A stretch of 64,000 nt of DNA, taken from Archangium primigenium. Its GTDB lineage: Bacteria; Myxococcota; Myxococcia; Myxococcales; Myxococcaceae. Location of the stretch: contig NZ_JADWYI010000001.1 in NCBI RefSeq assembly GCF_016904885.1, positions 6,262,001-6,326,000 of the forward strand, in the 5' to 3' direction. Positions 1 to 64,000 of the stretch are shown one piece after another; positions within the stretch are counted from its first letter, which is position 1; each line of letters starts with the position of its first letter. Position numbers and translations under genes: made by a program. The notes below the pieces were generated by a model. The model worked only from the letters and a program-made list of their open reading frames with translations. It made no database searches and was not told the origin of the DNA.

Positions 1-800
1 GGCCGGGCCGTCGGCGGAGGCGCTCCCGGCGGCGGAGGCGTTCCCGGCGGCGAGGGCACCGCCGGGGCGGTGGCGGGACGGCCCGCGGGCTTCGGCGTCC
101 CGGCCGACGGCGGGGGAACCACTCCGAAGGCCTGGGTCGTCTGCACGGCGGGGGTCGCCCCCGTGGCCGGCTTGCCCGCCGGGGGTTTACCCGCGGGCTT
201 CGGCGTCCCGGCCGGCGGCGGGGGGACCACTCCGAAGGCCTGGGTCGTCTGCACGGCGGGGGTCGCCCCCGTGGCCGGCTTGCCCGCCGGAGGCACGGGG
301 ACCGCCCCGAACACCTGGGTCGTCTGCACGGCGGGGGTCGCCCCCGTGGCCGGCTTGCCCGCCGGGGGTTTGCCCGTGGGGGGCTTGCCCGTGGGGGGCT
401 TGCCCGCGGGCGGCTTGCCCATGGGGGCCTTGGCCGCGGGCTGGGGCACGGCGCCAAAGGCCTGGGTCGCCTGGGAAGGCCGCTCGGGAGGCGCCGCCAT
501 CGGCGCGATGGCGGGCACCTGGGGCGGCGGGGACAGCGCGCCGAAGACCTGGGTGCCGGTGGGGATGGGAGCCGCCGAGGGACCGGTCGAGCCGCCGTAC
601 AGCAGGGTGGAGTTCATCGCGTCCGCGGGGCGCGCGGGCTTGGGCGCGGGCTTCGCCGCGGGCCGGGGCGCGACAGGCTCGCTCATTCCCGCGATGAACA
701 CGTGACTGCAGCGGGTGCACTGCACCGGAACCCCGCCAGGCGGCAACAGCCGGGGGTCGAGCGCGTACTTCATCGAGCACTGAGGACAGGCGATCTCCAC
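1..800 (-). CDS. Zinc-ribbon protein with Thr-Gln-Val/Ala-Phe-Gly repeats (C-terminus cut off)
   Basis: The reading frame starts at a GTG at 800 and runs off the left edge, so only the N-terminal 266 residues are visible. The protein opens with a short zinc ribbon: Cys-Pro-Gln-Cys near residue 5 and Cys-Thr-Arg-Cys near residue 29, the layout of MJ0042-type zinc-ribbon domains that often begin myxobacterial regulatory or motility proteins. The rest is low-complexity Pro/Ala/Gly/Lys sequence. It contains five copies of a TQ(V/A)FG motif and tandem blocks of the type GKPATGATPAVQTTQ(V/A)FG, mirrored by near-identical DNA repeats. It lies 36 bases downstream of the comEA-like gene on the same strand, probably in the lysC operon. 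The missing C-terminus would decide its role; structural or signalling scaffold is a guess. Confidence 0.7.
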   Translation of the reverse strand, partial: MEIACPQCSMKYALDPRLLPPGGVPVQCTRCSHVFIAGMSEPVAPRPAAKPAPKPARPADAMNSTLLYGGSTGPSAAPIPTGTQVFGALSPPPQVPAIAPMAAPPERPSQATQAFGAVPQPAAKAPMGKPPAGKPPTGKPPTGKPPAGKPATGATPAVQTTQVFGAVPVPPAGKPATGATPAVQTTQAFGVVPPPPAGTPKPAGKPPAGKPATGATPAVQTTQAFGVVPPPSAGTPKPAGRPATAPAVPSPPGTPPPPGAPPPTAR

Positions 801-836
801 GCCGCGTGCTTATCACACGGCTCGGGGCCCTGGCTC

Positions 837-1220
837 CTACCGGAGTTCCAACGCCGCTCGCAGGGCCCGCAGCCGTGTCGGACCCACGCCTGATACCGTG
901 GCCACCTCGCTCCAGGCACCAAAAGGCCCCCGCTGCTCGCGCCGGAGCACGAGCGCCCGGGCCAGCGGAGCCCCCACGCCGGGCACCCGCGCGAGGTCCT
1001 CCTCGGACACCCGGTTGAGGTCCAGCTTGCCTCCGAGCACCCGGCGCTGCGCGGCGGACGGCGCCCGCCCCGCGCCACAGTGGGCCACGCCGTCCACCAG
1101 GTGGACCGCGTCCGGCCCACACGCCAGGGCCGGAGGGCCCCCCACCCCACGTGCCCGCGCCCCCACCCCCAGGCCCAACAGCCCGAGCGCGGCCAGGGCG
1201 AGCACGCCGGTGCGGTTCAT
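837..1220 (-). CDS. ComEA-like helix-hairpin-helix DNA-binding protein
   Basis: A 127-residue protein with an N-terminal hydrophobic segment (residues 5-22, signal peptide or membrane anchor). A C-terminal double helix-hairpin-helix unit begins near residue 63: LDLNRVSEEDLARVPGVG, then a second hairpin containing VSGVGPTRLRALRAALE. The 'LDLNxxxxxxLxxxPGVGxxxAxxI' pattern is characteristic of ComEA, which binds incoming double-stranded DNA at the cell surface during natural transformation. The segment between anchor and hairpins holds a Cys pair (residues 33 and 48) that could be a disulfide. It starts 3 bases after the lysC stop, so the two are almost certainly co-transcribed; the partnership with an aspartokinase has no obvious functional logic. 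Many genomes carry stand-alone short ComEA paralogues, so a role in DNA uptake is likely but not certain. Confidence 0.8.
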   Translation of the reverse strand: MNRTGVLALAALGLLGLGVGARARGVGGPPALACGPDAVHLVDGVAHCGAGRAPSAAQRRVLGGKLDLNRVSEEDLARVPGVGAPLARALVLRREQRGPFGAWSEVATVSGVGPTRLRALRAALELR

Positions 1221-1223
1221 CGC

Positions 1224-2450
1224 TCAGCCCGCCGTGGGCTTGTCCAGCCCGAACGCGGTGTGCAGCGCGCGCACCGCCAGCTCCGTGTACTTCGAGTGGA
1301 TGAGGCAGGTGACCTTGATCTCCGAGGTGGAGATGAGCTGGATGTTGATGCCCTCCTGGGAGAGGATCTGGAACATCTTGGCGGCCACGCCCGAGTGGTT
1401 GCGCATGCCCACGCCCACGATGGAGATCTTGGCCACGTCGCCGTCCGTCTCCACGCCGCCGGCCTGGATCTCCCGGGCCACGCGCTCCACCACCTCGCGC
1501 GCCTTGCCCAGGTCCGTCTTGCCCACGGTGAAGGACACGTCCGTGCGCCCGTCCCGCGACGCCGTCTGGACGATCAGGTCCACCACGATGTTCTGCGCGT
1601 CGAGCACGCCGAAGATCTTCGCCGCCACGCCCGGCATGTCCGGCACGCCACTGATGGCGAGCTTCGCCTCGTTCTTGTCGTAGGCGATGCCGCTGACAAC
1701 CACGTTCTCCATCGACTTGTCCTCCTCACACACCAGCGTGCCCGGGTCCTCGGTGAAGGAGTTCTTCACCCAGAGCGGCACCTTGTACTTCATCGCGAAT
1801 TCCACCGAGCGGATCTGCAAGACCTTGGCCCCGAGGCTCGCCAGCTCCAGCATCTCCTCGTAGGAGACCCGGTCGAGCTTGCGCGCCGCCGGGCACAGGT
1901 TGGGGTCCGTCGTGTAGACACCGTCCACGTCCGTGTAGATCTCACACGCGTCGGCCTTGAGCGCCGCGGCGAGCGCCACCGCCGTGGTGTCCGAGCCGCC
2001 GCGCCCCAGGGTGGTGACGTTGCCCTGCTCGTCCTGGCCCTGGAAGCCGGCCACCACCACGATGTGCTTCTGCTTGAGCGCCTCGACGATCTTCTCCGCC
2101 TCGATGCGCTTGATGCGCGCCTTGGCGAAGGTGCTGTCGGTGACGATCTGCACCTGGTGGCCCATGAAGCTCGTGGCGAGCGCTCCCTGCGCCTGGATGG
2201 CGAGCGCCACCAGGCCGATGGACACCTGCTCGCCCGTGGCCACGACCACGTCCTGCTCGCGCTCGTTGGGCCGGTCGGTGATCTGGGAGACGAGCTTGAG
2301 CAGCCGGTTGGTCTCGCCCGACATGGCGGACACCACCACCACCACGTCGTGCCCCGCTTTCTGGGCCGCGATACAACGGCGGGCCACGTTCTTCATCCGC
2401 TCCGTGTCACCGACGGACGTGCCGCCGTACTTCTGAACGATCAAGGCCAC
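1224..2450 (-). CDS. lysC: Aspartokinase
   Basis: Phosphorylates L-aspartate to aspartyl-4-phosphate, the first step to lysine, threonine, methionine and diaminopimelate. The N-terminus carries the kinase signature [11 protein letters not shown]. The catalytic domain continues with [15 protein letters not shown] and [11 protein letters not shown], and the C-terminus holds two ACT regulatory domains, the second with [18 protein letters not shown]. The length, 408 residues, fits monofunctional lysine-sensitive aspartokinases. An upstream in-frame extension to 2696 exists, but the GTG at 2450 is preferred: it begins [10 protein letters not shown], has an AGGAAG Shine-Dalgarno 8 bases upstream, and a promoter lies between 2494 and 2522. 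Some homologues carry an internal start for a separate beta subunit; I did not resolve one here. It heads a minus-strand operon with the comEA-like and zinc-ribbon genes. Confidence 0.95.
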
Positions 2451-2493
2451 CTTGGCTGCTTCCTCCTGAAGCTTCCATGTGAAGCGGTGCGGC

Positions 2494-2522
2494 ACCGTAA
2501 TGACGCAGACACCCCGTGTCAA
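2494..2522 (-). promoter_or_regulatory. Probable sigma-70 promoter of lysC with a palindrome at the -35
   Basis: Read on the minus strand there is a perfect -35 hexamer TTGACA (2522-2517), a 17-base spacer and a -10-like TACGGT (2499-2494), placing transcription start about 35-40 bases before the lysC GTG. The sequence GACACCCCGTGTC (2508-2520) is a perfect 5-base inverted repeat with a 3-base centre that overlaps the -35 and spacer, a typical position for a repressor operator. Such a consensus -35 is rare in DNA this GC-rich. Confidence 0.5.
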
Positions 2523-2643
2523 AAGCTCCCGGCGCGGGACAGGGCGCGGTGCGCGGTTTGTTGCGATAGGTGGTTGCGGTAAGAGGAGGCCCCCGTGAGG
2601 CGGCCACCCCGCCGCCCCACGTCTCATCCTGGAGCATCCCGAC

Positions 2644-4170
2644 ATGTATCGTCCCCGACTGCAGATCGATGGAGACACCCTCCGGTTGGAGGACATCCTC
2701 CAGGTCGCCCTCGACGAGGCGACCGTGGAACTCTCACCCGAGGCCGAGGCCTGTGTGCGCGCCTCGCGCGAGCTCGTGGAGAAGGTGGCCGCCGGCGACG
2801 CCCCCTCCTACGGCATCAACACCGGCTTTGGCACCCTGGCCGAGGTGCGCATCGACAAGAAGGACCTGGCCGAGCTGCAGCGCAACCTCATCCTCTCGCA
2901 CGCCGCCGGCGTGGGCACCCCCCTGCCCCTGCCCGAGGCCCGCGCCCTGCTTCTTTTGCGCTGCAACGTCCTGGCCAAGGGCTACTCCGGCATCCGCCTG
3001 GAGACGCTGCGGCTGGCCCTGGACATGCTCAACAAGGGCGTGGTGCCGGTGGTGCCCGAGCGCGGCAGCGTGGGCGCCTCGGGAGACCTGGCGCCCCTGG
3101 CGCACCTGGCGCTGGTGTTCATCGGCGAGGGCGAGGCCTTCTACCAGGGCCAGCGGATGCCGGCCCGGCAGGCGCTGGAGCGCGCCGGGCTGCGCCCCGT
3201 GGTGCTCGAGGCCAAGGAGGGCCTGGCGCTCGTCAACGGCACCCAGGCCATGTGCGCGGTGGGCACGCTCCTGCAGCTGCGCGCCGAGACGCTCGCCCAG
3301 GTGGCCGACATCGCCGGCTCCATGTCGCTCGAGGGCCTGCTCGGCAGCCACAAGCCCTTCGTGCCGGAGATCCAGGACGTGCGCCCCCACGAGGGCCAGA
3401 AGGCGTGCGCCGCCCACCTGCGCAAGCTGCTCGCGGGCAGCGACCTCGTCGAGACGCACGTGAATTGCAGCAAGGTGCAGGACCCCTACTCCCTGCGCTG
3501 CATGCCCCAGGTGCACGGCGCGGCGCGCGAGGGCCTGGCCTTCGCCCGGCGCATCCTGGAGACCGAGGTCAACAGCGCCACGGACAACCCGCTCGTCTTC
3601 GTGGACTCGGGCCACATCGTCTCGGGCGGCAACTTCCACGGCCAGCCCATCTCGCTCGCCATGGACGTGGTGGCCATGGCGCTCACCCAGCTGTCCTCCA
3701 TCAGCGAGCGGCGCGTGGAGCAGCTCGTCAACCCCGCCCTGTCCAACCTGCCGCCCTTCCTCGCCAAGAACCCGGGCCTCAACTCGGGCTTCATGATCGC
3801 CCAGGTGACGAGCGCCGCCCTGGTCGCCGAGTCGCGCGTGCTCTGTCACCCCGCCTCGGTGGACTCCATCCCCTCGTCCGCGGGCCGCGAGGATCACGTG
3901 TCCATGGGCATGACCGCGGCGCTCAAGGGCCGGCAGGTGGCGGACTTCGCCCGCACGTGTCTGGCCATCGAGCTGCTCGTGGCCAGCCAGGCGCTGGACT
4001 TCCGGCTGCCGGTGAAGGCCGGCCGCGGGCCCCGCGCCGCGCACGAGCTGGTGCGCAGCCGCGTGCCCACCCTGGAGAAGGACCGGGAGATCCACCGCGA
4101 CATCGAGGCCGTCTGCGAGCTCATCGACTCGGGCAAGCTCCTGCAGGCCGTGCGCGCCGCCACGGCGTGA
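2644..4170 (+). CDS. hutH: Histidine ammonia-lyase
   Basis: Removes ammonia from L-histidine to give trans-urocanate, the first step of histidine catabolism, in the cytoplasm. The protein is 508 residues, the usual size. The MIO cofactor tripeptide Ala145-Ser146-Gly147 lies in [15 protein letters not shown]. Other family blocks are visible: [12 protein letters not shown] near residue 56, the [11 protein letters not shown] region, [20 protein letters not shown], and [14 protein letters not shown]. It is transcribed divergently from lysC across a 193-base gap and converges on the oxidoreductase gene. No other hut genes (hutU, hutI, hutG) are adjacent, so it is a solitary copy. Related aromatic ammonia-lyases and aminomutases share the fold; the sequence reads as a standard bacterial HutH, but substrate cannot be proved by eye. 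Confidence 0.93.
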
Positions 4171-4185
4171 GCCTGGCTCCCGGGC

Positions 4186-4208
4186 CCGGGCTCAGTCCCC
4201 GAGCCCGG
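4186..4208. terminator. Terminator-like hairpin between hutH and the convergent oxidoreductase gene
   Basis: A perfect 8-base-pair stem, CCGGGCTC and GAGCCCGG, with a 7-base loop begins 15 bases past the hutH stop codon and overlaps the last codons of the oppositely oriented oxidoreductase gene. It could stop transcription from both sides. There is no T tract, which is common in such GC-rich DNA. Confidence 0.5.
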
Positions 4209-5076
4209 CATCCCGCGCGGCGTGCCGGGCGAGGACGGCGAAGTCCAGGCCCTCCTCGCCCTGGGCCCGCGCGGCCACGAAGCGATCGCGCACCACCGAG
4301 GCGAACGGCAGCGGCACCGCCAGCGCGTCCGCCGCCTCGAGCAGGAGCCGCGTGTCCTTGGCGCCCAGCTTCACCGTGGCGCCCGGCGGATCGAACGCCC
4401 TGTCGACGATCAGCTGGCCGTAGTTCTTGTGCACCGGCGCGGTGAAGAAGCTGCCGGTGAGCACCTCGAACACCTGGGCGCGGTCGAGCCCGCCCTTCTC
4501 CGTCAGCGCGAAGACCTCGCCGAGCTGCTCGATGGTCGACATGATGAGGAAGTTGCACGCGAGCTTGAGCAGGTGGGCCTGCTCGGGGCGCTCGCCCAGC
4601 AGGAAGAGGCGCTGCCCCAGGCCCTCCAGCACCGGCCGCACCGAGGCCACGGCCTCCGGCGCGCCCGCCGCCATCACGAACAGCTTGCCCTGCGCCGCGG
4701 CGGGAGGGCGTCCCAACACCGGCGCGGCCACGTAGTGCTGGCCCTTCTGGGCGTGCGCCTGGGCCAGCCGGGCGGAGAGCGCCGGAGAGAGGGTGCTGGT
4801 GGCGATGTGCGTGGCCCCGGCGGCCAGGCCCTCGAGCAGGCCCCGCTCCCCGAACACCACCTGCTCCACCGCCTCGTCGTGGGCGAGCGAGGTGATGACC
4901 ACGGAGGCCTCGGCCGCCAGCGCGGCGGGAGACTCCGCGCGCCGGGCGCCCTGGGCGAGCAGCGGCTCGGCCTTCTCCGGGGTGCGGTTCCAGACCGTGA
5001 GCGCATGGCCCGCCTTCAACAGGTGGCCAGCCATGGCACTGCCCAGGGGACCCAGTCCGGCGAATCCAATCTTCAT
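4192..5076 (-). CDS. NAD(P)-dependent beta-hydroxyacid dehydrogenase-family oxidoreductase
   Basis: A 294-residue member of the 3-hydroxyisobutyrate/6-phosphogluconate dehydrogenase-type family, which oxidises beta-hydroxy acids or reduces small aldehydes such as succinic semialdehyde and glyoxylate. The N-terminal Rossmann fold shows MKIGFAGLGPLGSAMAGHLL with the GxGxxG-type nucleotide loop, followed by VWNRTPEKAEPL. The Asn-Arg-Thr after the second strand favours NADP(H). The C-terminal all-helical domain starts near residue 165, with the conserved lysine in HLLKLACNFL. The substrate-contact segment, usually DGPVSGG in the family, reads AAPVLGRPPAAAQG here, closer to glyoxylate/succinic-semialdehyde reductases. 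It lies 114 bases downstream of the lectin-like gene on the same strand, but a strong hairpin separates them. The exact substrate is not predictable from context. Confidence 0.82.
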   Translation of the reverse strand: MKIGFAGLGPLGSAMAGHLLKAGHALTVWNRTPEKAEPLLAQGARRAESPAALAAEASVVITSLAHDEAVEQVVFGERGLLEGLAAGATHIATSTLSPALSARLAQAHAQKGQHYVAAPVLGRPPAAAQGKLFVMAAGAPEAVASVRPVLEGLGQRLFLLGERPEQAHLLKLACNFLIMSTIEQLGEVFALTEKGGLDRAQVFEVLTGSFFTAPVHKNYGQLIVDRAFDPPGATVKLGAKDTRLLLEAADALAVPLPFASVVRDRFVAARAQGEEGLDFAVLARHAARDAGLGD

Positions 5077-5139
5077 GACGTCTCCCGATGCGGCGAGGTG
5101 AGGTGCGGGCCGCGAGGGGCCCGCCCCATTGGGTCGCCC

Positions 5140-5166
5140 GAGGCCCGCCGGGTCAAGGCGGGCCTC
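5140..5166 (-). terminator. Strong hairpin terminator after the secreted lectin-like gene
   Basis: A perfect 10-base-pair stem (GAGGCCCGCC pairing with GGCGGGCCTC) with a 7-base loop lies 24 bases beyond the stop of the minus-strand gene at 5191 and 63 bases before the start of the next minus-strand gene. It probably ends the upstream transcript, so the two genes are unlikely to form a tight operon. Confidence 0.6.
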
Positions 5167-5190
5167 ACGGGAGCGTCCGGCGCAGGAAGC

Positions 5191-6486
5191 TCAGCGCCGG
5201 GGGCGGCCCGACACCTCGCGCAGCGAGACGTCATCCACGTAGGTGCCCACGCCGTTGGACTGGCCCACGTCCCGCAGCTCCAGCCGTGACGTGGGGCCCT
5301 CGGCCCGGACGCGCAACGTCACGTACGTCCACACGGTGTCGGAGGACTTCTTGCCCGAGCCCTCGAGCACCGTCTGCGTCCGGCCGTTCCACACCACCTC
5401 CAGCGCGTTGTCCCGCTGCTCCGTGCCCGGCCGCGCGGCGAACGCCAGCCGCAGCTCGTACTCGGCGCCCGGACGCGTGGGGATCATGTCCTGCACGATG
5501 GCGGTGTTGTCCTCGCCATCCAGCTCCAGGAACTGCTGGCCCTGGGCCGCGCTGCCCGCGACGTTGTTCTGCACCTCCACCGAGCGGCCCGCGGCGCGGT
5601 TCCAGCCCGGCAGCGACGGCACGTTGCGGAACGAGCCCCGGCCGAGCGCGGGCTGCTCGAAGTCGCCGTTGATGATCAGGTTGCCGTCGGACGGCGGGCC
5701 CGGGGGCGGCATGGGCGGAGGCGGCGGCTGGGGCGTGGGCCGCGAGGGCGCGCGCGAGACGCGCAGGTCCCGGATGGCATGCATCGCGTTGGCATCGCCC
5801 GTCGCGGCGCTGATGCCCAGCGCGGAGTCGGAGAGGTTCACCGGGCCCCGCCAGTCGAGCTGCCGGGTGCCGTCGAGGAAGACCTGGATGCCGTCGCGCT
5901 CCACCTCCACGCGCAGGGTGGCCCAGCGCTCGTGGGTGTAGACCGCCGGGTTGCGCTTGCTGGCCAGCACGCGGCCCGAGCCGTCCGTGAGGAGCAGGCC
6001 CCGCTCCTCGCCATACAGGGCCACGTGCACGCCGTAGCCCGAGCCGTCCGGCGCGAAGCCCCGGCTGCCGCCCGTGGGCAGGTTGTCCCGGCGCCCCGGC
6101 GTGCGGCGGCCGAACATCACCACCAGCCCGTCACCGGCCGACCAGAGGGTGTTGCTGCGGCGGTTGTAGGTGGAGTACTCGAACTGCACCGCGAAGGGCG
6201 CGCGCACGGGCTCGTTGAGGAAGACGGCCCCGGCGGCGTTGGAGCGGTTCTCCGGCACGAGGACGATGCGGTTGCCCTCCACCCGGGGGAAGCCCGCGTT
6301 GCGGGTGGACAGGAAGGTGAACTGCGAGGAGTCCTCCCAGCGCAGGGAGGGGCTCTCGCGCAGGGGCGGCGCCCACGCGCTCTCCACGTCCTGCGCCCGG
6401 CCCTCGCCCGCCGCCAGCATCGCCACCAGCGCGAGCGCTCCGCCCACCCCCACCGCACTCCCGCGACTACCCCTCTTCGACCACAT
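5191..6486 (-). CDS. Secreted L-type lectin-like protein with C-terminal DUF642/CBM-like domain
   Basis: A 431-residue exported protein with a signal peptide (residues 1-31, ending Gly-Arg-Ala-Gln-Asp). Residues about 40-230 look like a concanavalin/legume-lectin-type beta sandwich: alternating hydrophobic strands, SNAAGAVFLNEPVRAPF, then FEYSTYNRR and GDGLVVMFGRR, and WATLRVEVERDGIQVFLDG near the end. A proline-rich linker (PTPQPPPPPMPPPGPPS) leads to a second beta domain from about residue 275. That domain opens with NLIINGDFEQPALG and PGWNRAAGRSVEVQNN, a pattern shared with DUF642 and CBM4/9-type carbohydrate-binding folds. It probably binds polysaccharide outside the cell; no catalytic residues are evident. 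A divergent kelch-like gene starts 190 bases away. Confidence 0.72.
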   Translation of the reverse strand: MWSKRGSRGSAVGVGGALALVAMLAAGEGRAQDVESAWAPPLRESPSLRWEDSSQFTFLSTRNAGFPRVEGNRIVLVPENRSNAAGAVFLNEPVRAPFAVQFEYSTYNRRSNTLWSAGDGLVVMFGRRTPGRRDNLPTGGSRGFAPDGSGYGVHVALYGEERGLLLTDGSGRVLASKRNPAVYTHERWATLRVEVERDGIQVFLDGTRQLDWRGPVNLSDSALGISAATGDANAMHAIRDLRVSRAPSRPTPQPPPPPMPPPGPPSDGNLIINGDFEQPALGRGSFRNVPSLPGWNRAAGRSVEVQNNVAGSAAQGQQFLELDGEDNTAIVQDMIPTRPGAEYELRLAFAARPGTEQRDNALEVVWNGRTQTVLEGSGKKSSDTVWTYVTLRVRAEGPTSRLELRDVGQSNGVGTYVDDVSLREVSGRPRR

Positions 6487-6631
6487 GATGTGTCTCCCGA
6501 ATCGGGCCTCGTTGGAGACCCGCAGTGCGCGCTGGGACGCCCCGCCTGGACGTCTTATTCAGGACGAAATCCCACCGCCGCGCCCTCGGATGGAACACTT
6601 CACGCGCGGAACTTCTCCTACCGTTGCGTGA

Positions 6632-6651
6632 CCCACCCAGTGACGGGTGGG
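6632..6651 (+). promoter_or_regulatory. Hairpin in the leader of the kelch-like lipoprotein gene
   Basis: A perfect 7-base-pair stem, CCCACCC and GGGTGGG, with loop AGTGAC ends 25 bases before the start codon at 6677. It could be a leader attenuator, an mRNA-stabilising hairpin or an operator. Only the structure is visible; the function is open. Confidence 0.35.
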
Positions 6652-6676
6652 CCTTTGAATGTGGGGAGCCTCCACC

Positions 6677-7747
6677 ATGAAGCGTGTGCTGTCTTGCCTG
6701 TGGCTCGCGGGCCTGTCGTGTCTCGCCCTGGGCTGCCAACCCGATACCGGCGCCGAGCCGCCCGCGCCGTCGCGGAGCCAGCGGGCCGAGGCCCTGGCCA
6801 CGTCCCCCGGCGCGTGGAGCCCCACGGCGCCCAAGCTCTTCCCCAGCACCGCGCCCGTCCTGCTGCGCGCGACCGGCGAGGTGCTGGATCCCTCCAACGC
6901 CGGCACCCAGCGCTACGACCCCTACGCCAACACCTGGTCCGCCCCGTCCTTCTCGTGCCCGCAGGGCTACTGCGACACGCTCTCGACCGTGGCGCTGCCC
7001 TCGGGCGACGTGCTGGCCATGATCCTCCACCCGGGACGCATGGGCGGGCAGCCCGTGGTGAAGCGCTACGCGCCCGCCACGGACACCTGGAGCTACGCCG
7101 CCGTGCCCTACAACCGGGGCAGCGCCACCCTGCTCGACTCGGGCCGGGTCCTGTACGCGGGAGGCATCGTCTACGAGTCCGCCACCGGCTTCAGGGCCAC
7201 CGCGCTCGCGTACGAGTACGACCCGGAGACGGACACCGCCGTGCCCGTGGGCAACATGACCTCGATCCACGCCGAGCACACCGCCACCCGGCTCTACTCG
7301 GGTCAGGTGCTCGTGGTCGGGGGCACGTTCCCGGACACCGCCGAGCTCTACGATCCCGCCACGCGGACCTGGACGGCCGTGCCCCCCGTGCCCCACCCGC
7401 GCTGGCGCCACCTCGCGGTGCGGCTCTACTCGGGCTCCGTCATGGTCCTGGGCGGCGCGGTCCCCGGCGACACCCTGGTGGACGTGTACGACCCCTACAA
7501 CGCCCGCTGGAGCGCCGGCCCCTCGCTGCCCTTCCCCGATCCCACCTCCGCCACCCTGCTCTACTCGGGCGAGGTGCTGGCGGTGAACGACGCGGGCCAG
7601 GCGGCGCTCTACTCGCCCACCCACAACGCGTGGCGGCCCGCGGCGAGCGCGACGCCGACCCGGACGGGCGGCGCCGTGCTCCTGCACTCCGGCCAGGTCC
7701 TGCGCACCAGCCGCGATCAGGGCTTCGCCGAGGTCTTCACGCCCTAG
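6677..7747 (+). CDS. Kelch-like beta-propeller lipoprotein
   Basis: A 356-residue protein beginning MKRVLSCLWLAG. A lipoprotein signal peptide ends at Ala-Leu-Gly-Cys20, so it is probably lipid-anchored and exported. From about residue 50 the sequence repeats roughly every 45-50 residues a pattern of (Ser/Asp)-Gly-x-Val-Leu, a Gly pair, then Tyr-Asp-Pro and a Trp. Examples are QRYDPYANTWS, ERYAPATDTWSYA-type and VDVYDPYNARWSAGP. This is the layout of galactose-oxidase/kelch propeller blades, with about six copies. Kelch propellers mainly mediate binding; the copper ligands of galactose oxidase were not recognised. Start choice: ATG at 6677 has a GGGGAG Shine-Dalgarno 8 bases upstream, unlike the in-frame codon at 6659. 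A rho-independent terminator follows. Confidence 0.8.
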   Translation: MKRVLSCLWLAGLSCLALGCQPDTGAEPPAPSRSQRAEALATSPGAWSPTAPKLFPSTAPVLLRATGEVLDPSNAGTQRYDPYANTWSAPSFSCPQGYCDTLSTVALPSGDVLAMILHPGRMGGQPVVKRYAPATDTWSYAAVPYNRGSATLLDSGRVLYAGGIVYESATGFRATALAYEYDPETDTAVPVGNMTSIHAEHTATRLYSGQVLVVGGTFPDTAELYDPATRTWTAVPPVPHPRWRHLAVRLYSGSVMVLGGAVPGDTLVDVYDPYNARWSAGPSLPFPDPTSATLLYSGEVLAVNDAGQAALYSPTHNAWRPAASATPTRTGGAVLLHSGQVLRTSRDQGFAEVFTP

Positions 7748-7778
7748 TACCCGTGGGCCGCCGCGCGTCCGCGCGAGG

Positions 7779-7797
7779 ACAGACGCCGTCTGTTTTC
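7779..7797 (+). terminator. Rho-independent terminator after the kelch-like gene
   Basis: ACAGAC and GTCTGT form a perfect 6-base-pair stem with a 3-base loop; the stem runs into TTTTC. It starts 32 bases after the stop codon. This is one of the few hairpins in the window with a T tract. Confidence 0.65.
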
Positions 7798-7925
7798 TGG
7801 ACAGCGTCTCCGCCACCCAACACATGGCCCCCGGTCGCGGGCGGGAAATGCGCGATCTCCGCCCGCCCCCCTGGCGGCCTGGGAGACGAGACCTAGATTT
7901 TTCTTCCCCGAAAGAGGAGAAATCC

Positions 7926-8516
7926 ATGAAGCCCCTCGCCTCCCGCCGACCGATCTCCCTCAGCCCGCAGAAGCGCGCCTGCACCCTGAGCGTGTCGCGC
8001 GCCGTCCTCGAACGGCGTCTGGGCAAGCCCACGCGCCACGAGGAGGACGGCGACGGGCTGGGGCCCCGCTACCGCTGGGAGTCCACCTGCGACTGCGGCC
8101 TGGAGCTCTTCGTGGACCTGCCCGTGCACGCCGGCGCGAACGAGCCCTCCGAGGCCTCGCTCTGGATGGAGCACCTGGAGGTGGAGCACGCGCTCGCGCA
8201 CCTGGGCCTCACCCCGAGCGACGTGGTGTGGCGGGCGGACGTGCAGCACCCGCTCTCCCTGGAGGGCTGGACCATCGTCCGCGTGGACGCGCGCGGCGAC
8301 CGGCAGGATCAGTGTGTGCTGCCCCTGCGCGAGCACGCCGAGTGCCTCGGCCGGATGCTGGAAGCTCGCGGCTCCAAGCATTCCTACACGGTGGAATCGC
8401 GGGGGATGCCCTCGCGGCAGGGCTGGTCCGTCATCCGCCAGGACGCGCACGGCAACCAGTACGCGGTGGCGGTGCACCCGCGGCGCACCCGGGGCCCCCG
8501 GCTCGTCGCCTCCTAG
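7926..8516 (+). CDS. Hypothetical protein
   Basis: I do not recognise this 196-residue protein. It has no signal peptide or membrane segment and is rich in charged residues. Two features stand out. One is STCDCGLELFVDLPVHAG near residue 57. The other is two similar segments, GWTIVRVDARGDRQDQCVLPL (near 115) and GWSVIRQDAHGNQYAVAVHP (near 170), which look like an internal repeat of a small beta unit (Gly-Trp-(T/S)-(I/V)-x-Arg-x-Asp-Ala). The start at 7926 is supported by an AGAGGAG Shine-Dalgarno just upstream. It precedes ppk1 by 75 bases on the same strand and may be transcribed with it, but nothing links it functionally to polyphosphate. Confidence 0.65.
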   Translation: MKPLASRRPISLSPQKRACTLSVSRAVLERRLGKPTRHEEDGDGLGPRYRWESTCDCGLELFVDLPVHAGANEPSEASLWMEHLEVEHALAHLGLTPSDVVWRADVQHPLSLEGWTIVRVDARGDRQDQCVLPLREHAECLGRMLEARGSKHSYTVESRGMPSRQGWSVIRQDAHGNQYAVAVHPRRTRGPRLVAS

Positions 8517-8591
8517 ACACGGAGGCCCCAGAGTTCACAAATTGCCGGGTTGCGTTCTGTTAGATGGCTCCGACTCCTCGAAAGAGCGGAC

Positions 8592-10748
8592 ATGCCCAAG
8601 CGAGCAGCCAGCAAGAACGCCACCCACCACAAACCCCCGGCGGAGCGCGACGTCCTCCCCCCCGGCACGGATCCCCAGGACAACGCGCTGTTCTTCAACC
8701 GGGAGCTGTCCTGGCTCGCCTTCAACAACCGCGTGCTCCAGCTCGCCGAGGATCTCTCGGTGCCGCTCATGGAGCGGGTGAAGTTCTGCGCCATCTACGC
8801 GCGCAACCTCGATGAATTCTTCATGATCCGCGTGGCGCGCCTGCACGAGCAGGTGAGCAACCGCGTGGCGCGTCTGGTGCCGGATGGGGCCACGCCCGGC
8901 GAGACGCTCGACACGCTGCACACGCGCATCCTCGAGCAGGGCAAGCGCCACACGGACTGCTTCGAGCGGCAATTGCGCCCGGCGCTCGCGGAGAAGGGCC
9001 TGCGCATCCTCGCCATGAAGGATCTGGACGCGGATTCACGCGCCCAGATGGATCAGCGCTTCCGCGAGCAGATCTTCCCCGTGCTCACGCCCCTGGCCAT
9101 CGGGCTCGGCCGGCACTTCCCCTACATCTCCAACCTGTCCCTGAGCCTGGCGGTGCTCTTGCGCGACCCCGTCACGGACACGGAGAACGTGGCGCGGGTG
9201 AAGGTGCCCAAGGAGCTGCTCTCGCGCTTCGTGCCGCTCAAGGGGGGCACCACGTTCGTGCTGCTCGAGGACGTCATCGCCAACCACCTGGGCGACCTGT
9301 TTCCCGGCATGGAGGTGCTCGACCGGGGCCTGTTCCGCGTGACGCGGGACGCGGACTACACCGTGTCCGAGGACGCGGAGGATCTGCTGGTGGCGGTGCA
9401 GACGGAGCTGCGCCAGCGGCGCTTCGGCGACGTCATCCGCCTGGAGGTGCAGGCGGGGATGAACCCCAAGCTGCTCGAGCCGCTCATGGAGGCCCTGTCG
9501 CTCGAGCCCCGGCAGCTCTACGAGGAGCAGGACCTGTTGGACATGTCGGACCTGATGTCGCTCGTGGCCACGCCGGGCTTCGCCGAGCTGAGGGATCCGC
9601 CGTGGACGCCCGTCACCCAGCCGCGGCTGCAGGCCGAGGACGACGGCGAGGTGACGACGGTGATGTCCGCCATGCGCCGGGGCGCGCTCCTGGTGCACCA
9701 CCCCTACGAGTCCTTCGCCACGTCCGTGGAGCGCTTCGTCACCGAGGCGGTGGAGGATCCGGACGTGCTGGCCATCAAGCAGACGGTGTACCGCACGTCG
9801 GACAAGTCGCCGCTGGTGCCCGCGCTCATCCGCGCCACCGAGCGCGGCAAGCAGGCGGTGTGCATGGTGGAGCTCAAGGCCCGCTTCGACGAGCGCGCCA
9901 ACATCCGCTGGGCGCTCGCCCTGGAGGAGGCCGGCGCGCACGTGGTCTACGGCATCCCCGGCCTCAAGACGCACGCCAAGGCCATTCTCATCGTCCGGCG
10001 CGAGGGCGAGAAGGTGCGCCACTACGTGCACGTGGGCACGGGCAACTACAACGCCAAGACGGCGCGGCTCTACACGGACCTGGGCCTGTTCACCACGGAT
10101 CCGGACATCGGCGCGGACGTGGCCGACCTGTTCAACTTCCTCACCGGCTTCGCCCGGCCCAAGTCCTTCCGCAAGCTGCTCGTGGCGCCCATCAACATGC
10201 GCGAGGGCCTGCAGGAGGAGATCCGCCGCACCATCGCGGCGCACACGGCCGAGCGCCCCTCGCGCATCGTGCTCAAGATGAACGCGCTGGTGGATCCGGT
10301 GCTCATCCGCGCGCTGTACGAGGCGTCGCGCGCGGGCGTGAAGGTGGAGCTCAACATCCGGGGCATCTGCTGCCTGCGGCCCCAGGTGCCGGGCGTGTCG
10401 GAGAACATCCGGGTGGTGTCCACGCTGGGCCGCTTCCTGGAGCACTCGCGCGTGTACTTCTTCGATCGCGGCGGCGAGTCGCGCTGCTACATCGGCTCGG
10501 CGGACCTCATGCCGCGCAACCTCGACCACCGCGTGGAGGCGCTCACCCCCGTGGAGGACCCGCCGCTCATCGCCCAGGTGCGCGACATCCTCGAGCGCTG
10601 CCTCGCGGAGAACACCCACGCGTGGACGCTCGGCGCGGAGGGCGAGTGGCAGCGCCGGCCCCACGAGGCCGACAAGCGCTGGGCCCAGACGGAGCTCATG
10701 GAGCGCGCGGTGCGCATGTCCCAGGCCTCCACCGGCCGGCCCCTCTAA
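8592..10748 (+). CDS. ppk1: Polyphosphate kinase 1
   Basis: Makes inorganic polyphosphate from ATP reversibly, through a phosphohistidine. The 718-residue protein has the usual four-domain length. It begins with FFNRELSWLAFNNRVLQLAED (N domain). Two phospholipase-D-like catalytic halves follow: HYVHVGTGNYNAKTARLYTD, where His480 aligns with the phosphorylated His435 of E. coli, and FLEHSRVYFFDRGGE, where His618 aligns with His592. PINMREGLQEEI and SADLMPRNLDHRVE are also typical. The ATG at 8592 gives the family-normal N-terminus. No exopolyphosphatase gene (ppx) is adjacent. The gene's stop codon is partly supplied by an inserted IS element: T and A belong to the target, the final A to the IS. 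Confidence 0.95.
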   Translation: MPKRAASKNATHHKPPAERDVLPPGTDPQDNALFFNRELSWLAFNNRVLQLAEDLSVPLMERVKFCAIYARNLDEFFMIRVARLHEQVSNRVARLVPDGATPGETLDTLHTRILEQGKRHTDCFERQLRPALAEKGLRILAMKDLDADSRAQMDQRFREQIFPVLTPLAIGLGRHFPYISNLSLSLAVLLRDPVTDTENVARVKVPKELLSRFVPLKGGTTFVLLEDVIANHLGDLFPGMEVLDRGLFRVTRDADYTVSEDAEDLLVAVQTELRQRRFGDVIRLEVQAGMNPKLLEPLMEALSLEPRQLYEEQDLLDMSDLMSLVATPGFAELRDPPWTPVTQPRLQAEDDGEVTTVMSAMRRGALLVHHPYESFATSVERFVTEAVEDPDVLAIKQTVYRTSDKSPLVPALIRATERGKQAVCMVELKARFDERANIRWALALEEAGAHVVYGIPGLKTHAKAILIVRREGEKVRHYVHVGTGNYNAKTARLYTDLGLFTTDPDIGADVADLFNFLTGFARPKSFRKLLVAPINMREGLQEEIRRTIAAHTAERPSRIVLKMNALVDPVLIRALYEASRAGVKVELNIRGICCLRPQVPGVSENIRVVSTLGRFLEHSRVYFFDRGGESRCYIGSADLMPRNLDHRVEALTPVEDPPLIAQVRDILERCLAENTHAWTLGAEGEWQRRPHEADKRWAQTELMERAVRMSQASTGRPL

Positions 10749-10776
10749 GCCCCCGGACATGAATTATGTACACCTG
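10748..10776 (+). repeat. IS630 left terminal inverted repeat
   Basis: A 29-base end matching the right end inverted with two mismatches. It contains the transposase stop codon (10764-10766) and supplies the last base of the ppk1 stop codon (10748). Confidence 0.9.
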
Positions 10777-11288
10777 CGCCGCAGCCGATGGTGGTAGCGG
10801 CGCAGGGCCTGCTGCACCGCGGTGAGCAGAGCATCGAGAGTGCGGTAGCTGCGTTCGGGAAGCTCCTGAGCCTTGATGACGCCGAAGACAGCTTCCACGT
10901 CGTTGAGTTCAGGAGAATAGGCCGGCAGGTAGAAGAGATGGACGCCCAGCCGTCGCAAGCGCGGCAGGGCGCGGCATACCAGGCGGCAGCGGTGGATGTT
11001 CCCATTGTCGAGCACCACCCAGGTGGGGACCCCGCCCGGGTCGGCGAGCGACAAGAGAAAGTCCAGGGTATCTCGCGCGGTGATGGTGCGTGCCCAGCGT
11101 CGGAAGCGTAAACCGCGTCGACGGCCTGTCGGGCAGTAGGCGACGAGCGCATTGACACGTCGGCGCCGAGGCGCCTCGTAGGGGACGTCTCGACGGCTGC
11201 CGACTTCTGCCCAGCTGTAGCCCACGGCTTGGGTGGGCGAAAACCCGCACTCATCCAGGAAGTAGAGATTTATCCTCTGAGCGCGGGC
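10764..11288 (-). CDS. IS630-type transposase, DDE catalytic part (second frame)
   Basis: The C-terminal catalytic half, about 174 residues, read in a different frame from the upstream half. It shows the three acidic residues of the IS630 DDE domain: the first in YFLDECGFSPTQ, the second in WVVLDNGNIHRC, the third in LPAYSPELNDVEAVFG. It has no good start of its own before the first catalytic Asp. It is therefore probably made by frameshifting or transcriptional slippage at the A7 tract (11289-11295 on the other strand) at the end of the first frame; a +1 change, or loss of one A, joins the frames as Lys-Lys-Ala-Arg-Ala-Gln. The same arrangement is common in IS630 elements. It may alternatively be a disabling mutation. 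Confidence 0.85.
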   Translation of the reverse strand, partial: ARAQRINLYFLDECGFSPTQAVGYSWAEVGSRRDVPYEAPRRRRVNALVAYCPTGRRRGLRFRRWARTITARDTLDFLLSLADPGGVPTWVVLDNGNIHRCRLVCRALPRLRRLGVHLFYLPAYSPELNDVEAVFGVIKAQELPERSYRTLDALLTAVQQALRRYHHRLRRRCT

Positions 11289-11778
11289 TTTTTTTGAGCC
11301 GGAAGAGCGCCTGGCGTGCCTGGGCGACGGCCTGGGCGTCCTGTTTGTGCGTGAGCGTCAGCCGCGTGCGCCGCCAGCCCGCGCCCATGCTCCCGAGATA
11401 GCGACGCACCTGCCGCGGCCCCAGGTGAAGACCCTCGCCCTCGAGTGCGCTGGCCAACTGCCCGGCTGTCCACGAGCGAGGCTGGGACAACAACGCATGC
11501 AGCGAGGCTTCCACCCGCTGGCGGTGCGCCCTGTCGGGCTTCCTGCCCGCCAGACGCGCGAAGAGGGCTTCTGGGCCGTCTTGGACGAAGGAGCGCAACA
11601 CCCGGCGCACCGTGGCCGCGCACCGGCCCAGGTGCCGAGCGATGCGCGGTGCACTCCAGCCCTCATCGGCCAGCAGCACCATGTCCACGCGCTCGCGCTC
11701 TCTCCACCCAGCGTCAGCGGCCCGGGCTATCTCCCATAGCCGCCGACGCTCTTGCTCCGTCACCTTCAGCAGCGCCAT
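11251..11778 (-). CDS. IS630-type transposase, N-terminal DNA-binding part (first frame)
   Basis: A 175-residue product with helix-turn-helix regions: GWSAPRIARHLGRCAATVRRVLRSF near residue 40 and a second winged-helix-like block ending LHLGPRQVRRYLGSMGAGWRRT. It matches the N-terminal half of IS630 transposases, which bind the inverted repeats. The last residues LFRLKKSPRSEDKSLLPG arise after an A7 tract; reading through in the other frame continues into the DDE catalytic domain. The start ATG at 11778 lies immediately inside the right inverted repeat. Confidence 0.85.
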   Translation of the reverse strand: MALLKVTEQERRRLWEIARAADAGWRERERVDMVLLADEGWSAPRIARHLGRCAATVRRVLRSFVQDGPEALFARLAGRKPDRAHRQRVEASLHALLSQPRSWTAGQLASALEGEGLHLGPRQVRRYLGSMGAGWRRTRLTLTHKQDAQAVAQARQALFRLKKSPRSEDKSLLPG

Positions 11779-11782
11779 GCCT

Positions 11783-11811
11783 CAGGTGTACAACATTCAT
11801 GTCCGGGGGCT
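11783..11811 (-). repeat. IS630 right terminal inverted repeat
   Basis: A 29-base end, inverted relative to 10748-10776 with two mismatches. It is followed by the second TA (11812-11813) and, after three more bases, by the stop codon of the convergent histidine kinase gene. Confidence 0.9.
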
Positions 11812-11816
11812 TAGCG

Positions 11817-13727
11817 TCAGGGCCCGCGCGGCAGCCGGACGGAGAACGTGGTGCCCTCGGGCGCGGAGGACGCCACGCGGATGTCGCCGCCGTGCGCCCG
11901 GACGATCTGCTCCACGATGTACAGGCCCAGGCCCACGCTCCGGCCCGCCGGATCCGGGCCGTCCACCGCCCGCTGGAGGGGCTGGAACAGCCGCGCCAGG
12001 GCCTCGGGGGGAATGGGCGTGCCCCCGTTGTGCACCTCCAGGGAGACCTGCCCGTCCTCGCCCACGCCGCGCACCGTCACGGGGCTGTCGGGCGGGCTGT
12101 ACTTGAGCGCGTTGCCCAGCAGGTTGCCCACGAGCTGCGCGAGCCGATCCGCGTCCCACGCGCCCAGCCCGTCCCCGCGCTGCTCCAGCCGCAACTCCCG
12201 CTCGGGGTGGGTCCGCGCGTGCTCCTCGACCATGCCGCGCACCAGGGCATGCACGTCCATGGGCTCGCGAGAAATCCGCAACCCACCGCCCAGCCGCGCC
12301 TGGGTGAAGTCGAGCAGGTCGCGCACCATGCGCACGGCCCGCTCGGTGCTCGAGCGCAGGCGGACGAGGGCCTCGGTGGTGGGCGCGTCCAGCTCGCGCC
12401 GCAGCAGCACCTGGAGGCCCAACAAGATGGTGCTCAGAGGGCCGCGCAGATCGTGGCTGACGATGCCGATGAGGTACTGCTCGAAGTCGCTGCGCTGGCG
12501 CTGCTCGGCCTCCAGCCGTTGGGCCTCCTGGCGCAGGCGTACCTGCTCGGTGACGTCCAGCACCAGGGTGAGGATGCCGTCGATGTGCCCATCGGACGCG
12601 CACACGGGCTGGTGCGCGAAGTCGAGCAGCCGCTCCCGCGGGTGCTCGCCGGGCGCTGGGGACAAGGCGGTGGACACCTCCCGGCCCACGTCGGGGGCGC
12701 CGGTCTCGAACACCTGGCGCATCCGGGTGAGGAACCCCTGCCCGTCCAGCTCCGGCAGGGCCCGCCGCACCGGCTGGCCCACCACCTCCCGCCCCACGAG
12801 CCGCTGGTAGACGGAGTTGGCGGTTTCGAAGGCGAGCTCGGGGCCGCGCTGGTAGCCCACGCCCACGAGGCTCTGGTCCGCGAGCGCATCCAGGAGCGCC
12901 CCCCGGGCCCGCTCGGCCTCCTGGGAGCGCACGAGCAGGTTCTCGGTCAGCTGGCGCGCGAGCACCGTCTCGGACACCTCCGTGGCGATGGTGAGCACCG
13001 CGTCGATCCGGCCCCGCGCGTCGCGCAGCGGCTGGTAGACGAAGGTGAAATAGCCCGTCTCCAGCGCGCCCGCCGCCCCGCGCGCGACCCGGACCTCCAT
13101 CTCCGTGGCCACGAACGGCTTGCCCGTGGCCAGCACCCCCCGGAGCAGCCCATCGAAGGCCTGGTCCTTGAGCTCGGAGAGCACGTCCCAGAGCGGTTTG
13201 CCCACGGCCTCCTCGGCGCTCCGGCCCCAGAGGCGCAACATGCCGGGGTTGGCCACCTCCACGACGAGCTCGGGGCCGCGGATGACGGCGATGGCCATGG
13301 GGGCCTGCGTGAAGAGCGCGTTGAGCCGGGCCCGCTCGTCCTCCGCCCGGCTCCCCGCGCCGTCCATCTCCTCCACCGCCTCCGCGACGGCCAGGGCCAC
13401 GACGTCGGTCCACCGCCGCGCCTCGGACAGGGAGACGGGGAGGCCCTCCCGCTCGATCAGCTCCCACACCAGGTCGCGCAGCAGGCCGTACGCGCGCACC
13501 CGTCCGCCCAGCTCGAAGTCCCCCCGCGAGCGCCGCGCCCCCTGCTCGGGGCCCGTGGGGTCCTGTCCCCGCAGGGCGCGCTGGAGCCGCTGGAGGAGGC
13601 GCGCAAGCAGCTCCTCCAGCTCCGCCGCGGACGGGCCGCCCGGCGCCGGGTGTTCGCGCACGGCGCTCCCCCACCGCTGGAGCAGTTCCTGACTGCGTGC
13701 CTCGAGCACGTCCGCCAGTTGGCTCAT
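11817..13727 (-). CDS. PAS-domain sensor histidine kinase
   Basis: A 636-residue soluble two-component kinase with no membrane segments. Residues 1-130 are helical, starting MSQLADVLEARSQELLQRW, and resemble the N-terminal regulatory domain of RsbR-type or other myxobacterial kinases. Then come two or three PAS-like sensor domains (FTQAPMAIAVIRGPELVV near 165; further units near 285 and 390). The HisKA domain carries the phospho-acceptor His425 in IVSHDLRGPLSTI. The ATP-binding domain carries the N box (NLLGNALKYSPPD) and the G box (SVGLGLYIVEQIVRAHGGD). The start at 13727 is supported by a GGGGAGAGG Shine-Dalgarno. No receiver or adjacent response regulator is present, so it is an orphan kinase. 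It is divergent from the methyltransferase-like gene. Before the IS inserted, its stop lay two bases from the ppk1 stop. Confidence 0.9.
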   Translation of the reverse strand: MSQLADVLEARSQELLQRWGSAVREHPAPGGPSAAELEELLARLLQRLQRALRGQDPTGPEQGARRSRGDFELGGRVRAYGLLRDLVWELIEREGLPVSLSEARRWTDVVALAVAEAVEEMDGAGSRAEDERARLNALFTQAPMAIAVIRGPELVVEVANPGMLRLWGRSAEEAVGKPLWDVLSELKDQAFDGLLRGVLATGKPFVATEMEVRVARGAAGALETGYFTFVYQPLRDARGRIDAVLTIATEVSETVLARQLTENLLVRSQEAERARGALLDALADQSLVGVGYQRGPELAFETANSVYQRLVGREVVGQPVRRALPELDGQGFLTRMRQVFETGAPDVGREVSTALSPAPGEHPRERLLDFAHQPVCASDGHIDGILTLVLDVTEQVRLRQEAQRLEAEQRQRSDFEQYLIGIVSHDLRGPLSTILLGLQVLLRRELDAPTTEALVRLRSSTERAVRMVRDLLDFTQARLGGGLRISREPMDVHALVRGMVEEHARTHPERELRLEQRGDGLGAWDADRLAQLVGNLLGNALKYSPPDSPVTVRGVGEDGQVSLEVHNGGTPIPPEALARLFQPLQRAVDGPDPAGRSVGLGLYIVEQIVRAHGGDIRVASSAPEGTTFSVRLPRGP

Positions 13728-13918
13728 GATCCTCTCCCCACCTATTGCAGGAGATCTACGGGGTTGGATCAGAACCCCACAATGGCTTTCGCGCGCCAGG
13801 TGTCCGGGACCGTCCGCTTGTCCCCCCTCCGGGAGGCGGCGGCGACCCTGTCCTGTCATCGACAGTCATGGCCCGCGCCCGCGCGACCTCGCCCGGTGGA
13901 CAGGCGCACGGGTGTTTG

Positions 13919-14959
13919 ATGCCCGCCGTGATCCCGACCGAACACCTGAACCTCCTCTGGCTCGACGTCGCGCAGGACGAACCCTTCCTCACCGCCCTGC
14001 GGACCTGTCTGGACCAGCTCCACCGCTCCGAGGCGTATCAGCACTGGCTGCGCGGGGAGAGCCGCGAGCCCTTCGCCCTCGCGCGGGCCGCCGAGGTGCC
14101 GGGCCTGGACTGCCTCCAGCGGGCGGGGCTCGTCCAGGAGGGGCGCCTGGGCGTGAAGGTGAACCGGATTGGCGAGCGGCTCTTCATCACGGACGGCGCC
14201 TGGGTGTCCCACGTGCTGCGGGTCTTCCCGGATCCCGACGAGGCGCTCATCCTCCTGGGCCACGCGCGCCAGCGGGGCCTCCTCGAGTGGGCGGACTGGG
14301 TCGTCGATCCCGCGGCGGGCTGCGGCCACACGCCCATCGGCTTTCCGGGCCGGGCCCGTCGGCTGTCCTGTGACGCCAATGCCCGGGCCATCCTCTACGC
14401 CTCGCTCAACGCCCGGCTCAACGGCCTGGGGCCCGACCGCTTCCAGGCGGTGTTCAACGACATGACCCGGGGGCTTCCGCCGACCTTCCGCCCCGACGGC
14501 AACGTCCTGTTCTTCACCAACGTCCCCTTCGCCCCCTCGGCGCGCAAGGGCGACCTGGCGCTCAACTCCGCCGGAGGCAAGACGGGGGCGGACCTCCAGG
14601 TGGCCGCGTTCCAGCTGGTGCGCCGCTTCCGGCAGGAGAACACCGTGCCCGTGCGCGCCTGCTTCCTCATCTGGACGGTGGGCTCGGTCGAGCGCGACGA
14701 ATGGGAGGCCGTGAGCATCTGCCGGGAGATGTTCGCCGGCCGGCCGCTCGCGTGGTCCATCTTCAAGGAGTACGAGGGCCAGGAGATGCCCAACCCCACG
14801 CCCATCGCCGATGCCCTGCGGGACCTGGCGGCCTCGCAGTACGCGGTGACGCCCCGGGATCCCGGGGTCGAGCGGGCCTACGACGCGCTCGCGCGGGAGC
14901 TGCTCGCGCAAGGCCACACCCACGTCGCCTACGGCATGCTGGAGCTGAACCTGGACTGA
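13919..14959 (+). CDS. Class I SAM-dependent methyltransferase-like protein
   Basis: A 346-residue protein. An N-terminal helical region (1-110) is followed by what looks like a Rossmann methyltransferase core: VVDPAAGCGHTPIGFPG (motif I, S-adenosylmethionine loop), RRLSCDANARAILYASLNARLNG (acidic residue of motif II), and NVLFFTNVPFAPSA, in the place of the catalytic Asn-Pro-Pro-Phe/Tyr of N- and RNA/protein-methyltransferases but reading Asn201-Val-Pro-Phe. This resembles PrmC/RlmG-type enzymes; the altered second residue leaves catalysis uncertain. Starts further upstream (13745, 13868) are possible; 13919 is chosen because the similarity to a folded domain begins there. Its 3' end overlaps the convergent SET-domain gene by 31 bases. 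Confidence 0.6.
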   Translation: MPAVIPTEHLNLLWLDVAQDEPFLTALRTCLDQLHRSEAYQHWLRGESREPFALARAAEVPGLDCLQRAGLVQEGRLGVKVNRIGERLFITDGAWVSHVLRVFPDPDEALILLGHARQRGLLEWADWVVDPAAGCGHTPIGFPGRARRLSCDANARAILYASLNARLNGLGPDRFQAVFNDMTRGLPPTFRPDGNVLFFTNVPFAPSARKGDLALNSAGGKTGADLQVAAFQLVRRFRQENTVPVRACFLIWTVGSVERDEWEAVSICREMFAGRPLAWSIFKEYEGQEMPNPTPIADALRDLAASQYAVTPRDPGVERAYDALARELLAQGHTHVAYGMLELNLD

Positions 14960-15549
14960 GCCGGCGGGCGGAAGTGCAGGCGGCAGGAGGGCAGCGGCTG
15001 CTCGCCCCGGGCACACGCCTCCACGGCGGCCGGGTCGCGCACGAAGGGCCACAGGGGCTGCTCCACCCCGAGCACGTCCGGGAACGCCGCGGCGAGCCGG
15101 GCGTCCCAGTCGGGCGCCAGGCGCTCGGCGTCCTCGGCCGTCACCCGCCCCCGGCAGCCCGGCGCGCCACACAGACAGCGGAAGGGCTCATCCGCGGGAT
15201 CCGGGTTGAGCGCGCCATAGTCGTACGTGAACTGCTCGCCCTCCTCGATGTCCCGCAGGGCGATCTGCAAGTCGAAGCCCGGCTTGAGGCACGTGGGCTC
15301 GCACGAGTGGCTCAGGTAGCGGCCATTGTCCCAGCAGATGATCCAGTGGCCGTTGGCCTCCGGGTAGCCGTAGTGCGGGACGATGTGCTGGTAGGCCGGG
15401 CCCAGGGCCACCACGGCCTCGGGCGTGAGCTCGATGTCCAGGGCGCAGCGCACCCAGACGATGGTGCCGCGCGGGATGCGTCGGGTGGCGAAGACGCCAT
15501 GGCCGACCTGGGCGTTCACGAAACGAAGCTCGGCCGAGGGGTGGAACAT
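14929..15549 (-). CDS. SET-domain protein (putative lysine methyltransferase)
   Basis: A 206-residue protein with a complete small SET domain: GHGVFATRRIPRGTIVW, GHWIICWDNGRYLSHSCEP (the Asn/Ser-His-Ser-Cys pseudoknot motif), IALRDIEEGEQFTYDYG, and a post-SET zinc cluster (Cys-Leu-Cys-Gly-Ala-Pro-Gly-Cys). In eukaryotes such proteins methylate histone or other protein lysines. Bacterial versions are scattered and mostly of unknown target; DNA-binding proteins or ribosomal proteins are candidates. The ATG at 15549 (MFHPSAELRF) has an AGAGG about 10 bases upstream. It faces the methyltransferase-like gene tail to tail, giving two putative methyltransferases side by side but on opposite strands. 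Confidence 0.82.
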   Translation of the reverse strand: MFHPSAELRFVNAQVGHGVFATRRIPRGTIVWVRCALDIELTPEAVVALGPAYQHIVPHYGYPEANGHWIICWDNGRYLSHSCEPTCLKPGFDLQIALRDIEEGEQFTYDYGALNPDPADEPFRCLCGAPGCRGRVTAEDAERLAPDWDARLAAAFPDVLGVEQPLWPFVRDPAAVEACARGEQPLPSCRLHFRPPAQSRFSSSMP

Positions 15550-15572
15550 GCGGGGGAGTCCTCTGGAAGGCA

Positions 15573-15590
15573 CGCCGGGCGGACCCGGCG
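15573..15590 (-). terminator. Hairpin between the SMR exporter and SET-domain genes
   Basis: A perfect 7-base-pair stem (CGCCGGG with CCCGGCG) and a 4-base loop lies 44 bases after the SMR exporter stop and 24 bases before the SET start, on the path of minus-strand transcription. It may end the exporter transcript or fold in the SET leader. A TATATA sequence lies just upstream (15599-15604). Confidence 0.4.
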
Positions 15591-15633
15591 CGCGCGCCTA
15601 TATACCCTCCCCCGCCCGTCCCGGGGTCGGCTC

Positions 15634-15960
15634 TCAGTGCGTCCCACCCCCGGTGAACTTCAGGCCCACGATGGCGACGAACAGCAGCACGAGGAAGAAC
15701 AGGCGCGCCGCGGTCACCGGCTCGTGGAAGAGCACGATGCCGAGCAGGGCCGCGCCCAGGGCGCCGATGCCCACCCAGACGGCGTAGGCGGTGCCAATGG
15801 GCAGGCCGCGCGCCGCGATCGACAGCAAACCGACGCTGGCGGCCAGGGCGATGACGGTGAGGACACTGGGGACGAGCCGGGTGAAACCCTCGGTGTACTT
15901 GAGGCCAATGGCCCAGCACACCTCCAGTAGCCCGGCGACGACCAGGAGAATCCACGACAT
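15634..15960 (-). CDS. sugE: SMR-family exporter of the Gdx/SugE type
   Basis: A 108-residue membrane protein with four predicted transmembrane helices, the standard small-multidrug-resistance size. [20 protein letters not shown] carries the essential membrane-embedded Glu13. It continues with [32 protein letters not shown] and a final helix ending VGLKFTG. The Gly-Leu-Lys-Tyr-Thr and Gly-Thr-Ala-Tyr-Ala-Val-Trp blocks match Gdx (formerly SugE), which works as a dual-topology dimer exporting guanidinium in exchange for protons; EmrE-like drug pumps are the alternative. A single gene encodes it here, consistent with a homodimer. Its ribosome binding site lies inside a hairpin directly upstream, suggesting RNA-level control. 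Confidence 0.88.
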
Positions 15961-15961
15961 G

Positions 15962-15992
15962 GACAAGACTCCTTCGTAGGCGTCGTCTTGTC
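15962..15992 (-). promoter_or_regulatory. Hairpin sequestering the exporter's ribosome binding site (guanidine-II-like?)
   Basis: Read on the minus strand, GACAAGAC pairs perfectly with GTCTTGTC (8 bp). Inside lies a smaller hairpin CCT-ACGA-AGG. The Shine-Dalgarno AAGGAG (15974-15969) is within the fold, 8 bases from the ATG. Guanidine-II (mini-ykkC) riboswitches consist of two hairpins, each capped by an ACGR loop, and typically control Gdx-type exporters. Here only one convincing ACGA hairpin was found, so the assignment as a riboswitch is speculative; a structured leader that masks the ribosome binding site is directly visible. Confidence 0.4.
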
Positions 15993-16281
15993 GTGACCGG
16001 GTACGGCGCACCTCTCGTCCGGGCCCGGCGGGCGTTCTTGAACCCGTCGGACACGGAGAAGACTAGCCACCCACCCCACCGCTGTCCACGCACGCTCGCT
16101 CGTCGTCCAGGGCCAGCGTCCCCCCCTTTCTCCCAGGCCCTCCCATCTCCCGCCGTTGAACCCCGCCCAACCCGCTCAGCTCTCAAGAACAGTGAGAGCG
16201 TAAAATTCAGACTTGGGGGCGATGGCTGCTCCCTCGCCCCGGCCTCATCTCTGGGTCACCCCCTTCTCCCCGGCGTGGCCC
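15993..16281. other. Intergenic region between divergent exporter and one-TM protein genes
   Basis: About 290 bases without a convincing gene. It must hold the promoters for the exporter leader (leftward) and the next gene (rightward). The stretch near 16180-16215, with AACAGTGAGAGCGTAAAATTCAG, is noticeably less GC-rich and is the likeliest promoter area for the rightward gene. No clear -35/-10 pair was identified. Confidence 0.4.
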
Positions 16282-17148
16282 ATGGACAACCCCTCGAACC
16301 GACCCCTCCCCCCGGTACTCGATGAACGCTGGAACACGGACGACGACGTCGCCTGGCCGGGCAACGTGCCCTCGCGCACCCAGGCGCTGGAAGCGCTGCG
16401 CGACCGGCAGCTCTTCGTGCGGCCCCTGCCGAGGGCGCGCCGGGTGCGCGAGCGGCTGTCCGCGCCCGAGCGCGCCGCCGTGGGGGGCAGCGGCTTCTGC
16501 CCCCTGTTGAGGGAGGCCACCGTGGTGCGCTGGCGGCTGGCGGCGGCGGCGGACCTGCTGCCGGCCGCGGGGTCCCGCCGCAGCGCCGTGGCCCTGCGCG
16601 CCCTGCTCGTGGAGGTGAACCAGATGACGAGCGCGCTCCGGGCCGCCCGGCCGCCCTCGGCCGAGCTCGCCCTGGCGCTCGACGCCGCCGGCGAGAAGCT
16701 CAACGCCGAGGTCACCGCCTTCCTGCGCTCGGTGAAGGCCGTGGCCGAGGTGCGGCGCACCCCGCCCCGGCGCGTGCCCCGTCTCGCGCTCGCGCCCCAG
16801 CCCCCGCTGCCTCCGGAGGCCCGCCGCTGGTCGGCCTCGCCCCTGCTCTCCGCGGCGCTGGTGCTCACCCTGACGGTGGCCGCCATGGCCGCGCTCCAGG
16901 GTCCGGTGGAGGCGCGCGCGCAGGGGTCCGAGGACAGCGCGCCGGATGCCTTCGTCACACCTCACGCGGGCACGGGCGCCCTGCTGGTGCGCTCGACCCT
17001 GCCGGGGCCGGAGACCGAGGCCCAGCGCGCCTGGCTGCGCTTCCAGGAGGCCAAGGGCATGCGGGTGACGATGCTCGGGCCGGGCAGCTACCTGGTGGCC
17101 CCCGCGCTCCGGGCGGATGCCTCGGGGCCCGGGCCCACCATGCCGTAG
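16282..17148 (+). CDS. Hypothetical protein with one transmembrane segment
   Basis: A protein of 288 residues from the ATG at 16282 (in-frame starts at 16213 and 16222 would add about 20 residues and cannot be excluded). It has an N-terminal soluble domain rich in Arg/Ala/Leu helices (residues 30-180), a single hydrophobic helix (SPLLSAALVLTLTVAAMAAL, about 195-214) and a short C-terminal domain of about 70 residues. That domain contains GTGALLVRSTLPGPETEAQ and AWLRFQEAKGMRVTMLGPGSYLVAP. I do not recognise a family. The next gene, 55 bases on, encodes a type IV pilin-like protein, so a part in a secretion or pilus-like assembly is possible but unsupported by motifs. Confidence 0.6.
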   Translation: MDNPSNRPLPPVLDERWNTDDDVAWPGNVPSRTQALEALRDRQLFVRPLPRARRVRERLSAPERAAVGGSGFCPLLREATVVRWRLAAAADLLPAAGSRRSAVALRALLVEVNQMTSALRAARPPSAELALALDAAGEKLNAEVTAFLRSVKAVAEVRRTPPRRVPRLALAPQPPLPPEARRWSASPLLSAALVLTLTVAAMAALQGPVEARAQGSEDSAPDAFVTPHAGTGALLVRSTLPGPETEAQRAWLRFQEAKGMRVTMLGPGSYLVAPALRADASGPGPTMP

Positions 17149-17203
17149 GCGCCCTCGGCGCGCCTCGGGGTTTTTCACACGCAGCACCAGGGGGGATGTC
17201 TCC

Positions 17204-17710
17204 ATGCTGTCTTCGTCCAGGCCGTACCACCCCGCCCCGCGTCGGGGCTTCACGCTCATCGAGTTGGTGATCGCCGTCACCCTCATCGGGCTCATCGTCG
17301 CGCTCGCGCTGCCGGAGCTCTCCGGCGTCGTGCTGCGCACCAAGCAGGGCGAGCGCGAGGTGATGATGAACGCCATCGCCCAGGCGGTGAACGACTATGC
17401 CTTGCACCACGAGGGCATGCTTCCCGGCGGACCCCTGCCGGATCTGCCCCGCAACCCCTCGCACGCCCCCGATGGCTCCCGGCAGTGGTTCTCCCCGGAC
17501 GTGGGCCGCTGGGCGGCCCTGGGCTGGCGGCCCGAGGCCCCGCTCTACTACCGCTACGACGTCACCAGCCCCACCCCCGACACCTTCGTGGTGACGGCCC
17601 AGGCGGACCTGGATCGCAACGGCCGGGTGAACGTCAAGTCCATCACCTATCGGCGCCGCGGCGGCACCTTCCAGCGCCTGTCCGAGACGGAGAGCGCGGA
17701 TCTGTATTGA
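17204..17710 (+). CDS. Type IV pilin/pseudopilin-like protein
   Basis: A 168-residue protein with a prepilin leader and the N-methylation signature: a short basic leader ending Arg-Arg-Gly, then FTLIELVIAVTLIGLIVALAL. Cleavage after Gly by prepilin peptidase would leave Phe1 and Glu5, both present. The hydrophobic helix would anchor the subunit in the inner membrane or filament core. The globular part (residues 50-168) has no pilin disulfide, but contains a conserved-looking NDYALHHEGMLPGG region and a terminal beta segment. Its length fits major pseudopilins (GspG-like) or minor pilins. No pilus or type II secretion genes are adjacent, so it is probably an orphan pilin-like protein using machinery encoded elsewhere. 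The start at 17204 follows a GGGGGGA ribosome site. Confidence 0.8.
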   Translation: MLSSSRPYHPAPRRGFTLIELVIAVTLIGLIVALALPELSGVVLRTKQGEREVMMNAIAQAVNDYALHHEGMLPGGPLPDLPRNPSHAPDGSRQWFSPDVGRWAALGWRPEAPLYYRYDVTSPTPDTFVVTAQADLDRNGRVNVKSITYRRRGGTFQRLSETESADLY

Positions 17711-17743
17711 ACCCGGGGCCGTCCGGGAGGTAGGAGCCCGGAC

Positions 17744-18445
17744 ATGGGCGCTCAGTGGAAACACAAGGGCCGCACGGAGCACGCGGCCGCGAAGGGTCGG
17801 CTCTTCACCAAGCTGGTCAAGGAACTCATCATCTCCGCCAAGGCGGGCGGGGCGGAGGTGGCCTCCAACCCCCGGCTGCGCATGGCGGTGGAGCAGGCCA
17901 AGAAGGCCTCCATGCCGCGCGACACGCTGGAGCGCGCCATCAAGAAGGGCGCGGGCCTGCTGGACGAGCCGGTCAACTACGAGCTCGTCACCTACGAGGG
18001 CTTCGCGCCCCACCAGGTGCCCGTCATCGTCGAGTGCCTCACGGACAACAAGAACCGCACGGCCACCAACATCCGGGTGCTCTTCCGCAAGGGGCAGATC
18101 GCCACCACGGGCGCGGTGTCGTGGGACTTCAACCGCATGGGCGTCATCGAGGCCACGCCGCCCGAGGGTGGGGCCGACGCGGAAGAGGCCGCCATCGAGG
18201 CCGGGGCGGACAACGTGGAGCCGGGGGACGAGGGCGCCTCGCGCTTCCTCACGGGCCCCACGGACGTGGACACGGTGGGCAAGGCGCTCGCGGGCCTGGG
18301 CTGGACGGTGAGCGCGCAGAACCTCGCGTGGATCGCCAAGAACCCGGTGGAACTCGAAGGCGAGGCGCGCACCGAGGTGGAGGCCTTCCTCGAGGCGATG
18401 GACTCGGACGACGACGTGCAGAACATCTACGTCGGGCTCAAGTGA
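17744..18445 (+). CDS. yebC: YebC/PmpR-family translation/transcription factor
   Basis: A 233-residue YebC-family protein of normal length. It opens [29 protein letters not shown], close to the family's MAGHSKWANIKHRK start, then [23 protein letters not shown] and [20 protein letters not shown]. It ends in an acidic domain ([20 protein letters not shown]). Family members act as DNA-binding regulators (PmpR) or help ribosomes through polyproline stretches; the latter would suit this proline-rich proteome. The last codons overlap the first bases of the hemocyanin-like gene (GTGA), so the two are translationally coupled. No ruvC/ruvA genes, frequent yebC neighbours, are present. Confidence 0.93.
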
Positions 18446-20193
18446 GCCCCCCCGCGTCGCATGCCCGGCTGCGGGCGGTGCTCTGTCAGCCGGAGCCGCC
18501 GGCCGCGCCGCGCTTCCAGCCCGCCCTGCCCGCCCACCTGGAGCGGGCCCTGGACGTGGCGGCCCACTTCATGGCCCTGGCCAACGCCACGCCCGGCGAG
18601 GCCGGACTGCTCGCCATCGCCGAGGACGCCGAGCGGCGGGCGCGCGAGGGACACGCCGAGGAGACGGCCCACGCGCTGCGCATCTTCCTCGCCCACCACC
18701 CCGAGGGCCGGGACGTCCCCGTGCCGCCGCTGGAGGAGCGCGCGCCGCACCAGGTGCTGTCCTCGCGCCGGCCGGAGCCGCCGCGCAAGGCGCCTCCGGG
18801 CCTGCCGGGCGCGGAGGTATGGGTGGACTACTTCCGCGAGGACGCCGGGCTCAACGACATGCTCGACACGTGGCGGGTGCGCTTTCCCGCCGCGGGCCAC
18901 CCGGACCCCGCCGAGCCCTCGCGCCGCGTGCGGCCCGCGCGCCGCACCGAGCGCTACTGGCACGCGCACCGGCAACTGCTCGCGCGCTACGACACGGAGC
19001 GGCTGGCGTTCGGCATGCACCGGGTGGCGCCCCTGCAGGACTACACGGCGCCGCTCAACGAGGGCTATGACTCCCGGCTGCCGGGCTTCGCGCCCCGCCC
19101 GCCCGGGGTGAGCCTCCAGGGCCTGCCGGGCTACGACATCGCGGACCACGCCACGCGCCGCGACCGGCTGTTCGCCGGGGCCTCCTCGGGCCTGCTCTGG
19201 CATGGGGACACGCCCCTGGACTTGGAGCACCTGGAGCAGCTCGCCGACACGGCCGAGTCCACGCCGGACTCCCTGGATGGCGAGGCCTGGCGCGAGCCGC
19301 TCGGCCCGCATGGCGCGTTCCACCACATGGGCCAGGTGATGCTCGCGAACCTCCGGGCCCCGCGCGACACCTCGGGTCGCCTGGGCGTCCTGGGGAACCC
19401 GGCCACGGCGGGACGGGATCCGCTCTTCTACCGGTGGCACCGCCACGTGGACGACCTGCTCGACTCCTGGCAGTGCTCGCACCTGCTGCCGCACGACCTG
19501 TCCGACGCGCCCCCGGTGCTGCTGCGCAAGTGGATCGGCGAGGGCCCCTACCCCGCGCACCAGAGCCCGGACATCCTCCTGTGCTTCGAGAAGGACATGC
19601 CCGGCGCGGACGCCCCGGACTTCGACGGCCAGCGCTGGGGCGAGGCGACCTTCGGGGGCGAGCACTGGGACAAGCCGCCGCCGTCCTTCTTCGTGAGCAC
19701 GCACACGCTGCGCACGCACCTGGGCCAGCACGCGGTGCGCCTGCCGGACGGCACGGAGGCGTTCACGCCGCGCCTGGTGCACGAGCCCTTCGCGTACTTC
19801 CTGCGGGTGGAGAACACCCTGGAGCGGGCGCACACGGTGACGGTGCGCCTGCACCTGGTGGCGGACGCCTTCGCCGATGACCGGCGGCTGTGGATGGAGC
19901 TGGACCGCTTCGTCCACACGCTCGGGCCCCGGGAGCGGGCGGTCATCCACCGGCCCTCGCGGCTGTCGTCGGTGGTGCACGAGCTCGGCTGGCCCGCGCA
20001 CCTGCTGCTGCCCCGGGGCCGCCGGGAGGGCATGCTCTTCCGCCTCCAGATGATGGTCACCGACACGGCCTTGGAAGCGCGCGAGGAGGGCTATCCCTTC
20101 AACCGGCTCATGCCCCGGGGCCAGCGCCCGGTGGATCTGCTCGCCCTGCCGCACGTAGTGACGCGCAACATCTGGATCCACCACGTGGAGTGA
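18442..20193 (+). CDS. Arthropod-hemocyanin/phenoloxidase-like protein with incomplete copper site
   Basis: A 583-residue protein whose whole length aligns by eye with arthropod hemocyanins and hexamerins: an N-terminal helical domain (1-115), a central copper domain and a C-terminal beta domain. Matching blocks are YFREDAGLN (130-138), [16 protein letters not shown] (176-), [31 protein letters not shown] (293-), [13 protein letters not shown] (326-) and, near the end, [20 protein letters not shown] and [19 protein letters not shown]. Of the six copper-binding histidines only three remain: His176 (CuA), His294 and His333 (CuB). The first two CuA positions are Leu141 and Arg145, and the second CuB position is Gln298. 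Dioxygen binding or oxidase activity is therefore doubtful. No signal peptide is seen. It starts at a GTG overlapping the yebC stop. Confidence 0.82.
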
Positions 20194-20538
20194 CGCGGAG
20201 CCCCGACGACATCCGAACGGGTGGGCTTGATGCACTGCCGTGCGGCTCTCCCGCACTTTATGTGCTCAGAGGGAAAGGACGCCCGCCACCCCGATGAGCA
20301 GAGAGCGTCGTACGCGCGTCGTGCACACAAAGTGCGGGAGCGCCACTGTGGCAATCCCACCCCGCCCGAGAATGGAGTGCTCGCTGCGTTGGCGCTGCTT
20401 GGCCCGCTCTTCGGCTGCTGACCCCGGCGCCCAACCGCGAGCCCGGCGCGCTCGTTCGTAGCTGTCGGGTGGCAACTCCATACTTCGACCGGACCCGCCA
20501 GGACCCATTGGGTTCTTGCTCTGAGAGAGGACCCCACC
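20194..20538. other. Non-coding stretch with a long inverted repeat
   Basis: 345 bases between the hemocyanin-like gene and the DUF6310-type lipoprotein gene. No convincing coding region on either strand. It contains the inverted repeat at 20244-20344. The lipoprotein gene is preceded by GAGAGAGGACCCC, a possible ribosome site. GC content is lower than in the flanking genes. Confidence 0.5.
20244..20344. repeat. 22-base inverted repeat with 57-base spacer
   Basis: The arms 20244-20265 and 20323-20344 are inverted copies with two mismatches (core CTCCCGCACTTT). The spacer has no obvious coding content. The structure could be a small non-autonomous element (MITE-like) or a large cruciform/operator. 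It lies at the left edge of the accessory block. Confidence 0.55.
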
Positions 20539-21387
20539 ATGCGCCTTCGAGCGTGCCTCGCACTTCTGATCTACGCCTCTGCCTGCGCGACGTCAGCGCC
20601 GGGCCCAGAAGAAACCGTGGACTGGGATCCGGGGTACGCCAACCTCCAGCGAGCGGCGGCGCTGCCCTGGACGGATGGAGGACGGTGCGTGGTCCAAGAG
20701 GCATCGCGGCCGTGGCCCGTCCTCGCGGAGCGGTGCTATCACGCCCTGGACCATGACCGCGTTGAGTTTCACGACCTCACGGGAAGATGCGCGGTGGCCT
20801 CCGCTGCGGCCGCTACCGTGGGGTTCAGACTGTGCGTGCTGGCGGCGCCGGAGATTGCCGCGGGGGCGGTGGTGGTGACGGGCGTGGTGGTGGCGGGCTA
20901 CCTCATCAAGGAGGCCCTGCATCTCTACGAACTGCGGAGGGGTCGCCCTGAAACGCGCCCCGTGACAGAGCCGCGCCCGGTGCCTGTCACGAAGACCGCC
21001 CCGCCGAAGCCCGCTCCAGAGAAGAAGTCCAAGCCAGAGCCAAAAGGGCCGGATTTTCCTCCCGTGGGGCCAATTGAGGTCGCGGAGCGAGAGCGCCGTC
21101 GCAGGTGCGAGCCCATACCAGTGCCGCATGAGGGCAAAGATGACGCGCATGACAGGTGCGCAGACCAGGTTCCGCCCAACCGCTATCCCGGAATGGATGT
21201 GCTCGTGGGCGGTGTGAGCTTCGATGCGCTGCAAGTCGGTGTTCGTGTGCTGTGGGAAATCAAGACCCATCGATTTGACGCATACCCTGATTTTGTTCAA
21301 GACAAGGAAATCAGGAGGGAAATGATTCAAGTAGAAAAGCAGCAAAAGCTGCGGCGGCATGCGGATATGGCTATGTCGTTGGGGTGA
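20539..21387 (+). CDS. DUF6310-type lipoprotein with nuclease-like C-terminal domain, frameshifted near its end
   Basis: The open frame encodes 282 residues: a lipoprotein signal (lipobox Ala-Ser-Ala-Cys17), a region of about 90 residues, a hydrophobic segment (AAGAVVVTGVVVAGYLIKEAL), a Pro/Lys linker and a C-terminal domain starting RRRRCEPIPVPHEG. That domain resembles the myxobacterial DUF6310 family. Asp220, Asp229 and VLWEIKT (Glu240, Lys242) fit a PD-(D/E)xK nuclease core by pattern only. The frame ends prematurely in RRHADMAMSLG. A -1 change at the A4 tract 21344-21347 restores a typical ending (ACGYGYVVGVSTEAHKAALL and on) that stops at 21464, overlapping the next gene's ATG. It is thus a single-base deletion, a frameshifted expression or a sequence error. 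Probably an exported effector paired with the next gene. Confidence 0.72.
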   Translation: MRLRACLALLIYASACATSAPGPEETVDWDPGYANLQRAAALPWTDGGRCVVQEASRPWPVLAERCYHALDHDRVEFHDLTGRCAVASAAAATVGFRLCVLAAPEIAAGAVVVTGVVVAGYLIKEALHLYELRRGRPETRPVTEPRPVPVTKTAPPKPAPEKKSKPEPKGPDFPPVGPIEVAERERRRRCEPIPVPHEGKDDAHDRCADQVPPNRYPGMDVLVGGVSFDALQVGVRVLWEIKTHRFDAYPDFVQDKEIRREMIQVEKQQKLRRHADMAMSLG

Positions 21388-21460
21388 GCACTGAAGCGCA
21401 CAAAGCCGCGCTGCTCGAAGAAAGTCCCACTCTCGATGTTGTTGTCACGGGGTGCACTCG

Positions 21461-22216
21461 ATGACCAAGCGTAAAGCCCTCACCCTCATCGTTCACGCGC
21501 CTGCTCTCGTGGGCAAAGACAGACGCACGCGCGATGTCGTCCATGGCATGGAGAAGGCGCTCCCCGGCTTGCGCCTGGAGTGGCGGATCTCCGAAGGCGG
21601 GCACCCCATCACATTGCCGCAGCGCGACACGTGGCTCGTGGAAAGCATTGAGGACGGGGGATTCCCTCTCGTGTGCAACGGGGACGAGAGTTACCCCGTG
21701 ACGGTTTGGGGAATGGGAAAATCGGGACTCCTCAGCGCAGGCGGTCAGGACCAGTTTGAAGTGCATGCGAAACTGCCACTAGGCGAGCCCGTGATTGCGG
21801 CAGCAGCGAATGTGCTGGAAGGAATGGCGGAAGGGGCGCGCGCATTTTGGGGGCACGCGTCGCCGTATGGTTACGGCTCGGAAGTCGCGCAGCAGTTTCG
21901 CCGCTCGCCTCATGGACCGGAGCGCTCACCCCGTGGGCTTCCCATGCTCAACCTTCCAGAGGAGCTCCCCGCGCCTGAGATTCCCTGTTTCCTTGGGTGG
22001 CTGAACTATTGGTCCGCCGCTGCCGCGAAGGCCATCCAGTTCCCGGATTCTGCTCGCGACGCGGATCTGCGCTTGCGCTCACGGCGTACGGCATCGGGCG
22101 GGTGGGTCGTGCAGCTCACCGAGGCGCCGCTCGACCTGGACAACCCCGCCCACCTGGACGCGCTCAAACGGGCCTACGAGCGCTTCCCGGAGATTGGCGG
22201 GCGCACAGCCCCCTGA
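21461..22216 (+). CDS. DUF5953-type protein, probable partner/immunity to the DUF6310 lipoprotein
   Basis: A 251-residue soluble protein beginning MTKRKALTLIVHAPALVGKD. This opening and the following DVVHGMEKALPGLRLEW are typical of the DUF5953 family, found in myxobacteria beside DUF6310-type genes. The ATG at 21461 overlaps the stop (21462-21464) of the frame-restored DUF6310 gene by ATGA, a classic coupled pair. No membrane segments or catalytic motifs are apparent. Other recognisable segments are WGMGKSGLLSAGGQDQFEVH near residue 85 and FLGWLNYWSAAAAKAIQFPD near 180. The cognate-immunity role is inferred from gene order and family co-occurrence that I recall, not from experiment. Its last 43 bases overlap a minus-strand HEAT-like remnant. 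Confidence 0.7.
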   Translation: MTKRKALTLIVHAPALVGKDRRTRDVVHGMEKALPGLRLEWRISEGGHPITLPQRDTWLVESIEDGGFPLVCNGDESYPVTVWGMGKSGLLSAGGQDQFEVHAKLPLGEPVIAAAANVLEGMAEGARAFWGHASPYGYGSEVAQQFRRSPHGPERSPRGLPMLNLPEELPAPEIPCFLGWLNYWSAAAAKAIQFPDSARDADLRLRSRRTASGGWVVQLTEAPLDLDNPAHLDALKRAYERFPEIGGRTAP

Positions 22217-22731
22217 GACTCGGCATGGCTCGCGCCAACCGTGCACAGGTCCAGTTCGGGCCCCTTGGGCCCCAGTCGAAGCCGCGCCAGTCCCAAGGTG
22301 TCGCGTCGCGGGTCCCGCACGTCCCCGGGTGCCGGTGCGTCCGCCTTCACCCAAGGGAAATAGAGCCCGCCGTGCGCGTCGAGCAGTTGATCCTCTCCGG
22401 TGAGGAAGTCCAGGGGGAGCAGCGTCTCGAGGTGGGCGGAGGCGTCCAGCCCCAGGGAGGGAATGGGAGCGGGCGGGGCATGGCGCTGGAGGACAGGCAG
22501 CGCGAGGGGCGAGTGCGAGGCGATCCGACCGAGCGCCTGAGCCGAGGCCAGGCGCACACGCTCCTCGGCGTCCATCGCGAGGACTCCGAGCAGCTCGCTC
22601 GCGCGCGCCTCGGACACCTGGGCGCAGCCGAGCGAGACGGCGCACAGGGCGCGGGTCTCCGTCTTCCTCGCCCACACGAGCTCGGCGAGGCGCTCGATGA
22701 CCGCCGGATCCCGGATGGCTGGGGCTTCCAA
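22174..22731 (-). pseudogene. HEAT-repeat-like gene remnant, 5' end lost
   Basis: A minus-strand reading frame of 185 residues with HEAT/PBS-lyase-like helices: RDPAVIERLAELVWARKTETRALCAVSL, then AEERVRLASAQALGRIASHSPLALPVLQ. These are followed by a non-repeat tail containing GLYFPWVKADAP and LGPKGPELDLC. There is only a TTG to start from (22731), and the frame continues upstream into the end of the AraC gene, where resemblance stops. It looks like the C-terminal part of a larger gene cut off when the AraC/SDR segment arrived. Alternatively it is a small gene coupled to araC by its TTG. Its overlap with the DUF5953-type gene also argues against a healthy gene. Confidence 0.45.
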
Positions 22732-22732
22732 C

Positions 22733-23698
22733 TCAAGCCTCCGGGGACGGTCGATTCGACTCCGAATCGGTCTCCGCGCCCTGATGACACAGCCGGTAGC
22801 CGCCCGGCGAGACGTTCATGACGCGCTTGAAGACCTTGCCGAACGAACTTTCCGACTCGTACCCCACGGCGTTCGCGATCGCCGCCATCTTGATGGGTTG
22901 GCGCTCGCGCAGCATGGCGGCGGCGCGGACCATCCGCCACCGCGTCAGGTGATCCAGCGGCGTTTCGCCCACGAGCTTGCGAAATCGATCGGCGAACGCC
23001 GACCGCGACATGGCGACGCCTTCAGCGAGCGCGGGCACCGTCCAGTTCCGCGCCGGCTCGGCATGCATCAGCCGCAGCGCCTCGCCGATCTGCGGGTCGA
23101 CGAGCGCGCGCAACCAGCTCGGGCTGTCGCTGCCGATCATCGAGTGGATCTGGCTGCGCATCGCCTGAACGAACAGCACCTCCGCCAGGCGGTCGACGAT
23201 CGCCGCCGAGCCGGGCTGGTCGCCCATCGTCTCGGCCGCGAGGTGTTGAAGCGTCGCGCCGAACCACGGCGACTCGTGCGACGACGCCGGCAGATGCACG
23301 ATCGCGGGCAGATGCTTGACCAGCATCTCGCTCTCCGGCGACTCGAACGTGAAGCAGCCGGCGATCACCGACACGGGAATGCCTTGTCCGCCGTACGAGA
23401 AAAGACGCGTTCGATGAAACGCCTCGGCCGACACGACGTCGGTCGCCGACCGGACCGGCTCCCTCGGCCCGCTCACCAGCGTGTACGTCTTGGGCGAAGG
23501 GAGGAAAACGAAATCCCCACCGACGAGCGGAATCGGTTTGCCGCCGTCGACGATCAGCAGGCACGAACCGCGCGTCACGATGAGGCAGACCCCTTTGTCC
23601 CCGGGGAACTCCAACCCAAACGGCGCGGACAAATCCAAGCGGCCGTAGAGCTGGCCTTGCGTGCGGAGGAGCGACATGACTTCGGCGAGAACGTCCAC
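22733..23698 (-). CDS. AraC-family transcriptional regulator (cupin sensor)
   Basis: A 321-residue regulator. The N-terminal half is a cupin-like sensor domain of the AraC_binding_6 kind (GGDFVFLPSPKTYTLVSGP, ESEMLVKHLPAIVHLP). The C-terminal 100 residues hold two helix-turn-helix motifs: WTVPALAEGVAMSRSAFADRFRKLVGETP and IKMAAIANAVGYESESSFGKVFKRVMNVSPGGYR. Start: GTG at 23698, with a GGGAGGG ribosome site 4 bases upstream. It is divergent from the NTF2-SDR fusion gene (148-base gap), which it very likely controls; such regulator/SDR pairs are common in proteobacteria. Base composition and codon use are less extreme in GC than in surrounding genes, suggesting acquisition from outside. Confidence 0.9.
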   Translation of the reverse strand: MDVLAEVMSLLRTQGQLYGRLDLSAPFGLEFPGDKGVCLIVTRGSCLLIVDGGKPIPLVGGDFVFLPSPKTYTLVSGPREPVRSATDVVSAEAFHRTRLFSYGGQGIPVSVIAGCFTFESPESEMLVKHLPAIVHLPASSHESPWFGATLQHLAAETMGDQPGSAAIVDRLAEVLFVQAMRSQIHSMIGSDSPSWLRALVDPQIGEALRLMHAEPARNWTVPALAEGVAMSRSAFADRFRKLVGETPLDHLTRWRMVRAAAMLRERQPIKMAAIANAVGYESESSFGKVFKRVMNVSPGGYRLCHQGAETDSESNRPSPEA

Positions 23699-23846
23699 GA
23701 ACCCTCCCTGTGCCTGGCGTTTCGGACCAAAGAACCGGCCTATCGAGCATGGATAGTCCAGAACGCCCGGCCTAATCTTCGTTCATCGTTGAAACACAGC
23801 AGCGGTCGGAAATCAACGGCGAACCGAACCCAGAACCGGAGACTGT

Positions 23847-24977
23847 ATGAACATGGAAATCCCCCGCGTGATCAATGCCTATCTGGCCGCGGAGCAGGCA
23901 AGAAACAGCGAGAAGCTCGCGGAGTGCTTCGCGCCGGATGCGGTCGTCCTTGACCAAGGGCATGAGTACCGCGGCGTCAGCGCGATTCGGCGGTTGTATG
24001 GCGACGTCTTCGCGAAATTCCGGTGCGTGGTCGAGCCGCTCGGCGCGTCGATCGACGGCCAGACCGTCGTCATCCGCACCCGACTGACCGGCGACTTCCC
24101 CGGCGGCGTCGCCCACCTGCGCAACGAGTTCGTCGTGTCCGACGCGCGCATCACCTCGTTGAAGATCACCTCGTTCAAGCCAGACGCCGCCTTCGGAATC
24201 GACGAGCGCGAGTTTCGCGGCAAGCGTGTCCTCGTCACCGGCGGCACGAAAGGCATTGGCGAGGCGATCGTCCGCCGACTGATGGCCGCCGGCGGCGAGG
24301 TCGCCACGACCGGGCGATCGGTGCCGAAAGACGGGCCTCGGCCGACGCTCCTCATTCAATCAGACGTGAGCACCCCGAGCGGCGTGAAGCACGTGGCCGA
24401 CAAGCTCCTCGCCGACTGGGGCGGCATCGATGTGCTCGTGAACTGCGTCGGCGGCTCGGACGCGCCCAGCGGCGGGTTCGCGGCGTTGTCGGAAGACGAT
24501 TGGGAGAAGTCCCTGAATCTGAACCTCCTGTCGGCCGTCCGTTTCGACCGGGCGCTGGTGCCCGGAATGCTGGAGCGCGGCAAGGGCGTGGTGCTTCACG
24601 TCGCTTCGATCCAGCACCGCCTGCCGCTGACCGACTCGACGCTCGCCTACGCGGCCGCCAAGGCGGCGATGCGGAACTACAGCAAGGGACTCGCCAGCGA
24701 GGTGGGTCCCAAGGGCGTGCGCGTCAACACGGTGTCGCCCGGCTTCATCGAAACGTTGGCCACGAAGGACTTCATTGGAAGCCTCGCCCAGAGCCGCGGG
24801 ATCGACGCCGCCGCCGCCCGCCAGGAGATCATCAACATGCTCGGCGGCATCCCGATCGGCCGCCCCGGCCGACCCGAAGAGGTCGCGGAGCTGATCGCGT
24901 TCCTCGCCTCCGACCGTGCGGCGTCCATCCACGGCGCCGACTACGTCATCGACGGCGGCACGCTGCCCACGACTTGA
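23847..24977 (+). CDS. NTF2-like/short-chain dehydrogenase fusion
   Basis: A 376-residue fusion. Residues 1-120 are an NTF2/SnoaL-like cone domain (VINAYLAAEQARNSEKLAECFAPDAVVLDQG). Residues 125-376 are a classical SDR with the nucleotide loop TGGTKGIG, the structural NCVGG, a catalytic Ser in HVASIQHR, the catalytic Tyr and Lys in YAAAK, and GADYVIDGGTLP at the end. SDRs oxidise or reduce alcohols and ketones with NAD(P). SnoaL-like partners are usually separate proteins; here both are in one chain. The ATG at 23847 follows a GGAG site. It is divergently controlled with the AraC gene. The substrate is unknown; a small carbonyl or xenobiotic is plausible. Confidence 0.87.
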   Translation: MNMEIPRVINAYLAAEQARNSEKLAECFAPDAVVLDQGHEYRGVSAIRRLYGDVFAKFRCVVEPLGASIDGQTVVIRTRLTGDFPGGVAHLRNEFVVSDARITSLKITSFKPDAAFGIDEREFRGKRVLVTGGTKGIGEAIVRRLMAAGGEVATTGRSVPKDGPRPTLLIQSDVSTPSGVKHVADKLLADWGGIDVLVNCVGGSDAPSGGFAALSEDDWEKSLNLNLLSAVRFDRALVPGMLERGKGVVLHVASIQHRLPLTDSTLAYAAAKAAMRNYSKGLASEVGPKGVRVNTVSPGFIETLATKDFIGSLAQSRGIDAAAARQEIINMLGGIPIGRPGRPEEVAELIAFLASDRAASIHGADYVIDGGTLPTT

Positions 24978-25020
24978 CCCTCCTGCGTCAGCATCCCGGC
25001 ACGTGGGGGGTGAAGGTTGC

Positions 25021-25083
25021 CGGGTTCTCCTCGCCTGTCCGAACGTCGCGACACGCAACTCCTGGCGCCACCACGTAGAGTGA
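25021..25083 (+). pseudogene. Fossil 3' end of a second hemocyanin-like gene
   Basis: Read from 25021 to the stop at 25081-25083, the translation is RVLLACPNVATRNSWRHHVE. The end of the hemocyanin-like protein at 20193 reads [20 protein letters not shown], about two thirds identical over 20 residues, both followed by TGACG. Upstream of 25021 the resemblance disappears. This is the remnant of a paralogous or duplicated gene that was cut away, or a target-site-like copy of the 3' end left when the intervening block was inserted. Confidence 0.65.
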
Positions 25084-25134
25084 CGGGAGAGGGACTTGCC
25101 GTCCAAGGGGCATGTCCCTCCCAGGAGATTCGCA

Positions 25135-27066
25135 ATGAAACGTAAAACCTCACCGCTCCTCGCCATGCTCGTGGGAGCCAGTCTGCTCGGCCTCGTGGGC
25201 GGTTGCAGAGAGACCTCCGTCGGAGAGAACGACGCGGGTGTCGACTCGCCCCCCCCCGCCCCGCCCCCCGCGCAGTGCGATGACTTCGAGGTCACCGGGA
25301 CGGTCCAGATCTGTCACAAGACGCCCTCGACGACCCATCCCTACACGATCGTCCGTGTGAGCGAGCAGGCGTGTATCGACGCGCACAGCGCTCACGTCGG
25401 CGACTACGTCACCAGCCTCGACCCGACCTCGCCGAGTTACGACCCGACGTGCGGTGGCCTGGGCTGCCTGCCCGTGAAAGCGCCGTGCGACGCCACGGTC
25501 CCCTGCTGCGACGGCCTCACGTGCCAGAACGGCACCTGCGGCGAAGGCGACGTCGAGGTCGACGAGTGCGCCGCCGGGACCGACACCTGCGACGACAACG
25601 CCACCTGCACCAACACCGTGGACGCCTTCACCTGCGCCTGCAACGCGGGGTACGAAGGCGACGGCGTGACCTGCACCAACATCGACGAGTGCGCCGCGAG
25701 CCCCTGCCTGAACGGTGGCACCTGCACCGACGGCATCAATGCCTACACGTGCGCGTGCGCGCCCACCTACACGGGGAGCAACTGCCAGGCCTGCTCCGGC
25801 AGCCTCGGGGATTGCAACGGGAACTCTTCCGATGGCTGTGAGGTGAACCTCCAGAGCGACGCCACCCACTGCGGCGCCTGCGGCATCACGTGCACGACAG
25901 GCCAGATCTGCTCGAACGGCACCTGCCAGAGCCCCCCCACCGGTCAGGTCCCCGGCACGCCGATCAGCTCTCCCGCGAGCCACAACCCGCTGGCCCCGGC
26001 GGTCGCCGATGTGAATGGCGACGGCAAGCTCGACATCCTGGTGGCCAACGCCGAGTCCGGATCGGCCGCGACCCCCTCCGGCTCGCTCTCCGTCTTCCTG
26101 GGCAAGGGCGAGGGCGGCGTCCAGTCCGAGGTCCACCACGGGGGCGCCTCGCTCTCCAGCAACGCGGTCGTGGCCGTGGACGTGGACGGCGACGGGTGGC
26201 TCGACGCCGTCACCGTCAACGGTCAGACCAACCTGTCCTCCAGCAACGGAACCATCAGCGTCTACAAGAACCTGGGCCCGAGCGCGCCCGGGACTTTTGG
26301 CACGCCGACGAGCTTCACCACCGGCACTCCGGGCTCCATCCACCTGTGCACCGCGGACTTCGATCTTGACGGGGTGGCCGACATCGCCACGACCAGCGTG
26401 AGCCAGAACCAGGTGAGTGTGCTCCTCGGCACCCGCGCGGGCAGCTTCGGTGCGCCCACGCTCATCGGCATCCCGAGCACGGGCGGCGTCCAGTCGACCA
26501 TCGCCTGCCGTGACCTGAACGGCGATGGCTTCTCCGATCTCGTGGTGACGAGCCCCGCCAGCGCACGCCTGTCGATCCTCCTCAACCAGGGCAATGGCTC
26601 GTTCGCCGCGCCCGTCTCCTACACCAACGCCGTCAACGGCCAGACGGCGGGCATCGCCTTCGGCGACGCCGACGGCGATGGCACGCTCGACATCCTCTCG
26701 AACGGCGCGGCCGGTGCGTACCTCTTCTTCTTCAAGGGCCAAGGCAACGGCACCTTCGCGAACGGCGTTCAGTCCACCACCGGGAGCTCGGCGGTCAGCA
26801 ACTCGGCGCTGGGCGTCGTGGCCAATGACTTCAACGGCGATGGCAAGCTCGACGCCTACATCCTCGTGACGACGACCACGGGCGGTGTCCGCCCGATGAC
26901 CGGCAACGGCACCGGAGGCTTCACCGCGGGCAGCGTCGTCACGACCGGCGCCTCGCCTGGCCTCAACGCCATCGCCACCGCGGACATGGACGCGAATGGA
27001 TACGTCGATCTCATCTTGACCAACAGGGGCTCTGGCACCGTGACCGTGGTCCCCAACGGACTCTGA
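25135..27066 (+). CDS. Surface lipoprotein with EGF-like and FG-GAP/VCBS repeats
   Basis: A 643-residue protein. Its lipoprotein signal ends Val-Gly-Gly-Cys24 and is followed by a Pro-rich spacer. Residues about 45-140 form a Cys-containing domain. Then come two tandem EGF-like domains of the calcium-binding kind (DECAAGTDTCDDNATCTN and DECAASPCLNGGTCTDG with six Cys each) and another Cys-rich segment (DGCEVNLQSDATHCGACG). Residues 280-643 contain about six FG-GAP/VCBS-type repeats with DxNGDGxxD calcium loops (DVNGDGKLDILVAN, DVDGDGWLDAV, DLNGDGFSDLVV, DADGDGTLDILS, DFNGDGKLDAYI), predicting an integrin-like propeller. Probably a cell-surface binding or adhesion protein. The ATG at 25135 has an AGGAG site; a short hairpin (25089-25120) lies in its leader. 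Confidence 0.85.
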   Translation: MKRKTSPLLAMLVGASLLGLVGGCRETSVGENDAGVDSPPPAPPPAQCDDFEVTGTVQICHKTPSTTHPYTIVRVSEQACIDAHSAHVGDYVTSLDPTSPSYDPTCGGLGCLPVKAPCDATVPCCDGLTCQNGTCGEGDVEVDECAAGTDTCDDNATCTNTVDAFTCACNAGYEGDGVTCTNIDECAASPCLNGGTCTDGINAYTCACAPTYTGSNCQACSGSLGDCNGNSSDGCEVNLQSDATHCGACGITCTTGQICSNGTCQSPPTGQVPGTPISSPASHNPLAPAVADVNGDGKLDILVANAESGSAATPSGSLSVFLGKGEGGVQSEVHHGGASLSSNAVVAVDVDGDGWLDAVTVNGQTNLSSSNGTISVYKNLGPSAPGTFGTPTSFTTGTPGSIHLCTADFDLDGVADIATTSVSQNQVSVLLGTRAGSFGAPTLIGIPSTGGVQSTIACRDLNGDGFSDLVVTSPASARLSILLNQGNGSFAAPVSYTNAVNGQTAGIAFGDADGDGTLDILSNGAAGAYLFFFKGQGNGTFANGVQSTTGSSAVSNSALGVVANDFNGDGKLDAYILVTTTTGGVRPMTGNGTGGFTAGSVVTTGASPGLNAIATADMDANGYVDLILTNRGSGTVTVVPNGL

Positions 27067-27086
27067 GGCGGACGCCCCACCGTGGT

Positions 27087-27117
27087 GGGAGCCCCCGGTG
27101 ACACCGGACAGGCTCCC
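27087..27117 (+). terminator. Strong nested hairpin after the EGF/FG-GAP lipoprotein gene
   Basis: GGGAGCC (27087-27093) pairs with GGCTCCC (27111-27117), and inside it CCGGT pairs with ACCGG around a 3-base loop, making an interrupted 12-base-pair stem 20 bases after the stop codon. Its position argues that the following gene starts at 27134 rather than at the GTG at 27098, which lies inside the hairpin. Confidence 0.6.
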
Positions 27118-27133
27118 GCCTAGGCTGGCGCGC

Positions 27134-27889
27134 ATGGCCCCACCCCGAAAGCCGTCCCCCGAAAACGAAGCGAACGCGCGGGTGTTGGAGACCGCCCGGC
27201 AGCTCCAGACGCTCCTCGACGCGGCCCCACCCGGAGCGCCCGGCTTCGAGGTGTACGGCACGATGATGCAGGTGCACGAGGGCGTGCACGAGGCCGAGGC
27301 GGCCTTGCTGGCCGAGCTGCTCGACCTGGCCGTGCCGGACCTGGCGCGCAAGGCCAGGCCCCTGCTCACGTTGATCGCCGAGGACGAGAACCTGCCCGCC
27401 CGCGCGGAGACGAACCCGGAGGCCTGGACGGGCTCCATCGGCGAGCGGATGCGGCAGGTGGACTGGCTCAAGGTCCCGGCCGTTGCCCTGACGCTGGAGC
27501 TCACGACCTGCGGCTTCCTGCGCGCCCGGCCCGACGACACGGGCGCGGTGGCCTCGCACACGCTCTACGCGCTCACCGATGGCCGGCTGGTGCGTGTGGA
27601 CATGATGGGCACCTGGGACATCGTCGACCGTTACGTGCAGTTCCGGCGGCGGCTCGCGGACTCGCGCGTGCTCTCGCCCCAGGAAGCCGTGGAGCAATAC
27701 CCCCTGCACACGCTGCTCTCCGCGCTGCACGGCTGCCTGTGGGATGCCCCGCTGCGCCCAAGCGACAAGCCCTGGAGCGCGGACATCGATGCCCGACGCA
27801 CCCGGTTCAACGCCCTGCTCACCGACCTGGGCGAGGCCACGCGCGCCCATGGAGAACGGCTGCGGCGCGTGGGCGACAACCCGCCCTGA
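27134..27889 (+). CDS. Hypothetical protein
   Basis: A 251-residue soluble protein that I do not recognise. It is largely helical: ARVLETARQLQTLLDAAPPG, then GTMMQVHEGVHEAEAALLAELLDLAVPDL, which has a coiled-coil look. A beta-rich central part follows (VASHTLYALTDGRLVRVDMMGTWDIVDRYVQFR) and a final helical segment. No signal peptide, membrane helix or metal-binding motif is obvious; His in VHEGVHEAE is an HxxxxHE arrangement but not a known metallopeptidase site. The start at 27134 is chosen because the alternative at 27098 falls within the upstream hairpin. The next gene (P450) begins 67 bases on and could be co-transcribed. Confidence 0.62.
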   Translation: MAPPRKPSPENEANARVLETARQLQTLLDAAPPGAPGFEVYGTMMQVHEGVHEAEAALLAELLDLAVPDLARKARPLLTLIAEDENLPARAETNPEAWTGSIGERMRQVDWLKVPAVALTLELTTCGFLRARPDDTGAVASHTLYALTDGRLVRVDMMGTWDIVDRYVQFRRRLADSRVLSPQEAVEQYPLHTLLSALHGCLWDAPLRPSDKPWSADIDARRTRFNALLTDLGEATRAHGERLRRVGDNPP

Positions 27890-27956
27890 TACCGTCTGGC
27901 CCCCCTGCTCCTCGAAGTTCTAGACTCCCGCCTTCCCTCGAAGGATCCATCCATCC

Positions 27957-29177
27957 ATGACGGTCAGTCCCCTGTTCGCGGAAGGCGAGACGCTGTGGTC
28001 TCCCCACGTGCGTGCCAACCCCTTCCCGCTCTACAAGCGCATGCGGGAGGAGTTCCCCCTCGCCCGCATCACCGACCCGCAGCTCGGGATGCACTTCTGG
28101 CTGCTGACGCGCTACGACGACGTGGTGTCGATGGTGCGCGACCCCCGCTTCACCCAGGACCCCACCCGCCTGCCCGACGAGGTCCGCCAGCGCTTCTTCG
28201 GCCACCGGCCGCGCACGCTCACCCGGCACCTGCTGAGCGTGGATCCGCCGGATCACACGCGCATGCGCTCGCTGGTGGCCAAGGCCTTCACCCCGCGCCG
28301 CATCGAGGAGTTGCGCCCGCGCATCACCGCCATCTGCGCGCAGCTGCTCGACACCATGAAGGCCCAGGGCTCGGGCGCCGACTTCCTCAAGGAGTTCGCC
28401 TTTCCGCTGCCCATCATCGTCATCGCCGAGATGTTGGGGATTCCCGCCGAGGACCGCGACCAGTTCCGCGCGTGGACGCAGACGTTCTTCGCCCCGCCGT
28501 CCAAGGACTCCCAGGAGAAGGCCCGTGAGGCCTACCAGCGCTTCTTCGAGTACCTGGAGGCCCTCTTCGAGCGGCGCCGGCAGGATCCCCAGGACGACCT
28601 GATCAGCGCGCTGATCACCGTGCAGGAGCAGGGAGACCGGCTGAGCGCCGACGAGCTGCGGAGCATCGTCTTCCTGCTGCTCGTCGGCGGGTACGAGACG
28701 ACCGCGCACCTCTTGGGCAACGGCCTCCTGGAGCTCTTGCGCCACCCGGAGCAGTTCCAGCGGCTGCGGGAGAACCGGGCCCTCATCCCCTCGGCGGTGG
28801 AGGAGATGGTGCGCTACTGCGGCACGTTCGAGCTGAGCATCCTGCGCTTCGCGAAGGAGGACATGGTGCTGCACGGCCAGCACCTCCCCGCGTACGAGGC
28901 CGTGCGGGTGAACTACCTCGCCGCGGACCGGGACCCCCTGGCGTTCCCCGAGCCGGACCGCTTCAACGTGGGGCGCACGCCCAACAAGCACGTGGGCTTC
29001 GGCCATGGCATCCACTTCTGCCTGGGCGCGCCCCTGGCCCGCCTGGAAGCCATCCTCGCCTTCGAGCTGCTGCTGGAGCGCATCCCGGCGCCGCGGCTGA
29101 CCCTGGCGCCCGAGAAGCTCGAGTGGCGCCCGAGTGCCCAGGCCCGGGGCCTGGTGAGCCTGCCCCTGGCCTTCTGA
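27957..29177 (+). CDS. Cytochrome P450
   Basis: A 406-residue soluble bacterial P450 of CYP107-like architecture: the usual LLSVDPPDHTRMRSLVAKAFTPRR region, I-helix LLLVGGYETTAHLL (oxygen-binding Gly/Glu-Thr pair), ExxR in EEMVRY, and the heme-binding loop FGHGIHFCLGAPLAR with thiolate Cys355. Enzymes of this class hydroxylate or epoxidise small molecules, often secondary metabolites, using electrons from ferredoxin. No ferredoxin, ferredoxin reductase or biosynthetic genes flank it, so the substrate is unknown. Directly behind the stop, on the opposite strand, lies a 69-base fossil of a lipase gene, so the right-hand neighbourhood has been rearranged. Confidence 0.94.
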   Translation: MTVSPLFAEGETLWSPHVRANPFPLYKRMREEFPLARITDPQLGMHFWLLTRYDDVVSMVRDPRFTQDPTRLPDEVRQRFFGHRPRTLTRHLLSVDPPDHTRMRSLVAKAFTPRRIEELRPRITAICAQLLDTMKAQGSGADFLKEFAFPLPIIVIAEMLGIPAEDRDQFRAWTQTFFAPPSKDSQEKAREAYQRFFEYLEALFERRRQDPQDDLISALITVQEQGDRLSADELRSIVFLLLVGGYETTAHLLGNGLLELLRHPEQFQRLRENRALIPSAVEEMVRYCGTFELSILRFAKEDMVLHGQHLPAYEAVRVNYLAADRDPLAFPEPDRFNVGRTPNKHVGFGHGIHFCLGAPLARLEAILAFELLLERIPAPRLTLAPEKLEWRPSAQARGLVSLPLAF

Positions 29178-29182
29178 CGTCC

Positions 29183-29251
29183 GTCGCTGACGCCGGACGG
29201 CACGCAGTGGCCCCCGGCGGCGGCGGCCAGGCCGGCCCCGGTGGGAGGGTC
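29183..29251 (-). pseudogene. Fossil C-terminus of a class 3 lipase gene
   Basis: On the minus strand these 69 bases read DPPTGAGLAAAAGGHCVPSGVSD. The end of the intact lipase at 33511-34482 reads DHPTGAVLAAHLATAAEGRYVPPGVCD. The two align with a four-residue gap and share the Pro-Thr-Gly-Ala, Leu-Ala-Ala and Val-Pro-x-Gly-Val anchors; the DNA similarity is also visible. The stop codon is gone and the frame runs on behind the P450 gene. It is a relic of a lipase paralogue. Confidence 0.6.
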
Positions 29252-29333
29252 GGAGAGGACGGGTCTGTTCAAAGGTGGGCGTGAGCGCCTGGCGCGACAG
29301 TCACACTCGCAGTGAATCGCGCAGAGTGGCGGG

Positions 29334-30119
29334 ATGGTGCATAAAGGCCCGACGACAGTGACCGTATCCGGACCCGTGGGACGCCTCATGGCGACAACGG
29401 AAGGCGCCGGAGGAATCCCCCTCCTCTTCGTGCATGACGTCTCGGCGGACCGGACGCATTGGGCCGAGACGCAACACGGGCTGACGACCCACAGCGTCGC
29501 GTTCGATCTGCGCGGACTGGGCGAGAGCGGGGGCTACCATGGCCCCTTCGGTGTGGAGGCCGCGGTGGAGGATGTCGCCGCCGTGGCCGATGCACAGCTG
29601 CCCCAGCAGAAGTTCGTCCTGGTGGGACATGGCTTCGGAGCGGCGGTCGCGGGGGCCTTCGCGTCCTACTACCCTGAGCGGCTCGCCGGGCTTCTCTACG
29701 TCGAGGCGGCCGGAGACATGCGCCTCCGGGACAAGGCCGAAAGGGAGGCATGGTTGGAGAACTTCAGCCTGGCGAAGTATGGCGCCTTCCACGAGCACTG
29801 GCCCGAGCCCCTGCTGATCAACGCGAAGGAGAAGACACGCGCACTGGTGATGAAGACGCTGCGCACGTCCCGCCGGGAGGCCATCGCCGGAAACCTCGAA
29901 TCCCTCCTGGGTCATGATCCCAACGAGGCCTTCGCGCGCTTCACGGGGCCCACGCACGCCGTGGTGGCCGCCACCGGTCCGGAAACCCTGGTGGCCCAGC
30001 ATCCCGAGCTGTCCCACGCCCTGGCGCCCCACACCAGTCACTGGCCGATGTTGGACGCACCGCAGTGGTTCCATACGGAACTGGTGCGATTCCTTGGCCG
30101 CTGCAAGCACGAGCACTGA
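29334..30119 (+). CDS. Alpha/beta-hydrolase-fold protein lacking the nucleophile serine
   Basis: A 261-residue alpha/beta hydrolase of normal length: LLFVHDVSADRTHWAE (oxyanion region), SVAFDLRGLGESGG (strand 4 and Asp), the nucleophile-elbow position FVLVGHGFGAAVAG, a lid region (about 130-190), and a C-terminal His in HTSHWPMLDAPQWF. The elbow normally reads Gly-x-Ser-x-Gly. Here it is Gly98-His-Gly100-Phe-Gly102, so the nucleophile is missing. The protein is probably not a conventional esterase; possible roles are binding, or a cofactor-free reaction that does not need the nucleophile. The start is ATG 29334 with only a weak ribosome site. It converges on the secreted-protein gene at 30170. 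Confidence 0.75.
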   Translation: MVHKGPTTVTVSGPVGRLMATTEGAGGIPLLFVHDVSADRTHWAETQHGLTTHSVAFDLRGLGESGGYHGPFGVEAAVEDVAAVADAQLPQQKFVLVGHGFGAAVAGAFASYYPERLAGLLYVEAAGDMRLRDKAEREAWLENFSLAKYGAFHEHWPEPLLINAKEKTRALVMKTLRTSRREAIAGNLESLLGHDPNEAFARFTGPTHAVVAATGPETLVAQHPELSHALAPHTSHWPMLDAPQWFHTELVRFLGRCKHEH

Positions 30120-30169
30120 GTCCCGGCCCGGCCACCTGGGGCGCCGCGTTCATCTCCATCCGGAGGGCG

Positions 30170-31180
30170 TCAGTTCGCGTAGTAGACGCCGGGTGCCAGG
30201 GGATTCGTGTCGACCCAGTAGTTCACGCCCGGGATGAGCGTGCCCGACGAGAAACTGTAGACAGCACAATTGTAGCCGGCCACGGTCCCCCCATGGGGAC
30301 ACCCCCCATTGACCTGGGCGTAATAGACCCCGGGCCAGCGCTGATCGGTGGACACCCAGTAGTTGATGCCCGGGATGACCTGTGAATTCTGGAACGCCAG
30401 GATCTTGCAGTTCGTTCCCACGAGGCTCCCGCCATGAAGACAGTTCAGGCGGAGGGTGTCCTCCCGCAACTTCGCGATTTTCAGATAGGAGTTCCTGCCC
30501 ATGAGCCCGATTCCGTCGGAGCCATAGATGAGGTTGGGGACATAGCCCTCATCCCGGTTGTTGCTGTCTTCGTCATCCGTGAACATGACACCGGTGGCGA
30601 GAGCCACGGCCTCGCCTATGGCAGAGGACGTACCGATGTTGGAGAACACGCCGTAAGGGAGGTGGAAGTTGGGGAATTGATACAACATCACCCCCGTGGC
30701 CCGGAACACACAGAAGTACAGCAACGTGTCGGAACCGCTGGAGTTCGGGAAGATGTTCCCCTGGCGCCCATTCCTGTTGCGGGTGTCCTCGTTGTCGAAG
30801 AACCGGGAGGTCCGATACGAGCCCTCCGGACAGCGCGTGTCGAGCGACAAGACCGCGAAATCAGCATAGGGATGGCCGCGGAACGCGCTCCCGTCCACCC
30901 GGCAGAACCCCATGTTCGTGTCGAATCCGTTCTCCAGGGTGATGGCGCCCGTCCAGCCACCCGCGGAGGAGATGGGAGACGAGTCTTCGTTATCCATGTA
31001 GAACGAGACGTAATCACTGTGCCGAGGGCACGCCCCGGCGCGTTCCGGAATGACTCCAACGCCTTGCGCGAACGCCTGTCCTGGAAGTCCCGCCAGCAGC
31101 GCCGCCGCGGTCAGGAGGAGCGCGCCTCTTCTCGCGGCAATGCCTCGCCCACCTTCTGTCTTCGTGAATGCACACACCAT
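30170..31180 (-). CDS. Secreted Cys-rich protein with C-terminal tandem repeats
   Basis: A 336-residue exported protein with a signal peptide (LLLTAAALLAGLPGQAFAQ, ending near residue 39). The middle part (45-240) is rich in aromatic, Asp/Asn and Cys residues, with motifs SFYMDNEDSSP, RFFDNEDTRNRN and FTDDEDSNNRDEGY, three similar acidic Asn-Glu-Asp/Asp-Glu-Asp segments. The C-terminal 90 residues contain two copies of a unit: IPGINYWVSTDQRWPGVYYA and IPGVNYWVDTNPLAPGVYYA, each preceded by Gly-Gly/Cys and a Cys-x5-12-F/YxFxxx segment. Such units suggest a small beta-type binding module. I do not recognise the family; extracellular binding is likely. ATG at 31180 has a GGAGA site. Confidence 0.72.
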   Translation of the reverse strand: MVCAFTKTEGGRGIAARRGALLLTAAALLAGLPGQAFAQGVGVIPERAGACPRHSDYVSFYMDNEDSSPISSAGGWTGAITLENGFDTNMGFCRVDGSAFRGHPYADFAVLSLDTRCPEGSYRTSRFFDNEDTRNRNGRQGNIFPNSSGSDTLLYFCVFRATGVMLYQFPNFHLPYGVFSNIGTSSAIGEAVALATGVMFTDDEDSNNRDEGYVPNLIYGSDGIGLMGRNSYLKIAKLREDTLRLNCLHGGSLVGTNCKILAFQNSQVIPGINYWVSTDQRWPGVYYAQVNGGCPHGGTVAGYNCAVYSFSSGTLIPGVNYWVDTNPLAPGVYYAN

Positions 31181-31354
31181 GATGGTTTCTCCGGATGTTG
31201 GGGAAATACAGGGCGGAAGGTACAGGGAACTCGCGAAAGGCAGGCATCACCCATAAGGGTGATGAGCGTGGGTTGACTCAGGGGACGGGACCGCGGTCGC
31301 TGGAAGGGGTTAGATTTCGCGGGTGGCGTGGAGTCCAAGCCCGAGGGGGTGTGC

Positions 31355-32452
31355 ATGCGACATCATCAGAACTCCGGATCGCGAGAGCAGGTTCTCCTGG
31401 ATGTGATGGCGGCATTGACCAGCTCGCTCGACCTGGCGGAGGTCTTCTCCGAGTCCCATAAAGTCCTGTCCCGGGTGCTGGCCGCGGATTTTGGAGGGCT
31501 TTGCGTGTCCAGGCCCGGAGCGCCCGGCCAATACGACTGGCCCATGGTGCATGAGATGCCCCCGGTCTTCTTCGAGCGCTACCCGGAGATCGCGGACGAG
31601 TGCTTCGTGAGCGCCGCGGTGATCCAGCGGCCCAATACCGTGCTGCGGGACTCCGAGATGATGTCGCGCCAAGCGATGAGGAACTGCGCGATGTATGCGC
31701 ACTGCCGGGAGATGAACATGCCGGTGGAGCGCGTGATGTCCGTGCTGCTGGACGTGGGACTCGGCTGGCACGGTGGCTTCACGTTGTATCGGGAGAGCCG
31801 TCGGTCCTTCTCGGATCAGGAAAGGGCGTTCCTGCAACGCCTGACGCCCATCCTGGCGAGAACGGTCCGCAATTGCCGTTTGATGGAAGACGCCGTCCAG
31901 CGGGCGACGCTCATGGACGGGCTCTTCCAGCACGGTGGGCTCGAGAGCATCGTGCTGAGTCCTCCCGCCACCGAGCTGATGCGCACGCCCCGGTCCACCG
32001 GGCTGCTCCACCGGTGGTTCAAGGGCGCTCCGTGTGGCCGCCTGGGCCTGCCCGTGGTGCTCCTGGACGCGCTGGAGCGGCTCGTTCGCGCGGAGACGCT
32101 GGGGCTCTGCGCGCAGGACGTCCTGATGTTCCGGCGCCCCGAGCGAAGTTTGAAGGTGACCTTCCTTGCGCTCCCCCTCCAGCAGGGCAGAAGGCCGTGG
32201 GCGCTGTTGCTGCAGGAGGTGTCGCACGCGGTGTCGGCGCCAGGGGAGTGGCGCAAGCGGCTCACTCCGCGCGAGATGGACGTGGTGGAGCGGGTCCTGA
32301 AGGGTTGGGACAACCAGACCATCGCCGAGGACATGGGCAGCTCGATGAACACGATGAAGACGCACCTGAAGCGAATCTTCGTCAAGCTGGCCGTGCCCAG
32401 CCGCGCCAAGCTCATTCTCCTGGCGCAGGAGCAGAACGCGGAGCGCGTATAG
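31355..32452 (+). CDS. LuxR-type transcriptional regulator with GAF-like sensor
   Basis: A 365-residue regulator (from ATG 31355, with GAGGGGG just upstream; a GTG at 31328 is also in frame). The N-terminal 170 residues resemble a GAF-type ligand or redox sensor (LLDVMAALTSSLDLAEVFSESHKVLSRVLAADF), continuing with ADECFVSAAVIQRPNTVLRDSEM. The C-terminal 65 residues are a LuxR helix-turn-helix: RLTPREMDVVERVLKGWDNQTIAEDMGSSMNTMKTHLKRIFVKL. Conserved Glu, the turn Gly and the recognition helix are present. Several Cys (CAMYAHC) in the sensor could respond to redox or metal. It is divergent from the secreted-protein gene across 174 bases that include the palindrome GACCGCGGTC near 31288, a possible operator. 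Confidence 0.85.
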   Translation: MRHHQNSGSREQVLLDVMAALTSSLDLAEVFSESHKVLSRVLAADFGGLCVSRPGAPGQYDWPMVHEMPPVFFERYPEIADECFVSAAVIQRPNTVLRDSEMMSRQAMRNCAMYAHCREMNMPVERVMSVLLDVGLGWHGGFTLYRESRRSFSDQERAFLQRLTPILARTVRNCRLMEDAVQRATLMDGLFQHGGLESIVLSPPATELMRTPRSTGLLHRWFKGAPCGRLGLPVVLLDALERLVRAETLGLCAQDVLMFRRPERSLKVTFLALPLQQGRRPWALLLQEVSHAVSAPGEWRKRLTPREMDVVERVLKGWDNQTIAEDMGSSMNTMKTHLKRIFVKLAVPSRAKLILLAQEQNAERV

Positions 32453-32454
32453 AC

Positions 32455-33034
32455 GGCCCCCATCCGAAGGATGTCGAGATCGCCGCCACCCGGGGCGCGG
32501 TCGAGCTCCGGTCACTGACGCTGCTGGGCGTCGACGTGGAACGAGGTCTCCTGGGGTTCAAGGTCGTCGCGACCGTGAAGCCCTACACGGAGGATGACCA
32601 CTCGGCCATCGGAGCGGTCCACGTCAAGCCCTCGAGCTGTGATTACGCGGGCATGAAGAAGACGCCGTTGGACGGCGTGACGCTCGCCCTGATGCACGCC
32701 GGGGCGGACGACACGGGCTCCTGGGAGGTCTATGCGCCCCCGCACGAGAAGTGCACGGCGCCGGCTGTGTCCAAGGCGCGTCTGGCCCAGGCCAAGGCCG
32801 CGTTCGCCCAGGTCCACCTTGACCTTCCTGGCCGAAGGCGAGCAGTTCCACGAGAGCGTGCGCGTCTATCGAGGCGCCTCCGCGGGAAGTGCCGAGGTCG
32901 AAGTGCTGGGCGCCTTCTTGAAGGGTTCGAAGGTGCTCATCCTCCAGAAGATCACGACCGAAGTCGGAATGGCGGGCCCCTCCATGTCGGCCACCGACCT
33001 GCGGCTCTCTGCCGTCCTCGACCTCGCCCGATGA
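32455..33034 (+). pseudogene. Frameshifted, start-less gene remnant
   Basis: From 32455 the frame reads VEIAATRGAVELRSLTLLGVDVERG and on, with protein-like composition through EVYAPPHEKCTAPAVSKARLAQAKAAFAQ (near 32812). Coding character then moves to the +1 frame: STLTFLAEGEQFHESVRVYRG to the stop at 33032-33034 (LSAVLDLAR). No ATG/GTG with a ribosome site begins the first part; in frame it runs back into the LuxR gene. Thus both the start and one base near 32812 are missing. The protein type is not recognised; the C-terminal part has the look of a beta-sheet-rich secreted domain. Confidence 0.55.
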
Positions 33035-33094
33035 AGCGTCGGTGTTTTGCCAGGCGCGTCCGCCTGACACATCCTTGGCACGAGGAGAACGCCA

Positions 33095-33496
33095 TTGCCC
33101 ACGCCGCTGCCCCCTGAAATCACCCTGCTTGGTTGGTCCGTCGTCCTGCTCCTGGTGCACATCGCCTTCCAGGGAGGCCTGAGCGCGCGCCAGCGCGGGG
33201 TGGCCTGGGGCGCGGGGGCACGGGACGCGCTCCCGTCGCCGCTCGGCACGTACGCGGGCCGGGCGCAGCGCGCGCTCGACAACTTCAAGGAGACCTATCC
33301 CGCCTTCATCGCGCTGGCGCTCGCGCTCGTCGTCACCGGTCGCGGCGGCGGGGCGGGCGAGACGGGCGCCTGGCTGTGGTTCTGCGCGCGCGTCGTCTAC
33401 CTCCCGCTCTACCTGCTCGGCGTGCCGTGGGTGCGTTCGGCGGCCTTCGGCGTGTCGCTCGCGGGCCTGATGATGATGCTCTCCCGCCTGGGCTGA
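33095..33496 (+). CDS. MAPEG-family membrane protein
   Basis: A 133-residue protein with four hydrophobic segments, beginning MPTPLPPEITLLGWSVVLLLVHIAFQ. The MAPEG-type block ARQRGVAWGAGARDALPSP leads to AQRALDNFKETYPAFIALALALVV, in which Arg, Asn-Phe and Glu-Thr are the family's conserved residues. VYLPLYLLGVPWVRSAAFGVSLAGL ends the protein. MAPEG proteins are trimeric membrane enzymes or transporters of the eicosanoid/glutathione group; bacterial members are mostly uncharacterised. The start is a TTG at 33095, chosen because CGAGGAG lies 8 bases upstream and the N-terminus fits the family. It converges on the lipase gene, with a hairpin filling the 14-base gap. Confidence 0.82.
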   Translation: MPTPLPPEITLLGWSVVLLLVHIAFQGGLSARQRGVAWGAGARDALPSPLGTYAGRAQRALDNFKETYPAFIALALALVVTGRGGGAGETGAWLWFCARVVYLPLYLLGVPWVRSAAFGVSLAGLMMMLSRLG

Positions 33497-33510
33497 CGGC
33501 AGGCGCCGTC
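33495..33510. terminator. Hairpin between convergent MAPEG and lipase genes
   Basis: GACGGC and GCCGTC form a 6-base-pair stem with a 4-base loop. It occupies the whole gap between the two convergent stop codons (the stem begins in the MAPEG stop) and so could serve both transcripts. No T tract. Confidence 0.4.
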
Positions 33511-34482
33511 CTAGTCACAGACGCCGGGCGGCACGTAGCGGCCCTCGGCGGCGGTGGCCAGATGCGCGGCCAGGACGGCCCCGGTGGGATGGTCGTGGTG
33601 GTTCCACGTCTCGATGCCGGGCAGGTAGCCGGTGTCGAGGACGTGGTTGCTCGCGGCGTTCAGATGGAACCCGCTGTCGACCGTGGACTGCATGCCCACG
33701 TGCGCGTAGCCCAGCAGCTCCGGGGGCACGTTGGGCACCACGTCCCAGGTATTGACGATGCGCCAGCACGGCAGCCACGCGTTGAAGAAGGTCTTGAAGT
33801 CCGCGTGGCCCGCGCGCGGACTCGCCAGGCTGTAGAGCAGGACCTTCAACCCCGCGGGCACCTCGGGCTGGCTCCGCAGGAAGTTCACGATGTCCGGCAG
33901 CGCCAGGGTGGCCAGGGCCCCGCCCAGGCTGTGGCCCGTCACGAGCACCTCGCGGATGCCCGCGCAGCGCTCCTTCACCAGGCGCAGCACGTTGTCCCGC
34001 ACGGCGTAGTACACGTGCTGGAAGCCCTGGTGGACCGTGCCCCCGCCGTCGATGGGACGGTAGGGCTCGGAGACGAAGTCCACGTCGTGGAGCCAGTCCT
34101 CCGGCGTCTGCGTGCCCCGGAAGGCCACGATCAGCCGCGCGCGCGAGGGATCCACGCACACCCAGCCGAAGCGGTCGTTCACCGCCACCGCGACGTTGGG
34201 ATGGAGCGCGGGGGGCAGCGCGGCGGCGGCGACGGTAACGGAGGGCGGACGCGGCGCGCCTCGGGGCTTGAGCATGGACGCGAGCAGCTTCTGGGAGCCG
34301 GCGGACGGCGCGGCCCCCTGGACGGCCATGAAGCTGGGGGAGGCCGGCGTCAGGAGGATCTCCCCCACTTGCGTGAAGCCGGCCAGCAGTGGCAGCGAGG
34401 CCGAATTCCACGGCTCGTCGTACGCGGCATGCGCGACGGGGTAGACATAGTCCAGGGCGAAGCGGCTATCACAGGCATCCAT
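33511..34482 (-). CDS. Class 3 lipase-family protein
   Basis: A 323-residue alpha/beta hydrolase of the fungal-type class 3 lipase family. Visible are SRARLIVAFRGTQTPEDWLHDVDF (oxyanion strand), VHQGFQHVYYAVRDNVLRLV, the nucleophile in LVTGHSLGGALATL (Ser185), the acid Asp247 in RIVNTWDVVPNVPP and the catalytic His298 in HHDHPTGAVL. No signal peptide, so it may be cytoplasmic or exported by another route. It hydrolyses acyl esters, probably lipids. The ATG at 34482 has a GGGAG ribosome site. A relic of a related gene's 3' end lies 4.3 kb to the left, behind the P450 gene. Confidence 0.88.
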   Translation of the reverse strand: MDACDSRFALDYVYPVAHAAYDEPWNSASLPLLAGFTQVGEILLTPASPSFMAVQGAAPSAGSQKLLASMLKPRGAPRPPSVTVAAAALPPALHPNVAVAVNDRFGWVCVDPSRARLIVAFRGTQTPEDWLHDVDFVSEPYRPIDGGGTVHQGFQHVYYAVRDNVLRLVKERCAGIREVLVTGHSLGGALATLALPDIVNFLRSQPEVPAGLKVLLYSLASPRAGHADFKTFFNAWLPCWRIVNTWDVVPNVPPELLGYAHVGMQSTVDSGFHLNAASNHVLDTGYLPGIETWNHHDHPTGAVLAAHLATAAEGRYVPPGVCD

Positions 34483-34622
34483 CGAGAACTCCCACGGTCA
34501 GGGGCGCGAAGCGCGACAGGTGCGCTCTACACGCCGCATGCCAGGGGGTGCTGCTCTCGGAGGCCCTCACGGCGGGCGGGGCCAGGACGTGCCACCCGCG
34601 TGTCAGGCGCGCCGGTGACGTG

Positions 34623-35192
34623 TCAGTAGTCGCCCTTGCGCATCTGGTAGTGCATGGCGTCGAGCTGCTTGAGCAGCTTGTCGCGCTCCTCGGAGAACAG
34701 CTCGCGCGCGCGGGGCTTCTGCGCGTCGGTCATGAGCCCCTCCGCCTGGAGGTAGGCCTGGGAGTCGTTGTCCTGCATCTCGCGCAGGGTGGATTCGATC
34801 CGCGTGAGGCGCGCGCGGCGCTGGAGCTTCTGTTGATCCGCGTCCGCCGGGCCGCTCATGGAGCCGCCCTTGCCCCCGTGAACGTCGTGCGAGCCGCCGC
34901 CCAGGTAACCGCCGTGCCAGGGTCGGCCGCCCTTCTTGTTCGCCTCGCGCAGGGACTCGAGTTGTTGCTGGAGCGCGCGGTTCTTCTCGCGCAGGGTGAA
35001 GTCCATCTGCTCATAGCGCGTCACCTGCTCGGGGGTGAGGGCCAGCTCCCCGCGGTGCTCGAGCAGCACCGCCAGGGAGGAGGTGAAGGCCATGCCGGTG
35101 AGGGGATCCTCCGCCTGCCGATGGGCCGGAGCCGACCGGGCACACGCGGCCCCGAGCAGGAGCACGCACAACCACCATGCCACGCGCATCAT
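34623..35192 (-). CDS. Spy/CpxP-like periplasmic lipoprotein
   Basis: A 189-residue protein starting MMRVAWWLCVLLLGAACARS with a lipobox Gly-Ala-Ala-Cys. The mature part is nearly all helix and charged: ELALTPEQVTRYEQMDFTLREKN and LMTDAQKPRARELFSEERDKL are two Leu/Met-Thr-x-x-Gln-type motifs as in Spy/CpxP/LTXXQ chaperones. A Gly-rich insert (KKGGRPWHGGYLGGGSHDVHGGKGGS) with several His separates the two halves and could bind metal. Members of this group sense or chaperone misfolded envelope proteins or heavy metals. It starts 19 bases after the ClC channel gene on the same strand, so the two form an operon. Confidence 0.72.
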   Translation of the reverse strand: MMRVAWWLCVLLLGAACARSAPAHRQAEDPLTGMAFTSSLAVLLEHRGELALTPEQVTRYEQMDFTLREKNRALQQQLESLREANKKGGRPWHGGYLGGGSHDVHGGKGGSMSGPADADQQKLQRRARLTRIESTLREMQDNDSQAYLQAEGLMTDAQKPRARELFSEERDKLLKQLDAMHYQMRKGDY

Positions 35193-35211
35193 CACGCCTC
35201 GTCGCCCCCGC

Positions 35212-36618
35212 TCAGGAAGTGGGGACGGCGGCCAGGCCGTCCAGGGCCCGCGCGGGAGCCTCGCGGGGCTGCTCTTTATACACGCGCAAGCGGAGCGTGA
35301 GCACGTAGGTGAGGCCACACGCGAGCACCGCGGGCGGGCCATAGGTCGCGCCGAACACCTCCAGCACCAGGGCGATGGCCGCCAGGGGAACACCCACCAT
35401 GGCCACCAGCGCCGAGGCGATGCCCACCACCACGAAGAGGCCCACGTCCAGGCGCACCAGGCCCGTGGCGGCCAGGCCCAACGCCGTGGCCGCGCCGGAC
35501 ACGCCCCCGAGCACCATGGAGGGAATGAGCATGCCCGCCGAGCCGCCCGACTGCAGGGTGAAGCCCGTGGTGAGCAGCTTGCCCACGACGATGAGCAGCA
35601 GGAACCACCACGCCGTCAGCGGCCCCGCCTCGCCGGCCAGGAGCCGGGCCACGGTGAACTCGCCCATGCCCAGCACGTGCCGGGGATCCATCCCCACGCC
35701 GTAGAAGAGCCCCAGCGCCACCCCGGCCGTGCACAGCGAGCCGACGGCGCCGCGCAGCACCGGGTGCACGTGCTCCACCACGCGGCGGGTGTGCTTCATC
35801 GTCAGGCCCAGGGCGAGCGCCACCGGCGCGGACACGGTCACCGCCACCAGCGCCGTCAGGCCGTACTCCGCCAGCGTGTAGGTGTGGCCGTGCGGCGGGG
35901 CCATGAAGATGGGGCGGAAGCCGAGGAAGCGGTTGTTGAGGACGTAGGCGATGATGCCGGCGAAGAGGCAGTAGGACAGCTTCCGGTAGACGATGCGGTT
36001 GCCGTAGACGACCTCGATGGCGAAGAGCGCGGCGGCGAAGGGCGCGTTGAGCAGCGTGGCCACGGCGGCCGAGATGCTGGCGAGCTGGCAGGTGCGCAGC
36101 GTGTGCTCCGAGCGCGCCCGGGTGAGCTTGGCGACCCCCGCTCCCAGGGACTCGCCCAGCAGCACCGACGGGCCCTCCAGTCCGCCCGAGGCCCCCGTGC
36201 CCAGCGTCAGCAGCGTGGCCGCCGCCTTGCGCAGGGCCAGCACGAAGGTCGGCAGCGCATAGCGCGGGCGGGGGTCATCCGCCGGATCCTCATAGGTGAT
36301 GTGGTAGTGGTGCAGCGCGCGCTCCACGCCATCGGAGGCCACCTCGCTCCAGCCGGGCCGGCGGTTGAGCAGCCCCCGCGCGAGCCCGCCCACCACGAGC
36401 AGGCCCACCAACACCAGGGGCGCCCACCACCGCCCCGACTCCGCCACGAACGTCAGCAGCGTGTCGCTCGTGGCGTGCACGCCGTAGCGCAGCCCCGCGC
36501 ACACCATCCAGGCGACCACCGCGCCCAGCGCCACCCGCCCCATCGTCAGCGCGATGGAGTCCCACGAGTCATGCAGCGCACGTTGCTCTTCATCCAAGGG
36601 TTCCCGACGCCCGGCCAT
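35212..36618 (-). CDS. ClC-family chloride channel/antiporter
   Basis: A 468-residue polytopic membrane protein with 10-11 hydrophobic helices. The ClC selectivity-filter segments are visible: GTGASGGLEGPSVLLGESLGAG with the gating Glu in Gly-Leu-Glu-Gly-Pro, LLNAPFAAALFAIEVVYG, and TTGFTLQSGGSAGMLIPSMVLGG, matching the GxFxP-type loop with Met in place of Phe. It transports chloride (or exchanges it with protons) across the inner membrane. The second 'proton glutamate' region (NRIVYRKLSYCLF) was not unambiguously identified, so channel versus antiporter stays open. It lies upstream of and is probably co-transcribed with the Spy-like lipoprotein gene. It is divergent from the giant TPR gene across 269 bases. 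Confidence 0.9.
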   Translation of the reverse strand: MAGRREPLDEEQRALHDSWDSIALTMGRVALGAVVAWMVCAGLRYGVHATSDTLLTFVAESGRWWAPLVLVGLLVVGGLARGLLNRRPGWSEVASDGVERALHHYHITYEDPADDPRPRYALPTFVLALRKAAATLLTLGTGASGGLEGPSVLLGESLGAGVAKLTRARSEHTLRTCQLASISAAVATLLNAPFAAALFAIEVVYGNRIVYRKLSYCLFAGIIAYVLNNRFLGFRPIFMAPPHGHTYTLAEYGLTALVAVTVSAPVALALGLTMKHTRRVVEHVHPVLRGAVGSLCTAGVALGLFYGVGMDPRHVLGMGEFTVARLLAGEAGPLTAWWFLLLIVVGKLLTTGFTLQSGGSAGMLIPSMVLGGVSGAATALGLAATGLVRLDVGLFVVVGIASALVAMVGVPLAAIALVLEVFGATYGPPAVLACGLTYVLTLRLRVYKEQPREAPARALDGLAAVPTS

Positions 36619-36887
36619 GCCGCGAGGCTAGCAGCCATTCATTTGAAGCCAAAACATGCCCGGATTTCCCTGGAAGGAAGGGCTCGGGTCGAGCGCTTCA
36701 CCCGCCAGGCGAGGACAGGCCCCGAAGATCACGGAATCAGCGCCCGGCCCCCCGGCGAGCAGCCAGACAGTGGGTGAAACTCCAAGAAAGTCGGGAACTT
36801 GAGAGGGCCTCCGGGCGCATGGTACGAACTCCGGCCGGCCCGGACGTCCCCGCCGCGATCTTTTCCCTCTCGGAGATGGCTATCCCC

Positions 36888-39800
36888 ATGAGTGAGCACA
36901 ACGACTTGTCGAGGACGCCCTCCTCGAGCCCCACCGGTGTCACCTCGGCCCCGGCGGAGACCGACACCGCGCGTCCGGCGGCCACGCAGGCCATGGCCTC
37001 CACCCTGGGGAACATCCCCCCCGCCTCCAGCCCGGAGCAGGAGGCGCGCGAGCGCATCACCAGCCTGGAGCGTGAGGCGCGGGCGCTCGGCGGCGAGCCG
37101 CAGGCCGCCCTGCTCTTCCACGAGATGGGCCGGCTCTGGGAGGAGCCCCTCAAGAACCCGCGCAACGCGGCCATGGCCTACAACCAGGCCTACCGGCTCG
37201 CCCCCAGGTTCCTCTCCAACATCCGCGCCGCGCGCCGGCTCTTCGCCGACGTGGGCAACTGGCAGATGGCCGTGCAGCTGCTCGACGCGGAGCTGGGCGC
37301 CATCGAGAGCCCCACCGAGCGCGCCGCCCTGCTCTTCGAGAAGGGCCAGCTGCTCGAGGAGCGCCTGGGTCGCGCCGAGGACGCCACGGCCGCCTTCACC
37401 CAGTGTCTGGAGCTCAAGCCCCAGGACGTGGGCCTGCTCACCCAGCTCGAGGCGCTCTACGCGGCGCGCAATGACTACCCCTCGCTCATCGAGGTGTACC
37501 AGCTGCTGGCCCACGCGCTGGAGACGCCCGCGCTGCGCGCCCACTACCTCACCGCCGCGGGCATGGTGCTCGACGAGCGCCTCAAGCGCACGAGCGACGC
37601 CGCCGCGTGCTTCCGCGAGGCCTTCCGGCAGGATCGCTCGGATCCCCTGCTGCTCAACGCCCTCAAGCGCGTGGCCGTGCGCGAGGGCCGCGCCGAGGAG
37701 CTGCTGGAAGTGCTGTCCGCCGAGGCCGCCGCGCTCGGCCCCCAGGGCGCGCCCGCCTGGCTGCAGCTGTGCAAGATGTACGAGCGGCTCGGGCGCAAGG
37801 AAGAGGCGCTCGCGGCCCTGCTCGACGCGCGCCGCGTGAGCCCCAACGAGTCGCTCATCCTCTCGGCGCTCGCCAACGTCTACGAGACGCGCCACCGCTT
37901 CGAGGAGCTGGCGGACGTGCTGCTCGCGTGGGTGGGCTGCATCAACGACGAGGGCGAGTTCGTGGCCATCAGCCTGCGCCTGGCCGCGCTCTACGAGGAG
38001 GACCTCAAGCGCGACCCGGACGCCATCGGCCGCTACCAGGCCATCCTCGCGCGCATCCCCGGCCATGCCGCGTCGCTCGCGGGCCTGGGCAAGCTCTACC
38101 ACCGCACGCGCAACTGGGAGGGCCTGGTCTCCGTCTTCGACGCCGAGGCCGCCGCCGCGCAGGACCCCAAGGAGAAGGCCGCGCGCATGTTCAAGGCGGC
38201 CGAGGTGCTCGAGGAGCGCCTGAGCCGGCAGGAGGAGGCCATCCCGCGCTACCACGCGTGCACCCAGGTGCAGCCGGGCTACCTCCCCGCCCAGAAGGCC
38301 CTCATCCGGCTGTACGAGCGTCAGGGCCGCTTCGCGGACCTGGTGGCCATGTACGAGCAGGACTTGCTCCAGACGCAGGACCGCGACCTCCTCATCGCCA
38401 CGCTCAACAAGGTGGCGGTGCTGCACGAGGAGCGGCTCAATGACCTGGACCACGCCATCGAGTGCATGCGCCGCATCCTCGACCTGGCGCCCGAGCACCT
38501 GCCCACCATCCACAACCTGTCGCGGCTGCTCGAGCGCGCGGGCCGCTTCCCGGAGCTCATCCGCCACCAGGAGCTGGAGGCGTCGCTGGTGGGAGACACC
38601 AAGCAGGTGCTCTCGCTCTACCACCGCAACGCGGAGATCCTCGACGAGCACTTGAAGGACCGCGCGGGCGCCATCGCCGCGTACGAGCGCGTGCTCACGC
38701 TCATGCCCTCCTACCTGCCCGCGCTCAAGTCGCTGGGCCGGCTCTACGCCATGGAGGGCAAGTGGGAGCCCCTCATCCGCATGTACCGCGCGGAGGCGGA
38801 GATCTCCCCCAACCCCGAGGCCGCCGCGGCGCTCATCCACAAGATTGGCGAGCTGTACGAGCACCGGGTGAAGGACGAGTCCCAGGCCATCGCCTCCTAC
38901 CAGGAGGTGCTCACGCTGGCGCCCAGCCACTTCCCCGCCCTGCGCGCGCTCGCGCGGCTCTACAAGGCCAAGGGCGCGTGGGAGAGCCTCATCGAGGTGC
39001 TGCGCTCGGAGGCCGCCAACCGCACGGATCCCATGGAGCGCGCCAACGCGCTCTACCACGCGGCCACCATCTGGGAGGACCAGCTCAAGCGGCCGGACAA
39101 CGCCATCGGCGTCTTCCAGGAAGTGCTGCGGCTGGCCCCCGGCCACACCGCCACCCTGCGCGCCCTGGAGCGGCTGTTCCTCGCCGACGAGGACGTGAAG
39201 GAGCTGGTGGCGCTGCTGGACCGTGAGACGCAGATGGGCCAGACGACGGGCGCCAAGGTCGCCGCCTACATGAAGCTCGCGCGGCTCTACCTGGACCACT
39301 TCCAGGAGCCCTCGCGCGCGGCCCAGTGCTGCGAGGCGGTGCTCGCCTTGGAGCCCCAGCACCTGTCGGCCCTCAAGACGCTCGAGCGCATCCGCGCCGG
39401 GGACCGGGCGCGCCGCGGGGAGCTGCGCCTGCGCCTGAGCGAGCAGGTGAAGGACAGCCGCCTGGGGCTCGCCCTGCGGGTGAACGCCGCCGCGGACCTG
39501 GACAAGGGCATGGACGTGGAGGCGCTGCGGCTCGCCGTGGCGGAGAACCCGCGCGACGTGCGGCTCGTCTTCACCCTGGAGCGCGTGCTGCGCCAGCAGG
39601 GAGACGCCGCGCTCCTGTCCGACCTGTACCTGCGCCGCCTCCAGGTGGTGACGGAGGAGATGGAGCGCGTGCAGCTCATGCTGCGCTGCGCGGAGCTGGA
39701 CGAGGGCAAGCTCAACAACTCCACCCGCGCCGAGCAGGCCTACCGCGCCGTGCTGCAGTTGCAGCCCCAGTGCCTGCCGGCGCTCCAGGGCCTGCGCCGC

Positions 39801-41954
39801 GTGCTCTCGCGCCGGGGGGATGCCGCCTCCACGCGCGTGCTGCTGGAGAGCGAGGCCCATGCCAGCCGCGACGCGCGCGGCGCCATCGAGTCCTTCATCT
39901 CCGCGGCCCGCCTCGCCGCGGGCACGCTCCAGGACGAGGAGGGTGCCATCGCCCTGTACCGCAAGGCGCTCGAGCGGGATCCGCTCGACGTCGCGGCCAC
40001 CGCGGGCCTCGAGGAGCTGCTGGCGGCGCGCGGCGGCGCGGGCGACCTGGCCCTGTTGCAGGAGCGGCGCGGTGAGGCCCGGCAGGCGCAGGGCGACACG
40101 GCCGCCGCCGCGGCGGCCTTCCTCAACGCCGCCAAGACGTACCTCACCGGCGTGGGGGACCGGCTCCGGGCCCTGGAGCTGCTCGACCGCGTCCTCGCGC
40201 TGCAGCCCCGGACGCCCGAGGCCCTGGAGCTGCGCGCCCACATGCTGATGGAGGAGCACCGGCACGCCGAGGCGGCCGGCACCCTCACCCAGCGCGTGGA
40301 GCTGGGCGGCGAGCCCGGCGCGCTCGCGCGCATGCACCTGACGCTCGGCGCGCTCTACCAGGATCACCTCCACGAGCCCACCCACGCCGCCGTGCACCTG
40401 CACGCCGCGCGCGAGGGCCTGCCCCAGAACACCGAGGTGCTCGAGCGGCTCACCGCCCTGTTCCTCCAGGTGCGCAACTGGCAGGGCGCCATGGAGTGCC
40501 TCAAGCGGCTGCTCGAGCTGGAGCTGCCCTTGGCCGATCGCGCGCGCCACACGGTGACGCTCGCCCAGGTGCACGAGCAGGGCCTGGGGGACGTGGCCAC
40601 CGCCTCCACCCTCTACCGCCAGGCGCTGGACCTGACCCCCGGCGACATGGCCCTGGTGGACCGGCTCGCGGGGCTCTACGAGCGCGCGGGCAAGCTGCCG
40701 GAGCTGTCGCAGATGCTCGAGGCGCAGTCTTCCCAGGCGCAGACGACCGGCGACACGCGGCGCGCCACCACGCTGCGCCTCAAGGTCGCGGACCTGAGCG
40801 CCGGCGCGCTCGGGGAGCCCAACCGCGCGGTGACGCTCTACCGGCAGATCGTGGAGACGGAGCCCGCCAACGTCCAGGCGCGCGCCTCGCTCGCCACGCT
40901 CTACATGCGTGACGCGGCGTCCGCCCAGCTCGCCATCGAGGAGCACCGGCAGATCCTCCGCCTGGAGCCCACGCGCGTGGACAGCCTGCACGCGCTCTTC
41001 CGGCTGTGGGAGGGCCTCAAGCAGAACGACAAGGCCTTCTGCGCCGCGGCGGTCCTGCACTTCCTGCGCTCGGCCAACGAGGTGGAGGTCTCCTTCTACA
41101 CGGAGATGCGCAGCCGCCTGCCCGTGGAGACGCAGGAGAAGCTGTCGATCGCGGACGTGGACGCGGGCCTCACGCACCCCAGCTCGCGCGGCCCCCTGCT
41201 CGAGGTGATGCGCGCCGTGGGCGATCAGCTCGGCAAGCTGCACCCGCCCCAGTTCGAACTGCTCGGCGTCAACCGCAAGGAGGACAAGCTCAAGACGGAC
41301 CACGCCGTGTTCAAGGCCGTGCGCGCCGTGGCCCAGGTCTTCGGCGTCGAGGAGTTCGAGGTGTACCAGGCGCGCCGGGGCCTCATCGCCCTGGAGACGA
41401 GCGAGCCGCTCGCCGTGTGCGTGGGCCAGGACGTGGTGCGCCGCTTCAACGTGCGCGAGCAGAAGTTCCTCATCGGCCGCGCGGTCATGGGCCTGCTCAA
41501 CAAGACGGCGGTGCTCTCCAAGCTGTCGCGCGGGGAGACGGTCGACCTGTTCGGCAACTCGGTGCGCGTGTTCGCCCCGCAGTTCACGGCGCTGGGGCGC
41601 AACAACGAGGAGCTGGTGCGCCAGTACCGCCGCGCCTGCTCGCGCAAGGCGCTCAAGGCCCTGGAGCCGGCCGCCCTGGAGCTGGGACCCCAGGCCAAGG
41701 TGGACCTGCCGCCCGTGCTGGAGGGCCTCGCGCTGTCGGCGGACCGCGCCGGCGCGCTCATGTGCGGTGACGTGTCGGTGGGCCTCGCGCTGGTGCTCAA
41801 GGAGGACCCGAACTTCGCCACCCTGCGCGTGGACAACGCCGAGCCCGTGCTCCAGGCCCTGCGCGAGCGTGGGGATCTCCAGCAGCTCCTGTCCTACGTG
41901 GTCAGCGACGACTTCCTGCGTCTGCGCCAGCGGCTGGGCCTCGCCCTGCCGTGA
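36888..41954 (+). CDS. Giant TPR-repeat protein
   Basis: A 1,688-residue protein starting MSEHNDLSRTP. After a short low-complexity head, residues about 50-1390 are TPR-like helical pairs, roughly 35 or more units. Many have the consensus (A)-x-x-x-(Y/F)-x-x-(A/V)-L-x-(L)-x-P, such as AIASYQEVLTLAPSHFPALRALARLY and AIAAYERVLTLMPSYLPALKSLGRLY, some nearly duplicate in sequence. The C-terminal 300 residues are a different domain: HPPQFELLGVNRKEDKLK, VFGVEEFEVYQARRGLIALE, LIGRAVMGLLNKTAVLSKLSRGE, and RLRQRLGLALP at the end. No signal peptide or membrane segment is seen. Likely a cytoplasmic scaffold; TPR giants of this kind are common in myxobacteria. The ATG at 36888 has a GGAG about 12 bases upstream. 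Confidence 0.85.
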   Translation: MSEHNDLSRTPSSSPTGVTSAPAETDTARPAATQAMASTLGNIPPASSPEQEARERITSLEREARALGGEPQAALLFHEMGRLWEEPLKNPRNAAMAYNQAYRLAPRFLSNIRAARRLFADVGNWQMAVQLLDAELGAIESPTERAALLFEKGQLLEERLGRAEDATAAFTQCLELKPQDVGLLTQLEALYAARNDYPSLIEVYQLLAHALETPALRAHYLTAAGMVLDERLKRTSDAAACFREAFRQDRSDPLLLNALKRVAVREGRAEELLEVLSAEAAALGPQGAPAWLQLCKMYERLGRKEEALAALLDARRVSPNESLILSALANVYETRHRFEELADVLLAWVGCINDEGEFVAISLRLAALYEEDLKRDPDAIGRYQAILARIPGHAASLAGLGKLYHRTRNWEGLVSVFDAEAAAAQDPKEKAARMFKAAEVLEERLSRQEEAIPRYHACTQVQPGYLPAQKALIRLYERQGRFADLVAMYEQDLLQTQDRDLLIATLNKVAVLHEERLNDLDHAIECMRRILDLAPEHLPTIHNLSRLLERAGRFPELIRHQELEASLVGDTKQVLSLYHRNAEILDEHLKDRAGAIAAYERVLTLMPSYLPALKSLGRLYAMEGKWEPLIRMYRAEAEISPNPEAAAALIHKIGELYEHRVKDESQAIASYQEVLTLAPSHFPALRALARLYKAKGAWESLIEVLRSEAANRTDPMERANALYHAATIWEDQLKRPDNAIGVFQEVLRLAPGHTATLRALERLFLADEDVKELVALLDRETQMGQTTGAKVAAYMKLARLYLDHFQEPSRAAQCCEAVLALEPQHLSALKTLERIRAGDRARRGELRLRLSEQVKDSRLGLALRVNAAADLDKGMDVEALRLAVAENPRDVRLVFTLERVLRQQGDAALLSDLYLRRLQVVTEEMERVQLMLRCAELDEGKLNNSTRAEQAYRAVLQLQPQCLPALQGLRRVLSRRGDAASTRVLLESEAHASRDARGAIESFISAARLAAGTLQDEEGAIALYRKALERDPLDVAATAGLEELLAARGGAGDLALLQERRGEARQAQGDTAAAAAAFLNAAKTYLTGVGDRLRALELLDRVLALQPRTPEALELRAHMLMEEHRHAEAAGTLTQRVELGGEPGALARMHLTLGALYQDHLHEPTHAAVHLHAAREGLPQNTEVLERLTALFLQVRNWQGAMECLKRLLELELPLADRARHTVTLAQVHEQGLGDVATASTLYRQALDLTPGDMALVDRLAGLYERAGKLPELSQMLEAQSSQAQTTGDTRRATTLRLKVADLSAGALGEPNRAVTLYRQIVETEPANVQARASLATLYMRDAASAQLAIEEHRQILRLEPTRVDSLHALFRLWEGLKQNDKAFCAAAVLHFLRSANEVEVSFYTEMRSRLPVETQEKLSIADVDAGLTHPSSRGPLLEVMRAVGDQLGKLHPPQFELLGVNRKEDKLKTDHAVFKAVRAVAQVFGVEEFEVYQARRGLIALETSEPLAVCVGQDVVRRFNVREQKFLIGRAVMGLLNKTAVLSKLSRGETVDLFGNSVRVFAPQFTALGRNNEELVRQYRRACSRKALKALEPAALELGPQAKVDLPPVLEGLALSADRAGALMCGDVSVGLALVLKEDPNFATLRVDNAEPVLQALRERGDLQQLLSYVVSDDFLRLRQRLGLALP

Positions 41955-41967
41955 CGTGAGTCGAACC

Positions 41968-41998
41968 CCGGGACCGTGCGCGCTCCGTACGGTCCCGG
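41968..41998 (+). terminator. Hairpin terminator after the giant TPR gene
   Basis: A perfect 10-base-pair stem (CCGGGACCGT with ACGGTCCCGG) and an 11-base loop starts 13 bases after the stop codon and is followed by TTCCGCG. This is the strongest simple stem in the right half of the window. Confidence 0.6.
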
Positions 41999-42140
41999 TT
42001 CCGCGTGTCCCCCGGACCACGGCGCGTGGCCCTCCGTCCGCGCCCCGGGAGACCGCTTCCTCGCGAGTCCCCGCTCCCGCTCCCTGGTATCGCCCTTGCT
42101 ATGCCGGGCGGCACACACGGTCCTGCACGGGAGTGGCGAC

Positions 42141-43718
42141 ATGCGCGGCGAAGGCAAGGGAAGCACGAACCATTGGAACAAGGCCCGGCGCACGTGGGCC
42201 CTGGGGGCGCTGTTCACCGTGGGCCTCGCGGCCCCGGCGCTCGCCCAGCCCATCGTGGGCGACGTGCTCGGCGAGAGTGTTCCAGATCAGCAGTGGAACA
42301 AGCGGTACGACTGTCACGGGAACTTCTGTGTCTGGCAGGTCACCACGTTCCTCGGCCCGTGCGCGGGTGCGTTCTGTGAGAACAGCAACCTCTACATCAC
42401 CGACCGAGGGGGCCGGATCCTCGTGGAAGGTGGAGAGGGCCTCTCGGTCGGCCGGAGCACCTTCGACGTGCGGTTCATCGGACCCCGGCGCATCGAGATC
42501 CTCAAAAGCACGGCGGGCGCGCTCTCCCGCGGGGACATGACGCTGCCGGAGTACATCCCGCCGGACACGGGCGTGGATCAGGTGGCACGGGTCGTTCTCC
42601 AGCGCTGGACGCTGTCCGCCAACGGCAAGGCCCTCACGCGGGAGAAGGATCCACCGCTCCCCGCCTGGAAGCGCGAGAAGACCCCGGCCTCCGCTCCGCC
42701 CTCGGGCACCCTCGCCGACACCACGCCCCGCCTCCACGAGCCCGTGTCCGAGGCCCTGCTCGCCCAGGCCCGGAAGGTCTGCGGGGCGGAGCGGATGATT
42801 CCCCTGCACCATGAATGTCATGGGAAGACGTGCGTGCTCGTCCTCGATACGGCACCGGGCGACAGGAACTCCAGCTGCGGGAGGCCCTTCTGCCCGGTCC
42901 TGGTGAAGGGCGATCAGGTGCGGGCCCTCCCCCTGCCCGCGCTGACCGACGAGTCGCCACACTATTTCTCCCTGACCCCCACGGCCTACACGTTCGTCGC
43001 CTGTGATGGGGTGCGTGGCAGCGAGGGAAGCCATCAGTCCATCTCCCGCGTGCGTCCCGAGTCCATGGACTTCGTGCGGACGGAAGGCCTCCACGTGGAG
43101 GGCGCCACGCCCTACCCCGTGCGCGAGGCGAAGTCCGTCGAGGCCGCCCGGGCGCTCGCCCCCACCGTGCACGCCTATACGCGCCTGCACATTCCCTGGG
43201 GCCGCGACGCCTGGACCGACGCGCACGACCTCGCCCTGGCCTGGCGGCTCTCGCGTGTGGGCGACACCCTTCACCTGCGCGCCGAGGTGGATGACGACGT
43301 CGTCGTGCCCTTCACCACGGGCACCGGCCTGCACTCCGACCACCTGGAGCTCTTGTTGAGCCCGACCGCGTCCGGCACGCGCAAGCTGGGTGTGCTGCTC
43401 GCCCCCGAGGGTCGGCTCCTCGTGCGGCGCTGGCGCGAGCAGGAGGGCGGCAAGAGCAAGGCGGTCGAGGTGGACCTGCCCGAGGCCACGGGTTCCTGGA
43501 GCCAGGGCGCGCACGGCTACGCCCTGGACCTGGCCCTGCCGCTCTCCCTGGTTCGCGGCCCCGTCCCCTCGCTCTTCGCGCCCTGGCTGCTCCTCGTGTC
43601 CGACGCGGACACGGCCGGCAAACAGGAGACGCTCATGGGCCACACGGGCTCGCTGTACTTCTGGTCCGAGTACCCGCCCACGCTCGCGGAGTACCAGCGC
43701 GCCCAGGCCCGCGATTGA
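42141..43718 (+). CDS. Secreted protein with CBM9-like domain
   Basis: A 525-residue exported protein. The signal peptide ends ALFTVGLAAPALAQ near residue 36. The N-terminal 300 residues have several Cys pairs (YDCHGNFCVWQ, GPCAGAFCENSN, HECHGKTCVLV, SSCGRPFCPV) arranged as two similar units, suggesting an internal duplication with disulfides. The C-terminal part, from about residue 340, is CBM9-like: HIPWGRDAWTDAHDLALAWRLSRVGDTLHLRAEVDDDVVVPF, then LHSDHLELLLSP and GYALDLALPLSL. CBM9-type domains bind sugars or cover exported enzymes; no catalytic motif is seen. A GGGAG ribosome site precedes the ATG at 42141. The next gene (menB) starts 54 bases on but appears unrelated. Confidence 0.75.
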   Translation: MRGEGKGSTNHWNKARRTWALGALFTVGLAAPALAQPIVGDVLGESVPDQQWNKRYDCHGNFCVWQVTTFLGPCAGAFCENSNLYITDRGGRILVEGGEGLSVGRSTFDVRFIGPRRIEILKSTAGALSRGDMTLPEYIPPDTGVDQVARVVLQRWTLSANGKALTREKDPPLPAWKREKTPASAPPSGTLADTTPRLHEPVSEALLAQARKVCGAERMIPLHHECHGKTCVLVLDTAPGDRNSSCGRPFCPVLVKGDQVRALPLPALTDESPHYFSLTPTAYTFVACDGVRGSEGSHQSISRVRPESMDFVRTEGLHVEGATPYPVREAKSVEAARALAPTVHAYTRLHIPWGRDAWTDAHDLALAWRLSRVGDTLHLRAEVDDDVVVPFTTGTGLHSDHLELLLSPTASGTRKLGVLLAPEGRLLVRRWREQEGGKSKAVEVDLPEATGSWSQGAHGYALDLALPLSLVRGPVPSLFAPWLLLVSDADTAGKQETLMGHTGSLYFWSEYPPTLAEYQRAQARD

Positions 43719-43772
43719 CGCTCGCCGAGGGGGGGCACTAGGGTCCGCGCGCCCCCACTCGGAGACACGGTC

Positions 43773-44672
<900 letters not shown>

Positions 44673-44689
44673 GCCCGGACGCCCCCCGC

Positions 44690-45751
44690 GTGTTCGCGCC
44701 GCCCGCGCTCCTCTCCGGCCTCCCCGTGCACCGCCAGGTGCCGCCCCCCGAGTCGTTGCGCGAGCACCGGGTGGAGGGCGAGGCCTGGCGGGTGGCGCTG
44801 CCGGTGACGTTCACCCCGTTCGCCTCCGCCCGGCCCTGCTCGGCCCGCTGCGTCTTCTGCTCGGAGACGCTGCGGCATCGGGACGCGGGGCGCCTGGCGG
44901 CCTCGCTGCGGCCGGGGCCGGACTACCTCGAGGGCCTCGCGCGGGCGCTCGCCGCGCTCCGGGGCCTGCCCCTGGGCATCTCCCTGTCGGGGCTGGAGGC
45001 CACGGACGATCCGGACTGGTTGCTCGGCGTGCTGGACGTGCTGGAGCGGCACGAGCGCCACCCCGAGGGCCGGGTGACGGAGAAGGTCCTCTATTCCAAT
45101 GCCGCGGGGCTGTGCGCGGAGACGTCGGGCGCGGTGCTGCTGCCCCGGCTGGCGCGCTACGGCCTCACGCGCGTGGAGGTGTCCCGGCACCACCCGGAGC
45201 CCGCGCGCAACGACGCCATCATGCGCTTCCGGCCCGGCCAGCCCGTGGCCCGGCGCGAGGTGTTCGAGGCCGCGGTGCGCGCCACGCGTGGCCATGTTCC
45301 GGTGCGGCTCGTGTGCATCGTGCAGCGCACGGGCGTGGCGACGCCCGAGGACGTGGAGGCCTACCTGCGCTGGGCGGTGGACGCGCTCGGCGTGACGGAC
45401 GTGGTCTTCCGCGAGTTCTCCCGGCTGCACGGGCTCTACCTGCCCAACGCCACCGCGCGCACCGTGGAGCGGGATCGGGTGCCCATGGACACGCTGCTCG
45501 CGTCCCTGCTGCCCGGCGGCGGAGCCTCCTCGGACTTCCAGCCCCTGGACGTCACCCACGGCTACTACTATTGGAACGCGCGCCTGCGCTGGCGGGAGCG
45601 GTGCGACGTGACGTTCGAGGCCTCGGACTACGAGGCCATGAAGGCCCGCCACCGCTCCGGCGTCATCCACAAGCTCGTCTTCCACGCCAACGGCAACCTC
45701 TGCGCGGATTGGGATCCGGAGCGCGAGGTGCTGCTGCGCACCCTCCCATGA
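44690..45751 (+). CDS. Radical SAM protein
   Basis: A 353-residue protein with the iron-sulfur motif CSARCVFCSE (Cys-x3-Cys-x2-Cys) in the segment FASARPCSARCVFCSETLRHRD. This is followed by SLSGLEATDDPDW (Gly-Gly/Gly-Leu-Glu substrate loop), TEKVLYSNAAGL, a TIM-barrel pattern (RLARYGLTRVEVSRHHPEP) and HVPVRLVCIVQRTGV, DVVFREFSRLHGLYL. It cleaves S-adenosylmethionine to a 5'-deoxyadenosyl radical for an unknown reaction. The start GTG 44690 (FAPPALLSGL) is the first in frame after menB; the ribosome site is weak, so coupling to menB is possible. It overlaps the next gene by ATGA, linking it functionally to the nucleotidyltransferase-like protein. Confidence 0.8.
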   Translation: MFAPPALLSGLPVHRQVPPPESLREHRVEGEAWRVALPVTFTPFASARPCSARCVFCSETLRHRDAGRLAASLRPGPDYLEGLARALAALRGLPLGISLSGLEATDDPDWLLGVLDVLERHERHPEGRVTEKVLYSNAAGLCAETSGAVLLPRLARYGLTRVEVSRHHPEPARNDAIMRFRPGQPVARREVFEAAVRATRGHVPVRLVCIVQRTGVATPEDVEAYLRWAVDALGVTDVVFREFSRLHGLYLPNATARTVERDRVPMDTLLASLLPGGGASSDFQPLDVTHGYYYWNARLRWRERCDVTFEASDYEAMKARHRSGVIHKLVFHANGNLCADWDPEREVLLRTLP

Positions 45752-46245
45752 GCCCCGGGCCCGTCGAGCACGCCGCCTACCTGGCGCTCCTGCACCGGCT
45801 GGAGGCGGAGGGGGTGGCGTTCGCGCTCACGGGCTCGCTCGCGCTGCGCCTGTACATGGACGCCCTGGAGGGCGAGCCCGTCCCGGACTGCGATCTCTTC
45901 CTGGAGCCCTCGCCCGACAACCTCCAGCGCTGGGCGCGGCTCATGGCGGCGGAGGGCTGGGCGCTCGCGGTGTGGGACGTGCCCGTGACGCCCCCGCTGG
46001 CGCTGGAGGCGCTGCGCGGCCGGTACTACGTGCGGGCGCGCCAGGGTGCCCTGGTGGTGGACGGCACCTACGAGCACGACACACTGAACCTAGCCGAGGC
46101 GGTGGCCCAGGCCCGGCGCGTGGCGGGGCTGCCCCTGCTGGCGTGGGAGACGCTGCTCGGGCTCAAGCGCGAGCGCGGCTCGGCCCGGGATCTGCTGCAC
46201 CTGGCGCAGGTGGAGCGCTGGCGGCGCGGCCCGTCGCGCGGCTGA
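45748..46245 (+). CDS. Small nucleotidyltransferase-like protein coupled to the radical SAM gene
   Basis: A 165-residue soluble protein. Near the start FALTGSLALRLYMDAL gives the Gly-Ser...helix typical of nucleotidyltransferase folds, and PVPDCDLFLEPSPDNLQRW provides an Asp-x-Asp-type acidic pair a little further on. The rest is helical with a C-terminal LLGLKRERGSARDLLHLAQVERW segment. It overlaps the preceding gene by the ATGA junction, a strong sign of co-translation and of a shared task. The closest analogues are small nucleotidyltransferase-domain proteins in toxin-antitoxin or modification systems, but I cannot assign a substrate. Whether it modifies RNA, protein or a small molecule is unknown. 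Confidence 0.55.
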   Translation: MSPGPVEHAAYLALLHRLEAEGVAFALTGSLALRLYMDALEGEPVPDCDLFLEPSPDNLQRWARLMAAEGWALAVWDVPVTPPLALEALRGRYYVRARQGALVVDGTYEHDTLNLAEAVAQARRVAGLPLLAWETLLGLKRERGSARDLLHLAQVERWRRGPSRG

Positions 46246-46272
46246 TCGGCAGCGGACACAGGCCTCGTCCCG

Positions 46273-46289
46273 CCGGGCCACTCGCCCGG
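46273..46289 (+). terminator. Hairpin after the radical SAM/nucleotidyltransferase pair
   Basis: CCGGGC and GCCCGG form a 6-base-pair stem with a 5-base loop, 27 bases after the stop codon and before the SCO-like gene. A short stem in GC-rich DNA, so only suggestive. Confidence 0.35.
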
Positions 46290-46347
46290 AGCGCGCCCGC
46301 GTCCCATCCTTCCTCCCTTGGCTCGAACCCCCGGGGAGGCCGTCCCG

Positions 46348-47334
46348 ATGCGCCAACGATTCCGCTGGCTGCCACCGCTGTGCGCGCTCCTGCTGCTCGG
46401 GGCCGGGTGCCGCCGGAGCAATGAGTTCGCGGTGCTTCCGCTCCAGGCCGCGCCCACGCTCGAGGTCCCCCAGGCCTCGGGCGGCGTCTTCCGGTTGAGC
46501 GAGCAGCGCGGCAAGGTGGTGGTGCTGACCTTCGGGTACACCTCCTGTCCGGACGTCTGCCCCACCACGCTGACCCAACTGCAGCGGCTGCAGAGCGCCC
46601 TGGGCCCCGCGTCGAGGGACCTCCAGGTGGTGTTCCTCTCCGTGGACCCCGATCGCGACGGCGCCGAGCAGCTCCAGACGTACGTGCGCGCCTTCAGCAC
46701 GCGGTTCACGGGCCTGCGGCTGGAGCCGGAGGGCATCGCCCCGGTGCTCGCCGCCTGGAACGTCACCGCGGCGCGGCACTACCCGGACACCACGCGCTAC
46801 CGCGAGCACCCCTTCGCGAAGGATCTGCCCTACACCATCGATCATACCGGGGCCTTCTTCGTCGTGGACAAGCGGGGCCAGTTGCGGCTGCGCCTGCCCT
46901 ACTCCGTCGGCGGCGAGTATCTGCGCGACGAGGTGGCGCGGCTCCTGGCGGAGGACGAGGCGCCGGACTCCAGCCCCCGGGTGGAGCGGGCCCGGGCGCT
47001 GCTCACGCCCTCGCGGGTGGGCGCCATCTACCTCACGCTCGTCAACGGCACCGCGCAGGAGGACCGGCTCGTCTCGGCCGAGTCTCCATCGGCCGGCAGC
47101 GTGGAGCTGCACGAGGTGACGAGCGAGGGCGAGCTGATGCGGATGAATCCCCGGCCCGAGGGCTTCCGCCTCCCAGCGCGCAGCCGCGTGGAGCTGGAGC
47201 CCGGCGGCAAGCACCTCATGCTCTACGCCGTGCCGACCCGGGCGTCCCGGTTGGACGTGACACTGCGCTTCGAGAAGGCGGGGCCGGTGACCGTGTCCGT
47301 TCCCGTGTCGGAGCCCGGCGCGGATGCGCTCTAG
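46348..47334 (+). CDS. SCO1-like/PCuAC fusion lipoprotein
   Basis: A 328-residue lipoprotein (signal ending Leu-Gly-Ala-Gly-Cys). Residues 35-190 are a thioredoxin-fold SCO domain: VVVLTFGYTSCPDVCPTTL with the copper-binding Cys-x3-Cys, VVFLSVDPDRD, and the third ligand His in YTIDHTGAFFVVDK. Residues 215-320 resemble the PCuAC copper chaperone (TLVNGTAQEDRLVSAESPSAGSVELHE, then MRMNP and GGKHLMLYAV, with His and Met in the H-M...HxM arrangement). SCO and PCuAC proteins deliver copper to cytochrome oxidase together, so their fusion in one chain is economical. It starts a tightly overlapping operon with the cytochrome c and multicopper-oxidase-like genes. The ATG at 46348 has a GGGGAGG site. 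Confidence 0.88.
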   Translation: MRQRFRWLPPLCALLLLGAGCRRSNEFAVLPLQAAPTLEVPQASGGVFRLSEQRGKVVVLTFGYTSCPDVCPTTLTQLQRLQSALGPASRDLQVVFLSVDPDRDGAEQLQTYVRAFSTRFTGLRLEPEGIAPVLAAWNVTAARHYPDTTRYREHPFAKDLPYTIDHTGAFFVVDKRGQLRLRLPYSVGGEYLRDEVARLLAEDEAPDSSPRVERARALLTPSRVGAIYLTLVNGTAQEDRLVSAESPSAGSVELHEVTSEGELMRMNPRPEGFRLPARSRVELEPGGKHLMLYAVPTRASRLDVTLRFEKAGPVTVSVPVSEPGADAL

Positions 47335-48187
47335 TCCCTGGCGCGCGGTGGGCCTGGCGCTGCTGGCGAGCCTCTCCGGGCTGGTGCTCGTGCTGCGGGC
47401 GCGCGCCGAGCAGCCCCGACGCGAGGCCGAACAGCGGGGCCTGCGGCTGCGGATGGAGCGGGCCGTCTGGCTGCACGAGGCCACGGATCATGGCGACACG
47501 GCGCGCCTGCCCACGCTGCCGGGCTCGCCTCCCGAGGGCTCCCGGCGGCTCGCCGTGGAGGTGTCCATCTTCAACCCCCGCGCGATGCCCCTGGAGTTCT
47601 CGCCCGGGGAGCTGCGGCTGTCGGAGGGGCGCACGGCCACCGAGTGGCGCGCGACGACGGATGTCTCCCGGCCCTTCACCCTGGGCCCCGGGGAGCTGCT
47701 GTTCCTGACGCTGGGCTTCGACGTGCCCCGCACCCCGGCGCCCCTGCGCCTGCTCTGGGCCCGGGGCGAGGAGCGCATCGCGCTGCTGGCGACCCGGCGG
47801 CCCCTGGGCGCCGAGGCGCGCGAGCCCCGGGGCTGGCCCGAGAGCGTGGGGGAGCTGCCCGCGGGCTCGGCCGGCTCGGGCGCGGCGCTCTATGACCGCT
47901 TGGGCTGCGTCGCCTGCCATGGCGCGCTCGAGGCCTTGGACGCGGCGCGGGTGGGCCCGTCGCTCGGCGCGTTCTTCCAGGCGGGCTCCACGCGCATCGC
48001 GGGCCTGAGCGCGGCGCAGTACGCCTACGAGTCGCTGCTCAACCCCGATGCCTTCATCGCGCCCGCGTGTCCGGGCGGACAGCCCTGTGTGGGGCCCAGC
48101 CCCATGCCCCTGTATGGCGAGGTGCTGAGCGCCCAGGACATGGCGGACGTCATCGCCTACCTCGTGACGCCCCGGACGGACGAATGA
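47324..48187 (+). CDS. Membrane-anchored c-type cytochrome
   Basis: A 287-residue protein with one N-terminal hydrophobic helix (VGLALLASLSGLVLVLRARA) acting as signal/anchor. A beta-rich N-terminal domain follows (RRLAVEVSIFNPRAMPLEFSPGELRLSE), similar in pattern to the copper-tolerance or cupredoxin-like domains that precede some cytochromes. The C-terminal 100 residues are a cytochrome c domain: LYDRLGCVACHGALEALDAARVGPSL with the heme-attachment Cys-Val-Ala-Cys-His, and axial Met in GPSPMPLYGEVLSAQDMADVIAYL. A redox protein of the periplasm or membrane face. The ATG overlaps the end of the SCO gene by 11 bases, and the stop overlaps the next ATG, so the three are one operon. Confidence 0.87.
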   Translation: MRSSPWRAVGLALLASLSGLVLVLRARAEQPRREAEQRGLRLRMERAVWLHEATDHGDTARLPTLPGSPPEGSRRLAVEVSIFNPRAMPLEFSPGELRLSEGRTATEWRATTDVSRPFTLGPGELLFLTLGFDVPRTPAPLRLLWARGEERIALLATRRPLGAEAREPRGWPESVGELPAGSAGSGAALYDRLGCVACHGALEALDAARVGPSLGAFFQAGSTRIAGLSAAQYAYESLLNPDAFIAPACPGGQPCVGPSPMPLYGEVLSAQDMADVIAYLVTPRTDE

Positions 48188-49860
48188 AAGGCGCGCCCGT
48201 GGTCCTCGCCGAGGGCGAGCCGTGGAAGCCCCGGTGGGAGCTCGTCGTGCCCCTGGCCTGTGGCGTGCTGGGCTGGGAGCTCGCCGTGCTGGGCCTGCTG
48301 TCCGGCGGAGACCCGCCTCCCGCGCGCGTGGTGGCCGCCCTGCTGGTGAAGGACGCGGCGCTGCTGCTGGGGGGGGGGGTGCTGGCGGTGGCGGGCGTGC
48401 GCGCGTACCGCCGACGGGAGACACGGCCCCTCACCTCCGCGCACAAGGCGGGCCTGCTCTCCACGGCCTTCCTCCTCGTCCTGCTGCCGGTGGCCGTGGG
48501 CCGGGGGCTCGTCCAGCGGCAGCTCGCCACGCCCGAGGTGCTCGATTTCGGCGCCGCCCGCTCCGCGACCCCGCCGGCCCTCCAGGACGACAGCCGCTTC
48601 CTCTGCTCGGTGGCCAATGCCGACGCCGGGGCGGAGGACGCCCCGGCCGACACCTGGGCGGACACGGCCTGGACGGCCCTCCGGGACGCCCTGCTGCTGC
48701 AAGTGCCGGTGTTCCCCCTCGCGTGGCTGCTGGTCCACCGCCGGGTGCGCACCGCGCTCACGTCCGCCCGGGGCTCGGCCTTCACCTCCCTGATCTGGCT
48801 GGGCACCCTGTGCCTCTGGAGGGCGAGTGCCCGCCCCGCGCCCGAGGCGCCGGCCTGTCCCCCGGGCATCCCCGTTCGCGCGTATGCCGTGTCGGCCGTG
48901 GCCGCCGACCTCGTCCTCAACGCCGAGGGTGACCACGTGCCCCAGGGGGTGCGTTACGTGCTCGACGGCGCGGGGGCCGGGTCGCCGGGCGAACCGCTCC
49001 ACCCGCTGGTGCTGCGCGCCAACCTGGGCGAGTGCCTGCGCCTGCGCTTCACCAACCGGCTCGCGCGTGAATCCGCCGCGCTGCACTTCGAGGGCCTGGG
49101 GGGCACGGTGGGCGGACCCGCGCGCCCGCGCGCCTTCGTGCCCGGGGCCTCGCTCTCGCCGGGCCAGGCCCTCACCTACGTGCTCGCGCTGCCGCGGGAG
49201 CCCGAGGCCCAGGGGGCCTACCTGCTGCATGATCCGGAGGAGGGCGGCGATCGCGAGGCGCGAGGCCTCTTCGGCGCGCTGGTGCTGGAGCCCGCGGGCA
49301 CGCGCTACCGCGACGCCACCACGGGCGCGCCGCACGCGTCCGGCGAGGGCTGGGAGGCCCTCATCGAGCCGCCGGGGGCACCGGCCTTCCGGGAGTGGGT
49401 GCTGATCGCGCACGCCATGGGCCCCCCCGAGGTGGCCGACGTGCGCTCGGCCCGGGGCGAGCCCCTGCCGGAGCTGGACGAGATGGCGGGGCCGTTTCGC
49501 GCGGGCGCGTTCGGCCTCAACTACCACAGTCACCCCCAGTTCGAGCGGGACGAGGCCGGGCCAGGGCCTCGGACCCCGCCCCCGCTGCGCTCCTACCGGG
49601 ACGAATCCGTCACCCTGCGGGTGGTGCACGCGGGCAACGCGGAGCCGCACATTCCCCACGTGCACGGCTGGCGCGAGGCCGCCGACGAGCCCATGGGCCA
49701 GCCGCATCTCCTGATGCCCGGCGGCAGCCTCAGCCTCACCGCGCCGGGACAGCGGCACCCGGCGGGCGACTACCTCGTGCACTGTCATGTACCCAACCAT
49801 ACGACCGGCGGCGAGCGTCTGACCTGGCGCGTCATCGAGCGGCCCGCGTCCGCTCCGTAG
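48184..49860 (+). CDS. Membrane-bound multicopper-oxidase-like protein with degenerate copper sites
   Basis: A 558-residue protein. The N-terminal 220 residues carry about five transmembrane helices; the C-terminal 340 residues are cupredoxin domains. At the first copper motif, usually HWHG, it has LHFEGLGG (His301). At the second, usually WYHSH, it has YLLHDPEEGG (His349). The last domain keeps PHIPHVHGW (His489, His492, His494) and YLVHCHVPNHTTGG (His533, Cys534, His535, His539), so the type 1 site and part of the trinuclear site are present but the N-terminal ligands are not. The axial Met is missing. Activity is therefore uncertain; electron transfer or copper binding at the membrane is more likely than full oxygen reduction. 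An 11-base G tract lies in the N-terminal part (48369-48379). It overlaps the cytochrome gene by ATGA. Confidence 0.78.
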   Translation: MKGAPVVLAEGEPWKPRWELVVPLACGVLGWELAVLGLLSGGDPPPARVVAALLVKDAALLLGGGVLAVAGVRAYRRRETRPLTSAHKAGLLSTAFLLVLLPVAVGRGLVQRQLATPEVLDFGAARSATPPALQDDSRFLCSVANADAGAEDAPADTWADTAWTALRDALLLQVPVFPLAWLLVHRRVRTALTSARGSAFTSLIWLGTLCLWRASARPAPEAPACPPGIPVRAYAVSAVAADLVLNAEGDHVPQGVRYVLDGAGAGSPGEPLHPLVLRANLGECLRLRFTNRLARESAALHFEGLGGTVGGPARPRAFVPGASLSPGQALTYVLALPREPEAQGAYLLHDPEEGGDREARGLFGALVLEPAGTRYRDATTGAPHASGEGWEALIEPPGAPAFREWVLIAHAMGPPEVADVRSARGEPLPELDEMAGPFRAGAFGLNYHSHPQFERDEAGPGPRTPPPLRSYRDESVTLRVVHAGNAEPHIPHVHGWREAADEPMGQPHLLMPGGSLSLTAPGQRHPAGDYLVHCHVPNHTTGGERLTWRVIERPASAP

Positions 49861-49882
49861 CCGTTCGCCCGCGTGAGCGTGA

Positions 49883-49900
49883 GGCCACCTCTCGGTGGTC
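49883..49900 (+). terminator. Hairpin after the SCO-cytochrome-MCO operon
   Basis: GGCCACC pairs with GGTGGTC (one G-T pair) around the 4-base loop TCTC, 23 bases after the stop codon. It is followed by GGGTGTCCTGTC. Confidence 0.4.
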
Positions 49901-49996
49901 GGGTGTCCTGTCGACTTCCCGGGTAGGGCCCCCGATGGCGTGGCCCGTCCGCGCGAAGCGCTGATCCAAAGCCCCTCCCCCCCGTCAATCAGCATT

Positions 49997-50004
49997 TTAC
50001 GTAA
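49997..50004. promoter_or_regulatory. AT-rich palindrome upstream of the dimethylargininase-like gene
   Basis: TTACGTAA lies in the only AT-rich patch (CAGCATTTTACGTAATTGAAG, 49991-50010) in this region, about 95 bases before the start at 50098. It is a possible operator or promoter element. No -35/-10 pair was assigned. Confidence 0.3.
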
Positions 50005-50097
50005 TTGAAGGCGCACGGCCTTTGTGGAAGAAGCCGCGCCCGCAGTGAAAAGACCCTACCCCATGCGCCCAGGCAGAGAACCTCTGGGGGGAATCCG

Positions 50098-51015
50098 ATG
50101 AAGGCACACCCGAACGAAACCCCGGCCTCCGGGAGGACCTTCGTCGTCAGTCAGCTCGAGTGTGGGCGGGACGAGGCGCATGCACGGGACACGGACTGCG
50201 CCTTTCGCGTGAGCTGGGTCATCAACCCGCACATGCGCGTGGGCCCGGTGGACATGACGGCGGCCTGCGAGGAGCACCGCGTGCTGCGCGAGGCGCTGCG
50301 CCGCGAGGGCGCCGAGGTGCTGGAGCTGCCCTTCGTCCACGGGGCCTTCGACTCCGTGTTCGCCAAGGACAACGCGCTGCTCGTGGAGCGGGGGGGACGG
50401 CGTCGCGCCCTGCTCGCCAGCTACCTGCACGGCGAGCGCGGCCAGGAGCAGCGCATGCGCGCCGTGGCCCTGGAGGCCCGGGGGTTCGAGCTGCACGGCC
50501 CGCCGTCCGCGCACTTCGAGGGCGGGGACGTGGTCATGCTGCCCGAGGGCCAGGGCCTGCTGCTCGGCCATGGCCAGCGCTCGGACGTGAAGGCCGCCGC
50601 CGAGCTGGAGCGCTTCCTCGAGGTGCCCGTGACGCCCGTGGAGCTGACGGATCCGGCGCTCTACCACCTGGACGTGGCGCTGACGGTGCTCGAGGACGGC
50701 ACGGCGCTCGTGTACCCGGAGGCCTTCACCCGCGAGTCCTTCCAGCGCATGGAGCGCACGCCGGGCATCCGGCGGCTCGTGCCCATTCCCCGGGACGAGG
50801 CCCTGCGCTTCAGCCTCAACATGGTCGAGTGCGGCAACTCGGTGCTCATCCCCTGCCGCGCGCCCGTCACGGAGCAGGCGGTGCGCGACGCGGGCAAGAC
50901 GCCCGTGCACGTCCCGCTCGAGCAGTTCCACCTCGGCGGGGGCAGCGCCGCGTGCCTGGTCGCGGCCGTCCACCGCCTCGAGCGTCCGGCGCGCTCCACG
51001 CGGCCGCGCGCGTAG
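50098..51015 (+). CDS. Dimethylargininase/amidinotransferase-family enzyme
   Basis: A 305-residue guanidino-group-modifying enzyme. The family's propeller-fold landmarks are present: FDSVFAKDNALLVE, SAHFEGGDVVMLPEG (substrate Glu and Asp), LYHLDVALTVLEDG (catalytic His) and, near the end, HLGGGSAACLVAA, where Cys286 is the likely nucleophile that forms a thiouronium intermediate. Members hydrolyse methylated arginines, arginine or related guanidino compounds, or transfer amidino groups. The length fits dimethylarginine hydrolase and arginine deiminase-like proteins of this size. The ATG at 50098 has a GGGGGGA ribosome site. It is followed 54 bases later by a desaturase gene, and with it precedes the NRPS; co-regulation with the NRPS is possible but unproved. 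Confidence 0.85.
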   Translation: MKAHPNETPASGRTFVVSQLECGRDEAHARDTDCAFRVSWVINPHMRVGPVDMTAACEEHRVLREALRREGAEVLELPFVHGAFDSVFAKDNALLVERGGRRRALLASYLHGERGQEQRMRAVALEARGFELHGPPSAHFEGGDVVMLPEGQGLLLGHGQRSDVKAAAELERFLEVPVTPVELTDPALYHLDVALTVLEDGTALVYPEAFTRESFQRMERTPGIRRLVPIPRDEALRFSLNMVECGNSVLIPCRAPVTEQAVRDAGKTPVHVPLEQFHLGGGSAACLVAAVHRLERPARSTRPRA

Positions 51016-51069
51016 GTTCACGGCGATTCCCCGGCACCCCCGCGTCCCCCCCGCGCCCGAGCCCCCTTC

Positions 51070-52122
51070 ATGTCCCTGTCTCCCGCCCGCGCCCCCGAGG
51101 AATTTCCCGTACAGGAGGAGGGCCGTGCTCCATCCGAGGCGCCCGTCCGGGAGCGACGCTCGCCGGTGCAGGACGAGATCCACGCCCTGCGCCGCGTCCT
51201 GCAAAGCCGGCCGGAGTGGAGCGCGCGCCTGCTCGAGTTGCAGCGGCCCCGACCGGTGATCTCGCTCGCGTACATCGCCACGGCGTGGCTTGGGCTGGGC
51301 CTGTCCTGGGGACTGGTGGAGGGCGCGGGCCTGGCGCTGCTGCCGGTGGCGCTCCTGCTGACGGCGTCCGCGCAGCGGCTGCTCAACAACAGCCTGCACG
51401 ATGCCGCGCACGGCAACATCCTGCGCGGAGGTGAGACGCTGTTCCAGGTGCTGCTCGCCGCGCCGATGTTCGAGGACTTCCAGCGCTACCGCGCGCTGCA
51501 CCTGCGCCACCACGCCCGCCTGCACACGCCCGAGGAGGATCCGGATCACCTGTCCCTGCCCGTGCGGCCCGGGGACGGCGAGACGGGCCCCTCGGCCGCG
51601 CGGGTGTACCTGCGCGCCCTGGGTTCCGCCCGCTTGTGGAAGAGCCACTGCCTGGGCGAGCTGCCCGCGCTCGGCTGGCGCGGCCGGGGCCGCGTCCTGC
51701 TGTGGTGGGCGGGGGTGTTGGGCGTACTCGCGGGGGTGGCGGGGCCGGGCGCCGCGCTGCGCTTCGCCGGCCTGTGGCTGCTGGCGCGGGCCACCACCTA
51801 CCACGCGCTCAAGGTGTTCACCGAGCTGGCGGACCACTCCGGCCTCGAGGTGGGCACGGTGCTCTCGTACACGCGCAACGCGCCGCGCAACGCCCTGGGC
51901 CTGCTGCTGCACCCCTTCGGGGACAACTACCACCTCACCCATCACCTGGCGCCGCGCGTGCCCATGCCCAACCTGCACGCCACCCACCAGCTGATGTGGC
52001 ACGTGCCGGAGTACCGCGCCGGCCATCACTGCGACGGCTATTTCCTCGGCCACTATCCCGTCACGCGTAGCTGGCTGCGCGCCTGGAATCCGCCGCGCGC
52101 TCGTCTCCACGAGGTCCGCTGA
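51070..52122 (+). CDS. Membrane fatty-acid desaturase/hydroxylase-family enzyme
   Basis: A 350-residue integral membrane diiron enzyme with the three histidine boxes: NNSLHDAAHGN, LHLRHHARLH and NYHLTHHLAPRVPMPNLHATH, plus further His near GYFLGHYP. There are about four hydrophobic helices around them. Such enzymes introduce double bonds or hydroxyls in acyl chains or carotenoids. The 99-base gap to the NRPS on the same strand is short, so it may belong to that pathway, for instance by tailoring a fatty-acyl starter or the finished lipid part. A general role in membrane lipid desaturation is the alternative. ATG at 51070 lacks a strong ribosome site but is the first in the frame after the preceding gene. 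Confidence 0.87.
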   Translation: MSLSPARAPEEFPVQEEGRAPSEAPVRERRSPVQDEIHALRRVLQSRPEWSARLLELQRPRPVISLAYIATAWLGLGLSWGLVEGAGLALLPVALLLTASAQRLLNNSLHDAAHGNILRGGETLFQVLLAAPMFEDFQRYRALHLRHHARLHTPEEDPDHLSLPVRPGDGETGPSAARVYLRALGSARLWKSHCLGELPALGWRGRGRVLLWWAGVLGVLAGVAGPGAALRFAGLWLLARATTYHALKVFTELADHSGLEVGTVLSYTRNAPRNALGLLLHPFGDNYHLTHHLAPRVPMPNLHATHQLMWHVPEYRAGHHCDGYFLGHYPVTRSWLRAWNPPRARLHEVR

Positions 52123-52220
52123 GCGCGCCCGACGTCCCCTTCCTCCGACTTCCCGCTTCCGGGGATGGCTCCCGCCCGCTGCGCGGCGCCCCCCGGCCCC
52201 CCTTCGCATTGAATGCCCCC

Positions 52221-64000
<11,780 letters not shown>

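Follow-up and report, generated by a model that had tools for sequence, protein, structure and literature searches.

A bacterial arthropod-type hemocyanin homologue and graded loss of its copper ligands in a myxobacterial clade

A hemocyanin homologue in myxobacteria

The hemocyanin-like gene that follows yebC in Archangium primigenium encodes a full-length homologue of the arthropod-type (beta-subclass) hemocyanins and phenoloxidases. Judging from the aligned copies, the loss of copper ligands in this protein is common to a myxobacterial clade and is neither a local mutation nor a sequence error. The superfamily and its copper-dead members are already known; what is new is a bacterial clade with graded ligand loss. 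As far as the accessible text of a 2013 survey goes, only alpha-subclass type-3 copper proteins occurred in the bacterial and archaeal genomes that it examined (PMC3658974), and the accessible sections of a 2018 paper draw the relatives of the arthropod proteins from tunicates, hemichordates, sponges and fungi (PMC6034248). No description of a bacterial arthropod-type hemocyanin was found among the matches listed from the open-licence literature, searched by titles and starts of abstracts for the spelling "hemocyanin". The bacterial beta-subclass lineage, with its six-histidine and ligand-poor members, constitutes a natural series in which zero to four ligands are lost on one fold. This series allows asking directly what a hemocyanin does once its copper pairs are no longer bound.

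Gene, protein and predicted fold

The gene occupies positions 18442–20193 (+) of the window, the 64,000-nucleotide stretch of DNA analysed here, in a genome of 9.49 Mb. It has a GTG start and an open frame for 583 amino acids, and intact homologues are present in ten relatives. Membership of the superfamily is supported by homology, as both the Hemocyanin_M and the Hemocyanin_C models of Pfam match significantly. The copper domain (PF00372) spans residues 127–339 (18820–19458, +; E 7.3e-24, 84.9 bits against a cut-off of 20.8), and the C-terminal beta (Ig-like) domain (PF03723) covers approximately residues 350–583, the left limit being estimated (19489–20190, +; E 6.3e-13, 49.1 bits against a cut-off of 26.4). 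Hemocyanin_N gave no Pfam match in the window protein, and neither NCBIfam nor PADLOC matched it. When the PDB was searched with phmmer, the best match was scorpion hemocyanin 3ixv (E 9.6e-40); Limulus hemocyanin 1lla matched at E 8.1e-30. By eye, a signal peptide was not apparent at the N-terminus.

The AlphaFold2 model of the window protein is of moderate confidence (mean pLDDT 67.6, pTM 0.70) and is weak at the copper site, with residues 267–322 below a pLDDT of 50. The predicted fold extends over the full length and comprises three domains: residues 3–583 superpose on 1lla with a Z of 24.7 and an rmsd of 4.0 over 486 aligned residues. Among the matches listed, 23 hemocyanin, prophenoloxidase, hexamerin and AsqI entries reach Z 18.6–24.9, and unrelated folds come next at 8.2 or less. 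The full-length resemblance proposed in the earlier note, including the C-terminal beta domain, is borne out by Pfam, phmmer and the fold match of the model, and the two blocks of 28 and 10 residues that it had cited are both present in the translated protein.

The arthropod hemocyanins and prophenoloxidases (Limulus 1lla, scorpion 3ixv, Manduca 3hhs, Aedes 8jib) have the same full-length fold as the model (Z 23.0–24.9), and the motifs YFRED, ARYDxER, RDPxFYxWHR and GWPxHLLxPxG are held in common. In comparison with them, the window protein is devoid of half of the copper ligands and of the cysteine stretches of the C-terminal domain. It is ~28–30% identical to three of the four, and its gene sits after yebC in a bacterium.

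Directly upstream, yebC (17744–18445, +; TACO1/YebC family, PF01709, E 6.2e-44) ends with a TGA stop at 18445 that overlaps the GTG start of the hemocyanin-like gene (GTGA). The arrangement recurs: yebC is directly upstream in ten of the 11 copies (the window and nine of ten relatives), and the GTG start overlaps its stop in eight of the 11, the window included. Two copies (L037 and L038) have their start ~25 bases further downstream, and one (L043) has no yebC on its 19 kb contig. Elsewhere in the window, a gene carrying the N-methylation motif of type IV pilins (17117–17710, +) lies directly upstream of yebC. Just downstream of the hemocyanin-like gene, a DUF6310 gene with a lipoprotein-like start is followed by a DUF5953 gene (20539–22216, +), a pairing reminiscent of the exclusion toxins and immunity proteins of the SitA/SitI type in myxobacteria.

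Copper-ligand positions

The ligand pairs were counted by hand on the phmmer alignment with 1lla, in which we take H173, H177, H204, H324, H328 and H364 of Limulus to be the copper ligands. In the CuA site, Leu141 (18862–18864, +) stands at CuA1 (H173) and Arg145 (18874–18876, +) at CuA2 (H177), with His176 (18967–18969, +) retained at CuA3 (H204). The CuB site keeps His294 (19321–19323, +) at CuB1 (H324) and His333 (19438–19440, +) at CuB3 (H364), with Gln298 (19333–19335, +) at CuB2 (H328). This alignment confirms the three replacements and three retained histidines listed in the earlier note. The window protein holds three of the six histidines of a functional hemocyanin or phenoloxidase (type-3 copper protein); with the usual set of six incomplete, an ordinary binuclear site presumably cannot form. 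An intact tri-histidine half-site like that of AsqI or PngL is also absent from the window copy (CuA L, R, H; CuB H, Q, H). As regards a hexamerin-type protein, three of the six ligands are lost in the window copy, and the two CuB histidines are invariant across the myxobacterial clade.

Near relatives with a complete set of histidines, envisaged beforehand as a counter-case, were not found: none of the 11 myxobacterial copies holds all six. Three copies (L037, L038 and L039) hold five and one (L040) holds two, the loss per copy ranging from one to four; the window copy has lost three. CuA1 is never His (L/V/I/Y in 11/11). CuA2 is His in three copies and R, Q, P or Y in the other eight, and CuA3 is His in eight and R or N in three. 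At CuB1 and CuB3, His is present in 11/11; at CuB2, six copies have His, four Gln and one Glu. The CuB tri-histidine set is intact in six of the 11 copies, the window copy not being among them. Such ligand loss in the window protein and its relatives makes the usual oxygen binding unlikely and another job probable.

CuA1 and CuA2 rank among the most variable columns: an entropy at least that of CuA1 is found in 6.5% of the 582 columns, and one at least that of CuA2 in 2.6%. CuB1 and CuB3 have zero entropy. Columns conserved in the six-histidine proteins (the same residue in at least eight of nine) are unfixed in myxobacteria in 15 of 22 cases near CuA (127–180) versus 5 of 18 near CuB (270–345), a post hoc comparison with a Fisher p of 0.025, or 0.045 without the ligand columns; column 179 is fixed, but at a different residue, and was not counted. 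All 11 myxobacterial copies retain E272 as well as the RED and RDPxFxxWH motifs. Three cysteine columns of the C-terminal domain are filled in 9/9 six-histidine rows and in 0/11 myxobacterial rows, and this domain of the window protein is without the cysteine-containing stretches of its six-histidine relatives.

Distribution, phylogeny and selection

The family is rare and scattered within what was searched. The gene is present in 11 of the 98 genomes examined, that of the window included. Of 195 Myxococcota genomes, 11 have a Hemocyanin_M match, all 11 belonging to one family and three genera. For Acidobacteriota, the Pfam model matched in 2 of 396 genomes, both also reached by an earlier genome-contig scan. 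At class level, searches with the acidobacterial copy L016 found matches in 2 of 162 and in 3 of 148 genomes, one of the three being dropped as probably spurious. A match in genome G792 (L051; E 1.1e-4, 96 residues) is probably spurious, lying by eye on the strand opposite to apparent transporter genes. Of the 72,556 plasmid records searched, two carry a copy, both of them conjugative plasmids of Rhizobium indicum. No relative was found in viral contigs, searched with the window protein and with alignment A3, or in phages, searched by tblastn with L016. Other phyla were covered by one genome-contig scan and by the plasmid, phage and viral searches.

The nearest relatives outside the myxobacterial clade are bacterial proteins with six histidines (6/6 counted), namely L016, L017, L044, L056 and L057 of Acidobacteriota and L032 of a Rhizobium plasmid, which are 35–45% identical to the window protein. 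Compared with the myxobacterial copies, they hold all copper histidines and the C-terminal-domain cysteine columns, and they have other gene neighbours. The N-terminal part of L057 is in a different frame from the rest, and the main frame alone was used. No count includes the second Rhizobium plasmid copy (L033), which tblastn with L016 matched in two pieces.

In a midpoint-rooted tree of 20 rows, without fungal sequences and with six rows deviating in composition, the myxobacterial copies form one clade (support 100/100), and the six-histidine L016 is its sister (98/97). The arthropod rows are separate from the bacterial copies; the three arthropod reference sequences also have six histidines. 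At 0.7 changes per column, the myxobacterial stem is long; within its genus group, no branch is longer than that of the window copy (0.29 versus 0.014–0.03). The six-histidine outgroups (6/6) and the six-histidine sister argue for ligand loss within the myxobacterial branch. By parsimony, CuB2 was lost at least twice, in the genus group of the window copy and in L040. The simplest history would be a single CuA1 loss on the myxobacterial stem, with further CuA losses and the CuB2 losses later. This small, thinly sampled, midpoint-rooted tree does not favour a recent transfer out of animals.

The hemocyanin-like frames are free of stops in 11/11 genomes. In eight pairs sharing 78% identity or more, omega is 0.05–0.11 by YN00 and higher, 0.15–0.49, by NG86; third-position GC is 0.97. 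By these estimates, close pairs of copies are under purifying selection. Pairs including the window copy have NG86 values only, of 0.47–0.59, and selection on the window lineage alone is thus less firmly shown. One same-genus genome (locus L012) has an extra fragment on another contig (L045:5422–5811, −), which matches only about the last 77 residues of the hemocyanin-like protein.

Possible roles of the remaining site

We favour, at slightly under an even chance, a cytosolic protein from a CuA-losing myxobacterial branch that works through its remaining CuB half-site. The ancestor would have been a type-3 copper protein with six histidines, which would have lost CuA1 on the myxobacterial stem and other ligands afterwards. 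The present protein may be cytosolic, with O2 perhaps no longer held at a dicopper centre, and H294 and H333, together with the His, Gln or Glu at 298, might form a reduced site for one metal ion or ligand. Such a site could act as a Lewis acid or bind the substrate, in an enzyme comparable to AsqI and PngL of fungi. The persistence of His at CuB1 and CuB3 (11/11) against its absence at CuA1 (0/11) argues for a working CuB half-site. So do the greater number of unfixed conserved columns near CuA, the retention of E272 and the RED and RDPxFxxWH blocks in every copy, the low YN00 omega of close pairs, and the fungal one-site proteins. Counting against it are the non-His residues at CuB2 in 5 of the 11 copies, the window's included, the higher NG86 omega, particularly in the window pairs, and the weakness of the model at the copper site.

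AsqI (PDB 5yy2/5yy3) has the same fold as the window model (Z 22.4), and in both AsqI and PngL/PenL one of the two copper half-sites is gone. According to the accessible text of its report, AsqI is a zinc-dependent cyclopenase in which zinc at site A is needed and site B is lost, and PngL and PenL have site B and lack site A (PMC6053404). Like PngL, six of the 11 myxobacterial copies retain site B; AsqI has site A and lost B, whereas the B site of the window protein has Gln for one His. The fungal genes lie within alkaloid gene clusters, whereas the window gene follows yebC. The same accessible text suggests that PngL may act mostly by pre-organising its substrate and not by metal catalysis (PMC6053404), which counts against a metal site in the myxobacterial protein. 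A mononuclear metal site may exist in the window protein and would have fungal counterparts in AsqI and PngL/PenL. The five-histidine copies L037–L039 may have a weak two-metal site.

Nearly as likely as a CuB half-site enzyme is a metal-free pseudoenzyme, in which the hemocyanin fold would serve as a scaffold, form an oligomer or regulate another process, with the CuB histidines perhaps retained for structure only. The absence of three of the six ligands from the window copy and the repeated loss of CuB2 would be in agreement with it, and copper-dead animal examples exist. In the accessible sections of one paper, insect hexamerins, crustacean cryptocyanin and the millipede protein CleHcBI2 are hemocyanin relatives with lost copper ligands; CleHcBI2, with three of six histidines replaced, in both sites, evolved ~4.5-fold faster than its sister subunit (PMC6034248), and the myxobacterial stem is long too. 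Hexamerin structures also match the window model (for example 3gwj, Z 22.7). A metal-free protein is harder to reconcile with CuB1 and CuB3, which stay invariant while the CuA positions drift, and with CuB2, which is only His, Gln or Glu, residues able to hold a metal or a hydrogen bond. The hexamerins, cryptocyanin and CleHcBI2 are animal proteins with an actual or supposed storage role, whereas the bacterial clade has its invariant CuB histidine pair. A hexamerin-type storage role was rejected, as no evidence supports it for the bacterial protein, and the storage part of the hexamerin-like path suggested in the earlier note is left without support. Its expectation of a "new functional class" goes too far: other branches of the superfamily have become copper-dead before, as far as the accessible sections show (PMC6034248).

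It is improbable that substitute ligands maintain a working dicopper centre and that the protein still carries oxygen or acts as a phenoloxidase. L037–L039 retain five of the six histidines, and H335, which is His in 11/11 myxobacterial copies, is close to CuB3 in sequence; however, the same His is found in the six-histidine L016 and L032, and H335 is therefore no replacement ligand by alignment. No conserved His occurs at a shifted CuA position in the alignment of the 11 copies: residue 140, a Met in the window copy, is His in six copies, and residue 174 is His in five, H174 of the window aligning with Tyr in 9/9 six-histidine proteins. Residue 334 of the window is Arg. By alignment, the gaps are not filled by these neighbouring positions, among which 174 and 334 had been named beforehand as possible sources of a ligand. 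Least credible of all is a decaying gene or a sequence error. The long window branch and the truncated C-terminal fragment in one relative (L012) would fit decay, but the stop-free frames in all 11 genomes, the placement after yebC in ten of the 11 copies and the YN00 omega of the close pairs speak against it.

Gene neighbourhood of the six-histidine copies

Arthropod prophenoloxidase is activated by proteolysis. The six-histidine loci with protease and domain-I genes resemble parts of that system, in a small sample of loci. A protease gene is close by in three of the four six-histidine loci with readable context (two of them in one genome) and at 4 kb in the fourth, a count on four loci without a chance control; L016 and L057 lie on contigs shorter than 5 kb. 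In genome G196 (gp7 Acidobacteriota), both six-histidine genes are followed by a gene for domain I only (108 and 115 aa) and then by a caspase-domain gene. In three acidobacterial loci, the hemocyanin gene is followed immediately by a stand-alone gene (108–117 aa) that matches only domain I of the six-histidine hemocyanin (L017:5768–6091, L061:3985–4329 and L016:3887–4237, all +), the one of L016 (117 aa) adjoining the hemocyanin gene near the contig end. The caspase-domain genes of G196, with a CHAT-domain protein further downstream of one, are located at L017:5979–7256 (an open stretch), L061:4334–5521 and L044:11513–14632 (all +).

On the Rhizobium conjugative plasmid, a subtilase and an MBL-fold gene precede the six-histidine hemocyanin gene (L032:2267–7767, +). 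The neighbours have PADLOC matches to LmuA, RTasMBL and Avs1a, the latter below the NCBIfam cut-off, and a Shedu SduA-domain gene is nearby; the locus is possibly a defence island. A second Rhizobium plasmid has the same locus, in which the hemocyanin gene is annotated in pieces and apparently broken (L033:5783–7593). In L056, the subtilase is ~4 kb off, with two genes between, one of them on the other strand; the L016-based class-level search and locus inspection found no lone domain-I gene there.

It is conceivable, but rather unlikely, that the bacterial six-histidine members are protease-controlled oxidases with the separate domain I as a possible detachable plug, a counterpart of the prophenoloxidase cascade. 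The yebC-linked myxobacterial clade would then be a copper-dead offshoot turned mononuclear metal enzyme or regulator. Whether bacteria have a prophenoloxidase-like control can be tested, given the protease and lone domain-I genes near some six-histidine copies. Two small neighbours were also noted. A protein with a PKCPxC motif and no Pfam match (L057:4295–4840, +) adjoins the L057 hemocyanin copy. A similar motif is found in a MerC-like small membrane protein (L060:2409–2828, −), which adjoins the L016 hemocyanin and scores 27.5 bits, just below the Pfam cut-off of 27.6.
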